NCBI GenBank assembly: GCA_022071945.1
Contig: JAJVIN010000005.1
Location: 62,001-126,000 of the forward strand
Reading direction: 5' to 3'
Length of the DNA: 64,000 nt
Source: Thermoanaerobaculia bacterium
Lineage (GTDB): Bacteria > Acidobacteriota > Thermoanaerobaculia > UBA5066
Positions 1-64,000 of the stretch are shown here, piece by piece; position 1 is the stretch's first letter; every line of letters begins with the position of its first letter. Under the pieces are notes generated by a model. It had not been told where the DNA came from and did not search any database. It saw only the letters and a list, made by a program, of their open reading frames with translations. Made by a program: the position numbers and the translations under genes.

Positions 1-2724
1 GAGGACGTGGCCGCGACGCTCGGCGCGATCGTCTCGGTCATAAGGACCCCTTTCGAGAAACACCTCGCCCCGGGGACCGGCGAGCGCCCGCTCGGCAAGC
101 GCTTCGTCGACGATGCCAAGGTCTCGGACCATCACGCCATTCTGCCGACGACGGTCCCGGCTCACTCCGTCACTCTCGACCGTGACGAGGAGGCCATCTA
201 CGGCCTCGTCTGCCGGCGCCTGCTGGCCGCCTGGCAGCCCGACCACATCACCTCCACGACCTCGGTGATCACCGCCGTCTCGGCGCCAGATGGCGGCCCC
301 GTCGACCGCTACCACAGCACCGGGACAATGGTCGTCGCGGCCGGCTGGAAGGCGCTCGACCCGGTGGAGAAGACGAAAAAGGACGACGACAAGGGGGAAG
401 AGCAAGTCCTCCCGCCGGGCCTGTCTCCCGGGTCCTTGCGATTCGTCCACGAGGCCGGGATTCGAGAGAAGAAAACTCGCCCGCCTCGCAGGTTCACCGA
501 GGCCTCGCTCCTGACGGCGATGGAGACCGCGGGCAAAACCCTCGACGACAAGGCCCTCTCGGACGCCATGAGGGATTCGGGGCTCGGGACACCCGCGACA
601 CGAGCCGAGATCATCGAGAACCTCATCAAGCGGCTCTATGTCGAGAGGAAAGGGAAGTCCCTGTCGGCCACGCCGAAGGGGATCTCCCTCATCGAGAAGG
701 TCCACCCCGAGGTGAAGAGCCCCGCTCTCACGGGTGACTGGGAGCTTCGCCTCAAGAGGATCCAGGAGAAGAAGGCGAGCCTCGGGGACTTCATGAACGG
801 AATCGAGGCGTTCGTGAAAAAGGTCCTCGGCGAGATGTTCGGCTCACCTTCGACATCCGGACAGCGGCGGCCGCTGCCCCCACCTTCCAACGGGCCGCTG
901 CCTCCTCCACCCATGGTCGCGACGGCGCGAAACGAGACTCCGGAAGGGCCCCGGAGCGCTCGTACAGTGGTCTCGGGACAGGACCTCGGGACCCTGCTCA
1001 GGGACCGGTTCCGCTTGCCATCGTTCCGCCCTCACCAGGAAGCGGTGTGCCGCGCCGTGACCGCGGGCAAGGACGTCCTTCTCGTCATGCCGACGGGAGC
1101 CGGGAAGTCCCTCTGCTACCAGCTGCCGGGAATCGCCCGGGGCGGAACCACCCTCGTCATCTCGCCCCTCATCGCGCTCATGGAAGACCAGGTCGCCAAG
1201 CTTCAGGAGCAGGGCTTTGTGGCCGAGCGGATTCACTCCGGCCGCGACCGGCTCTCGTCACGAAAAGTCTGCTTCGACTACCTCGAGGGAACCCTCGACT
1301 TCCTCTACATCGCTCCCGAGAGACTGAGCGTTCCCGGCTTTCCCGAGATGCTGGCCAAGCGTCCCCCGGTTCTCGTCGCGGTCGACGAGGCCCACTGCAT
1401 CTCGCAGTGGGGGCACGATTTCAGACCCGACTACCGGATGCTCAACCGCTGGCTCCCCTCGCTCCGGCCCGCCCCGGTGATCGCCCTGACGGCGACGGCC
1501 ACGCCCCGCGTGCAGGACGACATCGCCGAACAGCTCGGACTCGTCCGGCCGATCCGGTCGATCAGGGGCTTCCGCCGGGACAACATCGGGATCGAGATCA
1601 CGCGGATGGCACGCTCGGCGCGCCCGGAAGCGGTCGCGACCCTTCTCCGGGATCCCGCCAGGCGGCCTGCCATCATCTACGCGCCGTCTCGAAAGGAGGC
1701 CGACGCGCTCGCCGTCGAGCTTCGCCCGTCCTTCTCGGCCGCCGCCTACCACGCGGGGATGACGGCCCCCGAGCGCGACCGGGTACAGAACGCCTTCCTT
1801 TCGGGGCAGCTCGAGGTGATCGTCGCGACCATCGCCTTCGGCATGGGAGTCGACAAACCGGACGTCAGGACCGTGATCCACACGGGCCTCTCGGGCTCGG
1901 TCGAGGGCTACTACCAGGAGATCGGACGCGCCGGCCGCGACGGGAAGCCCTCGAGGGCCGTCCTCCTCTACTCGTGGGCCGACCGCAAGCTCCACGAGTT
2001 CTTCCACGAGCGTGACTACCCCGACGTCCTGGTTCTCCAGCAGATCTGGAGTGCGCTCGGCACCCGGGGAGCCTCGCTCGACGAGCTTCGAGAAAGCGTC
2101 CAGCTGGATCCGGAGGTCTTCGAGAAGGCCCTCGAGAAGCTGGTCCTCCACGGCGGCGCGGCGGTTCACGGCGGGGAGGCCGTGAAGGGGGGCGCGTCCT
2201 GGAAACCTTCGTACCTCCTGCAGAAGAGCGAGAAGCTCGAAAAGCTCGAGCAGATGTGCCGCCTCGCCGAGGCTCACGCCTGCCGGATGTCCCTCGTCAT
2301 GCGCCATTTCGGAGACGACGAGGATGCGGAGCGTCCCTGCGGCCAGTGCGACGTCTGCACGCCGCAGAGCTGTCTCGTCACGGCGTTCGCGCGGCCGCGG
2401 CGAGAGGAAAGCGAGATCAGCCAGAAGATCCTCGAGTCGCTCAGGCGGCGGGACAGGCAGGGATCCGGCCAGCTCTACCGCGACACCTGTTCGGAAACCG
2501 CCGAAAGGAAAGCCTTCGAGCGCGTTCTCAGGAGTCTCGCCCGCGCCGGACTCGTCGACGTTCGCGAGGACTCGTTCCAGAAAGACGGCGAGACGATAGT
2601 CTTCCATCGCGTCACCCTCACGCCGGCAGGCTACCGGGCCAACCCGCAGGTCTCGATCCTCATCGAGCGGGATGAGGAAGAGCGGCCGCGGAAGAGAGCC
2701 CGGAACGCCCGAAAGAAGAAGTGA
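1..2724 (+). CDS. DNA topoisomerase III - RecQ helicase fusion (5'-truncated by window edge)
   Basis: The frame is open to base 1, so the N-terminus lies outside the window; 907 residues are visible. The first ~290 residues match the C-terminal part of type IA topoisomerase III, including a KVSDHHAILPT block (bases ~115-150) and a GLGTPATRAEII block. The active-site tyrosine should lie just upstream of the window. After a Pro-rich linker comes a complete RecQ core: MPTGAGKS Walker A near base 1087, VDEAHCISQWGH near 1381, an EIGRAGRDG motif VI, and a RecQ zinc site (Cys near 2281, then CGQCDVC near 2338). A winged-helix-like tail and a basic Arg/Lys C-terminus follow. RecQ and topoisomerase III normally act as separate partners that resolve recombination intermediates; here they share one chain. 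The stop is 23 nt before the next start. Confidence 0.93.
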   Translation, partial: EDVAATLGAIVSVIRTPFEKHLAPGTGERPLGKRFVDDAKVSDHHAILPTTVPAHSVTLDRDEEAIYGLVCRRLLAAWQPDHITSTTSVITAVSAPDGGPVDRYHSTGTMVVAAGWKALDPVEKTKKDDDKGEEQVLPPGLSPGSLRFVHEAGIREKKTRPPRRFTEASLLTAMETAGKTLDDKALSDAMRDSGLGTPATRAEIIENLIKRLYVERKGKSLSATPKGISLIEKVHPEVKSPALTGDWELRLKRIQEKKASLGDFMNGIEAFVKKVLGEMFGSPSTSGQRRPLPPPSNGPLPPPPMVATARNETPEGPRSARTVVSGQDLGTLLRDRFRLPSFRPHQEAVCRAVTAGKDVLLVMPTGAGKSLCYQLPGIARGGTTLVISPLIALMEDQVAKLQEQGFVAERIHSGRDRLSSRKVCFDYLEGTLDFLYIAPERLSVPGFPEMLAKRPPVLVAVDEAHCISQWGHDFRPDYRMLNRWLPSLRPAPVIALTATATPRVQDDIAEQLGLVRPIRSIRGFRRDNIGIEITRMARSARPEAVATLLRDPARRPAIIYAPSRKEADALAVELRPSFSAAAYHAGMTAPERDRVQNAFLSGQLEVIVATIAFGMGVDKPDVRTVIHTGLSGSVEGYYQEIGRAGRDGKPSRAVLLYSWADRKLHEFFHERDYPDVLVLQQIWSALGTRGASLDELRESVQLDPEVFEKALEKLVLHGGAAVHGGEAVKGGASWKPSYLLQKSEKLEKLEQMCRLAEAHACRMSLVMRHFGDDEDAERPCGQCDVCTPQSCLVTAFARPRREESEISQKILESLRRRDRQGSGQLYRDTCSETAERKAFERVLRSLARAGLVDVREDSFQKDGETIVFHRVTLTPAGYRANPQVSILIERDEEERPRKRARNARKKK

Positions 2725-2747
2725 GGGGGCTTCAGGGAGAGATGCAC

Positions 2748-3518
2748 ATGTTCACGAGAGCCATCGTCCGGCCGCCCTCATCGACCTTCGCAGACGGCTT
2801 GACCTCTTCCGCGCTGGGCCGCCCCGTCGTCGCGCTCGCCCTCGCGCAGCACGAGGCCTATTGCAGGGCGCTGGAAGAGTGCGGCCTCTCGCTCGTGCGG
2901 CTGCCGGCCGACGAGGGGTATCCCGATTCCACCTTCGTGGAGGACACCGCCGTCCTCACGCCGGCCCTGGCCATCCTCACGCGTCCGGGCGCGCCGAGCC
3001 GCCAGGGAGAAGTCGAGGCGATCGCCTCCGAGATCGTCAGGCACTTCCCGGCAACCGCGGAGATCGCGGAGCCCGGGACTCTCGACGGCGGAGACATCTG
3101 CGAGGCAGGCTCTCACTTCTTCATCGGGATCTCGGAGAGAACCAACGAGGAAGGAGCCCGTCAACTCGGGTTCCTGCTCTCCCGGGAAGGATTCACCGTC
3201 TCCATGGTCGATATCCGTGAGGTTCGATCGCTCCTTCACCTCAAGAGCGGGATTGCCTGGCTCGGAGGGCGACGCCTCGCCGTCATCCGGGAGTTGGCGA
3301 GCCACGCGGCGTTCCACGGATGGGAAGTCGTGATCGTTCCCGACGGCGAGGAGTACGCCGCCAACTGCGTCGCCATCAACGGCCGCCTCCTGATCTCCTC
3401 GGGCTTTCCCCACTTTGAAAGCCTCTTGAAAGACCTCGGCCTCCGTGTCCTCGCGCTCGACATGACCGAGTTCCGGAAGATGGACGGAGGGCTCAGCTGC
3501 CTCTCGCTGAGATTCTGA
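2748..3518 (+). CDS. Dimethylarginine dimethylaminohydrolase (DDAH)-like guanidino hydrolase
   Basis: A 256-residue cytosolic protein of the amidinotransferase/deiminase fold, about the normal DDAH length. Visible family marks are an N-terminal FTRAIVR block, DSTFVEDTAVL, a LDGGDIC turn, HLKSG with the catalytic His at about residue 164, and GGLSCLSLRF with the nucleophilic Cys at about residue 251, matching the spacing of known DDAH enzymes. The expected reaction is hydrolysis of methylated arginine (or a similar guanidine) to citrulline and an amine. I chose the ATG at 2748 because an AGGGAGA ribosome site precedes it by about 8 nt; an in-frame GTG at 2721 overlaps the upstream stop but lacks this site. 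The exact substrate (dimethylarginine versus arginine) cannot be settled from sequence. Confidence 0.85.
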   Translation: MFTRAIVRPPSSTFADGLTSSALGRPVVALALAQHEAYCRALEECGLSLVRLPADEGYPDSTFVEDTAVLTPALAILTRPGAPSRQGEVEAIASEIVRHFPATAEIAEPGTLDGGDICEAGSHFFIGISERTNEEGARQLGFLLSREGFTVSMVDIREVRSLLHLKSGIAWLGGRRLAVIRELASHAAFHGWEVVIVPDGEEYAANCVAINGRLLISSGFPHFESLLKDLGLRVLALDMTEFRKMDGGLSCLSLRF

Positions 3519-3527
3519 CCCTGGGCG

Positions 3528-5858
3528 TCAGCTCGCTTTCTTCTTCTTGATCACGCGGAAGAGGTTGCTGAAGGTATCCGTCCACAGGACGGACTCTTTC
3601 GCTGGCTCCCAGCCGTGCGCGGCCGCCAGCATCACGGAATGCTCGAGAAAGGCGCCCCGTGTCAGGAGGATCCAGTCTGACGACCAGACCATGTCTCCTT
3701 CCTGACTGGAGTCGATCCGCGCCATCTTCAATTCGAGCCGTTTGGCCTGGGCCGCGATGACGGGCTCGAGCTCGAGGAACCTGTTCGAGACGTGGACGGC
3801 AAGGACGCCGTCCGGCGTCCGGACGTGTTTGAGATAGACGTCGAACGCCTCCGAGGTCAGGAGGTGAACGGGGATCGAGTCGCTCGAGAAGGCGTCGAGG
3901 GCCAGGACGTCGAAATCCTGGGCCTCTTCACGTTCGAGCGAGAGTCGAGCGTCTCCCAGGATCACCATGTAGGTTCCCTTGCAGTTCGCCAGGTACTTGA
4001 ACAGCGGCTTTTTCCCCGTCGAGAGTTCGAGAACGGCGGGGTTGATCTCGTAGAAGCGGTACGCGTCGCCGGGCCGCGCGAACGCTGCGATCGTCCCGAC
4101 CCCGAGTCCGACGAGCCCCGCCTTCACGGGCCGCTCGTCCCTTCGGGGGTGGTAGCGCAGGGCCAGGCCCACGCCGCTCCTCTCGCCGTAGTAGCTCGTT
4201 GGCTGCGAGACTCTTTCGGGATCCATCGGCTGGATGCCATGGGTGATGCGGCCGTGGCGGAGCGCGAGGTAGCTCGTCGAAAGCGAGGTCCCCGGGTTCG
4301 GGATCACGCGAAGGAGACCAAAGAAGTTTCGCGAAACGTAGAGCGCTTCGCGCGCTTCCTTGACCGCGTTGAAATGCAGGGCGAAGGCGACCTCGGCGAT
4401 GAAGAGAATCGAGGCGGCCAGTCTCCATGTGGCGCTCTCGATGGCGACCCCGGCCCGTCGCGCCCCCAGGACGATGGCGAGAAACGCGATGCCGAGCGCG
4501 GCACCGGCCACCCCGAGGCTGAGCCCGACGGGCTTCGGGATCCATGCCGGAACTTCATCCTGGACGGCGATCGCGATGAGGGGCGACCCGAGCAGCACCG
4601 CCAGGGAATAGGGCCAGAACTTGGTCTTCCAGAACCAGCTCTCGCGGTCGCGCACGACCACGGCGAAGACCACGAGGAGGGCGAGCAGGATGCCGAAGGG
4701 CAACTCCCACAGACCCAGGAAGAACCTCGGAGCCACGACCCCGTTGAAGACCCCGCCAAACGCCCCTCCGGCCGCCAGGACGAGGTAGAAGAGCGTCAAG
4801 CGCGAGGGATGGGGTTTTGCCCGGACGAGCTCACCGTGACAGACCGATCCGAAAACGAAGAGAGCTCCGGAAAGGATGACGATCTGCCAGACGACTCCGA
4901 TCCCGACTCCCGCCCGGATCGTCAGGGTCGAGCCGGCCGCCGAGACGAGAAACAGCACCGCGAACAGTCCCCGTCGATAGAACCCCTCGTACTCGAAGCA
5001 GAGGATGAAGGTGACGAGGTAGATCGTCAACGGGATGACCCACAGGAACGGGATGACGGCGACCTCCTGCGTCAGCTGGCTCGTGATGGCGAGGAGGAGG
5101 ATCGAGGGAACGGCCGCCAGGAGGAACCAGAACAAGATGTCTTGCGGCCGCACCCTGAGAGGAGGTTCCGGCAAGGAGGTCCGTTGCACGAGCGGTCCCC
5201 GCTCAGACGGCCGCCCCGCCCGCCACGCCGCGGCCGCGCACCCTGTCAGATAGAACAGGAAGAGGCCAGCCCAGAGCTGCCCCTGACGCGGAAGCGTCAG
5301 GAACGGCTCGACCGCGAAGGGGTACGAGAGGAGCCCGAGGAGCGAACCGGCATTCGAGAGGGCATAGAGCGGATAGGGTGACCGTTCGGGGTGGACCCGC
5401 GAGGACCACGCTTGCAGGAGTGGGCTCGTCGCCGAAAGGACGAGGAACGGTAATCCGATGACCGAGGTCAGGAGAAGAAGGATCGAGGATACGGGTTCCG
5501 CGCCCGGTGCCGGAGCAAACGATGCCGGCGGTGTCAGCGGAGAGGACCAGATGAAAAGGCGATACGCAGACAGACCTCCCACTAACCCGATGATGGCGAG
5601 ATGGAGGGCCCGTTGCCGGCCGGCCCCCGCGAGGCGCACGAGGCCATGAGCGTAGCCATAGCCCAAGAGCAATCCGGTCTGGAAGAAGAGCATGCAGGCG
5701 GTCCACGCCGCGGGGGCCCCTCCGAACCAGGGCAAGACGAGCTTTCCGAGAATGAACTGAACCTGAAAGAGCAGGAACGCCCCGAGCCCGATCGTGAGGG
5801 GAAAGAGCCAGCTCAGGGCACCATCAGGGGCTCGCCTGTCGTGCTCATTTGGCGCCAC
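3528..5858 (-). CDS. Fused membrane (MFS-like) / spermidine synthase-like protein
   Basis: A 776-residue protein. The N-terminal ~500 residues form many hydrophobic segments. The C-terminal ~250 residues are a spermidine-synthase-like methyltransferase fold, with a VGLGVGTIAAF nucleotide-binding loop, a YEINP acidic residue after strand 2, and ALDAFSSDSIPVHLLT as the catalytic-loop equivalent. This fused architecture is common in Acidobacteriota and Myxococcota, but its substrate has not been established; aminopropyl transfer is only an inference from the fold. The start is a GTG, 15 nt from the stop of the upstream gene on the same strand, so the two may be cotranscribed. The C-terminus ends in a run of lysines. 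Confidence 0.82.
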   Translation of the reverse strand: MAPNEHDRRAPDGALSWLFPLTIGLGAFLLFQVQFILGKLVLPWFGGAPAAWTACMLFFQTGLLLGYGYAHGLVRLAGAGRQRALHLAIIGLVGGLSAYRLFIWSSPLTPPASFAPAPGAEPVSSILLLLTSVIGLPFLVLSATSPLLQAWSSRVHPERSPYPLYALSNAGSLLGLLSYPFAVEPFLTLPRQGQLWAGLFLFYLTGCAAAAWRAGRPSERGPLVQRTSLPEPPLRVRPQDILFWFLLAAVPSILLLAITSQLTQEVAVIPFLWVIPLTIYLVTFILCFEYEGFYRRGLFAVLFLVSAAGSTLTIRAGVGIGVVWQIVILSGALFVFGSVCHGELVRAKPHPSRLTLFYLVLAAGGAFGGVFNGVVAPRFFLGLWELPFGILLALLVVFAVVVRDRESWFWKTKFWPYSLAVLLGSPLIAIAVQDEVPAWIPKPVGLSLGVAGAALGIAFLAIVLGARRAGVAIESATWRLAASILFIAEVAFALHFNAVKEAREALYVSRNFFGLLRVIPNPGTSLSTSYLALRHGRITHGIQPMDPERVSQPTSYYGERSGVGLALRYHPRRDERPVKAGLVGLGVGTIAAFARPGDAYRFYEINPAVLELSTGKKPLFKYLANCKGTYMVILGDARLSLEREEAQDFDVLALDAFSSDSIPVHLLTSEAFDVYLKHVRTPDGVLAVHVSNRFLELEPVIAAQAKRLELKMARIDSSQEGDMVWSSDWILLTRGAFLEHSVMLAAAHGWEPAKESVLWTDTFSNLFRVIKKKKAS

Positions 5859-5873
5859 GCCTGAAAGCTCCGG

Positions 5874-8441
5874 CTACTCGGCTCTCACGAATGTCGGATC
5901 TTGAGAGGTGTTGTCGATCACGGTGATGTACGCATCGAACGGTTCGAGCCCGTCCAACCGCTCGATCACCGCCGTGTACCCGTCCCCCGCCGCCGAGAAG
6001 TTTCGGGAGAGGATCTGGTTCCACTGGTGGAGCTGTCCCGGCAGCAAGGACTTGACGAGGGGCTCCCCCACTTGCTTTCCCGAGCGGTCGAAGATGGTGA
6101 CGGAGAGCTGGACCGGCGCCTTCGGATCGGTCCGGGTCGGCCCGAGGTTGACGATCGCGAGGTTCGTTCTGAACCGCGAGTCTTCCTTCAACCCGAGGAT
6201 TCGTTTCTTCCACTGGGCGCGGGCGTAGTACGGGTCGAGCCCGGTCATTCCGAGACCCATTCCATTCGAGGCGACGGTGCGCGACGAGGCGAATCCGAAC
6301 CCGAAGTCGCGGAACTGGATCCGGACGGGTCCGAAGTCATCCCGCTCGACCGAAGACGGGTCGAGCTTGCGGAAGAAATCGACGACGTTGGGGTAAAAGA
6401 CGCCCCTGTCTCGGCCGAGGTTCAGGACGTGCTTGACCTCCTTGCCGGTCACCGCCGAGGTGAACGTCAGGTCCGCAGTCGTGTCGAACCCCGCCGTGTT
6501 GGTGATGGCGCACTCGGACGTCCAGCGGGTCCCGGCTCCGTCGGCATCCGAGACGGCCGAGAGGCTGACGGTGTTCGAGGTCCCGACCGCGGAGGCTCGT
6601 ATGAAGACGAAGTCCTGGATTTGACTGTCGATGACGGTCGCGTAGGCGTCATAGGCGGCCTGACCGGTCGAGAAGGGTTGAAACAGGACCGAGAACGACT
6701 CCCCGTTCAGGTCTCCGAACCCGGCGAGGGGGGAGTTCAGTTGCCGCAGCTCGTGGGGCGGAATGGAGAGCGTCGCGCTGCCGGCCGGTCGACCGGTCGC
6801 GTCATCGAAGAAGTCCACCGAGACGTCGAGGACGGGGCACTCACCCGCAAATCCGCAGAGATTCGCGACGGCGACGTTGGTGCGGTACCGGCCGGTGTTC
6901 TTCAGACCGTTCAGGGAACGGCGGAACACGAACGCTTCCGCCGCCGGGTCGAGCGATGTCAGGCCGAGGCCCGTCGTGGCTCCCCCGGGCAGGCTCGAGT
7001 AGACACGCGCCTGAGCCCGGCCGGTGCCGTTCCTGAAGTCGGCGGAGAGCGTTCCGGCCACGTCGCCCTCGGGAAAGCTCGCGCCAGCATCACGAAAAGT
7101 CCGGATGACGTTTGGAAAGACCGTCGACCCTCCCACGGGAACATCGATCAGCATGGTGTACGTCTTCCCGCCTGACAGAGTCAGGGTCAGCTTGACCTCC
7201 CGTGCCGCATCCAGGTTCGTCACGGTGAGCTCGGAGAAGAAGTTGTTGACAGGATCCGCCGGGCGAACCTCCACGACCGCCGGGAGGAAGGCCCGGGTGG
7301 CGAAATCCTCGCCGGGGGCGAGGGGCCGCCACCACTGGATGGGCCGCTGGCCGGTCAGGAACTCTCCGGCCGCCCCTCCCCAGATGAGGGAGTTGTAGGG
7401 GCTCGCGGAGCTGACGAAGAGCTGCCGTCCATCCTCGTCCGGGACGTAGAAGACCCGTTCCTGAAACGCCAGGGTCTCTTCCGCGGGCACCACGGTCGCC
7501 AGGGTCTGAACGGGATCGGCCGTTTCGGGCAGGATCGGCGTCGAGGAGGGCTCGGGCAGGATCTCGCTCCCGAGGCTCCTCAACCGCGCCACGTCGTTCA
7601 GAAGAACGTGGGGACCCAAGTAGGAAGCGAGGGCGACGAAGGGCCCGGCAGCCCGCATTCCGGCCCAGGGGTCCCCGGAATAGCGAGAGAGCGTGAACGG
7701 GAACAGGGACTTTTCCCTCGTCTCCGGCCTGAAACGGATGAGGCGCTCTCGCGAGGATGGCACCGCCCAAACGTCGCCGTTCGGGAGGATCGCGGCTCTG
7801 GAGAACGCGGCCCCGGCCGTTTCGTACCGGAGGAGAGTCCGGTCGGCGAGCCTGAGGGCCAGGATGGAACCGTCATCGGACTCGAGCCAGACGCGGCCCG
7901 AGGCGTCTGGTCCGGCCGCGGCACTCAGGAAGCGCGGCAGCTCCAGAATCAGGAGTTTCGACTGGGAGAGGACGGCGGCCTTGCCCGAACCGAAGACCCA
8001 CGGCTCCCCCGCTGCATCCAGTGTCAGGCGGGCCACCCGGAAGGGGATCAGTGTCCTCACGACCTCGCCAGATGACGGGGTGAGCCGGTAGAGGAATCCG
8101 GCGGCCCCGCCAGACTGGTAGCCCAGAGCCCAGGCGATTGCGCGGGCCGGATCCCACTTCACCGCGAGCGGGAAGACCTCGACCCCCGAGCCATCGTCGA
8201 TCCTCCACCGCGTAAGCGCTCCCGAGGGAGAAAGACGCACCGCCGAGTCCTCGCCGTACCCGCCCTCGGCAACCCAGAAGGCCCCCTCCGGCCCCGCCTC
8301 GCGGTCGCCCTCCATCCCCTCGAACGCCGAGGCGGAAAAGGACCGGACGCGAAACGCCTGGCCCGACGCCTGCGCGAGACTTGCGGAGACGAGTGTGAAG
8401 AGAGTGACCACCGTCAGGCAGCGCGGGATTCCCGAACGCAT
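5874..8441 (-). CDS. Large secreted propeller-like protein with internal duplication
   Basis: An 855-residue protein with a Sec signal peptide (hydrophobic stretch ending near AQASG). Residues ~30-270 read like a Vgb/NHL-type beta-propeller: repeated short strands with GxVW and G-D-V-W turns. The C-terminal half holds two related blocks of about 200 residues, each with an RFRTN(V/L)A(I/V)(V/A)NL strand, a Gly-rich segment, an L-P-x-x-(E/Q)-L-x-Q-x-N segment and a T-V-I-D-x-x-(I/T)-Q-D ending, so this part is an internal tandem duplication. Function is unknown; an extracellular or periplasmic surface role is likely. ATG 8441 is preferred over the in-frame ATG at 8453 because the GGGAGG just upstream is a good ribosome site. 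I do not recognise a named family for the repeat. Confidence 0.75.
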   Translation of the reverse strand: MRSGIPRCLTVVTLFTLVSASLAQASGQAFRVRSFSASAFEGMEGDREAGPEGAFWVAEGGYGEDSAVRLSPSGALTRWRIDDGSGVEVFPLAVKWDPARAIAWALGYQSGGAAGFLYRLTPSSGEVVRTLIPFRVARLTLDAAGEPWVFGSGKAAVLSQSKLLILELPRFLSAAAGPDASGRVWLESDDGSILALRLADRTLLRYETAGAAFSRAAILPNGDVWAVPSSRERLIRFRPETREKSLFPFTLSRYSGDPWAGMRAAGPFVALASYLGPHVLLNDVARLRSLGSEILPEPSSTPILPETADPVQTLATVVPAEETLAFQERVFYVPDEDGRQLFVSSASPYNSLIWGGAAGEFLTGQRPIQWWRPLAPGEDFATRAFLPAVVEVRPADPVNNFFSELTVTNLDAAREVKLTLTLSGGKTYTMLIDVPVGGSTVFPNVIRTFRDAGASFPEGDVAGTLSADFRNGTGRAQARVYSSLPGGATTGLGLTSLDPAAEAFVFRRSLNGLKNTGRYRTNVAVANLCGFAGECPVLDVSVDFFDDATGRPAGSATLSIPPHELRQLNSPLAGFGDLNGESFSVLFQPFSTGQAAYDAYATVIDSQIQDFVFIRASAVGTSNTVSLSAVSDADGAGTRWTSECAITNTAGFDTTADLTFTSAVTGKEVKHVLNLGRDRGVFYPNVVDFFRKLDPSSVERDDFGPVRIQFRDFGFGFASSRTVASNGMGLGMTGLDPYYARAQWKKRILGLKEDSRFRTNLAIVNLGPTRTDPKAPVQLSVTIFDRSGKQVGEPLVKSLLPGQLHQWNQILSRNFSAAGDGYTAVIERLDGLEPFDAYITVIDNTSQDPTFVRAE

Positions 8442-8555
8442 GCGACCTCCCATTGGGGTTCCGAGAGCAGATCAAGCAGTCTAGCAGGGCCGGGCGCGAG
8501 GGGTCTCCCCCGCCAGTTGCTAGCATTGATGAATTACCTGGGAGGAGTGCGCGCA

Positions 8556-8801
8556 ATGTCAGAAGACGATCTGAAGGCCGAACTCGAGCGTCTGAAGGCC
8601 GAGAACGAGAACCTCAAGCGAGCCCGGAGCAAGGGCCTTTCGATGAAGATCAGCGAGAAGGGGGCCCTTTCCGTTTACGGGCTCGGGAGATTCCCCGTCA
8701 CCCTTTACAAGGAGCAGTGGATTCGCCTGCTCGACTCGGCGGACGACGTGCGGAGCTTCATCGCGGAAAACGCGGAAGGCCTGAAGTCCAAGGGGGCGTG
8801 A
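8556..8801 (+). CDS. Small conserved protein with N-terminal coiled coil
   Basis: An 81-residue cytosolic protein. Residues 1-25 form a charged leucine-heptad helix (SEDDLKAELERLKAE), followed by a basic patch and a compact domain with the block ALSVYGLGRFPVTLY. I recall similar short proteins of unknown function in several high-G+C phyla, so this is probably a conserved family rather than a chance frame. ATG 8556 is used because GGGAGG precedes it by about 10 nt; an upstream in-frame ATG at 8532 lacks such a site. A TAGCAT -10-like hexamer lies at 8521. It stands alone between divergent and convergent neighbours, so context gives no clue to function. Confidence 0.7.
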   Translation: MSEDDLKAELERLKAENENLKRARSKGLSMKISEKGALSVYGLGRFPVTLYKEQWIRLLDSADDVRSFIAENAEGLKSKGA

Positions 8802-8815
8802 GCCCCGAGAAATCT

Positions 8816-8843
8816 CGTGGGCGCGCCCTCGAGCGCGCCCACG
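8816..8843. terminator. Perfect 11-bp hairpin between convergent genes
   Basis: CGTGGGCGCGC and its exact reverse complement flank a 6-nt loop, between a plus-strand and a minus-strand stop. No T-run follows on either strand, so this is a candidate bidirectional terminator only. Confidence 0.45.
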
Positions 8844-8856
8844 AAGTCCTCCCCGG

Positions 8857-10350
8857 TCAGGCCGGCCCGGCCGCCGGCTTTCTGAAGCTGATGGCGAGCC
8901 CCCCTCCGCCGAGCCCGAGCATGATGACCGCCTGGACCACCGTGCGGTAGACGATCTCGCTTCCCGCGAAGGCTCCCCGGTAGAGGAAGAAGCACCCGGC
9001 GATCAGGATCAGGGCATAGCCAACGATCATCAGCTGGCGGGCCCTCGCGTTCGACTCCGGCGTGTCCGTCGAGAAGAAGTGGTTGTAGGCGAGGAGTCCC
9101 AGAAGGGCCACGACGTCCAGGACGACGAAGACCAGCCAGAACGAACGGAGGGTCGCGTCGATTCCCTGTTTGCCGACGATCGGCTTCAGCCAGGCGTCAT
9201 ACAGGGCCCCGCCAAAGCTCGAGCCCACGAGCGACCCGACGACGCCGTACAGGAACGCATACCCCATGTAGACGGCGGTCTTGTCCTTCGGAGCGACGAG
9301 GCCGACATAGCTGTAGTACTTCGGGTGAGCCGTCATCTCGCCGATGGAGAAGACCGCGATTCCGAGGACGAAGACCCAGATGCTTTTCGAGGCGGCGAGG
9401 CAGAGGAATCCCAGGGCGCCGATCGCGATCCCCGTGACCATGGTCGGCAGCGCCTTCCAGTTCTTCACGATGCGGCTCACGAAGACCTGCAGGAGGATGA
9501 TCGTGCCGGCGTTGACCACGGTGACGTGCTCGGAGTCGAACTTCAGCGGGATCCGAAGAACGTTGGCGAAGAAATCGTTGAGCGGAGCCGGATCGATGAA
9601 GTCGCGCAGGTACCAGAGGACCGACCCGAAGTTCTGGAAGTAGAGGATCCAGAACCCGGAGTAGATGACGATCATCAGCATGAACCTCGCGTCCCCCAGA
9701 ACGAGCGCGGCCCCGGCCAGCACATCCTTCAGGCTCTTGGAGTTCGGGGGCTTGGGGGGATCCTTGAAGAGAAAGAGCGCCGGCAGGAGCTGGAGGGCGC
9801 AATAGACCGCGGAGGCCGTGAAGACGTAGCTCCACTTGAATCCCTTCAGGTAGCTGACGACGAGCGGGGCCAGGAAGGCCCCGAGGTTGATCATCCAGTA
9901 GTAGACGCCGAAGCCGAAGCCGCTGTTTTCTTCCGTGGTCGTCCGGGCGATCGTCCCCGAGATGATGGGTTTGAAGAGCCCCGCCCCGACCGCCAGGAGG
10001 AGAAGCGAGGCGAAGACGATGCCGTACGCCGAAACCTGGCCGCTCAGGAAGTAGCCGGCCGTCATCAGCGAAAAGGCGAACAGCAGCATGCGCCGGTAGC
10101 CGTAGCGGTCCGCCAGGGCTCCGCCCAGGATCGGTATCACGTACGTGCAGGCGTAGACGAGGCTCTGGAGGAACCCTACCGAGTTCTCGGTGAACCCCAG
10201 GCCGCCCTTCTCGACGCTGTTGGTGAGGTAGACGGCCAAGACCGAGTTCATGCCGTAATAGGCCGCTCTCTCGAAGAGCTCCATCACGTTGGCGACCCAG
10301 AAGACCCTCGGGAACGACGAAAGCAACCCGCGCTTTTCCTGCTGACTCAT
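8857..10350 (-). CDS. POT/PTR-type proton-coupled oligopeptide transporter
   Basis: A 497-residue membrane protein with about 12-14 hydrophobic helices. The start of helix 1 carries the POT signature ELFERAAYYGM (ExxER...YYG), used for proton coupling and peptide binding in this family. GGALADRYGYRR matches the MFS motif-A loop and GLFKPIISGTIA the POT second signature. Uptake of di- or tripeptides into the cytoplasm is the family role; the exact substrate is unknown. The frame is open further upstream, but I chose ATG 10350: a longer start would run past the divergent gene at 10433. No Shine-Dalgarno is visible, while a GATAAT hexamer ends 7 nt before the ATG, which fits a leaderless mRNA. 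Confidence 0.85.
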   Translation of the reverse strand: MSQQEKRGLLSSFPRVFWVANVMELFERAAYYGMNSVLAVYLTNSVEKGGLGFTENSVGFLQSLVYACTYVIPILGGALADRYGYRRMLLFAFSLMTAGYFLSGQVSAYGIVFASLLLLAVGAGLFKPIISGTIARTTTEENSGFGFGVYYWMINLGAFLAPLVVSYLKGFKWSYVFTASAVYCALQLLPALFLFKDPPKPPNSKSLKDVLAGAALVLGDARFMLMIVIYSGFWILYFQNFGSVLWYLRDFIDPAPLNDFFANVLRIPLKFDSEHVTVVNAGTIILLQVFVSRIVKNWKALPTMVTGIAIGALGFLCLAASKSIWVFVLGIAVFSIGEMTAHPKYYSYVGLVAPKDKTAVYMGYAFLYGVVGSLVGSSFGGALYDAWLKPIVGKQGIDATLRSFWLVFVVLDVVALLGLLAYNHFFSTDTPESNARARQLMIVGYALILIAGCFFLYRGAFAGSEIVYRTVVQAVIMLGLGGGGLAISFRKPAAGPA

Positions 10351-10432
10351 TTCCCGATTATCCAGGAGATCCCGGCGATTCCATTGACCCGCGGACGGAG
10401 GGGCCTTAGCCTCGGCGCCTGCGGCGAGCCTG

Positions 10433-11569
10433 ATGAACGAACTCGGCCCGATCCTCCCCACTCCCGTCCGTCTCGGCGACTCGGGCCGCTACACCGGCCG
10501 AGGGGTCGCCATCGCCTTTCTCGACTCGGGCTTCTTTGCCCACGCCGACCTCGTCAAGCCCGATGACCGGATCCTGCGCTACGTGGACGTCAACCGAAAG
10601 GATGCCCGCCGGAGGGACCTCGACAGACCCGACGAGTCGAGCTGGCACGGGATGATGACGTCCGTCGTGGCCTGCGGGAACGGCTACCTTTCTGATGGCC
10701 ACTACCGGGGCCTCGCCTCCGAGGCCTACCTGATCCTCGTCAAGGTCGGGACCGCCCGGAGAATCCGGCACGACGACATCCGCCGGGGGATCGACTGGGT
10801 CATCAGGAACCGCGAGCGCTACAACATCCGGATCATGAACATCAGCTGCGGGGGGGATTTCGAGGCCTCGTACCTCACCGACCACCTCTCGCAGAGCGCG
10901 GACCGCGCCACCCGCTCAGGACTTCTCGTCTGCTCGGCGGCCGGAAACCTCGGCACCCACGCGGGACACCCCGTCTTGCCCCCGGCGTCGGCCCCCTCCG
11001 TTCTCACAGTCGGCGGCCTGGATGACAAGAACCGGCTCCTCTTCACCGGCTACGACATGTACCACTCGAGCTACGGTCCGACCCTGGATGGCCTTCAGAA
11101 GCCAGAGGTGATCGCCCCGGGAATCTGGGTGGCGGCCCCCATCCTGCCGGGCACGCCCACCGCCGCCCAGGCCGAGCTCTATTCCCGGCTGAGTGCCACC
11201 GCGGACGAGGAGCTCCGGACCGTCCTCGATGCCCATCCTGGCATCGACGAGGCCCTCGACGCGGCCCGGCACCTCGAGACCCCGATGATCCGGCAGCTCA
11301 TCGGGGCGAAGCTCCGCGACAACAACGTCATCTCCGGCGCGTATAAACACGTGGACGGCACGAGTTTTGCAGCCCCCATCGTTTCATCGATCGCGGCCCA
11401 GATGTTCGAGGCCAATCCCGCGCTGACTCCCCAGCAGGCCAAGAGGATCCTGATGTCGACGGCCCGGCGGCTGCCGCACGTCGAGCCGGAAAAGCAGGGC
11501 TGGGGGGTCGTCGACGTCCGCCGGGCCGTCGAGGAGGCAGAACGGCTGGCCCGGCCCGGCACTTCTTGA
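10433..11569 (+). CDS. Subtilisin-like (S8) serine protease without a signal peptide
   Basis: A 378-residue protein with the full subtilase triad in order: Asp in AFLDSGFF (~residue 31), His in SSWHGMMTS (~72), the oxyanion Asn in CSAAGNLG (~174) and Ser in DGTSFAAP (~308). Before the Ser motif there is an inserted helical segment of about 70 residues rich in Glu, Ala and Leu. Neither a signal peptide nor a propeptide is obvious, so it probably works in the cytoplasm or by an unusual export route. It is divergent from the peptide transporter gene at 8857-10350, and the two may share a regulatory gap (10351-10432). Protease plus peptide transporter could form a peptide-processing pair; that is inference. 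Confidence 0.88.
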   Translation: MNELGPILPTPVRLGDSGRYTGRGVAIAFLDSGFFAHADLVKPDDRILRYVDVNRKDARRRDLDRPDESSWHGMMTSVVACGNGYLSDGHYRGLASEAYLILVKVGTARRIRHDDIRRGIDWVIRNRERYNIRIMNISCGGDFEASYLTDHLSQSADRATRSGLLVCSAAGNLGTHAGHPVLPPASAPSVLTVGGLDDKNRLLFTGYDMYHSSYGPTLDGLQKPEVIAPGIWVAAPILPGTPTAAQAELYSRLSATADEELRTVLDAHPGIDEALDAARHLETPMIRQLIGAKLRDNNVISGAYKHVDGTSFAAPIVSSIAAQMFEANPALTPQQAKRILMSTARRLPHVEPEKQGWGVVDVRRAVEEAERLARPGTS

Positions 11570-11653
11570 CCGGCCCCGATTCAATCACCTGCCGGTGAGC
11601 AGAACGACTCTGTCCGGAACACCTTCAGGGTGTCGCCCGCCTTGACTCTTTGC

Positions 11654-11659
11654 TAACCT
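11654..11659 (+). promoter_or_regulatory. -10-like hexamer TAACCT
   Basis: TAACCT lies 18 nt before the ATG of the gene at 11678 and fits the TANNNT element seen repeatedly in this window. No convincing -35 is visible at 16-18 nt. Confidence 0.4.
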
Positions 11660-11677
11660 TCACCGAGCGGGGGGACC

Positions 11678-12328
11678 ATGAATCGAGTCACACTCCTTCG
11701 TCGTTCAACTCTCCTGGGATCAGCGCTCGCCCTATCTGCCTTCCTCCTACCGGCCCAGGGGCTCCTGGCCGAGGAAAACGCCGCCTCTCAGGTGAAGCGC
11801 GACAACTTCCAGGTCTTCCAGATTTCGGGCAACTTCAAGGTCGACGCCATTCGGCTGTTCGAGGTTTCGCCGAACTCTCCCGGCCGGCTGGTCTGGATCG
11901 AACCGGATGGCTCGGTCCGCTCCTCCACGGACGAGGACTTCCTCAGGCTCGTTCCCGCCTTGACGACCGAATCCAGCGCGAGGAAGCCTCAGAAGGTCAA
12001 GGGACTCTTGACCGTTCTCTTCCGCAACGTCGAGTTGACCCGGATGTTCTTCGAGACGGACAAGGTCGCGACCTTCTCCTTCGTCGAGAAGAACGCCGAG
12101 CTCGAGATCGCCAGCGTCGTCATCTCCGATCCGGGACCTCCACCGCCGACTTACAGGATTGCGTTCGCCTGGCGCTACAAGAAGAAGGAGAAGGTCAAGG
12201 ACACCGGCTCGGCCGTCGCCAACGCCATGGAAGGACAGGAAGTCCCGGTGCAGCTCGCCGGATCGTCCATGGAGGACGACATCAAGGTGAAGTTCCTCGT
12301 CGAGGAGCCTCCGGCTCCCGCCCAGTGA
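11678..12328 (+). CDS. Secreted protein of unknown function
   Basis: A 216-residue protein with a clear Sec signal peptide (NRVTLLRRSTLLGSALALS..., cleavage predicted after QGLLA). The mature part is mixed alpha/beta without a recognised motif; it contains several aromatic strands and a KKKEKVKD basic turn and ends in a Pro-rich tail. A GGGGGG ribosome site precedes the ATG, and a strong terminator follows at 12364, so it is a single-gene transcription unit. Location is probably periplasmic or outer-membrane associated. I do not recognise the family. Confidence 0.7.
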   Translation: MNRVTLLRRSTLLGSALALSAFLLPAQGLLAEENAASQVKRDNFQVFQISGNFKVDAIRLFEVSPNSPGRLVWIEPDGSVRSSTDEDFLRLVPALTTESSARKPQKVKGLLTVLFRNVELTRMFFETDKVATFSFVEKNAELEIASVVISDPGPPPPTYRIAFAWRYKKKEKVKDTGSAVANAMEGQEVPVQLAGSSMEDDIKVKFLVEEPPAPAQ

Positions 12329-12363
12329 TCCTGGCCTGACGTCGCCTCGCCACGCGAGGGGAG

Positions 12364-12398
12364 CCGCCCGGAGAAGAATCTCCGGGCGGTTTTGTTTT
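12364..12398 (+). terminator. Strong Rho-independent terminator
   Basis: An 11-bp perfect stem (CCGCCCGGAGA / TCTCCGGGCGG) with a 4-nt AGAA loop is followed directly by TTTTGTTTT. It ends the transcript of the secreted-protein gene at 11678. Confidence 0.9.
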
Positions 12399-12462
12399 GT
12401 GCTCTCGCCGGCCACTCCCCGAAGGCTGGACTCCGGACACCCGGCACGCGCAGAATGCTCGC

Positions 12463-14052
12463 ATGGCGAAGACTCCGCTGTTCCGCCTCCTGCAGAGAAG
12501 CCTGCAGAATGCCCTCCGTTCCTCTGCCGCCGAATCGGACAAGACCGTCCTCTCCGATGCCCTCTCGCGCCGGCGATTCCTCGTGACGTCGGGCGCCGCG
12601 ACCGCCGGCCTGGCGCTCTCGCACTGCGGGCCCGGCCAGAGCCCCGCCCCCGTCACGGCTCCGGCCGTCCGGGCCACGACCGAGGACGCCATCGTCGTCG
12701 GAGGCGGCCTCGCTGGCTTGACCGCGGCCTACCGTCTGAAACAGGCGGGCGTCACGGCGGGCGTCTACGAGGCCCAGGAAAGAGTGGGGGGACGCGTCCG
12801 CTCCCTGCGCGGCCACTTCCCGGATGGGCAGGTCGCCGAGCTCGGCGGAGAGCTCATCGACACTCCTCACAAGCGCGTCAGGGGGCTTGCCTCGGAGCTC
12901 GGCCTGGAGGTCGAGGACCTTCTGGACGACCATCCCGACCTCTCCAAGGCCATTCTCTTCTTCGAGGACAAGCGCCTCGATCCTTCCACGCTCGAGAAGG
13001 CCTTCGCCCCCTTCGGCTCGAAGATAAGAACCGATCTCGACTCTCTGGGAAAGAACCCCGACCCGACCTACAAGAACCCGGGGAACGCCCAGACCCTCGA
13101 CCGGATGAGCCTCTCGCAGTGGTTCGACCGCTCCGGGTTCGAGGGCTGGCTCCGCCAGCTCCTGGACGTCGCCTACGTGACGGAATACGGCCTCGAAGCC
13201 TCGGAACAATCGGCCCTCAATTTCCTCCTGATGATCGACCCCGCGCTCGGAAAGGACATGAAGTTCTTCGGCGAGAGCGACGAGCGGTTCCACATCAAGG
13301 GAGGAAACGACCAGATCCCGAGAAAGCTGTCGGAAAAGCTGCCCGGCCAGATCGAGTTCGGGGCCCGGCTCGAATCGATCCAGTCTTCCCCGTCGGGCGG
13401 GTATGTCCTGTCGTTCCGCAGGGGGACGGCCTCCTTCGAGAAGCGGACGGGCTTTGTCCTTCTGACCCTCCCGTTCTCGGTTCTCAACTCGGTCGAGATC
13501 AAGCTCGACCTGCCCGAGCGGAAGAGACGCGCCTTTCTCGAGCTCGGCTACGGCACCAACGGGAAACTGATGCTCTCGTACGGCAGCCGCATCTGGAGAG
13601 GCAAGCACAAGTCGAATGGGAGCGTGATGACCGACCTGCCGTCCCAGATGTTCTGGGAGACGAGCCGCCGCCAGGCTGGCGCCGCTGGCATCATCACCAA
13701 CTTCTGCGGCGGAAGGCGCGGCGTGACCCTGGGCCAGGGAACTCCCGAGCAGCAGGCCCTCATCGCCGCCGGTGATTTCGAGAGGATCTTCCCTGGATCG
13801 GCGGGTACTCACAGCGCCGAGAAGGCCGTGAGATTTCACTGGCCCCTCAACGAGTTCTCGCTCGGGAGCTATGCCTGCTACCGCCCCGGCCAGTGGACCG
13901 AGTTCCGGGGTGTGGAGGGAGAACCCGCCGGCCGCCTCTTCTTCGCGGGCGAGCACACGTCCCTGACCGCCCAGGGCTACATGGAAGGAGCCGTCGAAAG
14001 CGGCGAGAGGGCCGCCAAGGAGATCCTGACCGCCATGGGCAAGGCCCGCTGA
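12463..14052 (+). CDS. FAD-dependent amine oxidase with Tat-type export signal
   Basis: A 529-residue flavoprotein of the monoamine-oxidase/phytoene-desaturase superfamily. Residues ~35-60 hold a twin-arginine signal (SRRRFLVTSGAATAGLAL) followed by a Cys in LSHCGPG that could be lipidated. The dinucleotide-binding loop VVGGGLAGLTAAYRL and EAQERVGGRVRS follow. Near the C-terminus, GRLFFAGEHTS and GYMEGAVESGERAA bind the FAD pyrophosphate in this family. The usual reaction is oxidation of a primary or polyamine to an aldehyde, ammonia and H2O2. Tat export fits a cofactor loaded before transport. ATG 12463 is the simplest start; no good ribosome site is visible. A membrane-protein gene follows after 9 nt and is probably cotranscribed. 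Confidence 0.85.
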   Translation: MAKTPLFRLLQRSLQNALRSSAAESDKTVLSDALSRRRFLVTSGAATAGLALSHCGPGQSPAPVTAPAVRATTEDAIVVGGGLAGLTAAYRLKQAGVTAGVYEAQERVGGRVRSLRGHFPDGQVAELGGELIDTPHKRVRGLASELGLEVEDLLDDHPDLSKAILFFEDKRLDPSTLEKAFAPFGSKIRTDLDSLGKNPDPTYKNPGNAQTLDRMSLSQWFDRSGFEGWLRQLLDVAYVTEYGLEASEQSALNFLLMIDPALGKDMKFFGESDERFHIKGGNDQIPRKLSEKLPGQIEFGARLESIQSSPSGGYVLSFRRGTASFEKRTGFVLLTLPFSVLNSVEIKLDLPERKRRAFLELGYGTNGKLMLSYGSRIWRGKHKSNGSVMTDLPSQMFWETSRRQAGAAGIITNFCGGRRGVTLGQGTPEQQALIAAGDFERIFPGSAGTHSAEKAVRFHWPLNEFSLGSYACYRPGQWTEFRGVEGEPAGRLFFAGEHTSLTAQGYMEGAVESGERAAKEILTAMGKAR

Positions 14053-14061
14053 GAGCGCGGG

Positions 14062-14940
14062 ATGACCTGGCTTTCGGAGAGACCTTCACGGGTCTTCTGG
14101 ACGGCTCTCCTGATCACACTGAGTTCCGTGGTCTGGCAGAGGATGACGGGACCGACGTACCCCGTGCGAGGAAGCCAGCAGGTCGGCCCCGCCTCCGTCT
14201 CCTACCGCCTTCTGCGGAGTCACAGCTCGAATGAGAGCCAGCCCGTCGAAGTCTCGGTCGAGAACGGTCCCGTCTCGGGCGTCATCCTCTGGCGCCATTA
14301 CCCTCTGGAGGAACCCTGGTCGAGGGTGCCGATGCGCGCGACGGGGAACGGGCTGAAGGGCCTCTTGCCCGCGCAGCCGCCGGCCGGGAAGCTCGAGTAC
14401 CAGGTGCTCCTCATGGCCGGAAGCGAGACCGCCCTGATACCGGCACGGCCCGCCGTCACCCGGTTCAAGGGCGATGTGCCGGCCAACATCCTGCTCCCGC
14501 ACATCCTCGCGATGTTCGGCGCGATGCTCTGGTCGACGGCGGCGGGTCTGAAGGCCCTCGCCGGAAGAGAAGATCTCCGGACGGACGCGATCGGCACGTT
14601 CCTCCTGATCGCCCTGGGAGGCTTCCTCTTCGGCCCTCTGGTTCAGAAGGCAGCCTTCGGGAAGTACTGGACGGGATTCCCCTACGGCCACGATCTGACG
14701 GACAACAAGACCCTGATCGCGGGGGTGTTCTGGGGGGGAGCTCTCCTCCTGCTATCGAGCAGAAGGCTCGGCCGTGCCGCGGTCGTCACGGCCGCGGCGG
14801 TGACCCTTCTGGTCTTCGCCATCCCTCACAGCCTCTTCGGGTCGCAACTCGACTGGAAGAAAGAAGGCCAGAGTCCGTCCCCTCAGCGCCCGGTCAGCTC
14901 TTGCCTTCCTCCGCCATCTTCAGGGCCTTGGCACGCCTGA
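14062..14940 (+). CDS. Membrane protein with N-anchor, extracytoplasmic domain and C-terminal helices
   Basis: A 292-residue protein. A hydrophobic helix near residues 12-30 is followed by a ~110-residue soluble beta-rich region (GPASVSYRLLRS..., GVILWRHYP), then about four transmembrane segments from residue ~150 (ILLPHILAMFGAMLW, TFLLIALGGFLFGPL, ...). It lies 9 nt after the amine oxidase gene and is likely in the same operon. Its last 47 nt overlap the 3' end of the convergent MarR gene, so the Pro/Ser-rich C-terminal tail may be poorly constrained. No family name is certain. A role as a membrane partner of the exported oxidase is inferred from context alone. Confidence 0.7.
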   Translation: MTWLSERPSRVFWTALLITLSSVVWQRMTGPTYPVRGSQQVGPASVSYRLLRSHSSNESQPVEVSVENGPVSGVILWRHYPLEEPWSRVPMRATGNGLKGLLPAQPPAGKLEYQVLLMAGSETALIPARPAVTRFKGDVPANILLPHILAMFGAMLWSTAAGLKALAGREDLRTDAIGTFLLIALGGFLFGPLVQKAAFGKYWTGFPYGHDLTDNKTLIAGVFWGGALLLLSSRRLGRAAVVTAAAVTLLVFAIPHSLFGSQLDWKKEGQSPSPQRPVSSCLPPPSSGPWHA

Positions 14941-15340
14941 CGACGTGCTCCAGGCCCTCCAGGAGGCCCCGCGCCGCTTCGCGGCTGAGTCCGTGGAGAA
15001 GCTGGGCCTCGAGGCGGGCCAGGTCTTTTTCCTGCTCGGTGGCGGCCTTCTTACCCTCTGCTGACAGCCTGACGAGAGAGATCCGGCTGTCGTAGGGCGC
15101 CGGCCGCCGCGCCACGAGACCCTGCTTTTCCATGTCCTGGATCGTGCGGGTCACCGTCGCCGGATCGGAGCCAAGCCTCTCGGCAATCTCGGACTGCGAC
15201 AGCTCGGCCACCGATGCGAGGAGGCGCAGGAAATAGAGCCTCGACTCGGGCGCGCCGCTCTGCCGGGCGAAGACTCGGGCGACCAATTGATAGGCGAGAC
15301 CTAGATCGGTCACGAGCGCCAGATCAGAGTGCTTCTTCAT
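14894..15340 (-). CDS. MarR-family transcriptional regulator
   Basis: A 148-residue winged-helix protein of standard MarR length. The recognition region LSQSEIAERLGSDPATVTRTIQDMEKQGLVARR is followed by the wing DSRISLVRLSAEG, both typical of the family. These regulators usually bind inverted repeats as dimers and respond to phenolic or hydrophobic ligands. No divergent target gene lies directly beside it. Upstream there is no Shine-Dalgarno, but a TAACCT hexamer lies 15 nt before the ATG. Its 3' end overlaps the convergent membrane-protein gene by 47 nt. Confidence 0.88.
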   Translation of the reverse strand: MKKHSDLALVTDLGLAYQLVARVFARQSGAPESRLYFLRLLASVAELSQSEIAERLGSDPATVTRTIQDMEKQGLVARRPAPYDSRISLVRLSAEGKKAATEQEKDLARLEAQLLHGLSREAARGLLEGLEHVVRRAKALKMAEEGKS

Positions 15341-15355
15341 TGTCTCGAAAAGAAT

Positions 15356-15361
15356 AGGTTA
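15356..15361 (-). promoter_or_regulatory. -10-like hexamer TAACCT upstream of MarR gene
   Basis: TAACCT on the minus strand, within a GTTAAC palindrome, 15 nt before the ATG at 15340. Part of the recurring TANNNT set. Confidence 0.4.
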
Positions 15362-15502
15362 ACACCAGCTGGCCGCCGGCGCCGGGAGGGCCACGCCTGA
15401 GTCCCCTCTTGAGGAACTGGATCAGGGCGACATCGCTCCGCTCGTGTTCCCCTTCTCTCCCGGGCTGGGGAAGGTCCCGCGTCAGAGGTCGTCACGATCA
15501 GT

Positions 15503-15532
15503 CTCCCTCCCCCGCGCACGCGGGGGAGGGAG
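15503..15532. repeat. 14-bp perfect inverted repeat with 2-nt centre
   Basis: CTCCCTCCCCCGCG, CA, then its exact reverse complement, in the 208-nt gap between the MarR gene and a minus-strand secreted-protein gene. It resembles a dispersed palindromic (REP-like) element or an extreme hairpin. No T-run follows. Confidence 0.6.
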
Positions 15533-15548
15533 GAGAGCGCCCATCTCG

Positions 15549-16565
15549 TCAGTGCGCCTCTGGGCTCCTCTGTTTCTTGTCCATCTGGTCGGCGAGGGTG
15601 CGGACCACCGCGCCGGGGAGCGTTCCGCTGATCGTCACGGACTCGTCGTCACGCGACACCTTGAACTTTCGGAGGACCGAAACGGCATCAGGGTTCTTGT
15701 CCTGGACGGCCAGCCGCCAGGCGGCCAGGACTCCCCGAAGGCTGTCCTCGATGAGCTCCCTCGTCTCGGCATCCGCCGAAAGCCCCTGCGCCGACAGTTT
15801 CAGTGCGTCCCCCTTCGTCGAGACCTGCAGGGCCAGGAGGCTGACGTTGCTCATGGCTCCGACGAGCACCCTGCCGGCATCGGAGGAATTCCCGCCGGTC
15901 TCGCTCCCCTGACGCTTCGCCTTCGGGAAGCGCGTCACATCGATCAGGGCAAAGGCGGAAGCGCCGGACTCGATCCGGGTGTAGTGCCGCCCCAGCCCCT
16001 GGCTCGAGAGGAACGACGTTCCACCGGCCATCCGGTCTTCGAGCGCCCGAACGACGGCCGGCTCCGTCCCCGCGATCACGAGGCGCGAGGAGACAAACGC
16101 AACGGCGCCCCGTCCGGGCTCCGCGCTGTCTTTCTTCGACGGCAGGAGGAAGTACGCCCCTCCGGTTGCGGTACGAGGAACGGCGCCCCTGGCCGCCGTC
16201 GCAGCCGAGAGCTTCTCGGGCTCGAAGCGGCCCTCGAAAACGACGAGGACGTCTCCATCCTTCATGCCGTTTCTTGCCGGGAGGGCCGCGAAGACCAGGG
16301 TGTCGACATCCTGCGAAACGCGCAGGTGGGACTCCTCGAGAAAGCGGGCCGCGTCCCCATCAACGGTGATCCCGTCGAAATCCCGGAAAAGGCGGCTCCC
16401 CAGCGGGTTGGTTCGAAGGTCCGAAAAGCGCACCATCCCGGCGGCGGCGGCATCGGCCGGGACGAGGGACAACCCGTCCTCCGCGGGCCGGGCACCCAGG
16501 AGCGTGGGGGTGGCGAGGAGAGAGACCGTCAGAGCGAGCGCGAGGAAGGCAAGCCGTTTCCGCAT
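15549..16565 (-). CDS. Secreted protein of unknown function next to ABC exporter
   Basis: A 338-residue protein with a Sec signal peptide (RLAFLALALTVSLLATPTLLGA). The mature part starts with LSLVPADAAAAGMVRFSD and shows alternating strands and helices typical of the loosely defined periplasmic proteins that begin 'lvPadA...'. No catalytic motif is seen. It starts 3 nt after the stop of the ABC permease gene on the same strand, so it should be the third gene of that operon. A periplasmic function tied to the exporter is inferred from this spacing. Family unrecognised. Confidence 0.72.
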   Translation of the reverse strand: MRKRLAFLALALTVSLLATPTLLGARPAEDGLSLVPADAAAAGMVRFSDLRTNPLGSRLFRDFDGITVDGDAARFLEESHLRVSQDVDTLVFAALPARNGMKDGDVLVVFEGRFEPEKLSAATAARGAVPRTATGGAYFLLPSKKDSAEPGRGAVAFVSSRLVIAGTEPAVVRALEDRMAGGTSFLSSQGLGRHYTRIESGASAFALIDVTRFPKAKRQGSETGGNSSDAGRVLVGAMSNVSLLALQVSTKGDALKLSAQGLSADAETRELIEDSLRGVLAAWRLAVQDKNPDAVSVLRKFKVSRDDESVTISGTLPGAVVRTLADQMDKKQRSPEAH

Positions 16566-16568
16566 GAT

Positions 16569-17441
16569 TCAGAAGTCCTTTCTGGAAAAGAGCCAGCAGG
16601 CCCAGGTGAGTGCGAGAAGGCCGAAGAGCCCCGTCGTTCCGTAGACGGCCCACGGGTCGACGGGCGGTGGCGGGCGATGCATGCCCGTCCCTCCCGACAC
16701 GAGGACGACGATGGCCTGCCCGAGCTGGGCGGTCTTCGGCAAGACCCAGTATCCGGCATGTACGAGAGACGCCCCCCAGTCCATTGACATCGCGGCGGCG
16801 ATCTTCTCGTGGGCCGTCAGGATCGATGCCATGAAGAAGAGCCCGTAGGAGGTCATGATCGAGACGGCCGTCGACGACGTCACGACTCCGACGAGAAACG
16901 CGAAGGCCAAGAGCGTGGCAATGGCAAAGAGGATGATCCCGCCCCCGAAAAGGAAACGCTCGTTCCACACACCGGTCTTGATTCCCACGATCAGCCAGAT
17001 CGAGACCATCAGGTAGGCCACGTTGAAGGCCGCGAGCAAAAGCCCGCCGGCGTATCGAGACAGGAGCAAGGGAACCCGTCCGATGGGCCGGGAAAGGTAG
17101 AGGTCGATCGTCCCTTTTTCCTGCAGGCGCGGCACGAGATGGGCGGTCGCGAAGATCGCCAGGAACGTCCCGACGAGGTAGAGAACCGCCGAGAAGCCCA
17201 TCTCGAAACCCAGGACGAGCTTGTCGATCTCGACCTTCCCGCCCCTCATCTCGATCTCCTTGCCGAAGAGCTTGGCCCCGGCCAGGGCTCCATCGACGAC
17301 ATCGAGGTTGACGGCAGCCGCGAACAGCAGGATGAAGACGGTGGAAAGGGCAAAGTAGGCCACGAGCGTGAAGCGCGCGGCGGCCTCCCGAAAGACCTCT
17401 TCGACGTTGGCCCAGAGCGCTCTGGCCCAGAGTGCCCTCAT
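16569..17441 (-). CDS. ABC-2 type transporter permease
   Basis: A 290-residue membrane protein with six hydrophobic segments. A first helix lies near residue 25 and an extracytoplasmic stretch near 45-75. The core carries PRLQEKGTIDLYLSRPIGR, the typical cytoplasmic loop of ABC-2 permeases. Its ATG (17441) overlaps the stop of the ATPase gene by 4 nt (ATGA), which implies translational coupling. The pair would form an ATP-driven exporter or a gliding/NosY-like permease; the substrate is unknown. Confidence 0.85.
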   Translation of the reverse strand: MRALWARALWANVEEVFREAAARFTLVAYFALSTVFILLFAAAVNLDVVDGALAGAKLFGKEIEMRGGKVEIDKLVLGFEMGFSAVLYLVGTFLAIFATAHLVPRLQEKGTIDLYLSRPIGRVPLLLSRYAGGLLLAAFNVAYLMVSIWLIVGIKTGVWNERFLFGGGIILFAIATLLAFAFLVGVVTSSTAVSIMTSYGLFFMASILTAHEKIAAAMSMDWGASLVHAGYWVLPKTAQLGQAIVVLVSGGTGMHRPPPPVDPWAVYGTTGLFGLLALTWACWLFSRKDF

Positions 17442-18412
17442 GACGGCTTCACCTCCGGGGAGTCGAGATCCCCGGTCTTGACGAGGTCGACGAAGACGTC
17501 CTCGAGGCTCGAGCGCAGGGGCGTCAGCTCGCGAAGCTCGGCGCCCTCCGCTCGAAGCCGGTCGATGACCTGGTTGAGGTGGGCGTAATCCCTCACCGAG
17601 AGCTCGAAGTGGCCGTTCGTCTGGGCGATTGAGGCATCCAACTGCTGGATCCCTCCCACGAGCGAAGGTGTCATGCCGTACGCCACCATCCGGTAGCGGA
17701 CCTGGCTCGAGACTCCCAAAGCCGAGGCTCCCGTCAGGTCCTTGATCGTTCCCGTGGCCGCCACGCTCCCCTTTCTGAGCACCGTGACCCGGTCGCACGT
17801 CAGCTCGATCTCTGAGAGGAGGTGTGAGTTGAGGAGGATGGCCGTTCCCCGGGCCGCCTCTTCCCGAAGGAGGTCGCGAATCTCCCGCCGGCCGACCGGA
17901 TCGACTCCGTCGGTCGGTTCGTCCAGGAGGAGAACCTCTGGCTTATGGATCAGGGCAGCCGCCAGCCCGAGCCTCTGAGTCATCCCCTTGGAGAACTTCT
18001 TGACCTTGACGTCGGCCCACTCGGGGAGCCTCACGCGAGAGAGGAGAGCCGGAATCCTCTGCTCCACCTCGCCTCTGGAGAGCCCGGCCATGCGTCCGAA
18101 TATGGAGAGAGTCTGGCGGGCCGTCAGGTAGCCCGGAAAGCGGTGTCCCTCGGGAAGGTACCCGGTCCGCCTCCGGCTCTCCGGGCTCCGGGCGGAGAGG
18201 CCGAGGATCCGAGCCTCGCCCTTCGTCGGGAAGGTCAACCCGAGAAGGATCTTGACCGTGGTGGTCTTTCCGGCGCCGTTGGGACCCAGGAGCCCGAAGA
18301 CCTCTCCCGGCGCCACCTCGAAGTCGATGCCCGACAGGGCCCGGATCTCCCTCCGGGAAAAGCCGTTCCGGAAGACCTTCTCCAGGGCGTGAACCGAAAG
18401 AGCGGATGCCAT
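17438..18412 (-). CDS. ABC transporter ATP-binding protein
   Basis: A 324-residue ATPase. Walker A GPNGAGKTTTVK is near residue 40, the signature loop reads KFSKGMTQRLGLA (a common variant of LSGGQ in ABC-2 exporters), and Walker B/D-loop LLLDEPTDGVDP is followed by the switch His in LLNSHLLSE. The C-terminal ~90 residues form the regulatory domain often found in CcmA/YhbL-like ABC-2 ATPases. It is the first gene of a three-gene minus-strand operon with permease 16569-17441 and secreted protein 15549-16565. A GTTAGGGC stretch just before the ATG may hold the promoter. Confidence 0.92.
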   Translation of the reverse strand: MASALSVHALEKVFRNGFSRREIRALSGIDFEVAPGEVFGLLGPNGAGKTTTVKILLGLTFPTKGEARILGLSARSPESRRRTGYLPEGHRFPGYLTARQTLSIFGRMAGLSRGEVEQRIPALLSRVRLPEWADVKVKKFSKGMTQRLGLAAALIHKPEVLLLDEPTDGVDPVGRREIRDLLREEAARGTAILLNSHLLSEIELTCDRVTVLRKGSVAATGTIKDLTGASALGVSSQVRYRMVAYGMTPSLVGGIQQLDASIAQTNGHFELSVRDYAHLNQVIDRLRAEGAELRELTPLRSSLEDVFVDLVKTGDLDSPEVKPS

Positions 18413-18525
18413 CGCCCTAACTTACGAGAGGCCTCGCGACAAAGTTCCCGTCCCTTCCCTCTCGATGGCCCCTCGCGGCGTGACCGAGGCGGCAAGGCCG
18501 GGACGAAGGAGAAACGGACCGGTTC

Positions 18526-18531
18526 TAGAAT
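18526..18531 (+). promoter_or_regulatory. -10-like hexamer TAGAAT (fmdB-type gene)
   Basis: TAGAAT in the context TCTAGAATCGGGG, 35 nt before the ATG at 18567. The same core occurs upstream of acnA and other genes in this window. Confidence 0.45.
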
Positions 18532-18566
18532 CGGGGAGACGGAATTCACCTCACGGAGGTCCTCCC

Positions 18567-18830
18567 ATGCCCCTGTTCGAATATCGCTGTACCGATTGCG
18601 GATCCCTCACGGAACAGATGGTCCTGGCCGGCGATTCGGACTGGTCCGCCCCCGCCTGCGCCAAGTGCGGGTCCGCCCACACATCACGTCTTCTCTCCCG
18701 CTTCGCCGCGCACGGAAGTCACAAGCACGAGAGCTTCGACGCCGGCTGCGATCCAGCCGCCTGTGAGACGCCCGAGATGTGCGGCATGGGCGGCTGCGGG
18801 ATGGGGGGAATGAACGGCCTGGAGATGTAA
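18567..18830 (+). CDS. FmdB-family zinc-ribbon protein
   Basis: An 87-residue protein starting PLFEYRCTDCG, the hallmark of FmdB/regulatory zinc ribbons, with the second Cys pair in PACAKCGS, so one Zn ribbon is complete. The C-terminus is unusual: it is rich in Cys, Met and Gly (DAGCDPAACETPEMCGMGGCGMGG), with five further Cys that could bind an additional metal. The start is fixed by CGGAGG 7 nt before the ATG. It is a short single-gene unit before acnA. Family function is poorly known; a regulatory or chaperone role has been proposed for relatives. Confidence 0.85.
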   Translation: MPLFEYRCTDCGSLTEQMVLAGDSDWSAPACAKCGSAHTSRLLSRFAAHGSHKHESFDAGCDPAACETPEMCGMGGCGMGGMNGLEM

Positions 18831-18840
18831 GGGGAGAGCT

Positions 18841-18846
18841 TAGAAT
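18841..18846 (+). promoter_or_regulatory. -10-like hexamer TAGAAT (acnA)
   Basis: TAGAAT in GCTTAGAATCGCTCC, 39 nt before the acnA ATG, which has its own GGAGG ribosome site. Directly follows the FmdB-type stop. Confidence 0.45.
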
Positions 18847-18885
18847 CGCTCCACCGGCTTTCACGCCGCCTTTCTTGGAGGATTC

Positions 18886-21636
<2,751 letters not shown>

Positions 21637-21658
21637 TTCGTTCGCAAACCACGGATTC

Positions 21659-21691
21659 GAAGCGGCGGCCTCGTGCCGCCGCTTCGCTTTT
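21659..21691 (+). terminator. Rho-independent terminator after acnA
   Basis: An 11-bp perfect stem (GAAGCGGCGGC / GCCGCCGCTTC) with a 5-nt loop, followed by GCTTTT, 22 nt after the acnA stop. Confidence 0.85.
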
Positions 21692-21733
21692 GAAGCGAGG
21701 CCCGCTCTCTTACCAGGTATCCTTCTGCTCACG

Positions 21734-23251
21734 GTGTGGGTCCGATTCCTGACCGGTTTTCTGCTCGTGGCCTTGCTTTCCTCGTGCAAGCGGGAGAGCC
21801 CTGTCCGCACGCTCAGCCTTTCCCTTCCGTACTCTCTCGATTCGCTCGAACCGGGCGCTCTCGACCGGCTGACGGACTTCGCGGTGCTCTCCAACTTCTA
21901 CGAGCCGCTCGTGACGACCGACTCGAATCTCGTGATCAAGCCCTGTCTGGCGGAGCGATGGGAGAACCCGGACATGCAGACATGGGTCTTCCACCTTCGG
22001 CCGGGTGTGAAGTTCCACAACGGGCGTCCGTTGACGGCGGCCGACGTCGCTTTCTCGATCCAGAGGCTTTTCGATGACGAATCCTTGGAAGCCCGCCGGC
22101 ACCTCTTCTCCATCCGGGAAGTCAAGGCCGAGGGAGGCCTGAAGGTCGTCATCCGGACGAAGACGCACCTCGCGGACTTCCTGAACCGGATCCGGTTCAT
22201 CCACATCTCTCCCGCCGGGTCGTCGCGGCAAGAGCTCCGGTCGCAGGTCAATGGAACCGGTCCGTACCGCGCGAAGTCCTACCAGCCCGGCGAGGAGCTG
22301 ACGATCGTGAGGAATCCCACGTACTGGGGTCCGCCCCCGGCGATCGAACAAGCAACGCTCCGGCTGAACCGCTCTCCCGATAAGGCTCTCGAGGAGCTGA
22401 CTTCGGGCAGGAGCGGCTTCATCCAGTCCAATTCGGTCCGGGCGCTCGACGCGGCCCGGCTTCGAAAAGACCTGACCGTGAGCGAGATTCAGAGCATCGC
22501 GGTCAAGCTCCTGTACTTCGACGTCGCAAGCGAGCGCAACCCGCTCGTGAAGGGCGGGAAGAACCCGTTTTTCGACAGCCGCGTCCGGGAGGCTCTCAAC
22601 ATCGGGATCGACAGGGCCGCGCTGACTCGCCGGCTCCCGGTCCCCGCGAGTCCGGCCTTCCAGCTCGTGCCGCCCTTCATCTTCGGCCACAACGCCTCGC
22701 TGAAGCCTCCGGCGACCGACAAGGCCCGGGCGCGTGCGCTCCTGGCCGAGGCCGGGTTCCCGAACGGGTTCGAAGTGACCTTCCACGCCCGGCGTCTCCT
22801 GGCCGATGGAGCGGCCGCGATCCAGGAAGAGCTCGCGACCCTCGGCATCAAGACGACCCTCGTCCTTCAGAGCGAAGAGGACTTCTTCGAGACGACGCGG
22901 GCCCGCCCGAGCTTCGTCATGGCTCTGACTCGATACGGCTGTCCGACGGGCGACGCAGCCAACATCTTCGATTCCGTCCTTCACACCCCGGATCACACGA
23001 AGGGTCTCGGGATCGTCAACTCAGGCGGGTACGCCAACCCCGAGATGGACGGTCTCGTGGAAGAGGCGGCACGGCAACTCCAGCCCTCCGCGAGGCGCGC
23101 CGTCCTCGAGCGGATCATGCAGATCGCCATGCAGGAGCTTCCCTGGATCCCGCTCTACGTCGACCGCGACGTCTATGTCTACGAATCGGACCTCGACTGG
23201 CGACCCCGTCTCGACAACTACGTGATCGTGTCGGAGATCGGGCTGCGCTGA
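21734..23251 (+). CDS. Peptide/nickel-type ABC substrate-binding lipoprotein (family 5)
   Basis: A 505-residue extracytoplasmic binding protein. The N-terminus is a lipoprotein signal (LLVALLSSCKRE, lipobox Cys ~residue 17). The body has the SBP family-5 pattern: LAERWENPDMQTWVFHLRPGVKFHNGRPLTAADVAFSI, then NGTGPYRAKSYQPGE, and an AREALNIGIDR-like stretch (VREALNIGIDRAAL). Relatives capture oligopeptides or nickel for an ABC importer. No permease or ATPase gene is adjacent, so it is an orphan binding protein or works with a remote transporter. The start is GTG; no upstream ATG is in frame after the terminator. Confidence 0.88.
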   Translation: MWVRFLTGFLLVALLSSCKRESPVRTLSLSLPYSLDSLEPGALDRLTDFAVLSNFYEPLVTTDSNLVIKPCLAERWENPDMQTWVFHLRPGVKFHNGRPLTAADVAFSIQRLFDDESLEARRHLFSIREVKAEGGLKVVIRTKTHLADFLNRIRFIHISPAGSSRQELRSQVNGTGPYRAKSYQPGEELTIVRNPTYWGPPPAIEQATLRLNRSPDKALEELTSGRSGFIQSNSVRALDAARLRKDLTVSEIQSIAVKLLYFDVASERNPLVKGGKNPFFDSRVREALNIGIDRAALTRRLPVPASPAFQLVPPFIFGHNASLKPPATDKARARALLAEAGFPNGFEVTFHARRLLADGAAAIQEELATLGIKTTLVLQSEEDFFETTRARPSFVMALTRYGCPTGDAANIFDSVLHTPDHTKGLGIVNSGGYANPEMDGLVEEAARQLQPSARRAVLERIMQIAMQELPWIPLYVDRDVYVYESDLDWRPRLDNYVIVSEIGLR

Positions 23252-23267
23252 GGCGGTCACGAACCGG

Positions 23268-23304
23268 GAGACGGGGGGCGGAGTGAAGACTCCGCCCCGG
23301 TCTC
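23268..23304. terminator. GC-rich hairpin between convergent genes
   Basis: A 10-bp stem GGGGCGGAGT / ACTCCGCCCC with GAAG loop, extended by GAGAC/GTCTC arms. It lies between a plus-strand stop (23251) and a minus-strand stop (23350). No T-run, so a tentative bidirectional terminator. Confidence 0.5.
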
Positions 23305-23327
23305 GACCAGTTCGGCGGGGATCAGAT

Positions 23328-23353
23328 CCTGACGGTCAGGCCCTGACGGTCAG
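23328..23353. repeat. 12-bp direct repeat CCTGACGGTCAG, two copies
   Basis: CCTGACGGTCAG occurs at 23328-23339 and 23342-23353. Each unit contains the near-palindrome CTGAC-G-GTCAG. The second copy includes the stop codon of the minus-strand gene ending at 23350. Confidence 0.6.
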
Positions 23354-23844
23354 ATCGCGCCGAGAGCGTGGAGCGCGCCGGCCGCCTTCAACTGGGCCTC
23401 GAGCGCCTGGATTTGAGTGACTTTCTCCTTCTGCTGTGCCGTCAGGAGATTGTTGAAGCCGGTCTTGAACGTCTCGTCGATCGCCCTGAACTGCTTCTGA
23501 AGGGAGTCGACCCGAAGGAAGAGGGTTCCGATGTTGGCCGGATCGGGATTCGCAGCCTTCAGGGCATCGCCGAGCGCCTTCTGGGCAGCCTGGAGTTGTG
23601 TCTGCAGGGCTTCGGCAGCGGTTCCGCGAGCCTGCATCAGCGTGTGAAACGCCGTGATCTGCTCGTCGGTGAGGCCGAGGACGTCCTTCAAGACGACTTC
23701 CGGGGGCGGCTGGACTTGGCCTGGACCGCCCGGACCTCCGGGTCCGCCCGGCGGCGGTCCCTGCTGGGGACCGTTCTGCGCGAGGACGGGCAGGGAGAGC
23801 GCGAAGGCGACCGCGGGGAGGATTCCAAGGAAGAGCTTCTTCAT
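23350..23844 (-). CDS. Spy/CpxP-like periplasmic protein (heavy-metal-sensor type)
   Basis: A 164-residue protein with a signal peptide (FLGILPAVAFALSLPVLAQ), then a Pro/Gly-rich spacer and a helical domain carrying LTDEQ and LTAQQ, the LTxxQ motifs of Spy/CpxP/CnrX proteins. Family members are periplasmic chaperones or metal/stress sensors that feed back on a sigma or two-component system. The ATG overlaps the stop of the TPR gene (ATGA) and has a GAAAGGAGA ribosome site. It is the last gene of a sigma/anti-sigma operon, which fits a sensing role; that function is inferred. Confidence 0.78.
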   Translation of the reverse strand: MKKLFLGILPAVAFALSLPVLAQNGPQQGPPPGGPGGPGGPGQVQPPPEVVLKDVLGLTDEQITAFHTLMQARGTAAEALQTQLQAAQKALGDALKAANPDPANIGTLFLRVDSLQKQFRAIDETFKTGFNNLLTAQQKEKVTQIQALEAQLKAAGALHALGAI

Positions 23845-24440
23845 GGCTTGTCTCCTTTCTTCTGAGACGGTGGAGGGTTGGGGTGAGGAGGCTGTTGAGG
23901 AGGGCGTCCCCCCGCTCGCGGGCCAGGCGGCCGTCCCCCGGCACCCGGGGAGCGGACCAGTTTCTGAGAGAGCTCGATTGCGCGATCGAAGGCTTTGAGG
24001 GCGTCGTCGGGCATGCCGCTCTGGCGGTAGACGGTGCCGGCGTTGAGCCAGGCGGTCGCCTCGGCCGGTGTACCCGGGGGGACTTCGTTCAGGAGCTTCT
24101 GGATCGTCTCGACCGCTTCCTTTCTCCGGTCGAGGTTGGTCAGGGTGATGGCGAGCTTGCCGATCAGGTGGACCTTGATCTCGTAGGGCGGGCTTTCTTT
24201 CGGGACGTCGAGGGAAAAGACCCTCCTCAACTCGTCCACGCCGGCATCGCCCTTCCCCTGTTCGATCAGGAGGTCGGCCTTGCCCTCGATGGCCCTCATC
24301 ATCTGGACGTAGAGGAACATCTGGTCGGGAACGGGCCGCTGGTCGGGTCCCGCCGGGGGTCCCCCGGGAGGCGGGCCCTGCCCCAGAATCGCCGGGCTGG
24401 CGAGAAAACACAGGAGAGTCAGGAAAGCGATCTTTTTCAT
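23841..24440 (-). CDS. Secreted TPR-repeat protein with Pro-rich tail
   Basis: A 199-residue protein with a signal peptide (KIAFLTLLCFLASPAILGQ), a Pro/Gly spacer, then about three TPR-like helix pairs (residues ~45-150, including AEATAWLNAGTVYRQSGMPDDALKAF read across the window) and a Pro/Gly/Arg-rich C-terminus. TPR domains mediate protein contacts, here presumably in the periplasm. Both ends overlap neighbours by 4 nt. It is the third gene of the ECF sigma operon and may be part of the envelope sensing assembly; no closer function is known to me. Confidence 0.75.
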   Translation of the reverse strand: MKKIAFLTLLCFLASPAILGQGPPPGGPPAGPDQRPVPDQMFLYVQMMRAIEGKADLLIEQGKGDAGVDELRRVFSLDVPKESPPYEIKVHLIGKLAITLTNLDRRKEAVETIQKLLNEVPPGTPAEATAWLNAGTVYRQSGMPDDALKAFDRAIELSQKLVRSPGAGGRPPGPRAGGRPPQQPPHPNPPPSQKKGDKP

Positions 24441-24988
24441 GATGGAACCCTCGTCGGGGCCGTACCCCGGAACGGGTAGGAAGACGCCCCGCCCGGCCTC
24501 TCCTTCGTCAGAGACTCGAAGCGTTCGGTCTTCACGGAGCGATAGATGTCCTGATAGCGCGAGTCCGCGATGCCGCTGGCACGGGCGCCGGCGTCGAAGG
24601 ACTCCTGACGCGAAGCGAGCAGAGCCTCGACGGCGGCGCGGGCGGAGGCCTCCCGCTGGGCCAGAAGTGCCTCGCCGGGCGCTTCATGACGTCCCCGCGC
24701 CAGAAAGAAAGTGAGGCCAACGGCCGCGGCGAGGAGGGACGCGGCGATCCGGAGGAAGACGGTGCGCTCGCGGCGGCTCCGCGAGAAGGTCTCGAGCGTG
24801 AAGCGCCGGCCGCGAATGCGGGCGAATTCCGCCCCGGGCCGCTCCCGGATAGCCGTAAGGAGGGCCACCACACGTTCGGACTCCCGGTCGGGCGCCTCGC
24901 CCCGTCCCTCGAGGAATGCCGCCAGGGCCGCAGCCTCGGCGAGCTCCCGTTCGCTGGCGTCGATGGCCGGGTTCTCAGACTCGTTCAT
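24437..24988 (-). CDS. Membrane-anchored anti-sigma factor-like protein
   Basis: A 183-residue single-pass protein: a ~95-residue acidic, helical cytosolic part, one transmembrane helix (RIAASLLAAAVGLTFFLA, ~residues 98-116) and a ~65-residue periplasmic tail. No zinc-type HxxxCxxC motif is seen, so it belongs to another anti-sigma class. Identification rests on topology and on the 4-nt overlap with the ECF sigma gene. It would hold the sigma factor at the membrane until an envelope signal arrives. ATG 24988 is used because it overlaps the sigma stop; the frame is open further upstream. Confidence 0.7.
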   Translation of the reverse strand: MNESENPAIDASERELAEAAALAAFLEGRGEAPDRESERVVALLTAIRERPGAEFARIRGRRFTLETFSRSRRERTVFLRIAASLLAAAVGLTFFLARGRHEAPGEALLAQREASARAAVEALLASRQESFDAGARASGIADSRYQDIYRSVKTERFESLTKERPGGASSYPFRGTAPTRVPS

Positions 24989-25542
24989 GGCTTCTCCCAT
25001 TCCTTCGTGAAGGCCTTGACGGCCCGGTGCAGGACCACGTCGAAGGTCGAGACGGTGATCCCGAGCTCGCGGGCGCACTCCTCCCGGCTTCGATTCTCCA
25101 AGAGCCGCTTCCTGAGAACCTGTGCATACCGCGGGTGGAGCCTGTCAAGCGTCGCGTGAACTCGCTGTCGCAGCGAGGCGACCTCGGCCTGCCGGACGAG
25201 CTCGGCCTCGGCGGTCGGAACGTCGTCGGCGGGATCGAGCTCTTCCAGAGGTGGAGCCGCCTGTGCGCGCCGGCTCCGGCGCCGGATGTGTTCGAGGACC
25301 TTCCGGCGGGCGATGGCCGAAAGCCAGTGCAGGACGGGCGTTCCCCGCCATTCGAAGGAGCGGAGCCGGCTGAGCGCCGTCTCGAAGGTGTCGGCGAGGA
25401 CGTCCTCCGCATCGCTTTCACCTGTCCGGGGCCGGATGACGAAGGTGAGAAGCCACTCGCGGGTGCGGTCGTAGAGCACACCCACGCTGTCGGCATCTCC
25501 TTGCCGGATCCTTTCCAGGAGGGCGAAGTCATCGTCGTGCAT
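24985..25542 (-). CDS. ECF-type RNA polymerase sigma factor
   Basis: A 185-residue sigma-70 group 4 protein. Region 2 includes ESDAEDVLADTFETALSRLRSFEWRGTPVLHWLSAIARR split across the typical helices, and region 4 ends with SREECARELGITVSTFDVVLHRAVKAF, a helix-turn-helix. It has no region 1 or 3, as expected for ECF factors. ATG 25542 gives normal length; a longer ATG at 25587 lacks a ribosome site. It heads a four-gene operon with its probable anti-sigma, a TPR protein and a CpxP-like protein, so it likely governs an envelope or metal stress response. The promoter should lie in the divergent gap 25543-25700. Confidence 0.9.
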   Translation of the reverse strand: MHDDDFALLERIRQGDADSVGVLYDRTREWLLTFVIRPRTGESDAEDVLADTFETALSRLRSFEWRGTPVLHWLSAIARRKVLEHIRRRSRRAQAAPPLEELDPADDVPTAEAELVRQAEVASLRQRVHATLDRLHPRYAQVLRKRLLENRSREECARELGITVSTFDVVLHRAVKAFTKEWEKP

Positions 25543-25700
25543 CCTCTTCGCCTTCTCTATGCGGTCTTCGGAATCGACCTTACACATCGCTTCGGGAGTT
25601 CCACGGAGGCGGCTTCGCGAGGAGAATAGAGGGCCGGGCGCCCGCCCGGAAGGCCGAAGTGCCTGCATTCCTCGAGACCGGAAAGGACTCTGAAACCGAA

Positions 25701-26162
25701 ATGCGCAAACTCCTCACGCTTCTCCTCGCGGTCACGTTCGTGGCTCTCCCTCTCTTCGCCAACCCCGCCACCTACGGCAAGGCCCTCACGGGCAAGGACA
25801 CGGTGAAGATCTCCGAACTCCTGGCCAACCCGGACAAATACGTGGGCAAGACAGTCCGTGTCGAGGGTGTCATCACGGAGGTCTGCGCCAAGCGCGGCTG
25901 CTGGATGAAGATCGCCTCTGACAAGGAGTTCCAGGACATCCGTATCAAGGTCGACGACGGCGTCATCGTTTTCCCGATGGAGGCCAAGGGGAAGACCGCG
26001 ATTGCCGAGGGTGTCTTCACCAAGTACGAACTGAGCGCCGAGGAAGTCAAGGCGGCGCACAAGCACGAGTGCGAGGAGCAGAAGAAGGCCTTCGACCCGA
26101 ACCAGAAGTTCGAGGCCAAGGCGGTCTATCAGCTGAAGGGAACCGGAGCCGTCATCCGCTGA
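25701..26162 (+). CDS. DUF4920-like secreted OB-fold protein
   Basis: A 153-residue protein with a signal peptide (KLLTLLLAVTFVALPLFANP). The mature part has ISELLANPDKYVGKTVRVEG, then VITEVCAKRGCWMKI with a conserved CxxxGCWM element, which I associate with DUF4920 / OB-fold-like periplasmic proteins. The two Cys could form a disulfide or bind metal. The end is Lys/Glu-rich, including HKHECEEQKK. It starts divergently from the ECF sigma operon and is 49 nt before a PepSY-type membrane gene, with which it is probably cotranscribed. Function unknown; a role in periplasmic metal or redox handling is a guess. Confidence 0.75.
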   Translation: MRKLLTLLLAVTFVALPLFANPATYGKALTGKDTVKISELLANPDKYVGKTVRVEGVITEVCAKRGCWMKIASDKEFQDIRIKVDDGVIVFPMEAKGKTAIAEGVFTKYELSAEEVKAAHKHECEEQKKAFDPNQKFEAKAVYQLKGTGAVIR

Positions 26163-26211
26163 GCCTGTAGCTCGGGCCGGGACGGGTCCACCGCCCCGGC
26201 CCTCTCCCCTC

Positions 26212-26769
26212 ATGAACTGGCGAAAGATCAACAACGTCCTGCACCGGGACATCGGGTACTTCTGTGTGGCGCTGACTGTGATCTACGCGATCTCGGGGAT
26301 CGCGGTCAATCACGTCCACCACTGGAACCCGAACTACAAGATCGTCCGGTCCGTGGAGAAGTTCGACCCGCTCCCGGTCACGGACCGGGAGACGATGGCA
26401 GCGTCCCTGGTCGAGAAGCTGAAGCTCCCGGGGCCTCCAAAGAGCTCCTTCCGTTCGGCCCCGCACGAAATCGAGCTCTTCTATGAGGGCTGGAGCGTGA
26501 AAGCGGATGTGCTGAAGGGGGAGGCGCTGGTGGAGCGTCCCAAGGACCGCTTCCTGCTGCGCGACGCGAACTTCCTTCACCTCAACCACCCAAAGGGGCT
26601 CTGGACGTGGTTCGCGGACATCTATGCAGTCCTGCTCTTGGTCTTGGCTCTGACGGGGATGTTCGTCCTGAAGGGCCAGAAGGGGCTTTCGGGCCGGGGG
26701 AAGTGGTTTGTCCTGGCAGGGCTCGTCGTCCCGGTGGTCTTCCTGGTGGTGTTGCGGTACGTGCCCTGA
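26212..26769 (+). CDS. PepSY-associated transmembrane protein
   Basis: A 185-residue membrane protein. Helix 1 (RDIGYFCVALTVIYAISGIAVNH, residues ~13-36) ends in the SGIAVNHxHH motif of PepSY-associated TM proteins. A soluble PepSY-like segment follows (residues ~50-125), then two C-terminal helices (~135-155 and ~162-182). Family members occur near iron-siderophore and redox systems, some as ferric reductases; the histidines in helix 1 could bind heme, but that is inference. It sits 49 nt after the DUF4920-like gene. Confidence 0.8.
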   Translation: MNWRKINNVLHRDIGYFCVALTVIYAISGIAVNHVHHWNPNYKIVRSVEKFDPLPVTDRETMAASLVEKLKLPGPPKSSFRSAPHEIELFYEGWSVKADVLKGEALVERPKDRFLLRDANFLHLNHPKGLWTWFADIYAVLLLVLALTGMFVLKGQKGLSGRGKWFVLAGLVVPVVFLVVLRYVP

Positions 26770-26878
26770 GCGACACAAACACTCACTCTGCCGCGTCTCC
26801 AGTCCAGCCCAGCTCTCCGCTTCCTCTCACAACACGGCTCGATGACGAAGCTCACGAAAACCGTGATACCGTGAAACT

Positions 26879-27109
26879 GTGAAGAGCATCACTGTGTCCG
26901 TCCCGGACGATGTCTACCGGGCCGCGCGAGTCAAGGCGGCGGAGCGGGACACCTCTGTCAGCGCCCTCGTCAAGGACTTCCTCATGCGGCTCGCGGCCGG
27001 AGAGGACGACTTCGAGCGCCGCAAGGCACTCCAAGCTGAAGTCCTGGCCTCGATCGAGCGTTTCGAGGGTGGTGACCGGCTGAGCCGGGATGAAACCCAC
27101 AGGCGGTAG
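26879..27109 (+). CDS. VapB-like antitoxin (ribbon-helix-helix type)
   Basis: A 76-residue protein beginning KSITVSVPDDVYRAARVKAAERDTSVSALVKDFL over two segments, the ribbon-helix-helix pattern of antitoxins that pair with PIN toxins. The C-terminal half is charged and would wrap the toxin. The start is GTG; no better ATG exists. The toxin gene follows after 3 nt. These antitoxins normally repress their own promoter as part of the complex. Confidence 0.85.
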   Translation: MKSITVSVPDDVYRAARVKAAERDTSVSALVKDFLMRLAAGEDDFERRKALQAEVLASIERFEGGDRLSRDETHRR

Positions 27110-27112
27110 CCC

Positions 27113-27532
27113 GTGGTTTTCCTGGACACCAATATTCTGCTTTACGCCGTCAGCAAGGCTCCAGCGGAGTCGGCGAAGAGCCAGGTCGCGCTCCGTCTCT
27201 TGGACCGCGAGGACGTCGGGCTGTCCGTCCAAGTTCTCCAGGAGTTCTTCGTTCAAGCCACTCGCCCGACGAAGGAATGGCGGCTGACTCACCGCCAAGC
27301 CATTCTCCTCATCGAGTCGTGGCTGAGGTTCCGTGTTCAGCCGGTGACGACGTCTGTCTTGATGGCCGCCATCGAGGCGAGTGAGCGATTCCGGGTCTCG
27401 TACTGGGATGCGGCCATCATCGAAGGTGCACGGGCTCTGGGCTGCAAGGAACTCCTCTCCGAGGACCTGAACGACGGTCAAGACTACGGTGGAGTCACGG
27501 TACGAAACCCGTTTCGCGATTCCCTCGCCTGA
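27113..27532 (+). CDS. VapC-like PIN-domain toxin
   Basis: A 139-residue PIN ribonuclease. The acidic metal site is complete by eye: Asp in FLDTNILLYA (~residue 5), Glu in QVLQEFFVQ (~44), Asp in VSYWDAAIIEGA (~101) and a downstream Asp in LLSEDLNDG (~119). Family members cleave tRNA or rRNA when freed from the antitoxin. GTG start, 3 nt after the antitoxin stop, so the pair is one operon. It ends 15 nt from the convergent MFS gene. Confidence 0.88.
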   Translation: MVFLDTNILLYAVSKAPAESAKSQVALRLLDREDVGLSVQVLQEFFVQATRPTKEWRLTHRQAILLIESWLRFRVQPVTTSVLMAAIEASERFRVSYWDAAIIEGARALGCKELLSEDLNDGQDYGGVTVRNPFRDSLA

Positions 27533-27547
27533 GGCGTCGCTCCTGGT

Positions 27548-28978
27548 TCACCGCCTCTCGATGGCGAGTTTCGGGAACGTCCAGCTGACGGCGAATGCCA
27601 GGAGACCGATCACCGCGACGATCGCAAAGATCGGGAGCATCCCGGTCCGGATGGTGGCGGCGAAACCCAAGACGACCGTCGCGTCGAGACCGTGCCCGCG
27701 CTCGGGACCGAGGAGGCTGGTGAGCACTTCAGGGGGCATCTTCCCGGCCACGGCGTTGGCCAGGACGACTCCCAGCGCTCCGGTCGCGAGGGCACCCCCG
27801 ATCGTCCGGAAGAACATCGAGCTCGCAGTCGCCACACCCCGCCGGCTCCAGTCCACGCTTTCCTGAACCGCGATGAAGAGCGCGGTGTTCGCGAACCCCA
27901 TCCCCGTGCCGAAAAACAGCATGATCGCCCGGACCGAGTTCGCCCCCGCTTCGTGCGTCAGAGCGAGCCAGAGCCCCAGCGTGGAGATCCCAACGATCGA
28001 GAGGCCCCCGCGAACCAGCGGCCGGTAGCCGATCATCGGCAGGATCCGGCCAGACAGGGCGCTGGCAATCGGCCATCCGATCAGCATCGGCGCCACGGCG
28101 GATCCGGCCTCCGTCGGTGTTCCGCCGCGAACAGCCTGGACAAAGAGCGGGACGTACATGAGCGTCCCCATCATCGCGGCGCCCATCAGCGTCCCGCAGA
28201 TGCTGGCGACCCCGATCGCCTTGATCGAGAAGAGCGACAGCGGCACGAGGGGCGCCGGCGCTCGAAGCTCCGTTCTGATGAAGAGAACGAACGACACGGC
28301 CGCCAGCGGAAGGGTGAGAAGGGGCCACTCGCCTCCGGCCCCCGCCAGCAGGGAGACGATGGACACGCAGAGGAGGACGGCTCCCAGCCAGTCCAGCGTC
28401 CGGCCCTCTTGGACCCCGCGCTTCTTCTCATGAAAGAACGTCCACAGGAGAACGCCCGCCAGGAATCCAAATGGCAGGTTCAGGAAGAAGACCCAGCGCC
28501 ACGAGAACGCATGAACAATGAGCCCTCCCAGAAGCGGACCGATCATCCCGGCCAGGCCCCAAACGGCTCCAAAAAGGCCCTGAATCTTCGACCGCTCCTC
28601 GAGCGTGAAGATGTCGCCCACGATCGTCAGGCCAACGGGCTGCAGCGCCCCGGCGCCGGCCCCCTGAACGGCCCGGAAGACGACGAGGGTCGTCATCGAC
28701 CAGGCGAACCCGCTCGCCGCGGATCCGAGAAGGAAGACGGCCATCCCGGCCAGCATGATCGAACGGCGTCCGAGCGTGTCGGCCAGCTTGCCCCAGACCG
28801 GTATGGTGAGGGTCGTTGCGAGCATGTAGATCGAGCCGACCCAGCCATAGAGCTCGAGGCCGTGCAGATCCGAAACGACGGTCGGCATCGCAGTCGCCAC
28901 GACCGTCGCCTCCATGGCCGCCATGAAGCTCGACAGCAGGACGGCGGCCACGGTCAGGGGCCGGTTCGTTTCTCTCAT
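27548..28978 (-). CDS. MFS multidrug exporter, DHA2-like
   Basis: A 476-residue membrane protein with 12-14 hydrophobic segments. It begins RPLTVAAVLLSSFMAAMEATVVATAMPTV, the typical first helix of EmrB/QacA-type exporters (with ATVV..AMPTV as motif D1), and has motif A as GKLADTLGRRS. This family exports drugs or other amphipathic compounds with proton antiport. ATG 28978 was chosen because that helix must be N-terminal; the frame continues upstream but would invade the divergent G3E gene. No regulator is adjacent. Confidence 0.88.
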   Translation of the reverse strand: MRETNRPLTVAAVLLSSFMAAMEATVVATAMPTVVSDLHGLELYGWVGSIYMLATTLTIPVWGKLADTLGRRSIMLAGMAVFLLGSAASGFAWSMTTLVVFRAVQGAGAGALQPVGLTIVGDIFTLEERSKIQGLFGAVWGLAGMIGPLLGGLIVHAFSWRWVFFLNLPFGFLAGVLLWTFFHEKKRGVQEGRTLDWLGAVLLCVSIVSLLAGAGGEWPLLTLPLAAVSFVLFIRTELRAPAPLVPLSLFSIKAIGVASICGTLMGAAMMGTLMYVPLFVQAVRGGTPTEAGSAVAPMLIGWPIASALSGRILPMIGYRPLVRGGLSIVGISTLGLWLALTHEAGANSVRAIMLFFGTGMGFANTALFIAVQESVDWSRRGVATASSMFFRTIGGALATGALGVVLANAVAGKMPPEVLTSLLGPERGHGLDATVVLGFAATIRTGMLPIFAIVAVIGLLAFAVSWTFPKLAIERR

Positions 28979-29056
28979 CCCTGATACTCTTCCGCGTCGC
29001 CAGCGGTGTCCGGCCCTCGTCGGGGCGCCCGGGACACCAGCTGGTACCGCCGACCC

Positions 29057-30562
29057 ATGATGCCAGAACCCGGCCTCCCCAAGATCCCCGTCCACGTCCT
29101 CTCCGGCTTCCTCGGAACCGGCAAGACGACGGCCGTCCGCGCCCTCCTCGACCGTCGCGGCAAGAAGGAAAGAATCGCCCTCGTCATCAACGAGTTCGGC
29201 GATCTGGGCATCGACGGAGCGCTCCTGTCGGACTGCGCGAGCTGCCTCTTGATGGAGGTGCCAGGCGGGTGCGTCTGCTGCACGGCGCTGGCCGACCTCG
29301 AGGCCTCTCTCGAGGAGATCCTCCAGCTCGCCGCGCCGGACCGGATCGTGATCGAGCCGACCGGGCTCGCGAGGAGCTCGGACATCGTGGACGTCCTGAG
29401 GCGCCCTGCCTGGGAGGGACGCGTCGACCTCAGGCCCGTGATCACTTTCGTCGATCCTGGCCTCGACTTGGCCCGGCAGTACGAAGAGGGCGGCCTCTTC
29501 AGGGACCAGATCGACGCCGGAGACTACCTCGTCATCAACAGGTGCGACCTTGCGAGCCCCGGCCAGATCGAGACGGCCGAGGCCTTCTTGAGAGAGCTCT
29601 TCCCCCCGAAGCTCGGCATTCACCGGACCTCCTTCGGCGTGCTGCCCGACGCCGTCCTTAGACCCGCCGGAAACGAGCGGCGGGCCGCCCGCAAGTCCCT
29701 CCCGTCGGTCTCCCCTCTCCCCACAAGGCGCTCCTCTCGCAAGAACTCAGTCGAGGGGTTCGAGGGCCGCGGCTGGACCTTCCCCGCGCAGCGGGTGTTC
29801 GCAGCCGAAGACGTCGCGCGATTCCTCGAGATCCTCCGGACTGGCGAGGGCCTTTCCGGTTCCGTCGCTCGTGCCAAGGGAATCCTCCAGACGACTGCCG
29901 GGTGGAAGGTCTTCGAGCTCGCCGGCGGCACACTCCACTCTGGCCCCTCCTCGTACCGCCGGGACAATCGCTTCGATCTCGTCCTGAAGGGTGGATCTGA
30001 GAAGGACCTGGAGACTCTGCAGGAGCTCCTCAACCAATGCCTGATCCGGGAGGACGAACCTCTTCTGTCGCTGGAGACGGAAACGGGCCAGATCGCCACA
30101 TTCGATCGCAGACGCCTCGTCGAAATCGAGGCGCCGGGCGCGCTGCCCGGAGAGATCCCGCTCAGAGTGCTCCTTCTCTCGCAGGACCCGGCCCGGACTG
30201 AATCCCTGGTTGGTTCGCCAGGAGAGCCCAACCCGGAAGCGTCGATCCCCGGTCTCCCCTGGCTCTGGCTCATCTCGGAGCGCGGGCTCTTCGGGACCGG
30301 CGCACGCCGTGAGCTTCTGGAGCGGGGCCGGATCGTCTTTTCCGAGAAGGGCGAATTCCTCACCGAGGAGAACGGCGGCCCCTTCCGCTTCGAGATCTCG
30401 GACGAGGAGGCGCGCGGCTTCGAGGACGAGGTCGATCGTTGCCGGAGCGTCCCGGCTCTGTGCGCTCTCAGGCTTGCCGCCCTTCCAGGATCGCGAACCG
30501 TCCCGCCGCTTCCCTTGCCGAAAGGATTCGCGGAGTCGGAAGGACTCGACCTCTCACTCTGA
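29057..30562 (+). CDS. G3E-family GTPase (CobW/COG0523-like) with long C-terminus
   Basis: A 501-residue protein. The P-loop is GFLGTGKTTAVRALL (~residues 15-29), the metal-binding motif is GGCVCCTA, as in zinc-related COG0523 metallochaperones, and ETG-type DVVIEPTGLAR appears as IVIEPTGLARSSD. The guanine-specificity motif reads NRCD instead of NKxD, so GTP preference may be altered. The chain is about 100-150 residues longer than usual CobW proteins and the C-terminal part is not a clear CobW_C domain. Role: probably GTP-dependent metal (Zn, Co or other) delivery in the cytosol. Two adjacent ATG codons (29057, 29060) are possible starts; neither has a clear ribosome site. Confidence 0.82.
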   Translation: MMPEPGLPKIPVHVLSGFLGTGKTTAVRALLDRRGKKERIALVINEFGDLGIDGALLSDCASCLLMEVPGGCVCCTALADLEASLEEILQLAAPDRIVIEPTGLARSSDIVDVLRRPAWEGRVDLRPVITFVDPGLDLARQYEEGGLFRDQIDAGDYLVINRCDLASPGQIETAEAFLRELFPPKLGIHRTSFGVLPDAVLRPAGNERRAARKSLPSVSPLPTRRSSRKNSVEGFEGRGWTFPAQRVFAAEDVARFLEILRTGEGLSGSVARAKGILQTTAGWKVFELAGGTLHSGPSSYRRDNRFDLVLKGGSEKDLETLQELLNQCLIREDEPLLSLETETGQIATFDRRRLVEIEAPGALPGEIPLRVLLLSQDPARTESLVGSPGEPNPEASIPGLPWLWLISERGLFGTGARRELLERGRIVFSEKGEFLTEENGGPFRFEISDEEARGFEDEVDRCRSVPALCALRLAALPGSRTVPPLPLPKGFAESEGLDLSL

Positions 30563-30683
30563 AGCAATCGGTGCCCTGGCTCTCCGAGAGCCCCCTCTCG
30601 AGAAGGTGTCCTGCATGACGCCCATCCAGCTCCCGGTCGCAAATCTGCTTCTCATCCTCTGAACCGGCGCGAAGCCCCGGCAG

Positions 30684-30715
30684 CTCCCTCCTTTGTAAAG
30701 AGGGGGTGGGGGGAG
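30684..30715. repeat. Imperfect CTCCCTCC...GGGGGGAG palindrome
   Basis: CTCCCTCCTTTGTAAAGAGG followed by a G-rich arm, in the 221-nt gap before the ankyrin gene. The outer arms resemble those of the perfect inverted repeat at 15503. REP-like or terminator-like; weak evidence. Confidence 0.35.
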
Positions 30716-30783
30716 TTAGAGTCTGCCGAGGCTCCACCGCCACGATTCCGGACTCACTTCTCCACATCTCCAGAAGGCCCTCG

Positions 30784-31578
30784 ATGAAACAGACTCGCGC
30801 CCTGGCGGCCATCCTTCTCTTCCTCCTCGTTGCGGCTCCCGGTCTGCGCGCCGGCGATCTCGACGTCTTCAAGACCTACGTGAATTCGGTCGCCAACGAG
30901 GAGGCCCGCGAGGCCGAGGTGAGGCAGGCTCTCGAGGCGCGTCCCGAGCTCGCCAACGCCCGCGACGAAGAGGGCCCGATCCTGCAATGGGCCCTCTCGT
31001 CGTCAGACGTCGAGGGTGATACGGGGAGAAAAAGCCGCAAGCTCGCGGAGCTCCTCATCGCCAAGGGGGCAAACGTCAACGCGCCGGACGGAGACGGCAA
31101 GCCCCTCATCATTCGCTTCGCCCTGTCGGCCCAGAAGGTTCCGCTCGAGATCCTCGTGAAGGCCCGCGCGAACGTGAACATCAGGGAAGAGGAAACTGGC
31201 AGGACCGCCCTCCACCTGATCGCTCTCATTCCGGAAATCTCGACGGAACGGAATCCGGATCCCTCCCGCGTCGAGACCCTCCTGGAGACCATCCGCTTTC
31301 TCATCAAGTCGGGAGCGGACGTCAACGCCAGGGATGCCGGTGGCGTGACGCCCCTGATGTCCGCCGCCTTTCTGGGAAACCTGAAGATGGCGGAGCTCCT
31401 GATCGCCTCGAAGGCCGACATCAACGCGAAGGACAACGAGGGCTACTCCATCCTCGGGATGGTGCTCACCCGCCTCGAGGAGGACTGGGCGAGCCGGGAC
31501 GAGAAGTCTCTCCTGCCGCCCGTCATCGAGCTCCTGAAGTCCAAGGGAGCCCGCGACGAGCGGCCCAAGAAGGAGTGA
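30784..31578 (+). CDS. Secreted ankyrin-repeat protein
   Basis: A 264-residue protein with a signal peptide (ALAAILLFLLVAAPGLRAGD). About five ankyrin repeats follow, seen in phrases such as LLIAKGANVNAPDGDGKPL, ARANVNIREEETGRTALHLIAL, LIKSGADVNARDAGGVTPLM and LLIASKADINAKDNEGYS. Ankyrin stacks bind other proteins; here the target would be periplasmic or extracellular. A TAGAGT -10-like element is at 30717. It is a single-gene unit, convergent with glutamine synthetase. No enzyme domain is present. Confidence 0.85.
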   Translation: MKQTRALAAILLFLLVAAPGLRAGDLDVFKTYVNSVANEEAREAEVRQALEARPELANARDEEGPILQWALSSSDVEGDTGRKSRKLAELLIAKGANVNAPDGDGKPLIIRFALSAQKVPLEILVKARANVNIREEETGRTALHLIALIPEISTERNPDPSRVETLLETIRFLIKSGADVNARDAGGVTPLMSAAFLGNLKMAELLIASKADINAKDNEGYSILGMVLTRLEEDWASRDEKSLLPPVIELLKSKGARDERPKKE

Positions 31579-31618
31579 GGAGGGCGCAAGGCCCCCTCCG
31601 CGTTCCGTCACTCGCGGT

Positions 31619-32959
31619 TCAGTAGGCCCGGAGGTACTCCTCGATCTCCCAGGGGTGGACCCGTGAGATGTAGGTATCCCATTCGGCCCGCTTGGCCTCG
31701 AGGAAATGACCGAGCATGTGCTCGCCAAGGGCGGCCTTGATGACGTCGTCCTTCTCGAGACAGTCGAGGGCTTCCAGGAGGTTCGCCGGAAGCTGCTCGA
31801 TCTTCCGCCGCTTCTTCTCCCTCTCTGACATCGCGAAGATGTTCTCGTTGACGGGATCGCCCGCGGGTATCTGGTTCTTGATGCCGTCGAGTCCGGCCGC
31901 GAGCATCACGGTGAAGGCGAGGTAGGGGTTGCAGGCCGGATCGGGCATCCGGACCTCGCACCGCGTGCCCATTCCCCGGCGGGCCGGAATCCGGATCATC
32001 GGCGAGCGGTTTCGCTCCGACCACGCCACGTTGACCGGAGCCTCGTAGCCCGGAACCAGCCGCTTGTAGGAATTCACCAGCGGGTTCGTGATCGCCGCGA
32101 TGGCCTTCGCGTGGCGGAGGAGTCCGCCGATGTAGTACAGAGCCAGCTGGGAGAGCTGGTAGGGAGCGTCCTCATCGTAGAAGGCGTTCTTCATGGACTT
32201 CCCCGAGCCCGTCATCAGCGACTGATGAACGTGCATCCCCGACCCGTTCACGCCGAAGATCGGCTTGGGCATGAAGGTCGCGTGGAGCCCATGATCGAGG
32301 GCGACCTTCTTGACGATGAGCTTGAAGGTCGTGACGTTGTCGGCCGTCGAGATGGCGTCCTCGTACTTGAAGTCGATCTCGTGCTGCCCGGGTGCCACCT
32401 CGTGGTGAGCGGCCTCGACCTCGAACCCCATAGCCTCCAGCGCCACCACGATGTCCCGCCGGGCGTCCTCGCCCCTGTCGACGGGAGTCAGATCGAAATA
32501 GCCGCCCTGGTCGTGCGTGTCGACGATCGGATCGCCGTTCGCGTCCCGGCGGAACAGGAAGAACTCGGCCTCGGGACCCGTCATCAGTGCGTAGCCGAGG
32601 TCCCTCGCCTTCTCCATCTGCCGCTTGAGCGTCTGTCGCGGACATCCCTTGAAAGGGGCGCCGGAGGGCTCGATGATGTCGCAAACGAGCCGCGCCACCT
32701 TTCCGTTCGGGTGTGACCACGGGAAGACCCTGAAGGTGGAAAGGTCCGGAACGAGCCCCATGTCCGATTCCTCGATCCGGGTGAACCCCTCGATCGAGGA
32801 GCCATCGAACTGAATCTGCCCGTCCAGGGCCTTCTCGAACTGCGAACGCGGGACCTCGACGTTCTTGATGATCCCCAGGATGTCCGTGAACTGAAGACGC
32901 AGGAACCGGACCCCCTCCTTGTCACAAAGAGCGAGGATTTCCGACTTGCTGTGCGCCAT
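31619..32959 (-). CDS. glnA: Glutamine synthetase type I (alpha subtype)
   Basis: A 446-residue enzyme making glutamine from glutamate, ammonia and ATP. GSI marks: QFDGSSIEGF, MTGPEAEFFLF, NGSGMHVHQSL (ATP/glutamate site), RIPARRGMGTRCEVRMPDPACNPYLAF, and the C-terminal VHPWEIEEYLRAY. The region where GSI-beta enzymes carry the adenylylated Tyr (NLYDLPPEE) reads ENIFAMSEREKKRR, and the 25-residue insert is missing, so it belongs to the GSI-alpha subtype, controlled by feedback rather than adenylylation. ATG 32959 has a perfect AAAGGAGGA ribosome site; the frame extends upstream without one. No glnB, amtB or ntr gene is nearby. Confidence 0.95.
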   Translation of the reverse strand: MAHSKSEILALCDKEGVRFLRLQFTDILGIIKNVEVPRSQFEKALDGQIQFDGSSIEGFTRIEESDMGLVPDLSTFRVFPWSHPNGKVARLVCDIIEPSGAPFKGCPRQTLKRQMEKARDLGYALMTGPEAEFFLFRRDANGDPIVDTHDQGGYFDLTPVDRGEDARRDIVVALEAMGFEVEAAHHEVAPGQHEIDFKYEDAISTADNVTTFKLIVKKVALDHGLHATFMPKPIFGVNGSGMHVHQSLMTGSGKSMKNAFYDEDAPYQLSQLALYYIGGLLRHAKAIAAITNPLVNSYKRLVPGYEAPVNVAWSERNRSPMIRIPARRGMGTRCEVRMPDPACNPYLAFTVMLAAGLDGIKNQIPAGDPVNENIFAMSEREKKRRKIEQLPANLLEALDCLEKDDVIKAALGEHMLGHFLEAKRAEWDTYISRVHPWEIEEYLRAY

Positions 32960-33122
32960 GAGTCCTCCTTTTGTCACCCGGGTGCCGGGAACGAGTTCGC
33001 GTTCATCGCTTGCGAGAGAACCAGCCGGGACGACCGGCGCCTTTCCCGGACACGGCACGCCATCAATGAGGATAGACCCGACGGAGTGCAGTACCAACGC
33101 TGACCGAGGCGGCCTCGCGGGC

Positions 33123-33128
33123 TAACAT
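33123..33128 (+). promoter_or_regulatory. -10-like hexamer TAACAT 7 nt before an ATG
   Basis: GCTAACATCCGCGTCATG. With a normal -10 to start-site distance the mRNA would begin at or next to the ATG at 33136, which has no Shine-Dalgarno. Confidence 0.45.
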
Positions 33129-33135
33129 CCGCGTC

Positions 33136-33765
33136 ATGAGCGAAACGAGAGAACGGGCATGGGCCCTCCTCGCCGAGTACACGAAGTCACAGGCTCTGAG
33201 ACGGCACGCGCTGGCGGTCGAGGCCTCGATGAAGGCGCTCGCCCGGAGCACCGGCATCACGGACCCCGGAGAAATCGAGAAGTGGGGCCTCGTTGGCCTC
33301 CTCCACGACTTCGACTACGAGCGCTTCCCGACCGAGGAAGACCACGTCTGGCGCGGGATGGAGATCCTGAGGTCTCACGGCTGGCCCGAGGACATCATCC
33401 GGGCGATCGGGGGCCACGCCTTCTACACGAAGATCGACAGGGTGACGCCGATGGAGAAGGCGATCCTGGCCGCCGACGAGCTCACGGGCTTCATCGGGGC
33501 TTGCGCCCTCGTGAGGCCCTCGAAGAAGGTCGCCGACCTCCCGGTCGAGTCCGTCGTCAAGCGTCTGAAGGAGAAGTCCTTCGCCCGGACGGTCGACCGG
33601 ACGTACGTAACCCGAGGGGCGGAGGAGTGGGGCACGCCGCTTGCCGAACTGATCTCCCTCTTGATCGCGGCCCAGATTCCGATCGCCGAGGCTCTCGGCC
33701 TGGGAGGCGTTCCCGCCCCCGACCTCCCCGATTCACCGGCTCCCACCGAGCCTCCACCGGCGTAA
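33136..33765 (+). CDS. HD-domain hydrolase
   Basis: A 209-residue protein of the HD superfamily. His in LRRHALAVEASM, HD in GLLHDFDYERFP and later His in IIRAIGGHAFYT make up the metal site, and a downstream Asp lies in AILAADELTGF. This subfamily is usually described as HDIG-type predicted phosphohydrolases acting on nucleotides or phosphate esters; the substrate is not known. It ends in a Pro-rich tail. A TAACAT hexamer lies 7 nt before the ATG and there is no ribosome site, so it may be leaderless. It is followed within 15 nt by the amidohydrolase gene, so a nucleotide or purine-related pathway is possible. Confidence 0.82.
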   Translation: MSETRERAWALLAEYTKSQALRRHALAVEASMKALARSTGITDPGEIEKWGLVGLLHDFDYERFPTEEDHVWRGMEILRSHGWPEDIIRAIGGHAFYTKIDRVTPMEKAILAADELTGFIGACALVRPSKKVADLPVESVVKRLKEKSFARTVDRTYVTRGAEEWGTPLAELISLLIAAQIPIAEALGLGGVPAPDLPDSPAPTEPPPA

Positions 33766-33779
33766 GCTTTGGAAAAAGA

Positions 33780-35162
33780 GTGAAGACCTTCCTGATCGAC
33801 CAGCCCCTCGTGGCCGGGATGACGTCGGCTGCGGACCTCACCCCCGATGGAGCCGTCCTCGTCGAGGATGGCCGCATCACCGCCCTTCACGGCGAGGCAC
33901 GCGAGAAGGCTGCCGCCCTCGTTCGCAAGGGCGAGCCCTTCGAGCGGATCGACGCTTCGGGTTTCTGGCTCTTGCCAGGGTTCGTCCAGACGCACATTCA
34001 CCTCTGTCAGACGCTTCTCAGGAACGGTCCGGACGACCTGGAGCTCCTCCCCTGGCTTCAGCAGCACGTCTGGCCGGGAGAAGCTGCACACACCGAGGAG
34101 ACCCTCGAGGTCTCCGCCCGGCTCGGGATCGCGGAGCTCCTCTCGGGCGGGACGACGGCGATCCTCGACATGGGAACCGTCCGCCACACGGACGCCATCT
34201 TCCGCGCCGCCCGAGACCTCGGCTTCCGCCTGACGGGCGGAAACGCCCTGATGGACGACCCCGAGCTGAACCCCGCCTACCTCCGCCTGACGCCCGAGGA
34301 GACTCTCGCGGAGACCAGCCGGCTCGCGCATCTCTGGCACGGGGCCGCGTCGGGACGGCTCCGATTCGCCTTCTGCCCGCGCTTCGCTCTCTCTTGCACG
34401 CACGACCTTCTCGTCCGCGTGGGGGAAAGGGCGCGATCAGACGGCTTTCTGATCCACACCCATGCCTCCGAAAACCGCACGGAGATCCGCATGGTGAAGG
34501 GCCGAACCGGAAAGGCGAACGTCGAGTACCTCAACGAGGCCGGGCTGTGCGGAGCACGGACCGTTCTCGCTCACGTGATCCACGTCAACGAGGACGAGCG
34601 GGCGCTGCTTCGCCACACCGGGACGGCGGTCGCGCACTGCCCGAGCTCGAACTTCAAGCTCGCGTCGGGGATGTGCCCGATTCCCGAGTACCGCCAGCAA
34701 GGGATCCGGGTCTCGCTGGGAGCCGACGGAGCCCCCTGCAACGACCGGCTCGACGTCTTCTCGGAAATGCGTCTCGCGGCCCTGATGCAGAAGGTCCGGA
34801 GCCACGCCGGCGCTCTATCGGCCTACGAGGTGGTCCGGATGGCCACGATCGAGGGGGCGGACGCCCTGGGTCTGGGGTCCGAAACCGGCACGATCGAAAT
34901 CGGCAAGAAGGCAGACCTCGTCCTCCTCGATCCGAGCTTCCCGCACTGCCAGCCGCAGAGCTGGCGGAAGGACCCGTTCGGCCCGATCGTCTACAGCTTC
35001 GACCGGACGAACGTCGTCGCCACGTTCGTCGAGGGGGAGCTCTGCTACCACCGGACTTCGAGGCCCGTCTCTGTTCTTGCGCCCGCGGCGGCCGAGATCG
35101 AGAATGCGGTAGAGATCCTGGAAGAACGCAAGCGCAGGTTGCTGGCCGGGGAGGAACCATGA
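33780..35162 (+). CDS. Amidohydrolase (guanine deaminase / chlorohydrolase-like, MtaD/TrzA group)
   Basis: A 460-residue metal-dependent deaminase. HxH is in FVQTHIHLCQT, the HASENRTE block follows strand 5, a His lies in VAHVIHVNE-like AHVIHVNEDE, and the catalytic Asp is in GADGAPCND. GTIEIGKKADLVLLD closes the beta-sandwich. Relatives deaminate guanine, SAH/MTA or triazines. The order Asp-Gly-Ala-Pro-Cys-Asn-Asp fits the MTA/SAH deaminase-TrzA branch rather than adenosine deaminase. The start is GTG at 33780 (GGA-type ribosome site), 15 nt after the HD gene. It overlaps the universal stress gene by 4 nt, so these three genes form one operon. Confidence 0.87.
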   Translation: MKTFLIDQPLVAGMTSAADLTPDGAVLVEDGRITALHGEAREKAAALVRKGEPFERIDASGFWLLPGFVQTHIHLCQTLLRNGPDDLELLPWLQQHVWPGEAAHTEETLEVSARLGIAELLSGGTTAILDMGTVRHTDAIFRAARDLGFRLTGGNALMDDPELNPAYLRLTPEETLAETSRLAHLWHGAASGRLRFAFCPRFALSCTHDLLVRVGERARSDGFLIHTHASENRTEIRMVKGRTGKANVEYLNEAGLCGARTVLAHVIHVNEDERALLRHTGTAVAHCPSSNFKLASGMCPIPEYRQQGIRVSLGADGAPCNDRLDVFSEMRLAALMQKVRSHAGALSAYEVVRMATIEGADALGLGSETGTIEIGKKADLVLLDPSFPHCQPQSWRKDPFGPIVYSFDRTNVVATFVEGELCYHRTSRPVSVLAPAAAEIENAVEILEERKRRLLAGEEP

Positions 35163-35623
35163 GTAAAGAAGACCGTCCCTTCCTCAAGCTGATCCTCGTC
35201 GGAACCGACTTCTCGGTGTGCGCGGCGCGGGCGCTGTCGATGGCCGTCGCGATCGCCAAGCCCCACGGAGCGAAGATCCACCTGCTGCACGTCCTGATGG
35301 AACCCGTACAGACCTTCGACATCGCAGCGGCCCTGCCGTATCCGGACTCCGGTGCCCGGCACGAGTGGGAGGCGGCCGCCCTGGCTCATCTCGCCAAGGA
35401 GGCGAAGGCCGTCGCCAAGCGTGGGCTCGAGGCGACCCACGAGCTCCGCTGGGGACGCCCCTCGGACATGATCATGGAGGCCGCCCTCGCGAAGAAGGCC
35501 TCCATGATCGTTCTCGGGACGCACGGCCGTTCCGCGCTCGAGAAGCTCCTCTTGGGCTCGACCGCCGAGCGGGTCGTGCGGCTGGCTCCGGTGCCAGTCC
35601 TGACGGTAAGAGAGAAACGCTGA
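35159..35623 (+). CDS. Universal stress protein (UspA family)
   Basis: A 154-residue single-domain USP. The ATP-binding loop GTHGRSALEKLLLGSTAERV carries the GxxG-(9x)-G(S/T) pattern of nucleotide-binding UspA proteins, with VGTDFSVCAARAL at the N-terminus and PVPVLTVR at the C-terminus. Its ATG overlaps the amidohydrolase stop (ATGA), with GAGG upstream. Role: a cytosolic stress-survival protein; no direct link to the two upstream genes is known. Confidence 0.92.
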   Translation: MSKEDRPFLKLILVGTDFSVCAARALSMAVAIAKPHGAKIHLLHVLMEPVQTFDIAAALPYPDSGARHEWEAAALAHLAKEAKAVAKRGLEATHELRWGRPSDMIMEAALAKKASMIVLGTHGRSALEKLLLGSTAERVVRLAPVPVLTVREKR

Positions 35624-35650
35624 ATCGGGATTCGGGAGAGACCGGGTCAA

Positions 35651-35696
35651 TCGAATGGTGCATTCGATCCATACGGAATAGTGCAAACGCACTATT
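35651..35696. other. Two consecutive hairpins before a C tract
   Basis: TCGAATG-GTG-CATTCGA (35651-35667) and AATAGTGC-AAAC-GCACTATT (35677-35696) are perfect 7- and 8-bp stems. They lie between the stress-protein stop and the C15 tract. The second could act as a terminator without a T-run, or as an operator. Confidence 0.6.
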
Positions 35697-35697
35697 G

Positions 35698-35712
35698 CCC
35701 CCCCCCCCCCCC
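35698..35712 (+). repeat. Homopolymer tract of 15 C
   Basis: Fifteen consecutive C residues, 36 nt upstream of the ATG at 35749. Such tracts change length by strand slippage and are also prone to assembly error. Confidence 0.85.
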
Positions 35713-35748
35713 GAAGCAAGTAGCTTCCAGGGCGGAGGATTTCTCGTC

Positions 35749-36846
35749 ATGAGATTGCCGGTAAACCGGCCGGAGTGGTCTTGGGCGGCCAAGTCGAGAT
35801 TGGGTCTCACGTTGGCGGTTCTGGGGCTCGCCGGTCTTTCTGCGACCGAGGTTCGCGCGAACCTCTATATCTGTGGCTGGCGCGAGGTGTACCAGATCGG
35901 TGTGTGTGACAGCTTCGACGGCAGAACATTCAGGTGCCAAGCCTCGGTTGAGCACGAACCCATCTACTGCGCGGAAAGCGGATCGTCTGGCGGCTGGGAG
36001 CCGCCGGACGGGGGCGGAGGAGGCGGTGGAGGGGGAGGAGGGGACACGGGTGGGAATCCGGTACCGCCGCCACCGACATGCCCGAACGAGGTTCCCGCCA
36101 TCGTTCCCCAGTGGAGTTGGAAACCACTGGGGCAGGAGTACGTTCTCCAAGTATTCCTGAGGCCAGACCCACTGGATCACGTCAGGATCGTCCTGGAAGC
36201 CCAGGTTCCCACACTCTCGCTCGGGAAAGAGAACGACGCATGGCTGTTCGGCGTTCACACATCCATACCAGACGACGGCAGCTTCGATTTCAACATCAGG
36301 GTCGAGAGCCTGGCTCAAGGTCCTTGCCCGTCGTTCCCGGTTACTGGCATGGCGTCCTTCACGCGCATGCGCCGCGACCGTTACTCCCCGCCGGAATACG
36401 TCGGGGCCTTCGTCGTGAACCGCCAAATCCTCGTAGGAATGAGCGCATGGCACTGGTACAGCAAGCAGTGGTTCGACCCGGCAAGTGACCCCTATTTCCC
36501 GCCACCGCAGTTCGACAGAATCGGCTCCGAGACTGAAGTACGGGTAGAGGATTCCAACACCACCACCCCACTGATGGTCCCACACCAGTTTCTCGTACAG
36601 CATGACCTCGTTGGCCTCTCCGGGCAGGCGTCGGTATGGGGAACAGTCAACATGACCGGATCCGGCAGCAACTACAGTGGCACGGTCAGGCAGAACTGGG
36701 AGAACGGCTACCTCATTCCGACAGCGACCCAGGACGCGATTTACAGCGGCCAGTACTTCCAGTGGCCCACGGGCGGAAACCCGCCCTTCCTCCCGTCCAT
36801 CGCGTTTCCTTACGGCAAGCCAACCATATCCCGCACTCTAGACTGA
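35749..36846 (+). CDS. Secreted protein with poly-Gly linker, unknown function
   Basis: A 365-residue protein with a signal peptide (LGLTLAVLGLAGLSATEVRA). Mature residues ~40-80 hold four Cys (ICGW, VCDS, FRCQA, IYCAES) that could form disulfides. A linker of 11 consecutive Gly followed by a Pro stretch leads to a ~270-residue beta-rich, aromatic domain with no recognised motif. GGCGGAGG precedes the ATG by about 10 nt. Codon use is looser (more TAT, AAT, CCA) than in the neighbours, as if recently acquired. The C15 tract upstream could modulate expression. Followed after 14 nt by another secreted orphan, probably one operon. Confidence 0.65.
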   Translation: MRLPVNRPEWSWAAKSRLGLTLAVLGLAGLSATEVRANLYICGWREVYQIGVCDSFDGRTFRCQASVEHEPIYCAESGSSGGWEPPDGGGGGGGGGGGDTGGNPVPPPPTCPNEVPAIVPQWSWKPLGQEYVLQVFLRPDPLDHVRIVLEAQVPTLSLGKENDAWLFGVHTSIPDDGSFDFNIRVESLAQGPCPSFPVTGMASFTRMRRDRYSPPEYVGAFVVNRQILVGMSAWHWYSKQWFDPASDPYFPPPQFDRIGSETEVRVEDSNTTTPLMVPHQFLVQHDLVGLSGQASVWGTVNMTGSGSNYSGTVRQNWENGYLIPTATQDAIYSGQYFQWPTGGNPPFLPSIAFPYGKPTISRTLD

Positions 36847-36860
36847 AATCAGGACTCTTC

Positions 36861-37943
36861 ATGAAACGAGCACTACTCTCCCTGTTGACGGCATCGTTCA
36901 TCCTGGCTCCAGCCCTCGGCGCCCAACCGGAGCTACCTGAGCCGGACCCACGGGGGTTTGTTCTGACCGAGGCCGAGCAAGCGCGGCGGAACCCCTTCTA
37001 TCACCTGCTGAAGACCCCAAAGGCTGCCTTTGACGCCGCCGTCGGCTGGCGGAATATGGCCGATTCGGCAACGACGGCGGAGAAGAAAGACGACTATCGG
37101 TTCAAGTCTCGGTCCGCCTACGAGCTCGCGGGATACCTGGCGGGCCCAGACATGGACCTTCGCTTCTCCGCAGCGCTGGGATTTGCGGAGATGTCGATCG
37201 AGTCGGGAAGAAGAGGACGTTACGCACCCGAAGGGTGGCAGAAAATCGCCATGTATGGGAGCTTGTATGCTAAGCAGGCCGGCCACCCCGGCTGGCTCGA
37301 TCTGTGGCTTCGAACCGCGGAGTACAACGAGATCCTCCTCGTGGAAGCGAGGAAAACGCAGGGTGACCCCGAGATGAAGGACCGCGAGATCATGGGTTCC
37401 GCCCGCTCGGCCGCCGACGCCTATATGCGTCTCCTGAACCACCCCGCGTTCGAGAAGGCTGAGTTCGAAACCGAGCTTCGCGGGTTGGCGGTTTACCGGC
37501 AAGCTGTCTGCGAGTGCGAGGGCGGGCCGGCCTCACTTCGTTCGATGCTTCGCCGCCACAAGAGCAATACCAAGCTCGGAAATACAGGCGTCGAGCAATG
37601 TCTCCCGCTTCTCGAAAAGGTCCTGGAGAGCCCTCACGTTCCGGTCCTGGCGAAGGCCCACGCAAACGCCCTGCTCGCCGTCCACAAGAGCCTGAAGACC
37701 GATGCCAATGGCAAGATCACGGCCCGGTTCGCCGACTCGGATTTCCCGTATGGCCTGGTCCCTCCCGGCACGTGCTGGACCGAGTGTGTGCAGGCGTATG
37801 TCGCCACGGCCGAGCGCCTTCTCAACGACAAGGGCGCCGAGCAGACCTGGAAGCTCCCCTGGAAATCCTACCTGCCCGAGAGCGCACTGCCGACAAAGAC
37901 CATCGTACGCGAAGCGCTCGACCTGGTGAAGAAGCCCCGGTAA
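36861..37943 (+). CDS. Secreted helical protein, unknown function
   Basis: A 360-residue protein with a signal peptide (KRALLSLLTASFILAPALGAQ). The mature chain is largely helical, with TPR/Sel1-like alternation in places (RSAYELAGYLAGPDMDLRFSAALGFAEM..., split by loops), and contains a CECEGG element and CWTECVQAYV, giving five Cys. No named domain is recognised. It starts 14 nt after the poly-Gly protein gene and shares its looser codon use, so the two are likely a functional pair. A GC-rich hairpin follows. Confidence 0.65.
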   Translation: MKRALLSLLTASFILAPALGAQPELPEPDPRGFVLTEAEQARRNPFYHLLKTPKAAFDAAVGWRNMADSATTAEKKDDYRFKSRSAYELAGYLAGPDMDLRFSAALGFAEMSIESGRRGRYAPEGWQKIAMYGSLYAKQAGHPGWLDLWLRTAEYNEILLVEARKTQGDPEMKDREIMGSARSAADAYMRLLNHPAFEKAEFETELRGLAVYRQAVCECEGGPASLRSMLRRHKSNTKLGNTGVEQCLPLLEKVLESPHVPVLAKAHANALLAVHKSLKTDANGKITARFADSDFPYGLVPPGTCWTECVQAYVATAERLLNDKGAEQTWKLPWKSYLPESALPTKTIVREALDLVKKPR

Positions 37944-37982
37944 GACGAGACGCTGGCCGAAGCGCCAAGTTCGAGTCTACAC

Positions 37983-38020
37983 GCGCCCGCGAGCCGCGGG
38001 GCTTGCGGGCGCTCCCTCTT
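37983..38020. terminator. Hairpin terminator between convergent genes
   Basis: GCGCCCGC ... GCGGGCGC outer stem with an inner AGCC-GCGG-GGCT stem, followed by TCCCTCTTT on the plus strand. It ends the 35749-37943 operon and abuts the convergent stop at 38021. Confidence 0.6.
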
Positions 38021-38602
38021 TCACCCGTTCGGGATCTCCCAGAGATCCTTCACGAGCGGGTGGTCCCACGCGATCCGCCACTCGTCCGGATCGGCCGGGT
38101 CGAAGGTCCGGGTGACGATGTAGAAGAGGGCGCACGGATTCGTCAGGGGGCGGTAGCCGTGCGCCACCCCCTCGGGGATTCTCACGAGAAGGTCGTTTCC
38201 GTCGCCCGAGACGATGACCTGAGTCCGAAGGTAGGTCGGGGAGTCCTTCCTGACATCGAGGAGGACGTACTTCGCCTTGAACGGATGCGGGCAGAACCAG
38301 ATGTCCTGCTGCTTCAAGTGGTAGTGGAGCCCCTTGATGTGGTTCTCCGCGTTGACGATCGTGAAGTTCATCTGGGCGACGGGGACGTTCCTGAAGAACG
38401 CCGCCAGGGGCTCGGAGCCGGGGTGGTCGGCCTTTGCCCTGTAGATCTCCTGGAAGAATCCCCGGTCGTCAACAAAACGCTGGAGCCGATGGACCGTCAC
38501 CCCGTCGATGGGACCGGGTTTGGCGTACGACTTCACGCCGGTCACGAATTCCTCGCCGATCGCCTCGGGCAGCAACACCGGGGTTTCTTTCCCGCTCATC
38601 AT
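38021..38602 (-). CDS. dTDP-4-dehydrorhamnose 3,5-epimerase-like protein
   Basis: A 193-residue cupin of the RmlC family. RGFFQEIYR, the substrate-loop QMNFTIVNAENHIKGLHYH (catalytic His in GLHYH) and VRIPEGVAHGY match RmlC. The LHYQ of classical RmlC is LHYH here, so specificity may differ. The usual reaction is double epimerisation of a dTDP-ketosugar for rhamnose. No other rml gene is nearby. Two ATGs (38602 and 38599) are possible; GGAG fits 38599 slightly better. A TAGAAT hexamer lies 15 nt upstream. Confidence 0.8.
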   Translation of the reverse strand: MMSGKETPVLLPEAIGEEFVTGVKSYAKPGPIDGVTVHRLQRFVDDRGFFQEIYRAKADHPGSEPLAAFFRNVPVAQMNFTIVNAENHIKGLHYHLKQQDIWFCPHPFKAKYVLLDVRKDSPTYLRTQVIVSGDGNDLLVRIPEGVAHGYRPLTNPCALFYIVTRTFDPADPDEWRIAWDHPLVKDLWEIPNG

Positions 38603-38617
38603 TTTCTCCAGGCCGAC

Positions 38618-38623
38618 ATTCTA
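38618..38623 (-). promoter_or_regulatory. -10-like hexamer TAGAAT upstream of epimerase gene
   Basis: GCTAGAATGTCGG on the minus strand, 15 nt before the ATG at 38602, within the 25-nt gap after the MRJP gene. Confidence 0.4.
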
Positions 38624-38627
38624 GCCA

Positions 38628-39728
38628 TCACCGCCCGGCGACTCCGGGCACGGACGGCTTGAACCGCAGGACGTAGAACGGCCGCTTCGCCAGGTCCTTC
38701 CCTCCGTTCAGCGCCGGCCCACGGTGGAGCTGGTTCGAGACCAGGTAGAGGTAGCCGTCTGGTCCGAACGAGAACGCGTCGGGCCACGAAAGCAGTTTCG
38801 CATCCTCGAAGAGGACCGAGTACGTCCCATCAGGTCCGACGCGACCGATCGCGTTCTTGCCGATGTCCGTGATGTAGACGCCTCCGGCGTTGTCCATCGA
38901 TGTCCCGTCCGAGACCGGCCTTGCGCCCCATTTCTCGACCCTTCTTCCGAGTTCCCCGGGGGAGAGCGTCTCGTCGAGAAGGTCCGCGGTTCGGACGCGG
39001 TACAGAGCCGAGCCGTGCATCGGGCCAAAGACGAGCCACTGGTTTGCGGCATCCAGGGAGATCGGGTTGACCCCGACCCGCGGCCGGACCGCCTTGCCAT
39101 CGGGCAGCTTGACCTCCAGTGGCTGGCCGTCGATCGACAGGTCGATCTCCTCGGGAGTGACGCTGGGGTGCCCTTCAAGGACCCGGCGTGAAGCCCCGGT
39201 CGAGAGATCGACGACGATGAGGGCCGCGGATCTGCCGGGTGAGGGGTCGGCGATGTAGAACGCGTCGTGGGACGAATCGACCTGGAGGTCGTTGAGGAAG
39301 GAGTCCTTGCGGCTGACGGGTTCGGGCAGATAGATGAGACGGTGCAGCTTCTTTCCGCGCGCGTCCCACCCGACGAGCTTCGGCGTGACCTTCCCCCGCA
39401 TCCCGTTGTCGAGCAGCCAAACGATTCCCTTGGCGTCGCTGCGCAGGCCCAGGACGGAATCGAAGGCCAGGGCGCTGCCCGTGCCGGGCGAGTTCCAGCT
39501 CTCGTCCGGGAACGCCTTCGTGCCCCCATCCTTCTCCACGGTGACGACCCGCAGCTTCGGTGAGTAGTGCTGGTGGAGGCTGACCACGATCTGTCCGGAG
39601 GGTGTCACGGTGATGTTGCCGGGGGGTTCGGTCATCTCCGCGACGATTTCGAGACGAGGCGTCTGGGCCACCGCCGGCCGCATGAGCGCGGCGGCGAGGA
39701 CGATCGCGATCCAGGGGAGACGGGCCAT
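38628..39728 (-). CDS. Major royal jelly / yellow-family protein (secreted)
   Basis: A 366-residue protein with a signal peptide (LPWIAIVLAAALMRPAVAQ). The mature part is a six-bladed propeller of the MRJP/yellow type: QIVVSLHQHYSPKLRV, LDSVLGLRSDAKG-like FDSVLGLRSDAKGIVWLLDNGM, SFLNDLQVD and DAFYIADPSPGRSAALIVVDL. Bacterial members are annotated after insect yellow/dopachrome-related proteins, but their reaction is unknown. AAGGAG fixes ATG 39728. Located in the periplasm or outside the cell. It is the upstream gene of the RmlC-like gene (25-nt gap). Confidence 0.85.
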   Translation of the reverse strand: MARLPWIAIVLAAALMRPAVAQTPRLEIVAEMTEPPGNITVTPSGQIVVSLHQHYSPKLRVVTVEKDGGTKAFPDESWNSPGTGSALAFDSVLGLRSDAKGIVWLLDNGMRGKVTPKLVGWDARGKKLHRLIYLPEPVSRKDSFLNDLQVDSSHDAFYIADPSPGRSAALIVVDLSTGASRRVLEGHPSVTPEEIDLSIDGQPLEVKLPDGKAVRPRVGVNPISLDAANQWLVFGPMHGSALYRVRTADLLDETLSPGELGRRVEKWGARPVSDGTSMDNAGGVYITDIGKNAIGRVGPDGTYSVLFEDAKLLSWPDAFSFGPDGYLYLVSNQLHRGPALNGGKDLAKRPFYVLRFKPSVPGVAGR

Positions 39729-39828
39729 CTGTCTGCTCCTTGCCGGCGCATGATGCCCCAAGTCCCCTCTCTGCTGACTGGCGGATGAGGACCCGGAAGT
39801 CCCTCCGAGGGAGCGGCTTTTCGCGTGT

Positions 39829-39834
39829 TAACCT
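39829..39834 (+). promoter_or_regulatory. -10-like hexamer TAACCT 12 nt before an ATG
   Basis: GTGTTAACCTTCTCC upstream of ATG 39847, a start without a Shine-Dalgarno. Consistent with a leaderless transcript. Confidence 0.45.
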
Positions 39835-39846
39835 TCTCCAAGTCTC

Positions 39847-41133
39847 ATGTTGAGCCGCATCATCCCCGTCTCCTCGGGTAAGGGCGGAGTCGGCAAGACC
39901 ACCGTGGCGACGAACGTCGCCCTGTCGCTTTCGCGATACGCCCCGACGATCCTCGTCGACCTGGATACCGGCACGTCGTCCGTCAGAAACACGATCGGAG
40001 CCCCCGTCAACAGGGACCTCTATCACTTCTTCCGCAAGGGCTACCGCCTCTCGGAATGCGTGACCACCCTGCCCGATTCCGTGGACCCGCGCGGCATCTT
40101 CAAGGATTTCGGCTTCGTGGCCGGCCCGCTCCACCTCATCGACGAGATCACCAATTTCAACCACGAAAAGAAGCGGCTCCTGTCGCAGGCCATCAACGAG
40201 CTCCCCGCCACCTACGTCATCCTCGATCTGAAGGCGGGGCTCGACAACAACGTCATCGACTTTCTCCCCTACTCCAATTCCGGGCTCCTCGTCTTCACGC
40301 CGCACCTTCCGTCCGCGACGCTCGCGGCCTCGGACATCGTCAAGGCGATCCTCTTCCGCAAGCTCCGGATCGTCTTCTCGCCCATGAGCCCCTTCTACGA
40401 CCGCATCCCAGAGCCCTTCAAGGCCATCCGCCTCATCAACGAGCTCCTCGACCGCGTCGAGGACGTCTACGACCCGATCCTCCCGAATCTCGACGCCTTT
40501 CTCCTCGACCTCGCGACGTCACTCGGCCCCCACCCGATCATCGAGAAGCTCAGCCAGACGATCGAATTCTTCCGCGTCTACTTCGTCCTCAACCTCTTCA
40601 ACGGGGTGAGCGAGGTCTACGACACGGCCATCAAGCCGTTCGTCGAAAACATCATCACCAACGTCTCCGAGCGGCTGATCCTGACCAATCTCGGGTGGAT
40701 CGTGAAATCCAACGAGGTCCACCAGGGCAACTGCCACAGGCAACCGATCCTGATGAAGGCGGCGCGGCCGCCGAAGCCCCCCGACAGCGCGACGCAGGGA
40801 ATCGACCTCCTCATCCGCCAGACGATCGGCCTCCCGCAAGAGAAGCAGAGGAACCCCGCAGTCTCACCGCTCGCGCGCCGCCCGGATCCTGACAAGGCCC
40901 TCACGGCCCAGCTGGATGTCCTGCAGAAGATGTATCACCGCCGTCCCGGCGAGGCCGACGACCCGCGAGACAACTTCGAATACATCACGAGCCGGATCAT
41001 CTACCTTCTGAAGAGCTCTCGGATCTCCGAATTCGGGATGCCGGCGATCTGCAGTCCGGAAGAGATCCTCAGGGCCTTTTTCCCTGACCCTCCCGAACCC
41101 TTCAAGCCCGTCCGGGCGGACTACTTCGGTTGA
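39847..41133 (+). CDS. MinD/ParA-superfamily ATPase
   Basis: A 428-residue cytosolic P-loop protein. The deviant Walker A is SSGKGGVGKTTVATN (signature Lys and GKTT), switch I/II equivalents are LVDLDTGTSS and ILDLKAGLDNN, and a typical MinD-like second half follows. It is ~150 residues longer than MinD, with a C-terminal helical extension that ends near a YFG. No minC, minE, parB or flagellar genes are adjacent, so whether it positions a complex, DNA or a cell-surface structure is unknown. No ribosome site precedes the ATG; TAACCT lies 12 nt upstream. A small membrane protein follows after 22 nt, possibly its membrane partner. Confidence 0.85.
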   Translation: MLSRIIPVSSGKGGVGKTTVATNVALSLSRYAPTILVDLDTGTSSVRNTIGAPVNRDLYHFFRKGYRLSECVTTLPDSVDPRGIFKDFGFVAGPLHLIDEITNFNHEKKRLLSQAINELPATYVILDLKAGLDNNVIDFLPYSNSGLLVFTPHLPSATLAASDIVKAILFRKLRIVFSPMSPFYDRIPEPFKAIRLINELLDRVEDVYDPILPNLDAFLLDLATSLGPHPIIEKLSQTIEFFRVYFVLNLFNGVSEVYDTAIKPFVENIITNVSERLILTNLGWIVKSNEVHQGNCHRQPILMKAARPPKPPDSATQGIDLLIRQTIGLPQEKQRNPAVSPLARRPDPDKALTAQLDVLQKMYHRRPGEADDPRDNFEYITSRIIYLLKSSRISEFGMPAICSPEEILRAFFPDPPEPFKPVRADYFG

Positions 41134-41155
41134 AGGCCCGAACCTTCGAACACCC

Positions 41156-41437
41156 GTGAAGCGGACGGTTCTTCTCGTCCTCATCGGGGCCCTCGGGGTC
41201 GCGATGCTCCTCTACCCCGCCTTCAGACGCGCCGTCTTCCAGCGATTCCGCTTCATCCTGCTCATCCTCTCCGGAGCCCTCCTGACTGCGGCTCTCGGCA
41301 GGCTCCTCGCCCCCGGCGCGGGGCCTCCCCTGACAGCTGATCAGCGGATCTGGGGCTCCGCGGGAGCCCTCCTTCTGGCCATCTGTTTCGGCCTCGTCCT
41401 CTTCGACACGGTCCGTAAGAGCAGCCAGAGGGAGTGA
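41156..41437 (+). CDS. Small membrane protein next to MinD-like ATPase
   Basis: A 93-residue protein with three hydrophobic helices (residues ~5-22, ~33-52, ~68-85) and short basic loops. GTG start; stop 3 nt from the convergent GT39-like gene stop. No family is recognised. Its 22-nt distance from the MinD-like gene suggests cotranscription, and it could tether that ATPase to the membrane; that role is inferred. Confidence 0.6.
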   Translation: MKRTVLLVLIGALGVAMLLYPAFRRAVFQRFRFILLILSGALLTAALGRLLAPGAGPPLTADQRIWGSAGALLLAICFGLVLFDTVRKSSQRE

Positions 41438-41440
41438 CGG

Positions 41441-43762
41441 TCACCGGACGCGAATCTGGTCGAACGCGATCCCGAGCTCGCGCGCGTCATCCCCGAGCCC
41501 GGCCTTCGCGGGAACGAAGACGGGAGAACTGAAAGAGATCCGGACTGGGTGAGCCCCCGCCATGGCCGCCACGGCAGCGGGAGGCAGCTCGAGCGTCGAT
41601 TCGGAGATGGGAGCCGGCTTCACCTCCAGGCTTCCCGCTTCGATCTCTCCGACCTTCACCTTCACCACGACGGGAGATGACGACGGTGCGTGAGCCCGAA
41701 CGGAGAGCCGCGCCGGAACGAACGCTGTCCGCGGGATCCAGAGAACACTCGCCTCCGCCCGGCTCCAGCGCTTGTTCACTCCCGTGTCTCCGATCTCCTC
41801 GCGCCCGAAGAATCCCGTCAGGCCCCCGCGCCCGTCCTGGGGTGTCCCGATGTCGATCCGAAACTCCGAGTCACCCATCCGGTCCCACAGCGACTCGGCC
41901 GGGCCCGACCAGGTGATCTCCCGGAAAACGAAACAGCCCTCGCGCGGACGCACGGCTCCGAGCATCTCGGGCAGCTTGATCACCGCGTCGCACGAGATCA
42001 CGAACTCCGCGGGTCCGGGGAGGGGACCGTGGTAGAGGCGATCGGAGATCAGGAGCTCGAAGTCCCCGGGTTCGATCCGCTCGGAAACGACGACTCGTCC
42101 CGAGAGCGGTTCCGTGACGGTGAGCGTGGCGGGTCCTCCCTCGGCCGGACGAAAGCCATGAAGCAGGGCGGCCGGCGGCCCGGCGAGGCCCGGGACGAAG
42201 AGGTGCGCTCTCGGCCCGCTCCAGCGAAAGGTCGGCTTTCCGGACTCGATCTCCCTGACGCCGAAGCCCGGGCCGAAGACCGGAGGGGCGGGGTCCCTGA
42301 CTCCGACCACGAGCATCCGCTTGTTTCCAAGATTCCTCGCCACCCAGGTGGAGTCCGCAAAGATCCGCCACGCGAGGTCGTCCTGGTACGCCGATGGCGG
42401 TTCGAGGGTGAGGTCGGTCATCCTCACGAGTCTTTTGTTGAACTGCTTGGCGCCAGCGACCCACTCCGTGTCGAGGTATCCCCATGCCCCCAGCCGGCCC
42501 TCCCACCTCTCGGTCCGGAGAAAAGCCTGGAAGACGTCATCGGCGATGATCGTCTCGCGTCCCGGATGGGCGTAGACGGAAAGCGCCGACACGGCCGCGG
42601 CGGGCGGCGTCGGCACGGTGGCGCTGTGACGCGCGGCGACAAGCCCCCAGCGTCCGAGGAAGAGCGACAGACCCGCCATCGAGGCGAACATCAGCCAGGG
42701 CTTTCGCAAGAGAACGAGGGCGCCATAGGCCGCGACCACACAGACCACCATGGCCAGCGGGACGGAGTACCGGATCATGGCGCGGCTGTGCCAGAACCAG
42801 AACGAGTAGAAGGCCGGCAGGAGGAAGAGCGCGACGTCGAGGGCGGCAGGCCTTCGGCGCCAGACGAGATGGCCGAGCCCCAAGAGGGCGAGGCTCCAGA
42901 TCAGGATAGCCGCCCACGGAAAGAGGAAGTCCCTCACGACGAACCAGTCGGGAAGGGAGCCGAGCGTCCCCGTGGCCAGAGCCGTCGATCGAAAGTCCGA
43001 GCGTTCGGCCAGGAGTCTCTTGAAACTCGCCCAGCTCGAAGCGTGAGCGAGAAGCCAGGAGAACCAGACGCCCGTTCCCACGAGCCCAGAGAGGACGAAC
43101 GTGGCCGCGATGGCGGGCCTTCCCCTCCTCACGAGGCGCCAGGCGAGAAGGCAGAAGACGCCGGCGAAGGCCAGCGCGAGGTGAGGGCGGACCCCGGCGC
43201 CCGCGGCGGCGAGCAGGCCTGCCGAGAGAGCGAGCCAGGAATCCCGGCTCGACCTCTCTTCAGCGGACTCCCCAGGGTCCGGTCTCGTCTCGGGAATCAG
43301 GAAGAGGAGCCCGAGGGCGAGGAAGAACGACGCCGCGGCCGGCGTGTCGGTATAGGCACGGCCGCCGTTCACCCAGACGACCGGCAAGACCGCCGCCAAG
43401 AGGACACCGGAAAGCGCGGAGAACCCCCCGACGAGATTCCTGAACCAGAGAAAGAGAGCCGGAAAGGCCACGACGGATGAAAAGGTCGCTCCGATCGTGA
43501 AGGCGGCGTAGGCGTCGCCCGCGAGGGGGCGAAGGAGCTGCCCGAGCCAGATGAACACCGGATATCCCGGTGCCTGGGGCGACACCTGGTACATGTCAAA
43601 GAGCGTGAGCGCCCCGGCGAAAACCGGCTCGTCGATCTCGCTTCCCGAGTGGGCGATTGCGAGAAACCGGCTCGCGGCGATCGATCCGAGAACGAGCGCG
43701 ATAAGATGAAGGGGCGGCTCCTTGGCGAATTCTTTCGGGTGAGGAGAAGGTGGACGGTCCAT
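41441..43762 (-). CDS. Polyprenol-phosphate-dependent glycosyltransferase-like membrane protein (GT39/PMT-like)
   Basis: A 773-residue protein. An N-terminal SEIDEPVF near residue 44 gives the Asp-Glu of GT39/ArnT enzymes in the first extracytoplasmic loop. About ten to twelve hydrophobic segments follow to residue ~420. The remaining ~350 residues form a soluble beta-rich extracytoplasmic region with no clear domain name. Such enzymes move a sugar from a lipid carrier onto protein or lipid outside the membrane. ATG 43762 keeps the membrane topology and avoids invading the divergent gene; TAGAAT lies 14 nt before it and no ribosome site is visible. No sugar-nucleotide genes are near. Confidence 0.8.
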   Translation of the reverse strand: MDRPPSPHPKEFAKEPPLHLIALVLGSIAASRFLAIAHSGSEIDEPVFAGALTLFDMYQVSPQAPGYPVFIWLGQLLRPLAGDAYAAFTIGATFSSVVAFPALFLWFRNLVGGFSALSGVLLAAVLPVVWVNGGRAYTDTPAAASFFLALGLLFLIPETRPDPGESAEERSSRDSWLALSAGLLAAAGAGVRPHLALAFAGVFCLLAWRLVRRGRPAIAATFVLSGLVGTGVWFSWLLAHASSWASFKRLLAERSDFRSTALATGTLGSLPDWFVVRDFLFPWAAILIWSLALLGLGHLVWRRRPAALDVALFLLPAFYSFWFWHSRAMIRYSVPLAMVVCVVAAYGALVLLRKPWLMFASMAGLSLFLGRWGLVAARHSATVPTPPAAAVSALSVYAHPGRETIIADDVFQAFLRTERWEGRLGAWGYLDTEWVAGAKQFNKRLVRMTDLTLEPPSAYQDDLAWRIFADSTWVARNLGNKRMLVVGVRDPAPPVFGPGFGVREIESGKPTFRWSGPRAHLFVPGLAGPPAALLHGFRPAEGGPATLTVTEPLSGRVVVSERIEPGDFELLISDRLYHGPLPGPAEFVISCDAVIKLPEMLGAVRPREGCFVFREITWSGPAESLWDRMGDSEFRIDIGTPQDGRGGLTGFFGREEIGDTGVNKRWSRAEASVLWIPRTAFVPARLSVRAHAPSSSPVVVKVKVGEIEAGSLEVKPAPISESTLELPPAAVAAMAGAHPVRISFSSPVFVPAKAGLGDDARELGIAFDQIRVR

Positions 43763-43776
43763 CAGAGCGTCCGGCC

Positions 43777-43782
43777 ATTCTA
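43777..43782 (-). promoter_or_regulatory. -10-like hexamer TAGAAT upstream of GT39-like gene
   Basis: CACTAGAATGGCCGG on the minus strand, 14 nt before the ATG at 43762, which has no Shine-Dalgarno. Confidence 0.45.
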
Positions 43783-43838
43783 GTGAGGCCGGCGTCCCGG
43801 GTCGCTCCCGCCGCAGACATTCGTCCCGCCATCGCAGA

Positions 43839-43844
43839 TAAAAT
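43839..43844 (+). promoter_or_regulatory. -10-like hexamer TAAAAT upstream of pcnB-like gene
   Basis: AGATAAAATCTGG, 33 nt before the ATG at 43878. Divergent from the GT39-like promoter at 43777. Confidence 0.4.
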
Positions 43845-43877
43845 CTGGGACTCGAGGGACTTGACGGACCGTATCGA

Positions 43878-45143
43878 ATGACCTCTCCCCGCATCATTCC
43901 CCGCGCCGAACATCCGATTTCGCGGGGCTACATCGATCCGGATGCGCTCCGGGTCCTCTACAGACTCCACCGGAGCGGCTTCAAGGCCTACCTCGTCGGA
44001 GGGTCGGTCCGCGACCTGATGACGGGCCGGACGCCCAAGGACTTCGACATCGGCACCGACGCTCGGCCGAACGAGATCCGGAGGCTCTTCAGAAACAGCC
44101 GCATCATCGGACGCCGGTTCCGGCTCGCCCACATCCTCTTCCACGGCGGCAAGATCGTGGAGGTCTCGACCTTCCGGCAGCGGCCCGAAGCCGTCGAACC
44201 CACCGAGGGCGAAGAGGTCAGCGAGGATCTCCTCATCCGCGACGACAACACCTTCGGGAGCCCCGAGGAAGACGCCAACCGGCGCGATTTCACGATCAAC
44301 GGCCTCTTCTACGACATCGGGACGTTCTCCGTCATCGACTACGTCGGAGGAGTCGAGGACCTCGAGAACCGCACGGTCCGCACGATCGGCGAACCCGAGA
44401 TCCGGTTCCGGGAAGACCCCGTTCGCATGCTCAGGGCCTGCGAGTTCGCGGCGCGCCTCGACTTCGAGATGGACCCCTCGCTCCTCGCGGCTCTCGATGC
44501 GACGCGAACCGAGATCCTCAAGAGCGCGGCCCCTCGGGTGACGGAGGAGCTTCTCGACCCCGTGCGCCGGGGCTGGGGAACCGCAACGTACAGGCTCTGG
44601 TCCAAGACAGGCCTCCTCGAGGCGCTCCTGCCCGAGCTCGAATCAGAGGCTGGCTACTGGGCCGAACATCCGGGCCCGGCCAAGTCCTACTTCTGGCGGA
44701 TGCTGGAAAACGCCGACCGCCGCCACGCCGAGGGACACCCGGTCTCGGACACGGTGATCCTCGGAATGCTCTTCCTCCCGCTCATCTTCCGCGCGGTGAG
44801 GACAAAGGGTCCGGGAGCCCACCGCTTGGAAGCCCCGAACCTGCTCTTGGTCCTCGAGGACGTGATCAACCCCATCGCGGCCCGGATGTCTCTCCCCAAC
44901 CACGCGGTCCACCAGGCCAAGCAAAGCCTCTACACGATGGGGCGGCTCGCGGAGACGAATCCGAATGAGCCGCGTGCGAAGAAGCTCCGCGCGCGGACGT
45001 CGTTCCCCGATGCTTCCGTTCTCTTCTCGATCTACGCGGCGGCATCCAACCGGTACCGCGCGCAGGCGGGGGCGTGGGAAGAGGCCGCGCGCCCGCCGAG
45101 AAGGCCGATCCCGAAACAAGAGGCGGAAGACGCCGAGGAGTGA
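43878..45143 (+). CDS. Poly(A) polymerase I / tRNA nucleotidyltransferase-type enzyme
   Basis: A 421-residue class-II nucleotidyltransferase. GGSVRDLMTGRTPKDFDIGTDA contains the catalytic DFD (Asp 55 and 57). RRLFRNSRIIGRRFRLAHILF matches the PcnB poly(A) polymerase signature rather than a CCA-adding enzyme. RDFTINGLFYD and EDPVRMLRA complete the core. It adds 3' A residues to RNA, tagging it for decay. The RRFRLAH string is the main reason for the PcnB call; a CCA-adding role cannot be fully excluded. The STAS gene follows after 5 nt, so the two are cotranscribed. Confidence 0.88.
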   Translation: MTSPRIIPRAEHPISRGYIDPDALRVLYRLHRSGFKAYLVGGSVRDLMTGRTPKDFDIGTDARPNEIRRLFRNSRIIGRRFRLAHILFHGGKIVEVSTFRQRPEAVEPTEGEEVSEDLLIRDDNTFGSPEEDANRRDFTINGLFYDIGTFSVIDYVGGVEDLENRTVRTIGEPEIRFREDPVRMLRACEFAARLDFEMDPSLLAALDATRTEILKSAAPRVTEELLDPVRRGWGTATYRLWSKTGLLEALLPELESEAGYWAEHPGPAKSYFWRMLENADRRHAEGHPVSDTVILGMLFLPLIFRAVRTKGPGAHRLEAPNLLLVLEDVINPIAARMSLPNHAVHQAKQSLYTMGRLAETNPNEPRAKKLRARTSFPDASVLFSIYAAASNRYRAQAGAWEEAARPPRRPIPKQEAEDAEE

Positions 45144-45148
45144 CCCCC

Positions 45149-45514
45149 ATGACCGGTGAAGCGAAGCTGCGGTTGAGCGTCGACCTGGAATCCACGCACG
45201 TGGAACTCACCTTCACCGGCCGGATGGACGCCGAGGAGACCCGAAAACTCAACGAAGAGGTCGACTTCGCCACGCGAGGGAACCTGCCGGTCCTCCTCGA
45301 CCTCTGCGGCGTGACCTTCATGGAGAGCTACGGCATCGCCCTAGTCGTGAGGGTTGCCAAGAACGTGATGGGGAGGGGCGTGCCGTTCGTCGTGGCGGTC
45401 GGAACCGGACCGGTCGCCCGGCTTTTCGGCATCGCCCGCCTCGACAAGGTGCTCATCATCGCCTTCAACCGCGAGGCGGCCCGCCAGGTCCTGGGGTTGC
45501 CGCCGGAAGGATAG
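45149..45514 (+). CDS. STAS-domain protein (anti-sigma factor antagonist-like)
   Basis: A 121-residue single STAS domain: VELTFTGRMDAEETRKLNEEV, then VLLDLCGVTFMESYGIALVVRVAKN, where Ser-Tyr-Gly-Ile occupies the phosphorylation loop (the D-S-x-G of SpoIIAA is E-S-Y-G). The Ser is therefore kept but the Asp is Glu. Proteins of this kind switch sigma factors or other regulators through partner binding and phosphorylation. It starts 5 nt after the pcnB-like stop. No kinase of the RsbW type is adjacent. Confidence 0.85.
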   Translation: MTGEAKLRLSVDLESTHVELTFTGRMDAEETRKLNEEVDFATRGNLPVLLDLCGVTFMESYGIALVVRVAKNVMGRGVPFVVAVGTGPVARLFGIARLDKVLIIAFNREAARQVLGLPPEG

Positions 45515-45561
45515 CGGACGAGATCCCGGGCCGAAGACCCCGCGTCAGGGTTCGTCTCGGG

Positions 45562-45978
45562 CTAGTTGCGCTGGCGACGCCAGAGGAGCCCCTGACGCAT
45601 GGCAGCGGAGGCCAGTGCTCGATCAGCAGTGGCAAGGAGGGCGCCCAGGTCGGAGGCGATGGCCAGATAAGCCGCGTCGTAGAGCGACAACTGCTCGGCC
45701 ACGGCGAGGTTGAAGACCCTGTCCCGCCCCGGGAAGGGCTCCACGGACAGAGGCAGGGCTCCGAGTGTCACCCAGGCTTCGCGCCCCATCTCCTCCGAGA
45801 GGCGGGACCGGCGCACAGCCCGGAGGAGTCCGGTCCCCACCTCGAGGAAGCAGTGGGGGGCCGTAATGAGTTCCACGCGGCCCGCTTCCGCCTCGTCGGC
45901 GAGACTCTCGAAAAGCTCGCAGTCCTCCTCTGGAAGGAAGGCCGCGAGAAGAAGAGACGCGTCGACAAGGACTTTCAG
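45562..45978 (-). CDS. PIN-domain toxin with apparent CTG start
   Basis: A 138-residue PIN ribonuclease if started at the CTG of CTGAAAGTCCTTGTCGAC. The N-terminal strand then reads KVLVDASLLLAAF with the first catalytic Asp, E-E-D follows, and the C-terminal Asps lie in SLYDAAYLAIA and LATADRAL. In this frame a TGA sits three codons upstream of the CTG, and the next in-frame start (GTG at 45876) would remove the active-site strand. The CTG overlaps the antitoxin stop (CTGA), with GAGGG upstream. Thus CTG initiation or a frameshift must be assumed. Likely an RNase toxin held by the upstream antitoxin. Confidence 0.8.
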   Translation of the reverse strand: MKVLVDASLLLAAFLPEEDCELFESLADEAEAGRVELITAPHCFLEVGTGLLRAVRRSRLSEEMGREAWVTLGALPLSVEPFPGRDRVFNLAVAEQLSLYDAAYLAIASDLGALLATADRALASAAMRQGLLWRRQRN

Positions 45979-46217
45979 CGCCGGCCCTCAGCAATCAGAT
46001 CGCTCGCCGACTCGGGACCAGCACGAGCGCACTTTCTGATCGCCCGGATTCTTTCCCGGATCTCGGCCAGTGAGACGTCGCGATTCTCGGAAACTGGACT
46101 CAGCCGGGCTGCCGGCCTTCCCTCCACCGTGAGGATCGTGACCGTGCCCGCCAGGGCGTCCCGCAGCAGCGCCTTCCAGTCAGCATCTTCCGCTGGGACG
46201 AAATGCACACTGCTCAC
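45975..46217 (-). CDS. Phd/YefM-like antitoxin
   Basis: An 80-residue protein with GTVTILTVEGRPAARLSPV, the Phd-type DNA-binding N-terminal pattern, then a charged C-terminal helix that would contact the toxin. GTG start. Its stop overlaps the toxin start by 4 nt. Together with the PIN gene it is the second toxin-antitoxin pair in this window; this pair has a Phd-like rather than a ribbon-helix-helix antitoxin. Confidence 0.75.
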   Translation of the reverse strand: MSSVHFVPAEDADWKALLRDALAGTVTILTVEGRPAARLSPVSENRDVSLAEIRERIRAIRKCARAGPESASDLIAEGRR

Positions 46218-46236
46218 GACCCCAGTCTACTCGCCC

Positions 46237-48066
46237 TCAAACCTCCTCGGCGACGAGGGCCGCTCTCTTCTCGGAGACTCGCCGCATGGAATGATCGAGG
46301 ATCCGCTTGCGCAGGCGCACGGATCGCGGCGTCACCTCGACGAGCTCGTCCTCCTCGATCCACTCGATGGCGGCTTCCAGAGGCATATCCCTGGGCGGCG
46401 TCAGCTTGATCGCCATGTCCGAGTTGGAGGCCCGCATGTTCGTGAGGTGCTTCTTCACGCACGGGTTCACGATCAGGTCGTTCTCGCGCGAGTTCTCGCC
46501 GCAGATCATCCCGGCGTAGACCTCGATTCCGGGGCCCATGAAGAGCACGGACCTCTCCTCGAGCCGCTCGAGCGAGTAGGCGGTCGTCTCGCCCCCTTCC
46601 TTGCAGATGAGGGCCCCGCTCCGCCGTCCCTGCAGGTCTCCCTTCCACGGCTCGTAGCCCGAGAAGACGTGGTACATGATTCCCTCGCCCTTGGTGTCGG
46701 TGAGGAACTCACTCCGGTAGCCGAAGAGTCCGCGCGTCGGAATCTGGAAGTCCATCTTGACCCGGCCGGAGCCGTTGTTGGTCATGTTGGTCAGCTCTGC
46801 CCGCCTGCGGCCGAGCTTCTCGATCACCGTTCCCATCACATCCTCGGGAACGTCGACGGTGAGCTGCTCGACGGGCTCGGAGGAGACCCCGTCGATCTCC
46901 TTGACGATCACCTCCGGCCTTGAGAGGCCAAACTCGAATCCCTCGCGCCTCATTGTTTCGGCGAGGATCGAAAGATGGAGTTCGCCCCGGCCGGAAACCT
47001 TCAGGGCATCCGGGCTGTCGGTCTGCTCGACCCTCAGGGCCACGTTGGTCCGGAGTTCCTTCTCGAGCCTCTCCGCCAGGTTGCGGGAGGTGACGTACTT
47101 GCCCTCCCGGCCGGCGAAGGGGCTGTCGTTGACGCGGAACGTCATCGAGACGGTTGGCTCGTCGACGGCAATCGGCGGAAGCGCCTCGGGCTGTTGCAGG
47201 GAGGAGAGGGTCTCTCCGATGGTGACGCCCTCGATCCCGGCGACCACCACGATCTCTCCGGCAGAGGCCTCTTCGACCTCGATTCGCTTCAGGCCGTCGA
47301 AGGCCATGAGCTTCGTCACCCTTGCCTGTTCGACTCTCCCGTCGAGCCGGCAAACAGAGACTGACTGACCGGCCTTGAGGGTCCCGTTGACGATCCGGCC
47401 GATGGCGAGCCGTCCCAGGTAGTTGTCGTAGTCGAGCGACGCGATGAGGAGCTGGAGGGTGGCCTGCGGATCTCCTCCCGGCTCGGGAACCTCCACCAAG
47501 ATCGCGTCGAGGAGCGGCCTCACGTCGCCGTCCGCATGGTCGATCTCGCGCCTGGCAAACCCATGCTTTGCCGAGGTGTAGACGATCGGGAAGTCGAGCT
47601 GCTCGTCGGTGGCCCCGAGATCGACCATCAGGTCAAAGACCTGATCGATGACCTGGTGTGGTCGCGCATCCGGCCGGTCGACCTTGTTGACGACGACGAT
47701 CGGCTTCAACCCCATCTCGAGGGCCTTGCGCAGGACGAAGCGGGTCTGGGGCATGGCGCCCTCGGCGGCGTCGACCAGGAGGAGGACGGCGTCGACCATG
47801 TTGAGGGTCCGCTCCACCTCGCCGCCGAAATCGCTGTGACCCGGCGTGTCGATGATGTTGACCTTCACCCCGTGGTAGCGGATGGCCAAGTTCTTGGCCA
47901 GGATGGTGATGCCCCGCTCCCGCTCCAGGTCGTTGCTGTCCATGACCCTCTCGGCGATCTGCTCGTTGGCGCGGAAGGTCCCGGACTGTTTGAGGAGGCA
48001 GTCGACGAGCGTGGTTTTCCCGTGGTCGACGTGCGCGATGATGGCGATGTTTCTGAGGTCGGACAT
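46237..48066 (-). CDS. typA: Translational GTPase TypA/BipA
   Basis: A 609-residue GTPase. G1 [13 protein letters not shown]2 RERGITI, G3 [15 protein letters not shown]4 [10 protein letters not shown]; then the EF-G-like domains and the TypA-specific C-terminal domain with [19 protein letters not shown]-type text and [15 protein letters not shown]. It binds the ribosome and aids 50S assembly and growth under stress. Length and architecture are normal. Its 3' end lies 20 nt from the GTG start of the antitoxin on the same strand. Confidence 0.97.
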
Positions 48067-48129
48067 GATTTCTCGCCGGAAGACACGTATCAGTGGGCGG
48101 CCGGCTCCGCAAGGAATCGGGGTGGAGGG

Positions 48130-48660
48130 TTACTTCTTGGTGAGCTTTGCGGCGCTGAACGGGACGAAGCTCGTCCCCTGGGGAGCGATCTCGAAATTGA
48201 GGTTGACCTCGTTTGCGGCACCCTTCGAGATCGTGACCCGTGATTTCGCGCCGGCCGAGTAGTTGACGAGCTGGGTGGAGTTCATCTTGATCGTCCCGTC
48301 GGGGGCGATCTCTATGTCGTAGAGGCCCCAGACGCTCGTCGAGTAGAACACAGCTCCGGTGTATTTGCGTTTTTCTCCGTCGTAGGCGAAGAACCCGACC
48401 TCCGAGGCCGTCTCCTCTGGCCTACCCTCGACGGCCGGGAAGATCGTCTTCGACCGGTAGACGAGGACGCTCCCATTGGCCTCGGGGGTCCAGCTGGCGG
48501 CGACCCCTCCGACCCGTCCCGAAGCCTCGGTCGTTCCGGACCAGGCGCCGTTGAGGAACGCAAACTCTTGCAGGGGCTTCCACGCCCCACCCTGCGCCAA
48601 CGAGAGGCCGGGGAGGGTGCAGATCACGAGGACGAGGGCTGCGAGGGCACGTTTCATCAC
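48130..48660 (-). CDS. Secreted protein of unknown function
   Basis: A 176-residue protein with a signal peptide ([21 protein letters not shown]). The mature part ([14 protein letters not shown]..., [39 protein letters not shown]) has the beta-strand rhythm of the lipocalin-like 'heme/THAP4-type' or DUF1579 proteins, but I cannot assign a family. A perfect TATAAT lies 34 nt upstream on the minus strand. It stands alone between typA and an ECF sigma operon. Confidence 0.65.
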
Positions 48661-48694
48661 AGGCTCACTCCGAAACGGTGAACAAGATCACAAA

Positions 48695-48700
48695 ATTATA
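48695..48700 (-). promoter_or_regulatory. TATAAT -10 element
   Basis: Perfect TATAAT on the minus strand, 34 nt before the ATG at 48660, in an unusually A+T-rich patch. No clear TTGACA is found 16-18 nt further upstream. Confidence 0.5.
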
Positions 48701-48755
48701 GGGCCCAGAGGAACCATTTCTGAGATTCTTCGTTTCTAGGGTCGAGAGGACATCG

Positions 48756-49400
48756 ATGCAAGCCGTGGCCGCGCCTGACGCCGAACTGGTGACTCGTTGC
48801 CTGAATGGCGACGATTCGGCCTGGGGTGACCTCGTCGGGCGGTACGGGCAGAAGATCTTCGCCATCGCCTTTCACCTCACCTATGACCGGTCCGAGGCGG
48901 AAGAGCTGACCCAGGACTGCTTCCTGAAAGTCTGGGAGAACCTGGACCGGTATCAACCCACCGAGGCCTCCCTCCTGGCGTGGATGGCGACCCTCTCTCG
49001 AAACCTCTGCATCGACCACTACCGGAAGCGCAAGCGAGAGAAGGGCTTTCGATTCATATCGGACGACGCCGTGACAACGCTTCTACCCGGAACCGCCGAC
49101 CCGCAAGCGGATGCCGTGAAGCGCGAGAGGCTGAGGCTTCTGCTGGAGGCCATCGGAGAGCTGCCGGACGAGCTGGCGGAGGTCATCCAGCTGCGGGATC
49201 TCGACGGCCTCGACTACCGGGAGATCGCCGACTTCCTCAACCTCCCCGACGGCACCGTCAAGAGCCGGCTCAACCGGGCCCGGATCGAGCTCGCCAGAAT
49301 CATCAGGGAGCGGATCGGGTCGCGTCCGGATTCGGCGACCGACTCGCTCTATTCCCCACGCAGAGCCGTGGCACAGAAAACGCAGGAGGGAGCGCGATGA
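48756..49400 (+). CDS. ECF-type sigma factor
   Basis: A 214-residue sigma factor. Region 2 includes AEELTQDCFLKVWENLDRYQP and SLLAWMATLSRNLCIDHYRKRKRE; region 4 includes LPDELAEVIQLRDLDGLDYREIADFLNLPDGTVKSRLNRAR across its helices, a RpoE-like pattern. A TAGGGT -10-like hexamer lies at 48737. The stop overlaps the ATG of a zinc-type anti-sigma gene (ATGA). It should direct an extracytoplasmic stress regulon; the signal is unknown. Confidence 0.93.
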   Translation: MQAVAAPDAELVTRCLNGDDSAWGDLVGRYGQKIFAIAFHLTYDRSEAEELTQDCFLKVWENLDRYQPTEASLLAWMATLSRNLCIDHYRKRKREKGFRFISDDAVTTLLPGTADPQADAVKRERLRLLLEAIGELPDELAEVIQLRDLDGLDYREIADFLNLPDGTVKSRLNRARIELARIIRERIGSRPDSATDSLYSPRRAVAQKTQEGAR

Positions 49401-50209
49401 CGCCAAGAACGGTGAGTCCCGCCTGCCGTGCCTTCGAGGAGGCGCTCGAGACGCGTCTCGGGCTGGGCGTCCCGAAGGAGACGGAGTTTCCCCACATCGA
49501 GACCTGTGCCGGCTGCCGGCTCCTGCTCGGGATCGTCCTGGCCAACCTGGAGCTTCAGCAGAATCTCGAGCCTCCGCGGCCCCAGAGGGGATTCCTCGAG
49601 CGGCTCTCGGGCATACCGGGACACGCGGAGGCCGTCTGGAAGCAGTCGCGCGAGGTCCTCGCCCTGCTGCGCCCCGGGGCCCTGGAAGGCCCGGACCTCC
49701 CGGAGTCTCTGACCGAGAAACTCCACGCCATCCCGGCCCAGAGCCGCCGCCTGGCTCCGGTCGTCACGATCCGGCCCGTCCTGACGGCCCCTGCCCGAAA
49801 GAGGTGGTACCGCGACTGGCGCGTGGCCGTTGCCGGCATGTATGCCGCCACCCTCCTCATCGCGACCGCCCTGCAGTTCGACCCGATGTCCGTCGCCAGA
49901 CAGACGGCCTCCGACCTCACGGTTCGCGGGGAAAAGGCCGTTGCCGAGGCCCGCGACCGGACCGCCGAACGCCTCGCCGAATCCCTCAGGGTCAGCCGGA
50001 CCCGCCCTCTGAGGGACCAGCTGGACTACAGGCTCTACCGCGCGATGGCCGTTTCGAGGGCCAAGGCCGGAGCCTACGCGGGATTCGTCGTCGAGAAGCT
50101 CTTCGGCCAGAGGCAGGAACGGGAGCGCTCGGTCCAGACCGAAAGGGATGGCCGGACGAGAACTTCCGGCGGATTCCTGGAACCAGAAAGCACCAGTTTC
50201 CGTTCCTGA
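49397..50209 (+). CDS. Zinc-type anti-sigma factor-like protein
   Basis: A 270-residue protein. Residues ~35-42 carry HIETCAGC, i.e. HxxxCxxC, the ZAS (zinc-associated anti-sigma) metal motif. One transmembrane helix lies near residues 137-157 (WRVAVAGMYAATLLIATAL), followed by a charged extracytoplasmic region with Arg/Glu-rich coiled-coil content. ZAS proteins bind and sequester the sigma factor encoded just upstream; Zn loss or proteolysis releases it. The 4-nt overlap with the sigma gene supports the pairing. Confidence 0.82.
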   Translation: MTPRTVSPACRAFEEALETRLGLGVPKETEFPHIETCAGCRLLLGIVLANLELQQNLEPPRPQRGFLERLSGIPGHAEAVWKQSREVLALLRPGALEGPDLPESLTEKLHAIPAQSRRLAPVVTIRPVLTAPARKRWYRDWRVAVAGMYAATLLIATALQFDPMSVARQTASDLTVRGEKAVAEARDRTAERLAESLRVSRTRPLRDQLDYRLYRAMAVSRAKAGAYAGFVVEKLFGQRQERERSVQTERDGRTRTSGGFLEPESTSFRS

Positions 50210-50237
50210 TGCTGAGAAGGAACGGAGGAGTCCAGAA

Positions 50238-50822
50238 ATGACCGAACCCCAAACCCCTCAAGCCCAGTTGCCGCCGCCTCCCGTGATCCCGGTTCCGGCC
50301 GCGCCGCCCGTCGCCTACGCCGTCGCTCCCGAGCCCGTCAAGCCCAGAAAGAGCCCTGGCCTCGCTGGCTTTCTGTCGGCTCTTCCCGGTGTCGGCCACA
50401 TCTACCTCGGCCTCTACCAGAGAGCCGTCGTCTTCTTCGGGGTCTGGGTCCTGACTCTCGCCATCGCCAATCACGGCAGCGGACCGATCGGCGTCCTCAT
50501 CCCGTTCTGGTGGTTCTTCGTTCTGATCGACGCCGTCCGCCAGGCCAACGCCATCAACGAGACCGGCGCCGCCGAATCGAACCTCGTCGCGACCGAGCCC
50601 AAGCTCAAGCTGCAGGGCAATCTCGCGTTCGGCGTCTTCTTGATCCTGTTCGGAATCTTCTTCCTCGTCGACCGCTTCGTGAGAATCGACCTGAGCTTCC
50701 TCTTCGAGTGGTGGATGGTGCCCGTGATCGTCTTCGGAGCCTGGCAGGTCTTCGTCTACTACCGGAACAAGAAGGGTGAGGAAAAGAAGGCGACCGAGGT
50801 GCATCACCCCGAGCTGGCGTAG
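50238..50822 (+). CDS. Membrane protein with TM2-like and DUF5668-like halves
   Basis: A 194-residue protein. A ~40-residue Pro/Ala-rich N-terminus precedes a hydrophobic hairpin with SPGLAGFLSALPGVGHIYLGLYQRA, a TM2-type glycine/proline pattern. Then come a DAVRQAN loop and two more helices (~130-150, ~160-175), ending in a basic tail. It lies 28 nt after the anti-sigma gene with AACGGAGGAG upstream, so it is the third gene of that ECF operon and probably a target or sensor. A terminator follows. Precise function unknown. Confidence 0.75.
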   Translation: MTEPQTPQAQLPPPPVIPVPAAPPVAYAVAPEPVKPRKSPGLAGFLSALPGVGHIYLGLYQRAVVFFGVWVLTLAIANHGSGPIGVLIPFWWFFVLIDAVRQANAINETGAAESNLVATEPKLKLQGNLAFGVFLILFGIFFLVDRFVRIDLSFLFEWWMVPVIVFGAWQVFVYYRNKKGEEKKATEVHHPELA

Positions 50823-50850
50823 AACTCTGGACTCCCGTTCCGGCTCCGTC

Positions 50851-50882
50851 GACCCCCTCCGCCGCGAGGGGGTCTTCGCTTT
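50851..50882 (+). terminator. Hairpin terminator after ECF operon
   Basis: A 9-bp stem GACCCCCTC / GAGGGGGTC with 6-nt loop, followed by TTCGCTTT. It separates the ECF operon from the hydrogenase cluster. Confidence 0.65.
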
Positions 50883-50933
50883 ACGGGGAGCAGAAAGCCC
50901 AATCAACGGTTGAATTCCCCGGTTTCATTGCCG

Positions 50934-52106
50934 ATGATTGAGGGTCGATCCTCCGTCCACGAGCACGCGATGGAACCCGAAAACGCAGAATCAGCATCGC
51001 CTCCCCTTGCCGGCCGCGGCTCTGGAAGCGTTCTGGTCGTCGATGACGACCCGCTGAACCGGATGCTCTTGGCGGCCAGCCTCGAGGAGAGCGGATACGA
51101 GATGACGGGGGCCGAGAACGGAGCCGAGGCGCTCGAGATCCTCAGGCGCCAGCCGTTCGACACGGTCCTTCTCGACCTGATCATGCCCGAGATGGACGGG
51201 TTCGAGGTCCTCGCGAGGCTGAAGGACGACAGCGCGCTGCGCCACATCCCCGTGATCGTCATCTCGGCCGTGGACGAGCTCGATAGCGTCGTGAGGTGCA
51301 TCGAGATGGGCGCGACCGACTATCTCGCCAAGCCCTTCGACCCCGTCCTCTTGCGAGCACGGTTGAACGCGTCTCTGGCCAGCAAGCGGATGCTCGACCT
51401 CGAGCGCGCCTACGCCAAGGAGCTCCTCGAAAGAAACCAGGAGCTCGACGCCTTCGCCCACACGGTCGCGCATGACCTGAAGAACCCGCTCGGGGCGCTG
51501 ATCGGCTACGCGGAGATGGCCATCGACGACTTCGGCTGCACTCCCGGCGACGAGCAGCTCGACTCTCTCAGACGCATCCTCCAGTGCGGCACGAAGATGA
51601 AGAGCATCGTCGACGAGCTCCTGCTTCTGGCAGGGGTCCGAAAACAAGAGGTCTCGTGCACGCGGCTCGACATGGGGAGCATCACCCGTGAGGCCTGCCA
51701 GCGCCTCCGCCACCTCTGGGACGGCTCGCCGGTTGCGATTGCGGAGCCAGGACACTGGCCCGCTGCCCTCGGTTACGGGCCCTGGGTGGAAGAAGTCTGG
51801 GTCAATTACGTCAGCAACGCGTTCAAGTACGGAGGCCAGCCCCCCAGAATCGAGCTCGGCGCCGACGAGCTGCCCGCGGGCATGGTGCGGTTCTGGGTCA
51901 AGGACAACGGGCCGGGACTCTCACCGGACGAGCGCGCGCGGCTCTTCGTCCCGTTCACCCGCCTCAACCAGGCGAACCTCAAGGGACACGGTCTCGGACT
52001 CTCGATCGTCCGCCGAATCGTGGAGAAGCTCGGCGGCGAGGCGGGCGTGGAGAGCGACGGAAAGACCGGAAGCACGTTTTACTTCACCTTGCCCGGGACC
52101 GCCTGA
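50934..52106 (+). CDS. Soluble receiver-histidine kinase (REC-HisKA-HATPase)
   Basis: A 390-residue cytosolic protein. An N-terminal receiver domain (VLVVDDDPLNRM; phospho-Asp in LLDLIMPEMDG; Lys in YLAKPFDP) is joined by a helical linker to HisKA (His in AFAHTVAHDLKNPLGALIG) and HATPase (VNYVSNAFKYGG N box, DNGPGLS, GHGLGLSIV). It has no membrane segment. The receiver may gate kinase activity. The start is uncertain: ATG 50934, ATG 50970 or a TTG at 50910. It reads toward the hydrogenase genes with a 58-nt gap and is separated from the upstream operon by a terminator, so it probably belongs to the hydrogenase cluster. Confidence 0.85.
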   Translation: MIEGRSSVHEHAMEPENAESASPPLAGRGSGSVLVVDDDPLNRMLLAASLEESGYEMTGAENGAEALEILRRQPFDTVLLDLIMPEMDGFEVLARLKDDSALRHIPVIVISAVDELDSVVRCIEMGATDYLAKPFDPVLLRARLNASLASKRMLDLERAYAKELLERNQELDAFAHTVAHDLKNPLGALIGYAEMAIDDFGCTPGDEQLDSLRRILQCGTKMKSIVDELLLLAGVRKQEVSCTRLDMGSITREACQRLRHLWDGSPVAIAEPGHWPAALGYGPWVEEVWVNYVSNAFKYGGQPPRIELGADELPAGMVRFWVKDNGPGLSPDERARLFVPFTRLNQANLKGHGLGLSIVRRIVEKLGGEAGVESDGKTGSTFYFTLPGTA

Positions 52107-52164
52107 CGGGCACCCGGTCCACTTCGGAGAGGACTTCCCGCCCGAAAGAACGAAAGGAGGAAGG

Positions 52165-53103
52165 ATGGCGCACACGCTTTACTGGCTTCAGGCGGGAGGC
52201 TGCGGGGGGGACACCTGGTCCCTGTTGCAGGCCGACTCGCCCACCTTCCTCGACACGCTGGGCGTCCTCGACATCGAGGTTCTGTGGCATCCCTCCCTTT
52301 CGAGCCAGACACCCTCGGAGCACCGCCGGGTCCTCGATTCCCTGATGTCCGGGGCCCGGGCCCTGGACATCCTGTGCGTGGAGGGAGCCGTGATCCGCGG
52401 GCCCGGTGGGACCGGAATGTTCGACACCTTCGAGAGGCGGCCCAAAAAGGAGATCATCGGGACCCTCGCCCGGCGCGCACGCTGGGTCCTTGCCGTGGGC
52501 ACCTGTGCGTCCTTTGGCGGCGTGGCGGGACATCCGGAGGTCGAGGCCACGGGCCTGCAGTGGTCGAGAGAGACGAGGGGAGGCTTTCTCGGGGAAGACT
52601 TCCGCGCCAAGTCGGGACTTCCCGTCATCAACCTGCCGGGCTGCCCCTGCCACCCCGAGGTGATCCTCGGCACCTTCAGTGCTCTCGTGGAAGGGGCCCC
52701 GCTCGCTCTCAGCAGCCTCGACTCTCCCCTCGACTACTACGGGGTCCTGATTCATTCCGGCTGCAGCCGGAACGAGTACCACGAGTATCGCGTCGAGGAC
52801 TCGGATTTCGGGGACAAGGGGTGTCTCTTCTTCCACCTCGGCTGCAGGGGACCCCTCACTCATGGCCCGTGCAACAAGCTCCTGTGGAGCCGCCGGAACA
52901 GCAAGACTCGCGCGGGGATCCCCTGCTTCGGCTGCACGATGCCCGACTTTCCCCGCAAGCAGCCCTTCTTCGAGACCCGCAACATCGCCGGGATCCCGAT
53001 CGACCTGCCCGAGGGAGTCGATCGGGCCCACTACCTCGCATACAAGGGGATGGCGGCCGCGGCGGCTCCCCTTCGGCTGAAGAACCGCGAGACCAAGATC
53101 TAG
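52165..53103 (+). CDS. [NiFe] hydrogenase small subunit, group 2-like (soluble)
   Basis: A 312-residue electron-transfer subunit without Tat signal or membrane helix, as in cytosolic group 2 (HupS/Huc/HupU) hydrogenases. TLYWLQAGGCGGDTWSLL gives the first proximal-cluster Cys at residue 13, but the usual second Cys is Asp 16. AVGTCASFGG and LPGCPCHPEV supply further proximal ligands. IHSGCSRNEYHEY, DKGCLF and HLGCRGP form the distal cluster set, and IPCFGCTMPDF the medial set. EVLWHPSLSS is characteristic of group 2. A strong AAAGGAGG precedes ATG 52165. The large subunit gene follows after 14 nt. Confidence 0.93.
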   Translation: MAHTLYWLQAGGCGGDTWSLLQADSPTFLDTLGVLDIEVLWHPSLSSQTPSEHRRVLDSLMSGARALDILCVEGAVIRGPGGTGMFDTFERRPKKEIIGTLARRARWVLAVGTCASFGGVAGHPEVEATGLQWSRETRGGFLGEDFRAKSGLPVINLPGCPCHPEVILGTFSALVEGAPLALSSLDSPLDYYGVLIHSGCSRNEYHEYRVEDSDFGDKGCLFFHLGCRGPLTHGPCNKLLWSRRNSKTRAGIPCFGCTMPDFPRKQPFFETRNIAGIPIDLPEGVDRAHYLAYKGMAAAAAPLRLKNRETKI

Positions 53104-53117
53104 GCGGAAGGTGGACG

Positions 53118-54656
53118 ATGCCGAGCGTGACGGTCAACGTACCGATGAACCGCGTCGAGGGAGATCTCGAGATCTCCCTCGACATCGATGGCGGCGTGGT
53201 CACCGATGCACGTGCGTGCGGGACTCTCTACCGGGGGTTCGAAAAGGTCCTCATCGGCCGCGGCGCCATGGATGGCCTCGTCATCACCCCGAGGGTCTGC
53301 GGGATCTGCAGCACGAGCCACCTCGCGGCCGCCGCCACGGCTCTCGACCGGCTCACGGGCAGCCAGCCCCCACCCGGCGCCATCCGGATGCGAAACGTCT
53401 GCCTGATCGCCGAACACCTGCAGAGCGACATGCGGCAGAGCTTTCTGACCTTCGCCTGCGATTTCGCCAACCCCGCCTTCCAGGCTCACCCGCGTTACGC
53501 CGAGGCCAAAGAGAGGTACGAGCCCTTCCAGGGAGAGACGGCGATCGAGACCCTGCGCGCCACCCGCGGCGTCCTCGAGATCGTCGCCATCCTGGGCGGC
53601 CAGTGGCCGCATTCCTCCCACATGGTTCCCGGGGGCGTCGCTTTCGTTCCTCTCCCCTCGGACCTTTTGAAGTGCCGGCACCTTCTGAAGGCGTTCCAGG
53701 ACTTCTACGAAAGGCGGGTTCTCGGATGCCCGATTGCGAGGTGGCGGGAGGTCACCTCCCGGGCCGCCCTCGAGGCATGGCTCGCGGAGTCGCCCCGCCA
53801 CCGTGAGTCCGACCTCGGCTTCTTCCTCGATTTCGCCCGGAGCATCGGCCTTCACGAGACCGGGCGCGGGTACGGCTCCTTCATCTCTTACGGCTCCCTG
53901 GAGCGGCCAGAGGACACGAGCGTCGTCTCCATCTCGGGATCGAGCCCCTGGCTCTTCCCCTCCGGATTCGCGCAGGACACGACCCTTCACGAGTTCGACT
54001 CGTCCCGGATCGGGGAGCACATCGCCTACTCGTGGTTCGTCGGGTACGACGGCAGCCGGCACCCCTCGCAAGGCGTGACGCAGCCCTACGCGACCGGACA
54101 CGAGGCCCACAAGTACTCGTGGGCCAAGGCCACGCGGTACGGAGAGAACCCGGCGGAGACGGGTCCCCTGGCGGAGCTGATCCTCGCGAGGGACCCGCTC
54201 ATCCACGATTTCATGGCCTCCGAAGGTCCGAGCACGCTTCTTCGCCAGCTGGCCCGTATCCTCAGGCCCGCCTACCTGATCCCGGCGGCGCAGACCTGGC
54301 TCGGCGAGTCATCGGAAGACGGCCCCTATTACGTCAACCCCGGTCCGATCCCCGACGGTTCGGGCGCCGGGCTCGTGGAGGCCTCTCGAGGAGCTCTCGG
54401 CCACTGGATCAGCGTGAAGGGCGGAAAGATCGACCACTACCAGATCATCACCCCCACCGGGTGGAATGCCTCTCCGAGGGACACGGCTGGCATGCGCGGA
54501 CCCCTGGAGGAAGCCCTCATCGGGACGCCCGTGGAGGATTGTGAGAATCCCGTTCTCGCGGGATTCGTCGTCCGGTCCTTCGATCCGTGTCTCGTCTGCA
54601 CGGTCCACTCGATCGACCGCGGCCGGTCGCGGCGCCGCGTCACGTTCCGGATGTGA
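53118..54656 (+). CDS. [NiFe] hydrogenase large subunit, group 2-like
   Basis: A 512-residue catalytic subunit. L1 is [10 protein letters not shown] (Cys 61 and 64) and L2 is DPCLVCTVH (Cys 491 and 494, His 497), so all four Ni-Fe ligands are present. After the L2 His there is a 15-residue Arg-rich extension (498-512), the kind removed by a maturation endopeptidase once the metal centre is built. Such an extension is absent in classic H2-sensing HoxC/HupV. N-terminal [13 protein letters not shown] is also typical. It makes or oxidises H2; group placement suggests H2 uptake or sensing in the cytosol. It lies between the small subunit and protease genes. No hyp genes are in the window. Confidence 0.95.
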
Positions 54657-54670
54657 CGGAGGACGACCGG

Positions 54671-55096
54671 ATGACGAAGCCGAGCCGGATCGTCTGCATC
54701 GGGAACCCCTTCGTCGAGGAGGACGCGGCAGGATCGCGAGTCTTCGCGCTCTTGCGGTGCCGCGAGCTCCCGCCCGGAGTCGAGGCGATCGACGGGGGTC
54801 TGGCGAGCCCGAGTCTCTTCCTTCTCGCCGAGGGCGCGCGCCGGCTCGTCTTCGTCGACTCGGTGAGCGGGTGGGCGGCGCCCGGCAGCGTCGTCGAGCT
54901 GGCCCCGGAGGACGTGATCGAATCGGACCCCGGTGTCTATGGGCATGCGGCGGGCCTCGCTTTCCTCTTACGCACGCTTCCGCTCGTTTCGAGCCCGGTT
55001 CCCGGCATCTCGGTCATCGGCCTCGAGACTCCGGCGATCCGCGAATCGGTCGAGATGGCCGCGGACCTTGCCATCGCGCGGGCGGGGGCGCCATGA
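54671..55096 (+). CDS. Hydrogenase maturation protease (HupD/HybD-like)
   Basis: A 141-residue endopeptidase. [15 protein letters not shown] provides the N-terminal acidic nickel-sensing residue (GNxxxxDDGxG-like), FVDSVSGW the second Asp, and [13 protein letters not shown] the His. It trims the large-subunit C-terminus after nickel insertion, which fits the 15-residue extension on the neighbouring large subunit. It starts 14 nt after that gene, and its TGA overlaps the ATG of the following hybrid kinase. Slightly shorter than HybD (~160 residues). Confidence 0.9.
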
Positions 55097-57483
55097 ACCA
55101 GGATGCGACGCCCCCTTCTGCCCGCTCCCGCGAAGAGCTGATCGAGGAGAACGCCCTCCTCCACGGAGAGGTCCTGGTGGCCCGCCGGGCCTCGGACATC
55201 ACGGCCGAGCTCGTCGCCGAGCAGTTCCGGAACCTCGAGCAAATCCTCTCCCAGCTCGAGGCCGTCCTGGCGGTCGAGCAGAAGCTCAAGGAGGACCTCG
55301 CCAAGAAGCTCGAGGAAGCGGAACAGCGCGAGCGCGAGCTGGCGGTGGCTCGCGCCGCGGCCGAGTCTGCCAGCCGGGCCAAGAGCACGTTTCTGGCCAC
55401 GATGAGCCACGAGATCCGGACCCCGATGAACGCCATCATCGGAATGACGGGCCTTCTGCTCGATACCCCGCTCTCGCCAAAGCAGCGGGAGTTCGTCGAG
55501 ATCGTCAGGCAGAGCGGCGACGCGCTCCTCGGCGTCATCAACGACATCCTCGACTTCTCCAAGATCGAGGCGGGCAGGCTCGATCTCGAGCCCCACCCCT
55601 TCGATCTTCGCCACTGTGTCGAGTCGGTCGTCGACCTCGTCGCGATCCGGGCGCAGGAGAAGGGGCTCGACATCGCGCTCATGATCGAGGCCCACACCCC
55701 GCAGGCCGTCATCGCGGATTCCGGGCGGGTCCGCCAGGTGCTGACGAACCTCCTCAGCAACGCCGTCAAGTTCACCGACGAGGGAGAGGTCATCGTCGCG
55801 GTTCGCGTCTCCGCCGAGCCAGATGAAGCGCACGAGGGGCACGAATTCCACATCTCGGTCAGGGACACCGGAATCGGAGTTCCACCCGAGCGAATCGACC
55901 GTCTGTTCCAGTCTTTCAGCCAGGTCGACACCTCGACCGCACGCCGGTTCGGCGGGACCGGGCTCGGGCTCGTGATCAGCAAGCGTCTCGTCGAGATGAT
56001 GGGAGGCCGCATCTGGGTCGAGACCGAGGCGGGGAAGGGCTCCACGTTCCACTTCACCTTCCGGGCAGTCGTCACGGACAGCGCCCGCCCGGTCTACCTG
56101 GCCGTCTCCCAGCCCCAGCTCGAGGGCCGGCGCGTCCTCGTCGTGGACGACAACCAGGCCAACCGGCGGATCCTCCAGCTGCAGGCCGAGTCGTGGGGAA
56201 TGGTCCCGGTGCTCGCCTCGTCCGGTTCCGAGGCTCTCGAAATCCTCGCACGGGGCGAGGAGTTCGACATCGGGCTTCTCGACATGAACATGCCCGGGAT
56301 GGACGGCCTCACGCTCGCCGAGAGGATCCGGCACCTTCCGTCCCCGAGCCAAAGGATGCCCCTCGCCATCCTGACCTCGATGGGGTTTCGGGACGCGGAC
56401 CCGCGGTTTTCGGAGTTCGCGGCGTTTCTCACCAAGCCGATCAAGGCCTCGCAGCTCTACAACACCCTCATCGAAATCTTCGCCGTCGAGATCTCGGACA
56501 CCTGCCGGCGAAAGCAGGAGGCCGAGCCGGGCGATTCAGAAGTGCCGGCCGAAGCGGCGGCACTGGCCGCGACGCTTCGGGTCCTCCTCGTCGAGGACAA
56601 CGCCATCAACCAGAAGCTGGGGCTTCTGCTTCTCGAGCGGCTCGGCTTTCGGGCCGACGTCGCCGGAAACGGCGTCGAGGCCCTGGAGGCCCTGGCCCGT
56701 CAACCCTACGACGTCGTCCTCATGGACCTCCAGATGCCCGTCATGGACGGCCTCGAGGCGACGCAGCGGCTCCGGAGCACGATGCTCGGATGGGGCCAGC
56801 CGAGAGTGATCGCGATGACGGCCAATGCCATGCAGGGCGACCGCGATCTCTGTCTTTCGGCCGGCATGGATGACTACCTCAGCAAGCCGATCCGTCTCGA
56901 GGAGCTCCGCCGGGCGCTCTCGAAGTGCATCCCCTCGGGCGAGTCTGTGGGCGAGCCCGCTTCCGCCGGAGCGCCTGTCGAAAACCCGGAGACGCGAACG
57001 GCAGAGGCCGACTCCGGTCCGCCTCCCCCGGCCAAGCAGACCCCTCGGCCGGAAGAGGGCGGGACAGGGGGGCAGGGGCGCGATGCGGCGGGAGTGCAGT
57101 CCTCCGGAAGCTCCTCCGCGGCCGATCCAGCAGTCTTCGACACGAAGGCGATCCGGAGACTGAGAGCGACGCTTGGCAAGCGAGCCCCCGACCTGCTTGC
57201 CGGGCTCTTCGAGAGCTTCAGCAAGGACGGGAGCCGGCTCATCTCTGAGGCTCGCCGGGCCCTCGGGGCGGGTTCCGCGGCCGAAGTCCGGCGGGCGGCT
57301 CACACCCTCAAGGCCAATGCCGCCACGTTCGGAGCGTCCGCGCTGTCGGCCAGGGCGCGCGATCTGGAGGAACAGGCGAGGGCCGGCATCCTCGAGAATG
57401 CGGAAGACCTTCTGGTCGCCCTCGAGGAGGATCTGAAGTCGTGGGAGACGGCGCGGGCGTCCGTCAGCCTGGACGCTTCGTGA
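55093..57483 (+). CDS. Hybrid histidine kinase HisKA-HATPase-REC-REC-HPt (BarA-like), soluble
   Basis: A 796-residue phosphorelay protein. Residues ~15-95 are a coiled coil with no transmembrane helix and no recognisable PAS or GAF. HisKA His 106 is in [12 protein letters not shown]; HATPase ([34 protein letters not shown]) follows to ~340. REC1 (~350-470; [11 protein letters not shown]), REC2 (~495-615; [11 protein letters not shown]), a Pro/Gly-rich linker and an HPt domain with His in [15 protein letters not shown] complete it. The ATG overlaps the protease stop by 4 nt, so it is translationally coupled to the hydrogenase genes. Lack of a sensor domain suggests its input comes from a partner protein. 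Confidence 0.9.
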
Positions 57484-57507
57484 TGTCCGGGCGGGGGAAC
57501 CTCGCGC

Positions 57508-58041
57508 CTACCTGCCCACGCTCGTCGCCATGACGACGGTCTGCTGGAGGACCTTCCCGTTCCTCGGATCGATCAGGTGATCCTCGACCGCGATCTGGAG
57601 CGTCTCGTCGTCGGAGGTCCACCGGGCATACCTCATCACCTTGTCCCGGTAGGTCTTTTCCGTCTCGGGTGAGATGGCAAAGCCCTTTTCTTTCGAGAGG
57701 TCCGCGATGTCGCCCAGGATGTTGCGCTCGCCGAAGAGAAACCGGGCCCCCGCGATGTCCTTCGCGTAGAACCCCGTCACTTCCTCGATCTTGCTTCCCG
57801 TCACCCAGACCGCGATCTTGAGCTTGGAGAGCTTCGCCCGGATCTGCTTCTTCACAGAGTCCGGCTGGGAGGTGTCCTTGTCCATCTCGGCGAGGAGCTT
57901 CTTCGTCTCCTCCTGCGCCCGCTCGTTGGCGATCTTCGTGAGCTCTGGTTCGAGAACGCCTCCCGGTGGAGCCGGGACGCCAGGGACGGGAGAGGGTGAG
58001 GACCCGAGGGCGAGGATGAGGACCGCGGCCAGAACAGACAT
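57508..58041 (-). CDS. Secreted protein of unknown function
   Basis: A 177-residue protein with a short signal-like segment (SVLAAVLILALGSSPSP) and a Pro-rich spacer. The mature domain is helical then mixed, containing KLKIAVWVTGSKIEEVTGFY and VEDHLIDPRNGKVLQQTVVMA; a DHLI-DP element and many charged residues are visible, but no family. ATG 58041 has no ribosome site; TAGAAT ends 8 nt before it, suggesting a leaderless mRNA. It lies between a convergent hybrid-kinase stop and a rhomboid-like gene on its own strand. Confidence 0.65.
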   Translation of the reverse strand: MSVLAAVLILALGSSPSPVPGVPAPPGGVLEPELTKIANERAQEETKKLLAEMDKDTSQPDSVKKQIRAKLSKLKIAVWVTGSKIEEVTGFYAKDIAGARFLFGERNILGDIADLSKEKGFAISPETEKTYRDKVMRYARWTSDDETLQIAVEDHLIDPRNGKVLQQTVVMATSVGR

Positions 58042-58049
58042 AGAGCCCG

Positions 58050-58055
58050 ATTCTA
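58050..58055 (-). promoter_or_regulatory. -10-like hexamer TAGAAT 8 nt before an ATG
   Basis: GGTTAGAATCGGGCTCTATG on the minus strand. The core and flanks match those before the FmdB-type gene (18526). Confidence 0.5.
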
Positions 58056-58060
58056 ACCAG

Positions 58061-58984
58061 CTACTCCCGATTCTTGATGACGATCTCCCCGGGCTTTCCG
58101 GCCACGTACCGAAGGGAACACTCGGCAAAACCCTCGCATTTCAGGCAGATCCTGTCCTTGTCACCCTTGAAATCTATGGGCTTGCAGATGTTCACCCCGG
58201 GCACCACGAGCTTGGCGAGGTCCGAGGCGAACTCCTTCGATTCGGGCCCGAGCTCTCCCCCCGCCCGGGTTGCTTCCCTGAGCCTTTCCACTTTCGGGAA
58301 GAGCTCGCGGTTGCGCTTCTCGAGAGTGTCGTCGACCCTGACGGAGCTCGCCGTCTTGACGGCCTGCACCGCCTGTCGCGCGACGCGCCTCGCGTGGCTT
58401 CTGCCCCGCTCTCTCGCCCAGAAGTAGAGGAACCCGGCGGAGGCTCCCATCAACCGGACGGCGGCTGGCGCCAGTCCCCGCATCCTCAGATCCGCGAAGA
58501 AGTCGAAGGCGAGGAAGGCCGCGCCGAGGAAGGCCAGCCACTTCACCTTGACCGGGATCACGAAGAACATGAAGAACTGCATGTCGGGGAACAGGTAGGC
58601 GTAGGCGAAGAGCATCGAGACGGGCACGACGAAGGGATCGGTGTGAAGAGGCGTTCCCACGACGAAGGCCGAGAGGGACCCCCCGAGCGTCGCCACCAGC
58701 CAGAAGACCGTGAACTCCTTCGTTCCCCACTCGGTCTCGAGGGCGGAACCGAGGATGTAGAGGGCCATGGCTCCGAAAAAGAGGCTCAGGGGCCCGGAGT
58801 GCAGGAACTGGTAGGTGATGGCCGTCCAGGGGGCCGCGAGGACCTTCCACGGCTCGAAGGCGAAGATCGCGAGAGTCTTGCCAGGGTCGGCGACCTGCAA
58901 GAAAAAGAAGATGAAGTGAAGCCCGCAGAGCGGGAGGGTCAATCCGAGTTTTGGGGCGAAGAGATCTCGCCCGTCGTGGCTCAT
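58061..58984 (-). CDS. Rhomboid-like membrane protein lacking catalytic residues
   Basis: A 307-residue protein with about six hydrophobic helices followed by a ~100-residue charged C-terminal domain. TYQFLHSGPLSLFFGAMALY and GSALETEWG correspond to rhomboid TM2-3. At the catalytic Ser position the text is VVPVSMLFAYAY, not GxSG, and the TM6 His is replaced (VRLMGASAG). It is therefore probably an inactive pseudoprotease. The C-terminal part has four Cys (NICKP, CLKC, ECS) that could bind metal. ATG 58984 is the first start consistent with the membrane topology. The role may be membrane-protein binding or quality control. Confidence 0.75.
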   Translation of the reverse strand: MSHDGRDLFAPKLGLTLPLCGLHFIFFFLQVADPGKTLAIFAFEPWKVLAAPWTAITYQFLHSGPLSLFFGAMALYILGSALETEWGTKEFTVFWLVATLGGSLSAFVVGTPLHTDPFVVPVSMLFAYAYLFPDMQFFMFFVIPVKVKWLAFLGAAFLAFDFFADLRMRGLAPAAVRLMGASAGFLYFWARERGRSHARRVARQAVQAVKTASSVRVDDTLEKRNRELFPKVERLREATRAGGELGPESKEFASDLAKLVVPGVNICKPIDFKGDKDRICLKCEGFAECSLRYVAGKPGEIVIKNRE

Positions 58985-59208
58985 GTCCGGTCCGCCTCTT
59001 GACGCCTCAGGCCTCACCGGGCCTGCCGCCCGTCGAGGTTCGCATGCGGGAAGGATGCAGGCAAGTGACGGAGTCCCCAAGGGAACCGAACCGCTTAGGT
59101 TAGGTTCTTCTCGTGCCGACCGTGCTCCGGGAGAAGGGCTTCGAATTCAGGATCTTCGCGTCCGATCACTCGCCCGCTCAAAGTTGCATGAATCTGACTT
59201 CAGGAAGG

Positions 59209-59241
59209 AGCCCCGGGGGAGAGCCTGTCTTCCCCGGGGCT
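59209..59241 (-). terminator. Hairpin downstream of the tandem coiled-coil genes
   Basis: A 10-bp stem AGCCCCGGGG / CCCCGGGGCT with a 13-nt loop, 8 nt beyond the stop at 59249. CCTTCCT but no T-run follows on the minus strand. Confidence 0.5.
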
Positions 59242-59248
59242 ATCCTGA

Positions 59249-59854
59249 CTAGGTCCGAATCGGTTCGGGAAGCTGGATGGAGGCCATGGCGGTGATGGCG
59301 TCTTGGCAGGTTGCGAACTGCTTCTCGGCCGAGGCTATCTCGGCGGACATGCCCGCCAGGTTGCGGATCAGGGCGGCCGCGACGATCCGCTCGCGTGCCG
59401 CTCGGATGGCACCGTCGGCCGCGTTCATGCGGCCGTCCGCCTGCTTGAGGAACAGGTGCAGGCGGCGTTCGAAGACCGCGATTTCGGACTTGACCCTGTT
59501 GTTCGTCACGGGGTCTTTGATGGTACCGAGCTGGATGCGTGCCGCCTTGAGAGTCTCTTCTCCGCGGATGCGAACGTCCTCCACGGAGCCGCGGAGTCGT
59601 TCCAGTTCGGCGCGGTGGCGCTCCACGAGCTGGTCGCCGGTCTCGGAGACCACGCTGGTGTCTCCGGGAGCCGCGTTCTCGATGATCTTGGCGGCCTCCT
59701 TGCTCGCGATGGCCATGTTCCGCGACGTCTCTGTGCGGGTCTTCTCGTAGGCCTTGACGGCGGCACCGTACTCGGAGGCCTTGGGGGTGGAGTTCAAGAA
59801 GAGAGGCACCCCGAGAAGCAGGGCACCTGCGGTGGCGAGAGAGATTCGCTTCAT
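59249..59854 (-). CDS. Anchored coiled-coil protein, paralogue B of a tandem pair
   Basis: A 201-residue protein. An N-terminal hydrophobic segment (ISLATAGALLLGVPLFLN) is followed by YGAAVKAYEK and long amphipathic helices to the end. Near-identical landmarks with the upstream paralogue (59997-60620) are SVEDVRIRGEE, RVKSEIAVFERRL, AARERIVAAALIR and CQDAITAMASIQLP. About half of all aligned residues are identical by eye. The single Cys near the C-terminus is conserved in both. AGAAAGAAGG-type spacing precedes the ATG. No named domain. Probably membrane-anchored or secreted, with a helical bundle facing the periplasm. Confidence 0.72.
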   Translation of the reverse strand: MKRISLATAGALLLGVPLFLNSTPKASEYGAAVKAYEKTRTETSRNMAIASKEAAKIIENAAPGDTSVVSETGDQLVERHRAELERLRGSVEDVRIRGEETLKAARIQLGTIKDPVTNNRVKSEIAVFERRLHLFLKQADGRMNAADGAIRAARERIVAAALIRNLAGMSAEIASAEKQFATCQDAITAMASIQLPEPIRT

Positions 59855-59996
59855 GGTCTTTCTCCTTCTTTCCGGGGAAGTGATCCCCCGTACGTCTCTC
59901 TGATCGGCACAATGCGTGGCTGATTCGGGAGTTCTTGGTGTTTGGTGGACAGGGAGGCCGGGTGGCCGATGAAGGCCACCCCGCTGTGGGTGATCG

Positions 59997-60620
59997 CTAG
60001 GAGGAGACGAGTGGTTCGGAGGGGAGCTGGATGGAGGCCATCGCGGTGATGGCGTCCTTGCAGTGGCGCAAGTCTTTCTCGGCCGAGGCGATAGTCGTAC
60101 CCATGTCTCTGAGGTCGCGGATGAGGGCAGCGGCGACGACCCTCTCGCGTGCGGCGGCGATCGCGGTTTCGGCTGCCTTCAGCTCGGTTTCGGCCTTGGA
60201 GAGGAAGGACACCAGCTGCCGCTCGAAGATCGCGATCTCGGACTGGACACGGGAGACGGTAGCGGGATCGGAGAAGGTGGCCAGCTGGGCCTTTGCAGCC
60301 TTGGCCTTCTCCTCTCCCTTGATCCGGACGTCCTCGACGGTGGCGCGGACCTTCTCGACCTCTGAGCGGTGCGTGTCGACGAGCTGGTCGACGGTCTGGA
60401 TGACGGCGACGGAGTCTCCGGAGCCGGCCGTCCGGATGGTGGACGTGGCTTCGACGGAGGCCACCTTCATCGCGTTGGCGGCCTCGGAGACACTCTTGTT
60501 GTACTCGTTGACGGCCTGACCGTAGGTGGTGGACTTCCGGGTGAAGCCCGTGACGAGGACGCCACCTGCGATCAGGACGGCGGCGGTGATGAGGACGAAG
60601 TACTTTCCGGCACGGAACAT
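59997..60620 (-). CDS. Anchored coiled-coil protein, paralogue A of a tandem pair
   Basis: A 207-residue protein. The N-terminal helix (YFVLITAAVLIAGGVLVTG) looks like an uncleaved anchor. Then YGQAVNEYNKSVSEAANAMK and two long helical hairpins follow, with TVEDVRIKGEE, RVQSEIAIFERQL, AARERVVAAALIR and CKDAITAMASIQLP shared with paralogue B. AAAGGAG is 6-7 nt before the ATG. It lies 187 nt downstream of the DUF4407-like gene and 142 nt upstream of paralogue B. Function unknown; the shared helices suggest the two copies form a hetero-oligomer. Confidence 0.72.
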   Translation of the reverse strand: MFRAGKYFVLITAAVLIAGGVLVTGFTRKSTTYGQAVNEYNKSVSEAANAMKVASVEATSTIRTAGSGDSVAVIQTVDQLVDTHRSEVEKVRATVEDVRIKGEEKAKAAKAQLATFSDPATVSRVQSEIAIFERQLVSFLSKAETELKAAETAIAAARERVVAAALIRDLRDMGTTIASAEKDLRHCKDAITAMASIQLPSEPLVSS

Positions 60621-60807
60621 GACGGACTCCTTTCATATCGGTGCGGTTTGGCACCGTCTTTGGTGAGGACATCGGAAGAAAGAGGGACTCTGGACGAAAG
60701 ATTCGGCCGGCCTGTTCTGTCTTCTTCAGTGGTAGGGAACCGGCTGCGGTCAGAAGGGAAAGCCGGCGGGAGCGACTGACTTCCGCCGGCTCCGATGCGG
60801 TACGCCC

Positions 60808-61845
60808 TCAGTCGATGGACGGAGGGAGCTTCAGGCGAGCCCTGACGGCCGCTTCGTGGTGGACGGCCAGTTCATCCGCGAGTGTCCGCCCGAGTTGCAG
60901 CTTGTAGAGGATCGGGAACAGCTCGACGAAGATCAGAAGCAGTGAGAAGAGGATTCTCGCCACCGCCACGACCGTGCTTCGGGCGGAGAGTTCGTTGAGA
61001 GCCTGGAGTTCGATCGTGATGTCGCGTTTGCCGAGGTAGCTACGTCCGGATGCCTCGGCCTTGCGTACGAGATCACCCTGAGAAGCCTCGAGTTCCCTCT
61101 GGATCTCCGCGATCCTGGGTTCGTTCTTCTGAAGGACGGCCCTGAGCCGCTGCTCTTGCCGGACCTTGATGAGCTTCTTTTCGGCTGCGGAACTTCCGTG
61201 GCCACGCAGTCCACTGCCGGCAACCGCGTCGATCTCGTCGGTCAAGGCCTTCTCGGCTCGCCGGAGGGTGTCTTCATGTTCCGTGGACTCCATTCGAAGC
61301 CGGTAGATCTCGTCCTCCATGGACTTCCTCCTGGAGGCAGCATCGGCCTGATGGGCGCGGGATTCCTCCCTTTCGATTCGCTGGGCGGTTTCTTCCTTCT
61401 GCTGGCGGATCGCGTCCCTGAAGACGAGAAGACCGAGGGGTTCGGCCACCATCACGGAGAGGAGCAGGGAGATCGCCAGCCTGATCACCAGAAGGGATGC
61501 CCGCCAGGCGGAGACCTTGCTCGCGATCATCGAAGTGACGAGGGAAGTGTCGATGTTCCAGACGATCGCCGCCCATCCGAGGGCAATGTAGTAGGAGTAG
61601 ACGGACTTGGAGACGAGGAAGGCGACGTAGAAGCAGGATACGAACGCGAGCAGGGTGTTGAGGAGGACTCCCATGCCGACGTGCATGTAGCGTCTCTGCT
61701 CGAGCCTGGAGGGAACCACGAACTCCGGGGGGACACCCGACAACTGGATGAGGAATCGGGTGAACAGGCCGGGAAGGTCACGGCTCGGCTGATCTGGGAT
61801 CCCGGAAGAATCTTCAGGCACCGGTCTTCGAAATTCATGAATCAT
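60808..61845 (-). CDS. DUF4407-like multi-pass membrane protein with cytosolic coiled coil
   Basis: A 345-residue protein. Residues ~55-145 contain three hydrophobic segments with YMHVGMGVLLNTLLAFVSC and WAAIVWNIDTSLV, which I associate with DUF4407 proteins. A ~130-residue charged coiled coil (QQKEETAQRIEREESRAHQ...) follows, then a last helix (VAVARILFSLLLIFVELFP) and a short tail. DUF4407 proteins are widespread but have no established function. It starts 7 nt after the transglutaminase-like stop with GTGAGG upstream, so the two are coupled. Confidence 0.8.
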   Translation of the reverse strand: MIHEFRRPVPEDSSGIPDQPSRDLPGLFTRFLIQLSGVPPEFVVPSRLEQRRYMHVGMGVLLNTLLAFVSCFYVAFLVSKSVYSYYIALGWAAIVWNIDTSLVTSMIASKVSAWRASLLVIRLAISLLLSVMVAEPLGLLVFRDAIRQQKEETAQRIEREESRAHQADAASRRKSMEDEIYRLRMESTEHEDTLRRAEKALTDEIDAVAGSGLRGHGSSAAEKKLIKVRQEQRLRAVLQKNEPRIAEIQRELEASQGDLVRKAEASGRSYLGKRDITIELQALNELSARSTVVAVARILFSLLLIFVELFPILYKLQLGRTLADELAVHHEAAVRARLKLPPSID

Positions 61846-61852
61846 GGTGGCC

Positions 61853-62731
61853 TCACTTCTCGGCCGGCACGAGGCGGCCGTCGACCTCGATGAAGTGGGT
61901 GACGTGAAACGGGGCGACGGAAGCTCGAGGTTCGCACACCAGCCAGGTTTCCTCGTTTCTCGTGACCAGATGAGCGAGTCCTCCGAATGACGGCTCCGTT
62001 CCCGGGGGAAGTCTTCCCATTGGCCTGGTCTCGAACAGGATCTCGGCCCAGGCGTGACCGCGGGCTCCGGCTTCTCCGAGGGCGATCCTCCCGTGAAAGC
62101 CGAGTTCCCGAGCGATTGCGACGATTACGGCTGCGCGGTCTTCGCAATCGCCCTCACGAGTCCTGAGGGAGACGGAGACCGGCTGGATGGTGTCTTCGCC
62201 GGGATCGAGCCGGTGACGCCAGGTCTTCTGGAGATCGATGAGGATGCGGGAGATGAGCTGCCCCTTGTCGAGTCCGGCGGGCTGGGAGGCTATCCAGGAG
62301 CGGACGGCGTCGGAGTCGGACAAGGCAACGGGGAGCTCGCCGGCGAAGGACTCGAGGGTCTCGCACTCGGGACTCCTCATCGCGAGGAACGGAGTGGCCC
62401 CGGCAAGAAGGACGAGGCCGAGCAAGGTCACCCTACCTGCGGGAATCGGGATCCTCTTCCGGAGTTCCTCCACCCTGGACATCTGGGCTGGTTCCGCTTC
62501 CAGGGGGGGCCAGTAGTTACGGAGCTTCTCCTGCGTATCCAGTTCGAATATGGCCCGCCCGGCGAAGAGCGAAACTGCGAGGTTCATGGAGAAGAAGCCG
62601 AGAGCGAGGAGGGCCGCAGCGAACCAGGGGGGCTCTCCGAGTATTCGGAGGATGGCACCCGTTTGAAGAACGGCAGAGACGACGAGGTAGATGGTGCCCA
62701 GGACGGAGCCAAGGCGTTGTGCTTTGGACAT
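61853..62731 (-). CDS. Membrane protein with transglutaminase-like domain
   Basis: A 292-residue protein. Three N-terminal hydrophobic segments (residues ~8-28, ~33-52, ~98-117) precede an extracytoplasmic domain. RTREGDCEDRAAVIVAIARELG supplies the nucleophilic Cys, ARGHAWAEI the His and TWLVCEPRAS an acidic residue at the third position, the order of the transglutaminase/cysteine-protease fold. In bacteria such domains usually act as proteases or amidases. It is the first gene of the DUF4407 cluster. AAGGGA precedes the ATG. The target could be the neighbouring coiled-coil proteins, which is inference. Confidence 0.8.
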   Translation of the reverse strand: MSKAQRLGSVLGTIYLVVSAVLQTGAILRILGEPPWFAAALLALGFFSMNLAVSLFAGRAIFELDTQEKLRNYWPPLEAEPAQMSRVEELRKRIPIPAGRVTLLGLVLLAGATPFLAMRSPECETLESFAGELPVALSDSDAVRSWIASQPAGLDKGQLISRILIDLQKTWRHRLDPGEDTIQPVSVSLRTREGDCEDRAAVIVAIARELGFHGRIALGEAGARGHAWAEILFETRPMGRLPPGTEPSFGGLAHLVTRNEETWLVCEPRASVAPFHVTHFIEVDGRLVPAEK

Positions 62732-63163
62732 CTTCTTTCCCTTCTTGAGCCAGACGCTTCTCCGGGGCTCACCATCTCAATCGGATGAAGCCGCCAGAAT
62801 CGGCGAAAGATGTGAGTCGAATCTTCCAAGAGGAGGAAGTCGTCGCATGGCCCCTCGTGGTGACGTCCGCGGGGACATGCGACCGGAGAGCCCGCCCAGA
62901 GAGCCTCCAAGACCGTACGCGGCACTCACGAGAACGGGCTGCGGCGGAAATGGGGCCGAAGCACCCCGCGATCAGTGCAGGGAAGCTCACTTTCAGGTCA
63001 ACCGCTGGACTTTCGAGGGGGAGCCCGTCCTCACGCGCGATCGCCCGGGACAGGGCACTGGCACCGTGCGGCAGCCGCAGGCCGAACGATCAAGGCCGTC
63101 CCGGCGATGAACCCTGCCTGCACGCCGCTCGTCAGCAGGTGCCTGCCGCAGACGCCGAGCACA
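62732..63163. other. Noncoding gap of about 430 nt
   Basis: Between the transglutaminase-like start and the HD-gene stop I find no convincing gene. Frames on both strands lack family motifs, ribosome sites and normal composition. The promoter of the 59.2-62.7 kb cluster should lie in its left part. Confidence 0.6.
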
Positions 63164-63676
63164 TCACCTGGAAACGTACCCCATGGATCGAGCCAACTCG
63201 TGCAGGGATCGAAAGAGGGAGGAACCAGAAAGGCCTCGGGACTCGGCCAGTGAGAGGATTCCGACGGTCGACTCGATCACCCGAGGTTTCTCTCTGTACA
63301 GAGCATCAAACACCGAGAACCTGGACGAGAGGTTGTCGTACCGATCCGCGATTCGGACCAGGATGGCCTCCACGGGAGCCAATTGCAGGCGACGGAGGAC
63401 ATCCATGTCGTTCTGTCCCGGGCTCTTCGTGAGCAGACCGACGATACACTGGGTTTTGTCCGGGAACCCGTCGATTGTGTGCGATGTGTCTTCGAGGACG
63501 TCGTGCAGGAGGGCCGCCGCGATCGTCTCCGAGTCCACGGAGGGGACATTAGAAGAGACGAGGATGGCAACGCCGAAGGGATGTAGCAGAAAGGGATCAC
63601 CGTTTCGCCGAAGTTGTCCAGCATGAGCGATCCGGGCGACCTCGCGCGCGAAAGCAACTAGCTGGGTAGAGTTCAT
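63164..63676 (-). CDS. Small HD hydrolase resembling ppGpp hydrolases (MESH1/SpoT N-domain-like)
   Basis: A 170-residue single-domain protein. ARIAHAGQLRRNGDPFLLHPFGVAI and AAALLHDVLEDTSHT reproduce the HD-site text of RelA/SpoT and MESH1 hydrolases (His, HD in LLHDVLEDT), and LVRIADRYDNLSSR matches the later Asp/Asn block (KLADRLHNM in RelA/SpoT). It has no synthetase, TGS or ACT domain, so it would be a small alarmone hydrolase that converts (p)ppGpp to GDP/GTP plus pyrophosphate. A perfect TAGGAGGT ribosome site 6-7 nt upstream fixes ATG 63676. Alternative: a related nucleotide hydrolase such as an NADPH phosphatase. Confidence 0.8.
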   Translation of the reverse strand: MNSTQLVAFAREVARIAHAGQLRRNGDPFLLHPFGVAILVSSNVPSVDSETIAAALLHDVLEDTSHTIDGFPDKTQCIVGLLTKSPGQNDMDVLRRLQLAPVEAILVRIADRYDNLSSRFSVFDALYREKPRVIESTVGILSLAESRGLSGSSLFRSLHELARSMGYVSR

Positions 63677-64000
63677 GACGATACCTCCTATGGGCAGAAA
63701 CAAACTGCCTGCTTTGGCCTCCCCAAAAAGGGAGGACGCCCCTGTCGAGAGGCCGCCTATTCCGAAGTACGATGTCGAAGTGCGCTCGCACTTCCTGACC
63801 GAATCGCGGTTCGGCGTCCGTGGCGTCCATCGCATCATCGGACGGCAGCGGCGATGCCCCTCCGCGCAGCCGAAACACCTGTAGGGCCAACTCTGTCATC
63901 AAGGCGAGCAGTGACGTGACATCAATGACGAGCAGCGGCAGCGAATGCCCAGGGCGCGCCTCCGCAAGCCGAATCCGATGCGGTACCGTCTCAGTTGGTG
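63677..64000. other. Right-edge region, possible partial gene on minus strand
   Basis: About 320 nt with no firm gene. One minus-strand frame is open from the window edge (~63998) leftward and includes a hydrophobic stretch (HSLPLLVIDVTSLLALM), but it would run 80 nt into the HD gene past its ribosome site, so I treat it as doubtful. Confidence 0.3.

Follow-up and report, generated by a model that had tools for sequence, protein, structure and literature searches.

Four neighbouring genes in a Thermoanaerobaculia genome (6.17 Mb, 69 contigs) very probably belong, as accessory cargo, to a genomic island specific to their lineage, whose insertion at the junction of mutL with a rhomboid gene was recognized by sequence comparison with relatives. 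They lie in the window, by which we mean the whole 64,000-nucleotide stretch that was analyzed (contig C4, positions 62001-126000), and encode a transglutaminase-fold membrane protein, a short DUF4407 protein, and two paralogous helical proteins, CC1 and CC2 (Table 1). The newly found fact is this genomic context, a 13.7-kb island at the mutL-rhomboid junction, where a second, incomplete copy of the cluster was found as well.

Table 1. Features of the cluster and its island. Plain coordinates are window positions; those that begin with L005 lie on a record of the same region that continues beyond the window.
Feature	Position	Strand	Description and basis
Transglutaminase-fold membrane protein	61853..62731	-	292 aa; Pfam PF01841, E=1.2e-8; hydropathy; residue positions
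Short DUF4407 protein	60808..61845	-	345 aa; Pfam PF14362, E=4.6e-46; alignment with relatives; hydropathy
CC1	59997..60620	-	207 aa; N-terminal membrane anchor and predicted three-helix bundle; no family
CC2	59249..59854	-	201 aa; CC1 paralogue; signal-peptide-like N-terminus
Hairpin	59210..59240	-	Perfect 9-bp G+C stem, GCCCCGGGG...CCCCGGGGC, 13-nt loop; direct sequence reading
86-bp element 5' of transglutaminase gene	62761..62846	-	79% repeat beside second-copy DUF4407 remnant
HD-domain hydrolase, small-alarmone-hydrolase-like	63164..63676	-	170 aa; Pfam HD_4, E=1.2e-11, over cut-off
In-window part of 13.7-kb island	58985..64000	.	Rhomboid start at 58984; mutL stop at L005:16682 (window-equivalent 72681)
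Partial second copy of cluster	L005:15089-16211		Beyond window
Four orphan ORFs	L005:9587-11482, 11445-13061, 13070-13930, 14190-15053		631, 538-584, 286, and 287 aa

Genomic context of the cluster

In six relatives belonging to several genera (G005, G003, G011, G004, G002, and G008), mutL and the rhomboid gene adjoin; the stop codon of the first and the start codon of the second overlap (ATGA or GTGA) or are at most a few bases apart, and no island protein was found at any of these six mutL-rhomboid loci. The same two genes are 13.7 kb apart in the cluster genome, and the intervening DNA, which runs past the end of the window, has a GC content of 0.616, compared to 0.656 ± 0.004 (minimum, 0.645) for 122 nearby tiles of equal length that overlap one another. 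Counted from rhomboid, the island holds CC2, CC1, the DUF4407 gene, the transglutaminase gene, and an HD gene, and further on an ISAzo13-family transposon (PF07592 transposase, E=1e-145; imperfect terminal repeats), orphan ORFs, and the partial second copy. It is the combination of an empty site in relatives, low GC content, and a cargo of transposon and orphan genes that leads us to read the cluster as island cargo.

The block of orphan ORFs (L005:9587-15053) has a GC content of 0.593. Its four members fall into no family, and for two of them neither 147 class genomes nor 396 phylum genomes yielded a relative. The 286-aa ORF very weakly matched a sigma factor (E=0.013). A Lon protease domain, suggested by eye for the ORF at L005:9587-11482, was dropped after a genome search with Pfam Lon_C missed it. 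The ISAzo13 transposase was the only mobility gene recovered, no integrase being found on the island, and no direct repeat over 10 bp was found between the island ends, where repeats of 9 to 10 bp occur at chance level. On the rhomboid side, the rhomboid gene and the exported protein of ~177 aa that follows it (window 57508-58984), to which no family was assigned, are kept beside mutL across the family.

The HD gene lies upstream of the cluster on the same strand, as the initial annotation had reported, at a distance of 432 nt, which places it outside the cluster's tight unit. As for its likeness to alarmone hydrolases, the RelA/SpoT model TIGR00691 (NCBIfam) matches over its first 131 positions with E=7.7e-18, a score far under the model's curated full-length cut-off, as expected for a single domain.

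Coding evidence and gene products

All four ORFs of the cluster are true coding genes, given that their GC content is 0.76 to 0.88 at codon position 3 and 0.42 to 0.49 at position 2. The initial annotation had described four genes in the same direction, a 7-nt spacing of the first two, and membrane or exported products throughout; each of these points was borne out, with every gene on the minus strand and membrane-spanning or signal segments predicted by hydropathy in all four products. The transglutaminase and DUF4407 genes are the pair separated by 7 nt, and the gaps from DUF4407 to CC1 and from CC1 to CC2 are 187 and 142 nt. Directly 3' of the CC2 stop lies a hairpin without a clear T run after it, which is a possible transcript end. 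At the other end of the cluster lies the 86-bp element, and nowhere in the genome but here and beside the DUF4407 remnant of the second copy is there a strong match to it.

The transglutaminase-like protein matches Transglut_core with 35.6 bits (cut-off, 23). Hydropathy predicts about three N-terminal membrane segments (residues 7-32, 37-55, and 94-118), and a catalytic domain follows at residues 160 to 270. The complete Cys-His-acid set that had been claimed for it calls for a correction in its acid: Cys196 and His226 are present, and the third position reads Glu267 (in "CEP," residues 266-268, by direct reading) in place of the usual Asp. Because the structure model of the enzyme is poor (pLDDT 44), a fold comparison was meaningless and was discarded. 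Within the class, relatives were domain-level matches only, in open frames of at least 700 codons, and no close relative was found; nor were relatives of the gene found in plasmids or viral contigs.

The second product matches DUF4407 with 157.9 bits (cut-off, 31.3) over profile positions 10 to 296 of 297. By hydropathy the protein has three N-terminal membrane segments, a helical stretch of ~150 residues, and a last membrane segment at residues 292 to 310. DUF4407 proteins occur in 8 of 149 class genomes, the cluster genome included, at 25 to 30% identity, and exceed the Pfam cut-off in 5 of 297 phylum genomes. No transglutaminase or CC gene was found beside the class relatives, whose neighbors differ; at two loci of one family the neighbor is an asparaginyl-tRNA synthetase-like gene. 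Directly upstream of DUF4407 in three Acidobacteriota genomes lies a helical family of ~190 aa (L024:8112-8684, L027:2345-2917, and L029:8046-8615). Its members share 17 to 30% identity (E down to 2e-33), have no evident membrane segment, and are unrelated to CC1 and CC2; judged by sequence and position, they may form a conserved two-gene module with DUF4407. Prevotella Lak phages (~540 kb) also encode a DUF4407-like protein (L086:4001-4864 of MK250016.1, 24% identical over 83% coverage, and five other records). No published function for the DUF4407 family was found in the literature searched.

CC1 and CC2 are the tandem paralogues that the initial annotation had recognized, being 53% identical (E=5e-68) with dN of 0.44 and dS of 0.77. 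Neither reaches the cut-off of any Pfam family; a reading of CC2 as Phage_lysis (Rz) was rejected at 15 bits (cut-off, 25.4) and looks like a coiled-coil coincidence. The initial annotation had called the pair coiled-coil proteins; CC1 need not be an extended coiled coil, since its AlphaFold2 model, built from the CC1/CC2 alignment, folds into a compact bundle of three helices (32-64, 70-113, and 119-195; pLDDT mostly 71 to 93). Comparison of this model with the PDB returned generic helical bundles only (best E=0.06). Charges flank the CC1 membrane segment on both sides, leaving its orientation ambiguous.

A CC1/CC2 profile gave nothing convincing against 148 class relatives (two stray matches, E about 0.006 to 0.008) and found nothing in 396 phylum genomes. 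No relative was recovered either when about 85,000 species genomes and 2.9 million viral contigs were scanned, each set with two short peptide patterns, which distant relatives can escape. A phage or plasmid origin of the pair was set aside, there being no match in viral contigs, phages, or plasmids. With no relatives of CC1 or CC2 and with other neighbors beside the DUF4407 relatives, the four-gene set appears unique to the cluster genome as far as our searches reach.

A partial second copy and apparent gene conversion

Read from mutL, the second copy shows first the 86-bp element (79% identity), then the final ~54 codons of DUF4407 (89% at the protein level), and then an entire CC1. Missing at a single junction are the transglutaminase gene and the bulk of DUF4407, and the copy has no CC2. 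The duplicate match extends over 1,040 bp at a distance of 11.14 kb. The second CC1 (L005:15141-15764, equal to contig C4 positions 133140-133763) is 100% identical to the first at the DNA level, 11.1 kb away, without a difference in 207 codons, and ~90 bases upstream are identical too. Differences between the copies are confined to the DUF4407 tail and its surroundings, plus one base downstream of CC1. The two tails of DUF4407 have diverged, with 10 of 53 third codon positions changed (dS 0.24, dN 0.05). A diverged tail next to an identical CC1 is hard to fit to one age of duplication, and so the CC1 tract was apparently kept or re-copied, with gene conversion the simplest reading of the sequences. 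The main caveat on the identical copies is an assembly error at the repeat. Recombination between these direct copies would delete 11.1 kb, enzyme gene included.

A 39-bp element upstream of the HD gene (L005:7969-8007) is 82% identical to window positions 60785-60823, at the DUF4407 stop and the region upstream of CC1. It may be a shared regulatory element, a third remnant of the DUF4407 tail, or chance.

A tentative periplasmic assembly and its rivals

Our preferred explanation combines island cargo, a periplasm-facing helical assembly built on DUF4407, and a duplication with conversion; taken as a whole it falls somewhat below an even chance. Combined with hydropathy, the positive-inside rule would most simply put the enzyme's catalytic domain, the helical stretch of DUF4407, and the bundles of CC1 and CC2 on the periplasmic side. 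DUF4407 would then be a polytopic inner-membrane anchor with a helical arm, against which CC1 and CC2, as membrane-tethered three-helix-bundle partners, could pack. The transglutaminase-fold protein probably shares a transcript with DUF4407, and its putative Cys-His-Glu domain, placed in the periplasm, may act on the helical partners by processing or linking them. The locus was duplicated; the second copy no longer has the enzyme or the greater part of DUF4407, whereas its CC1 was either retained or copied anew, most simply by gene conversion. Both the topology and the fold of CC1 are predictions, and the island comes from comparison with relatives.

That the products form a common periplasmic assembly has, in our estimate, nearly an even chance, and it is distinctly doubtful that the enzyme acts on CC1 and CC2; both the enzymatic step and the complex are things we infer. 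Consistent with an assembly are the membrane segments in all four products, the 7-nt gap, and the small helical genes beside DUF4407 elsewhere (L024, L027, and L029). Against it, no conserved neighborhood in any other genome searched ties the enzyme to DUF4407 or to CC1 and CC2, the second copy retains CC1 without the enzyme, and the longer gaps, of 187 and 142 nt, could each hold a promoter of its own. The initial annotation had proposed one envelope system: the identities, order, orientation, and envelope location of its parts held up, but a conserved set was absent from the other genomes searched. A lack of conservation of the gene set elsewhere had been named beforehand as what would refute the proposal, and within the limits of our searches no conservation was found.

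The same spacing is compatible with the four genes not being one system at all: a transglutaminase-DUF4407 operon with 7 nt inside the pair might adjoin, by chance, an independent and amplifying pair of exported helical proteins, set apart by the wider gaps. Such a pair would account for an intact second CC1 accompanied by neither the enzyme nor a full DUF4407, and for the repeated duplication that CC1, its copy, and CC2 represent. We consider it unlikely but deserving of weight; the duplicated unit reached from a point 5' of the transglutaminase gene to beyond CC1, and since the second copy holds the 86-bp element, the DUF4407 tail, and CC1, a single duplication once took in all three of the enzyme gene, DUF4407, and CC1. 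The island could instead carry anti-phage or other conflict genes, the membrane proteins serving as sensor and effector and the HD hydrolase and orphan ORFs as parts of a defense island. An island location, patchy presence, the weak sigma-like hint in one orphan ORF, and the occurrence of DUF4407 in Lak phages fit this idea; a PADLOC search with ten island proteins, however, gave no convincing match (best E=0.011, over short coiled-coil stretches), and the asparaginyl-tRNA synthetase-like gene beside DUF4407 in one family is not defense-like, so we regard it as improbable. Neutral, decaying cargo without current function is quite improbable as well: the partly deleted second copy, the inserted transposon, and the possible third DUF4407 fragment of 39 bp, if it is not chance, suggest decay, but none of the four main ORFs is broken and all are strongly biased in their codons, and dN/dS is under 1 both for CC1/CC2 and for the DUF4407 tails. 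Extending the periplasmic assembly to a new kind of mobile envelope module, in which the enzyme processes or links the three-helix-bundle pair on DUF4407 and recombination keeps or changes CC1 dosage through identical copies 11 kb apart, is a long shot.

Significance and comparison with known systems

Our firm conclusions are that an island carries the cluster as cargo and that the cluster has a duplication history of its own. The idea of an envelope assembly is plausible, and supporting conservation was not found in the genomes searched. An operon pairing DUF4407 with an enzyme and exported helical partners would make a small, testable system, and the island illustrates gain, duplication, and homogenization of envelope genes; on present evidence, the value lies mainly in annotating accessory DNA in a poorly studied phylum.

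The transglutaminase-fold protein resembles the bacterial transglutaminase-like superfamily (PF01841), in particular its TgpA-like members, in its Cys and His motifs (GDCED and GHAW) and its membrane-anchored N-terminus. Unlike TgpA-type membrane transglutaminases, it scores under the TgpA_N cut-off (17.5 versus 30 bits), and it departs from the superfamily norm in having Glu for Asp, a length of only 292 aa, and no close class relative. The DUF4407 protein differs from its nearest aligned relatives, to which it is 25 to 27% identical, in lacking their C-terminal part, whereas its full-domain match, three membrane segments, helical region, and last membrane segment are those of the family. As for the island, although it has neither an integrase nor flanking direct repeats above chance, it shares with lineage-specific islands at housekeeping operons a precise insertion, a different GC content, a transposon, and orphan genes.
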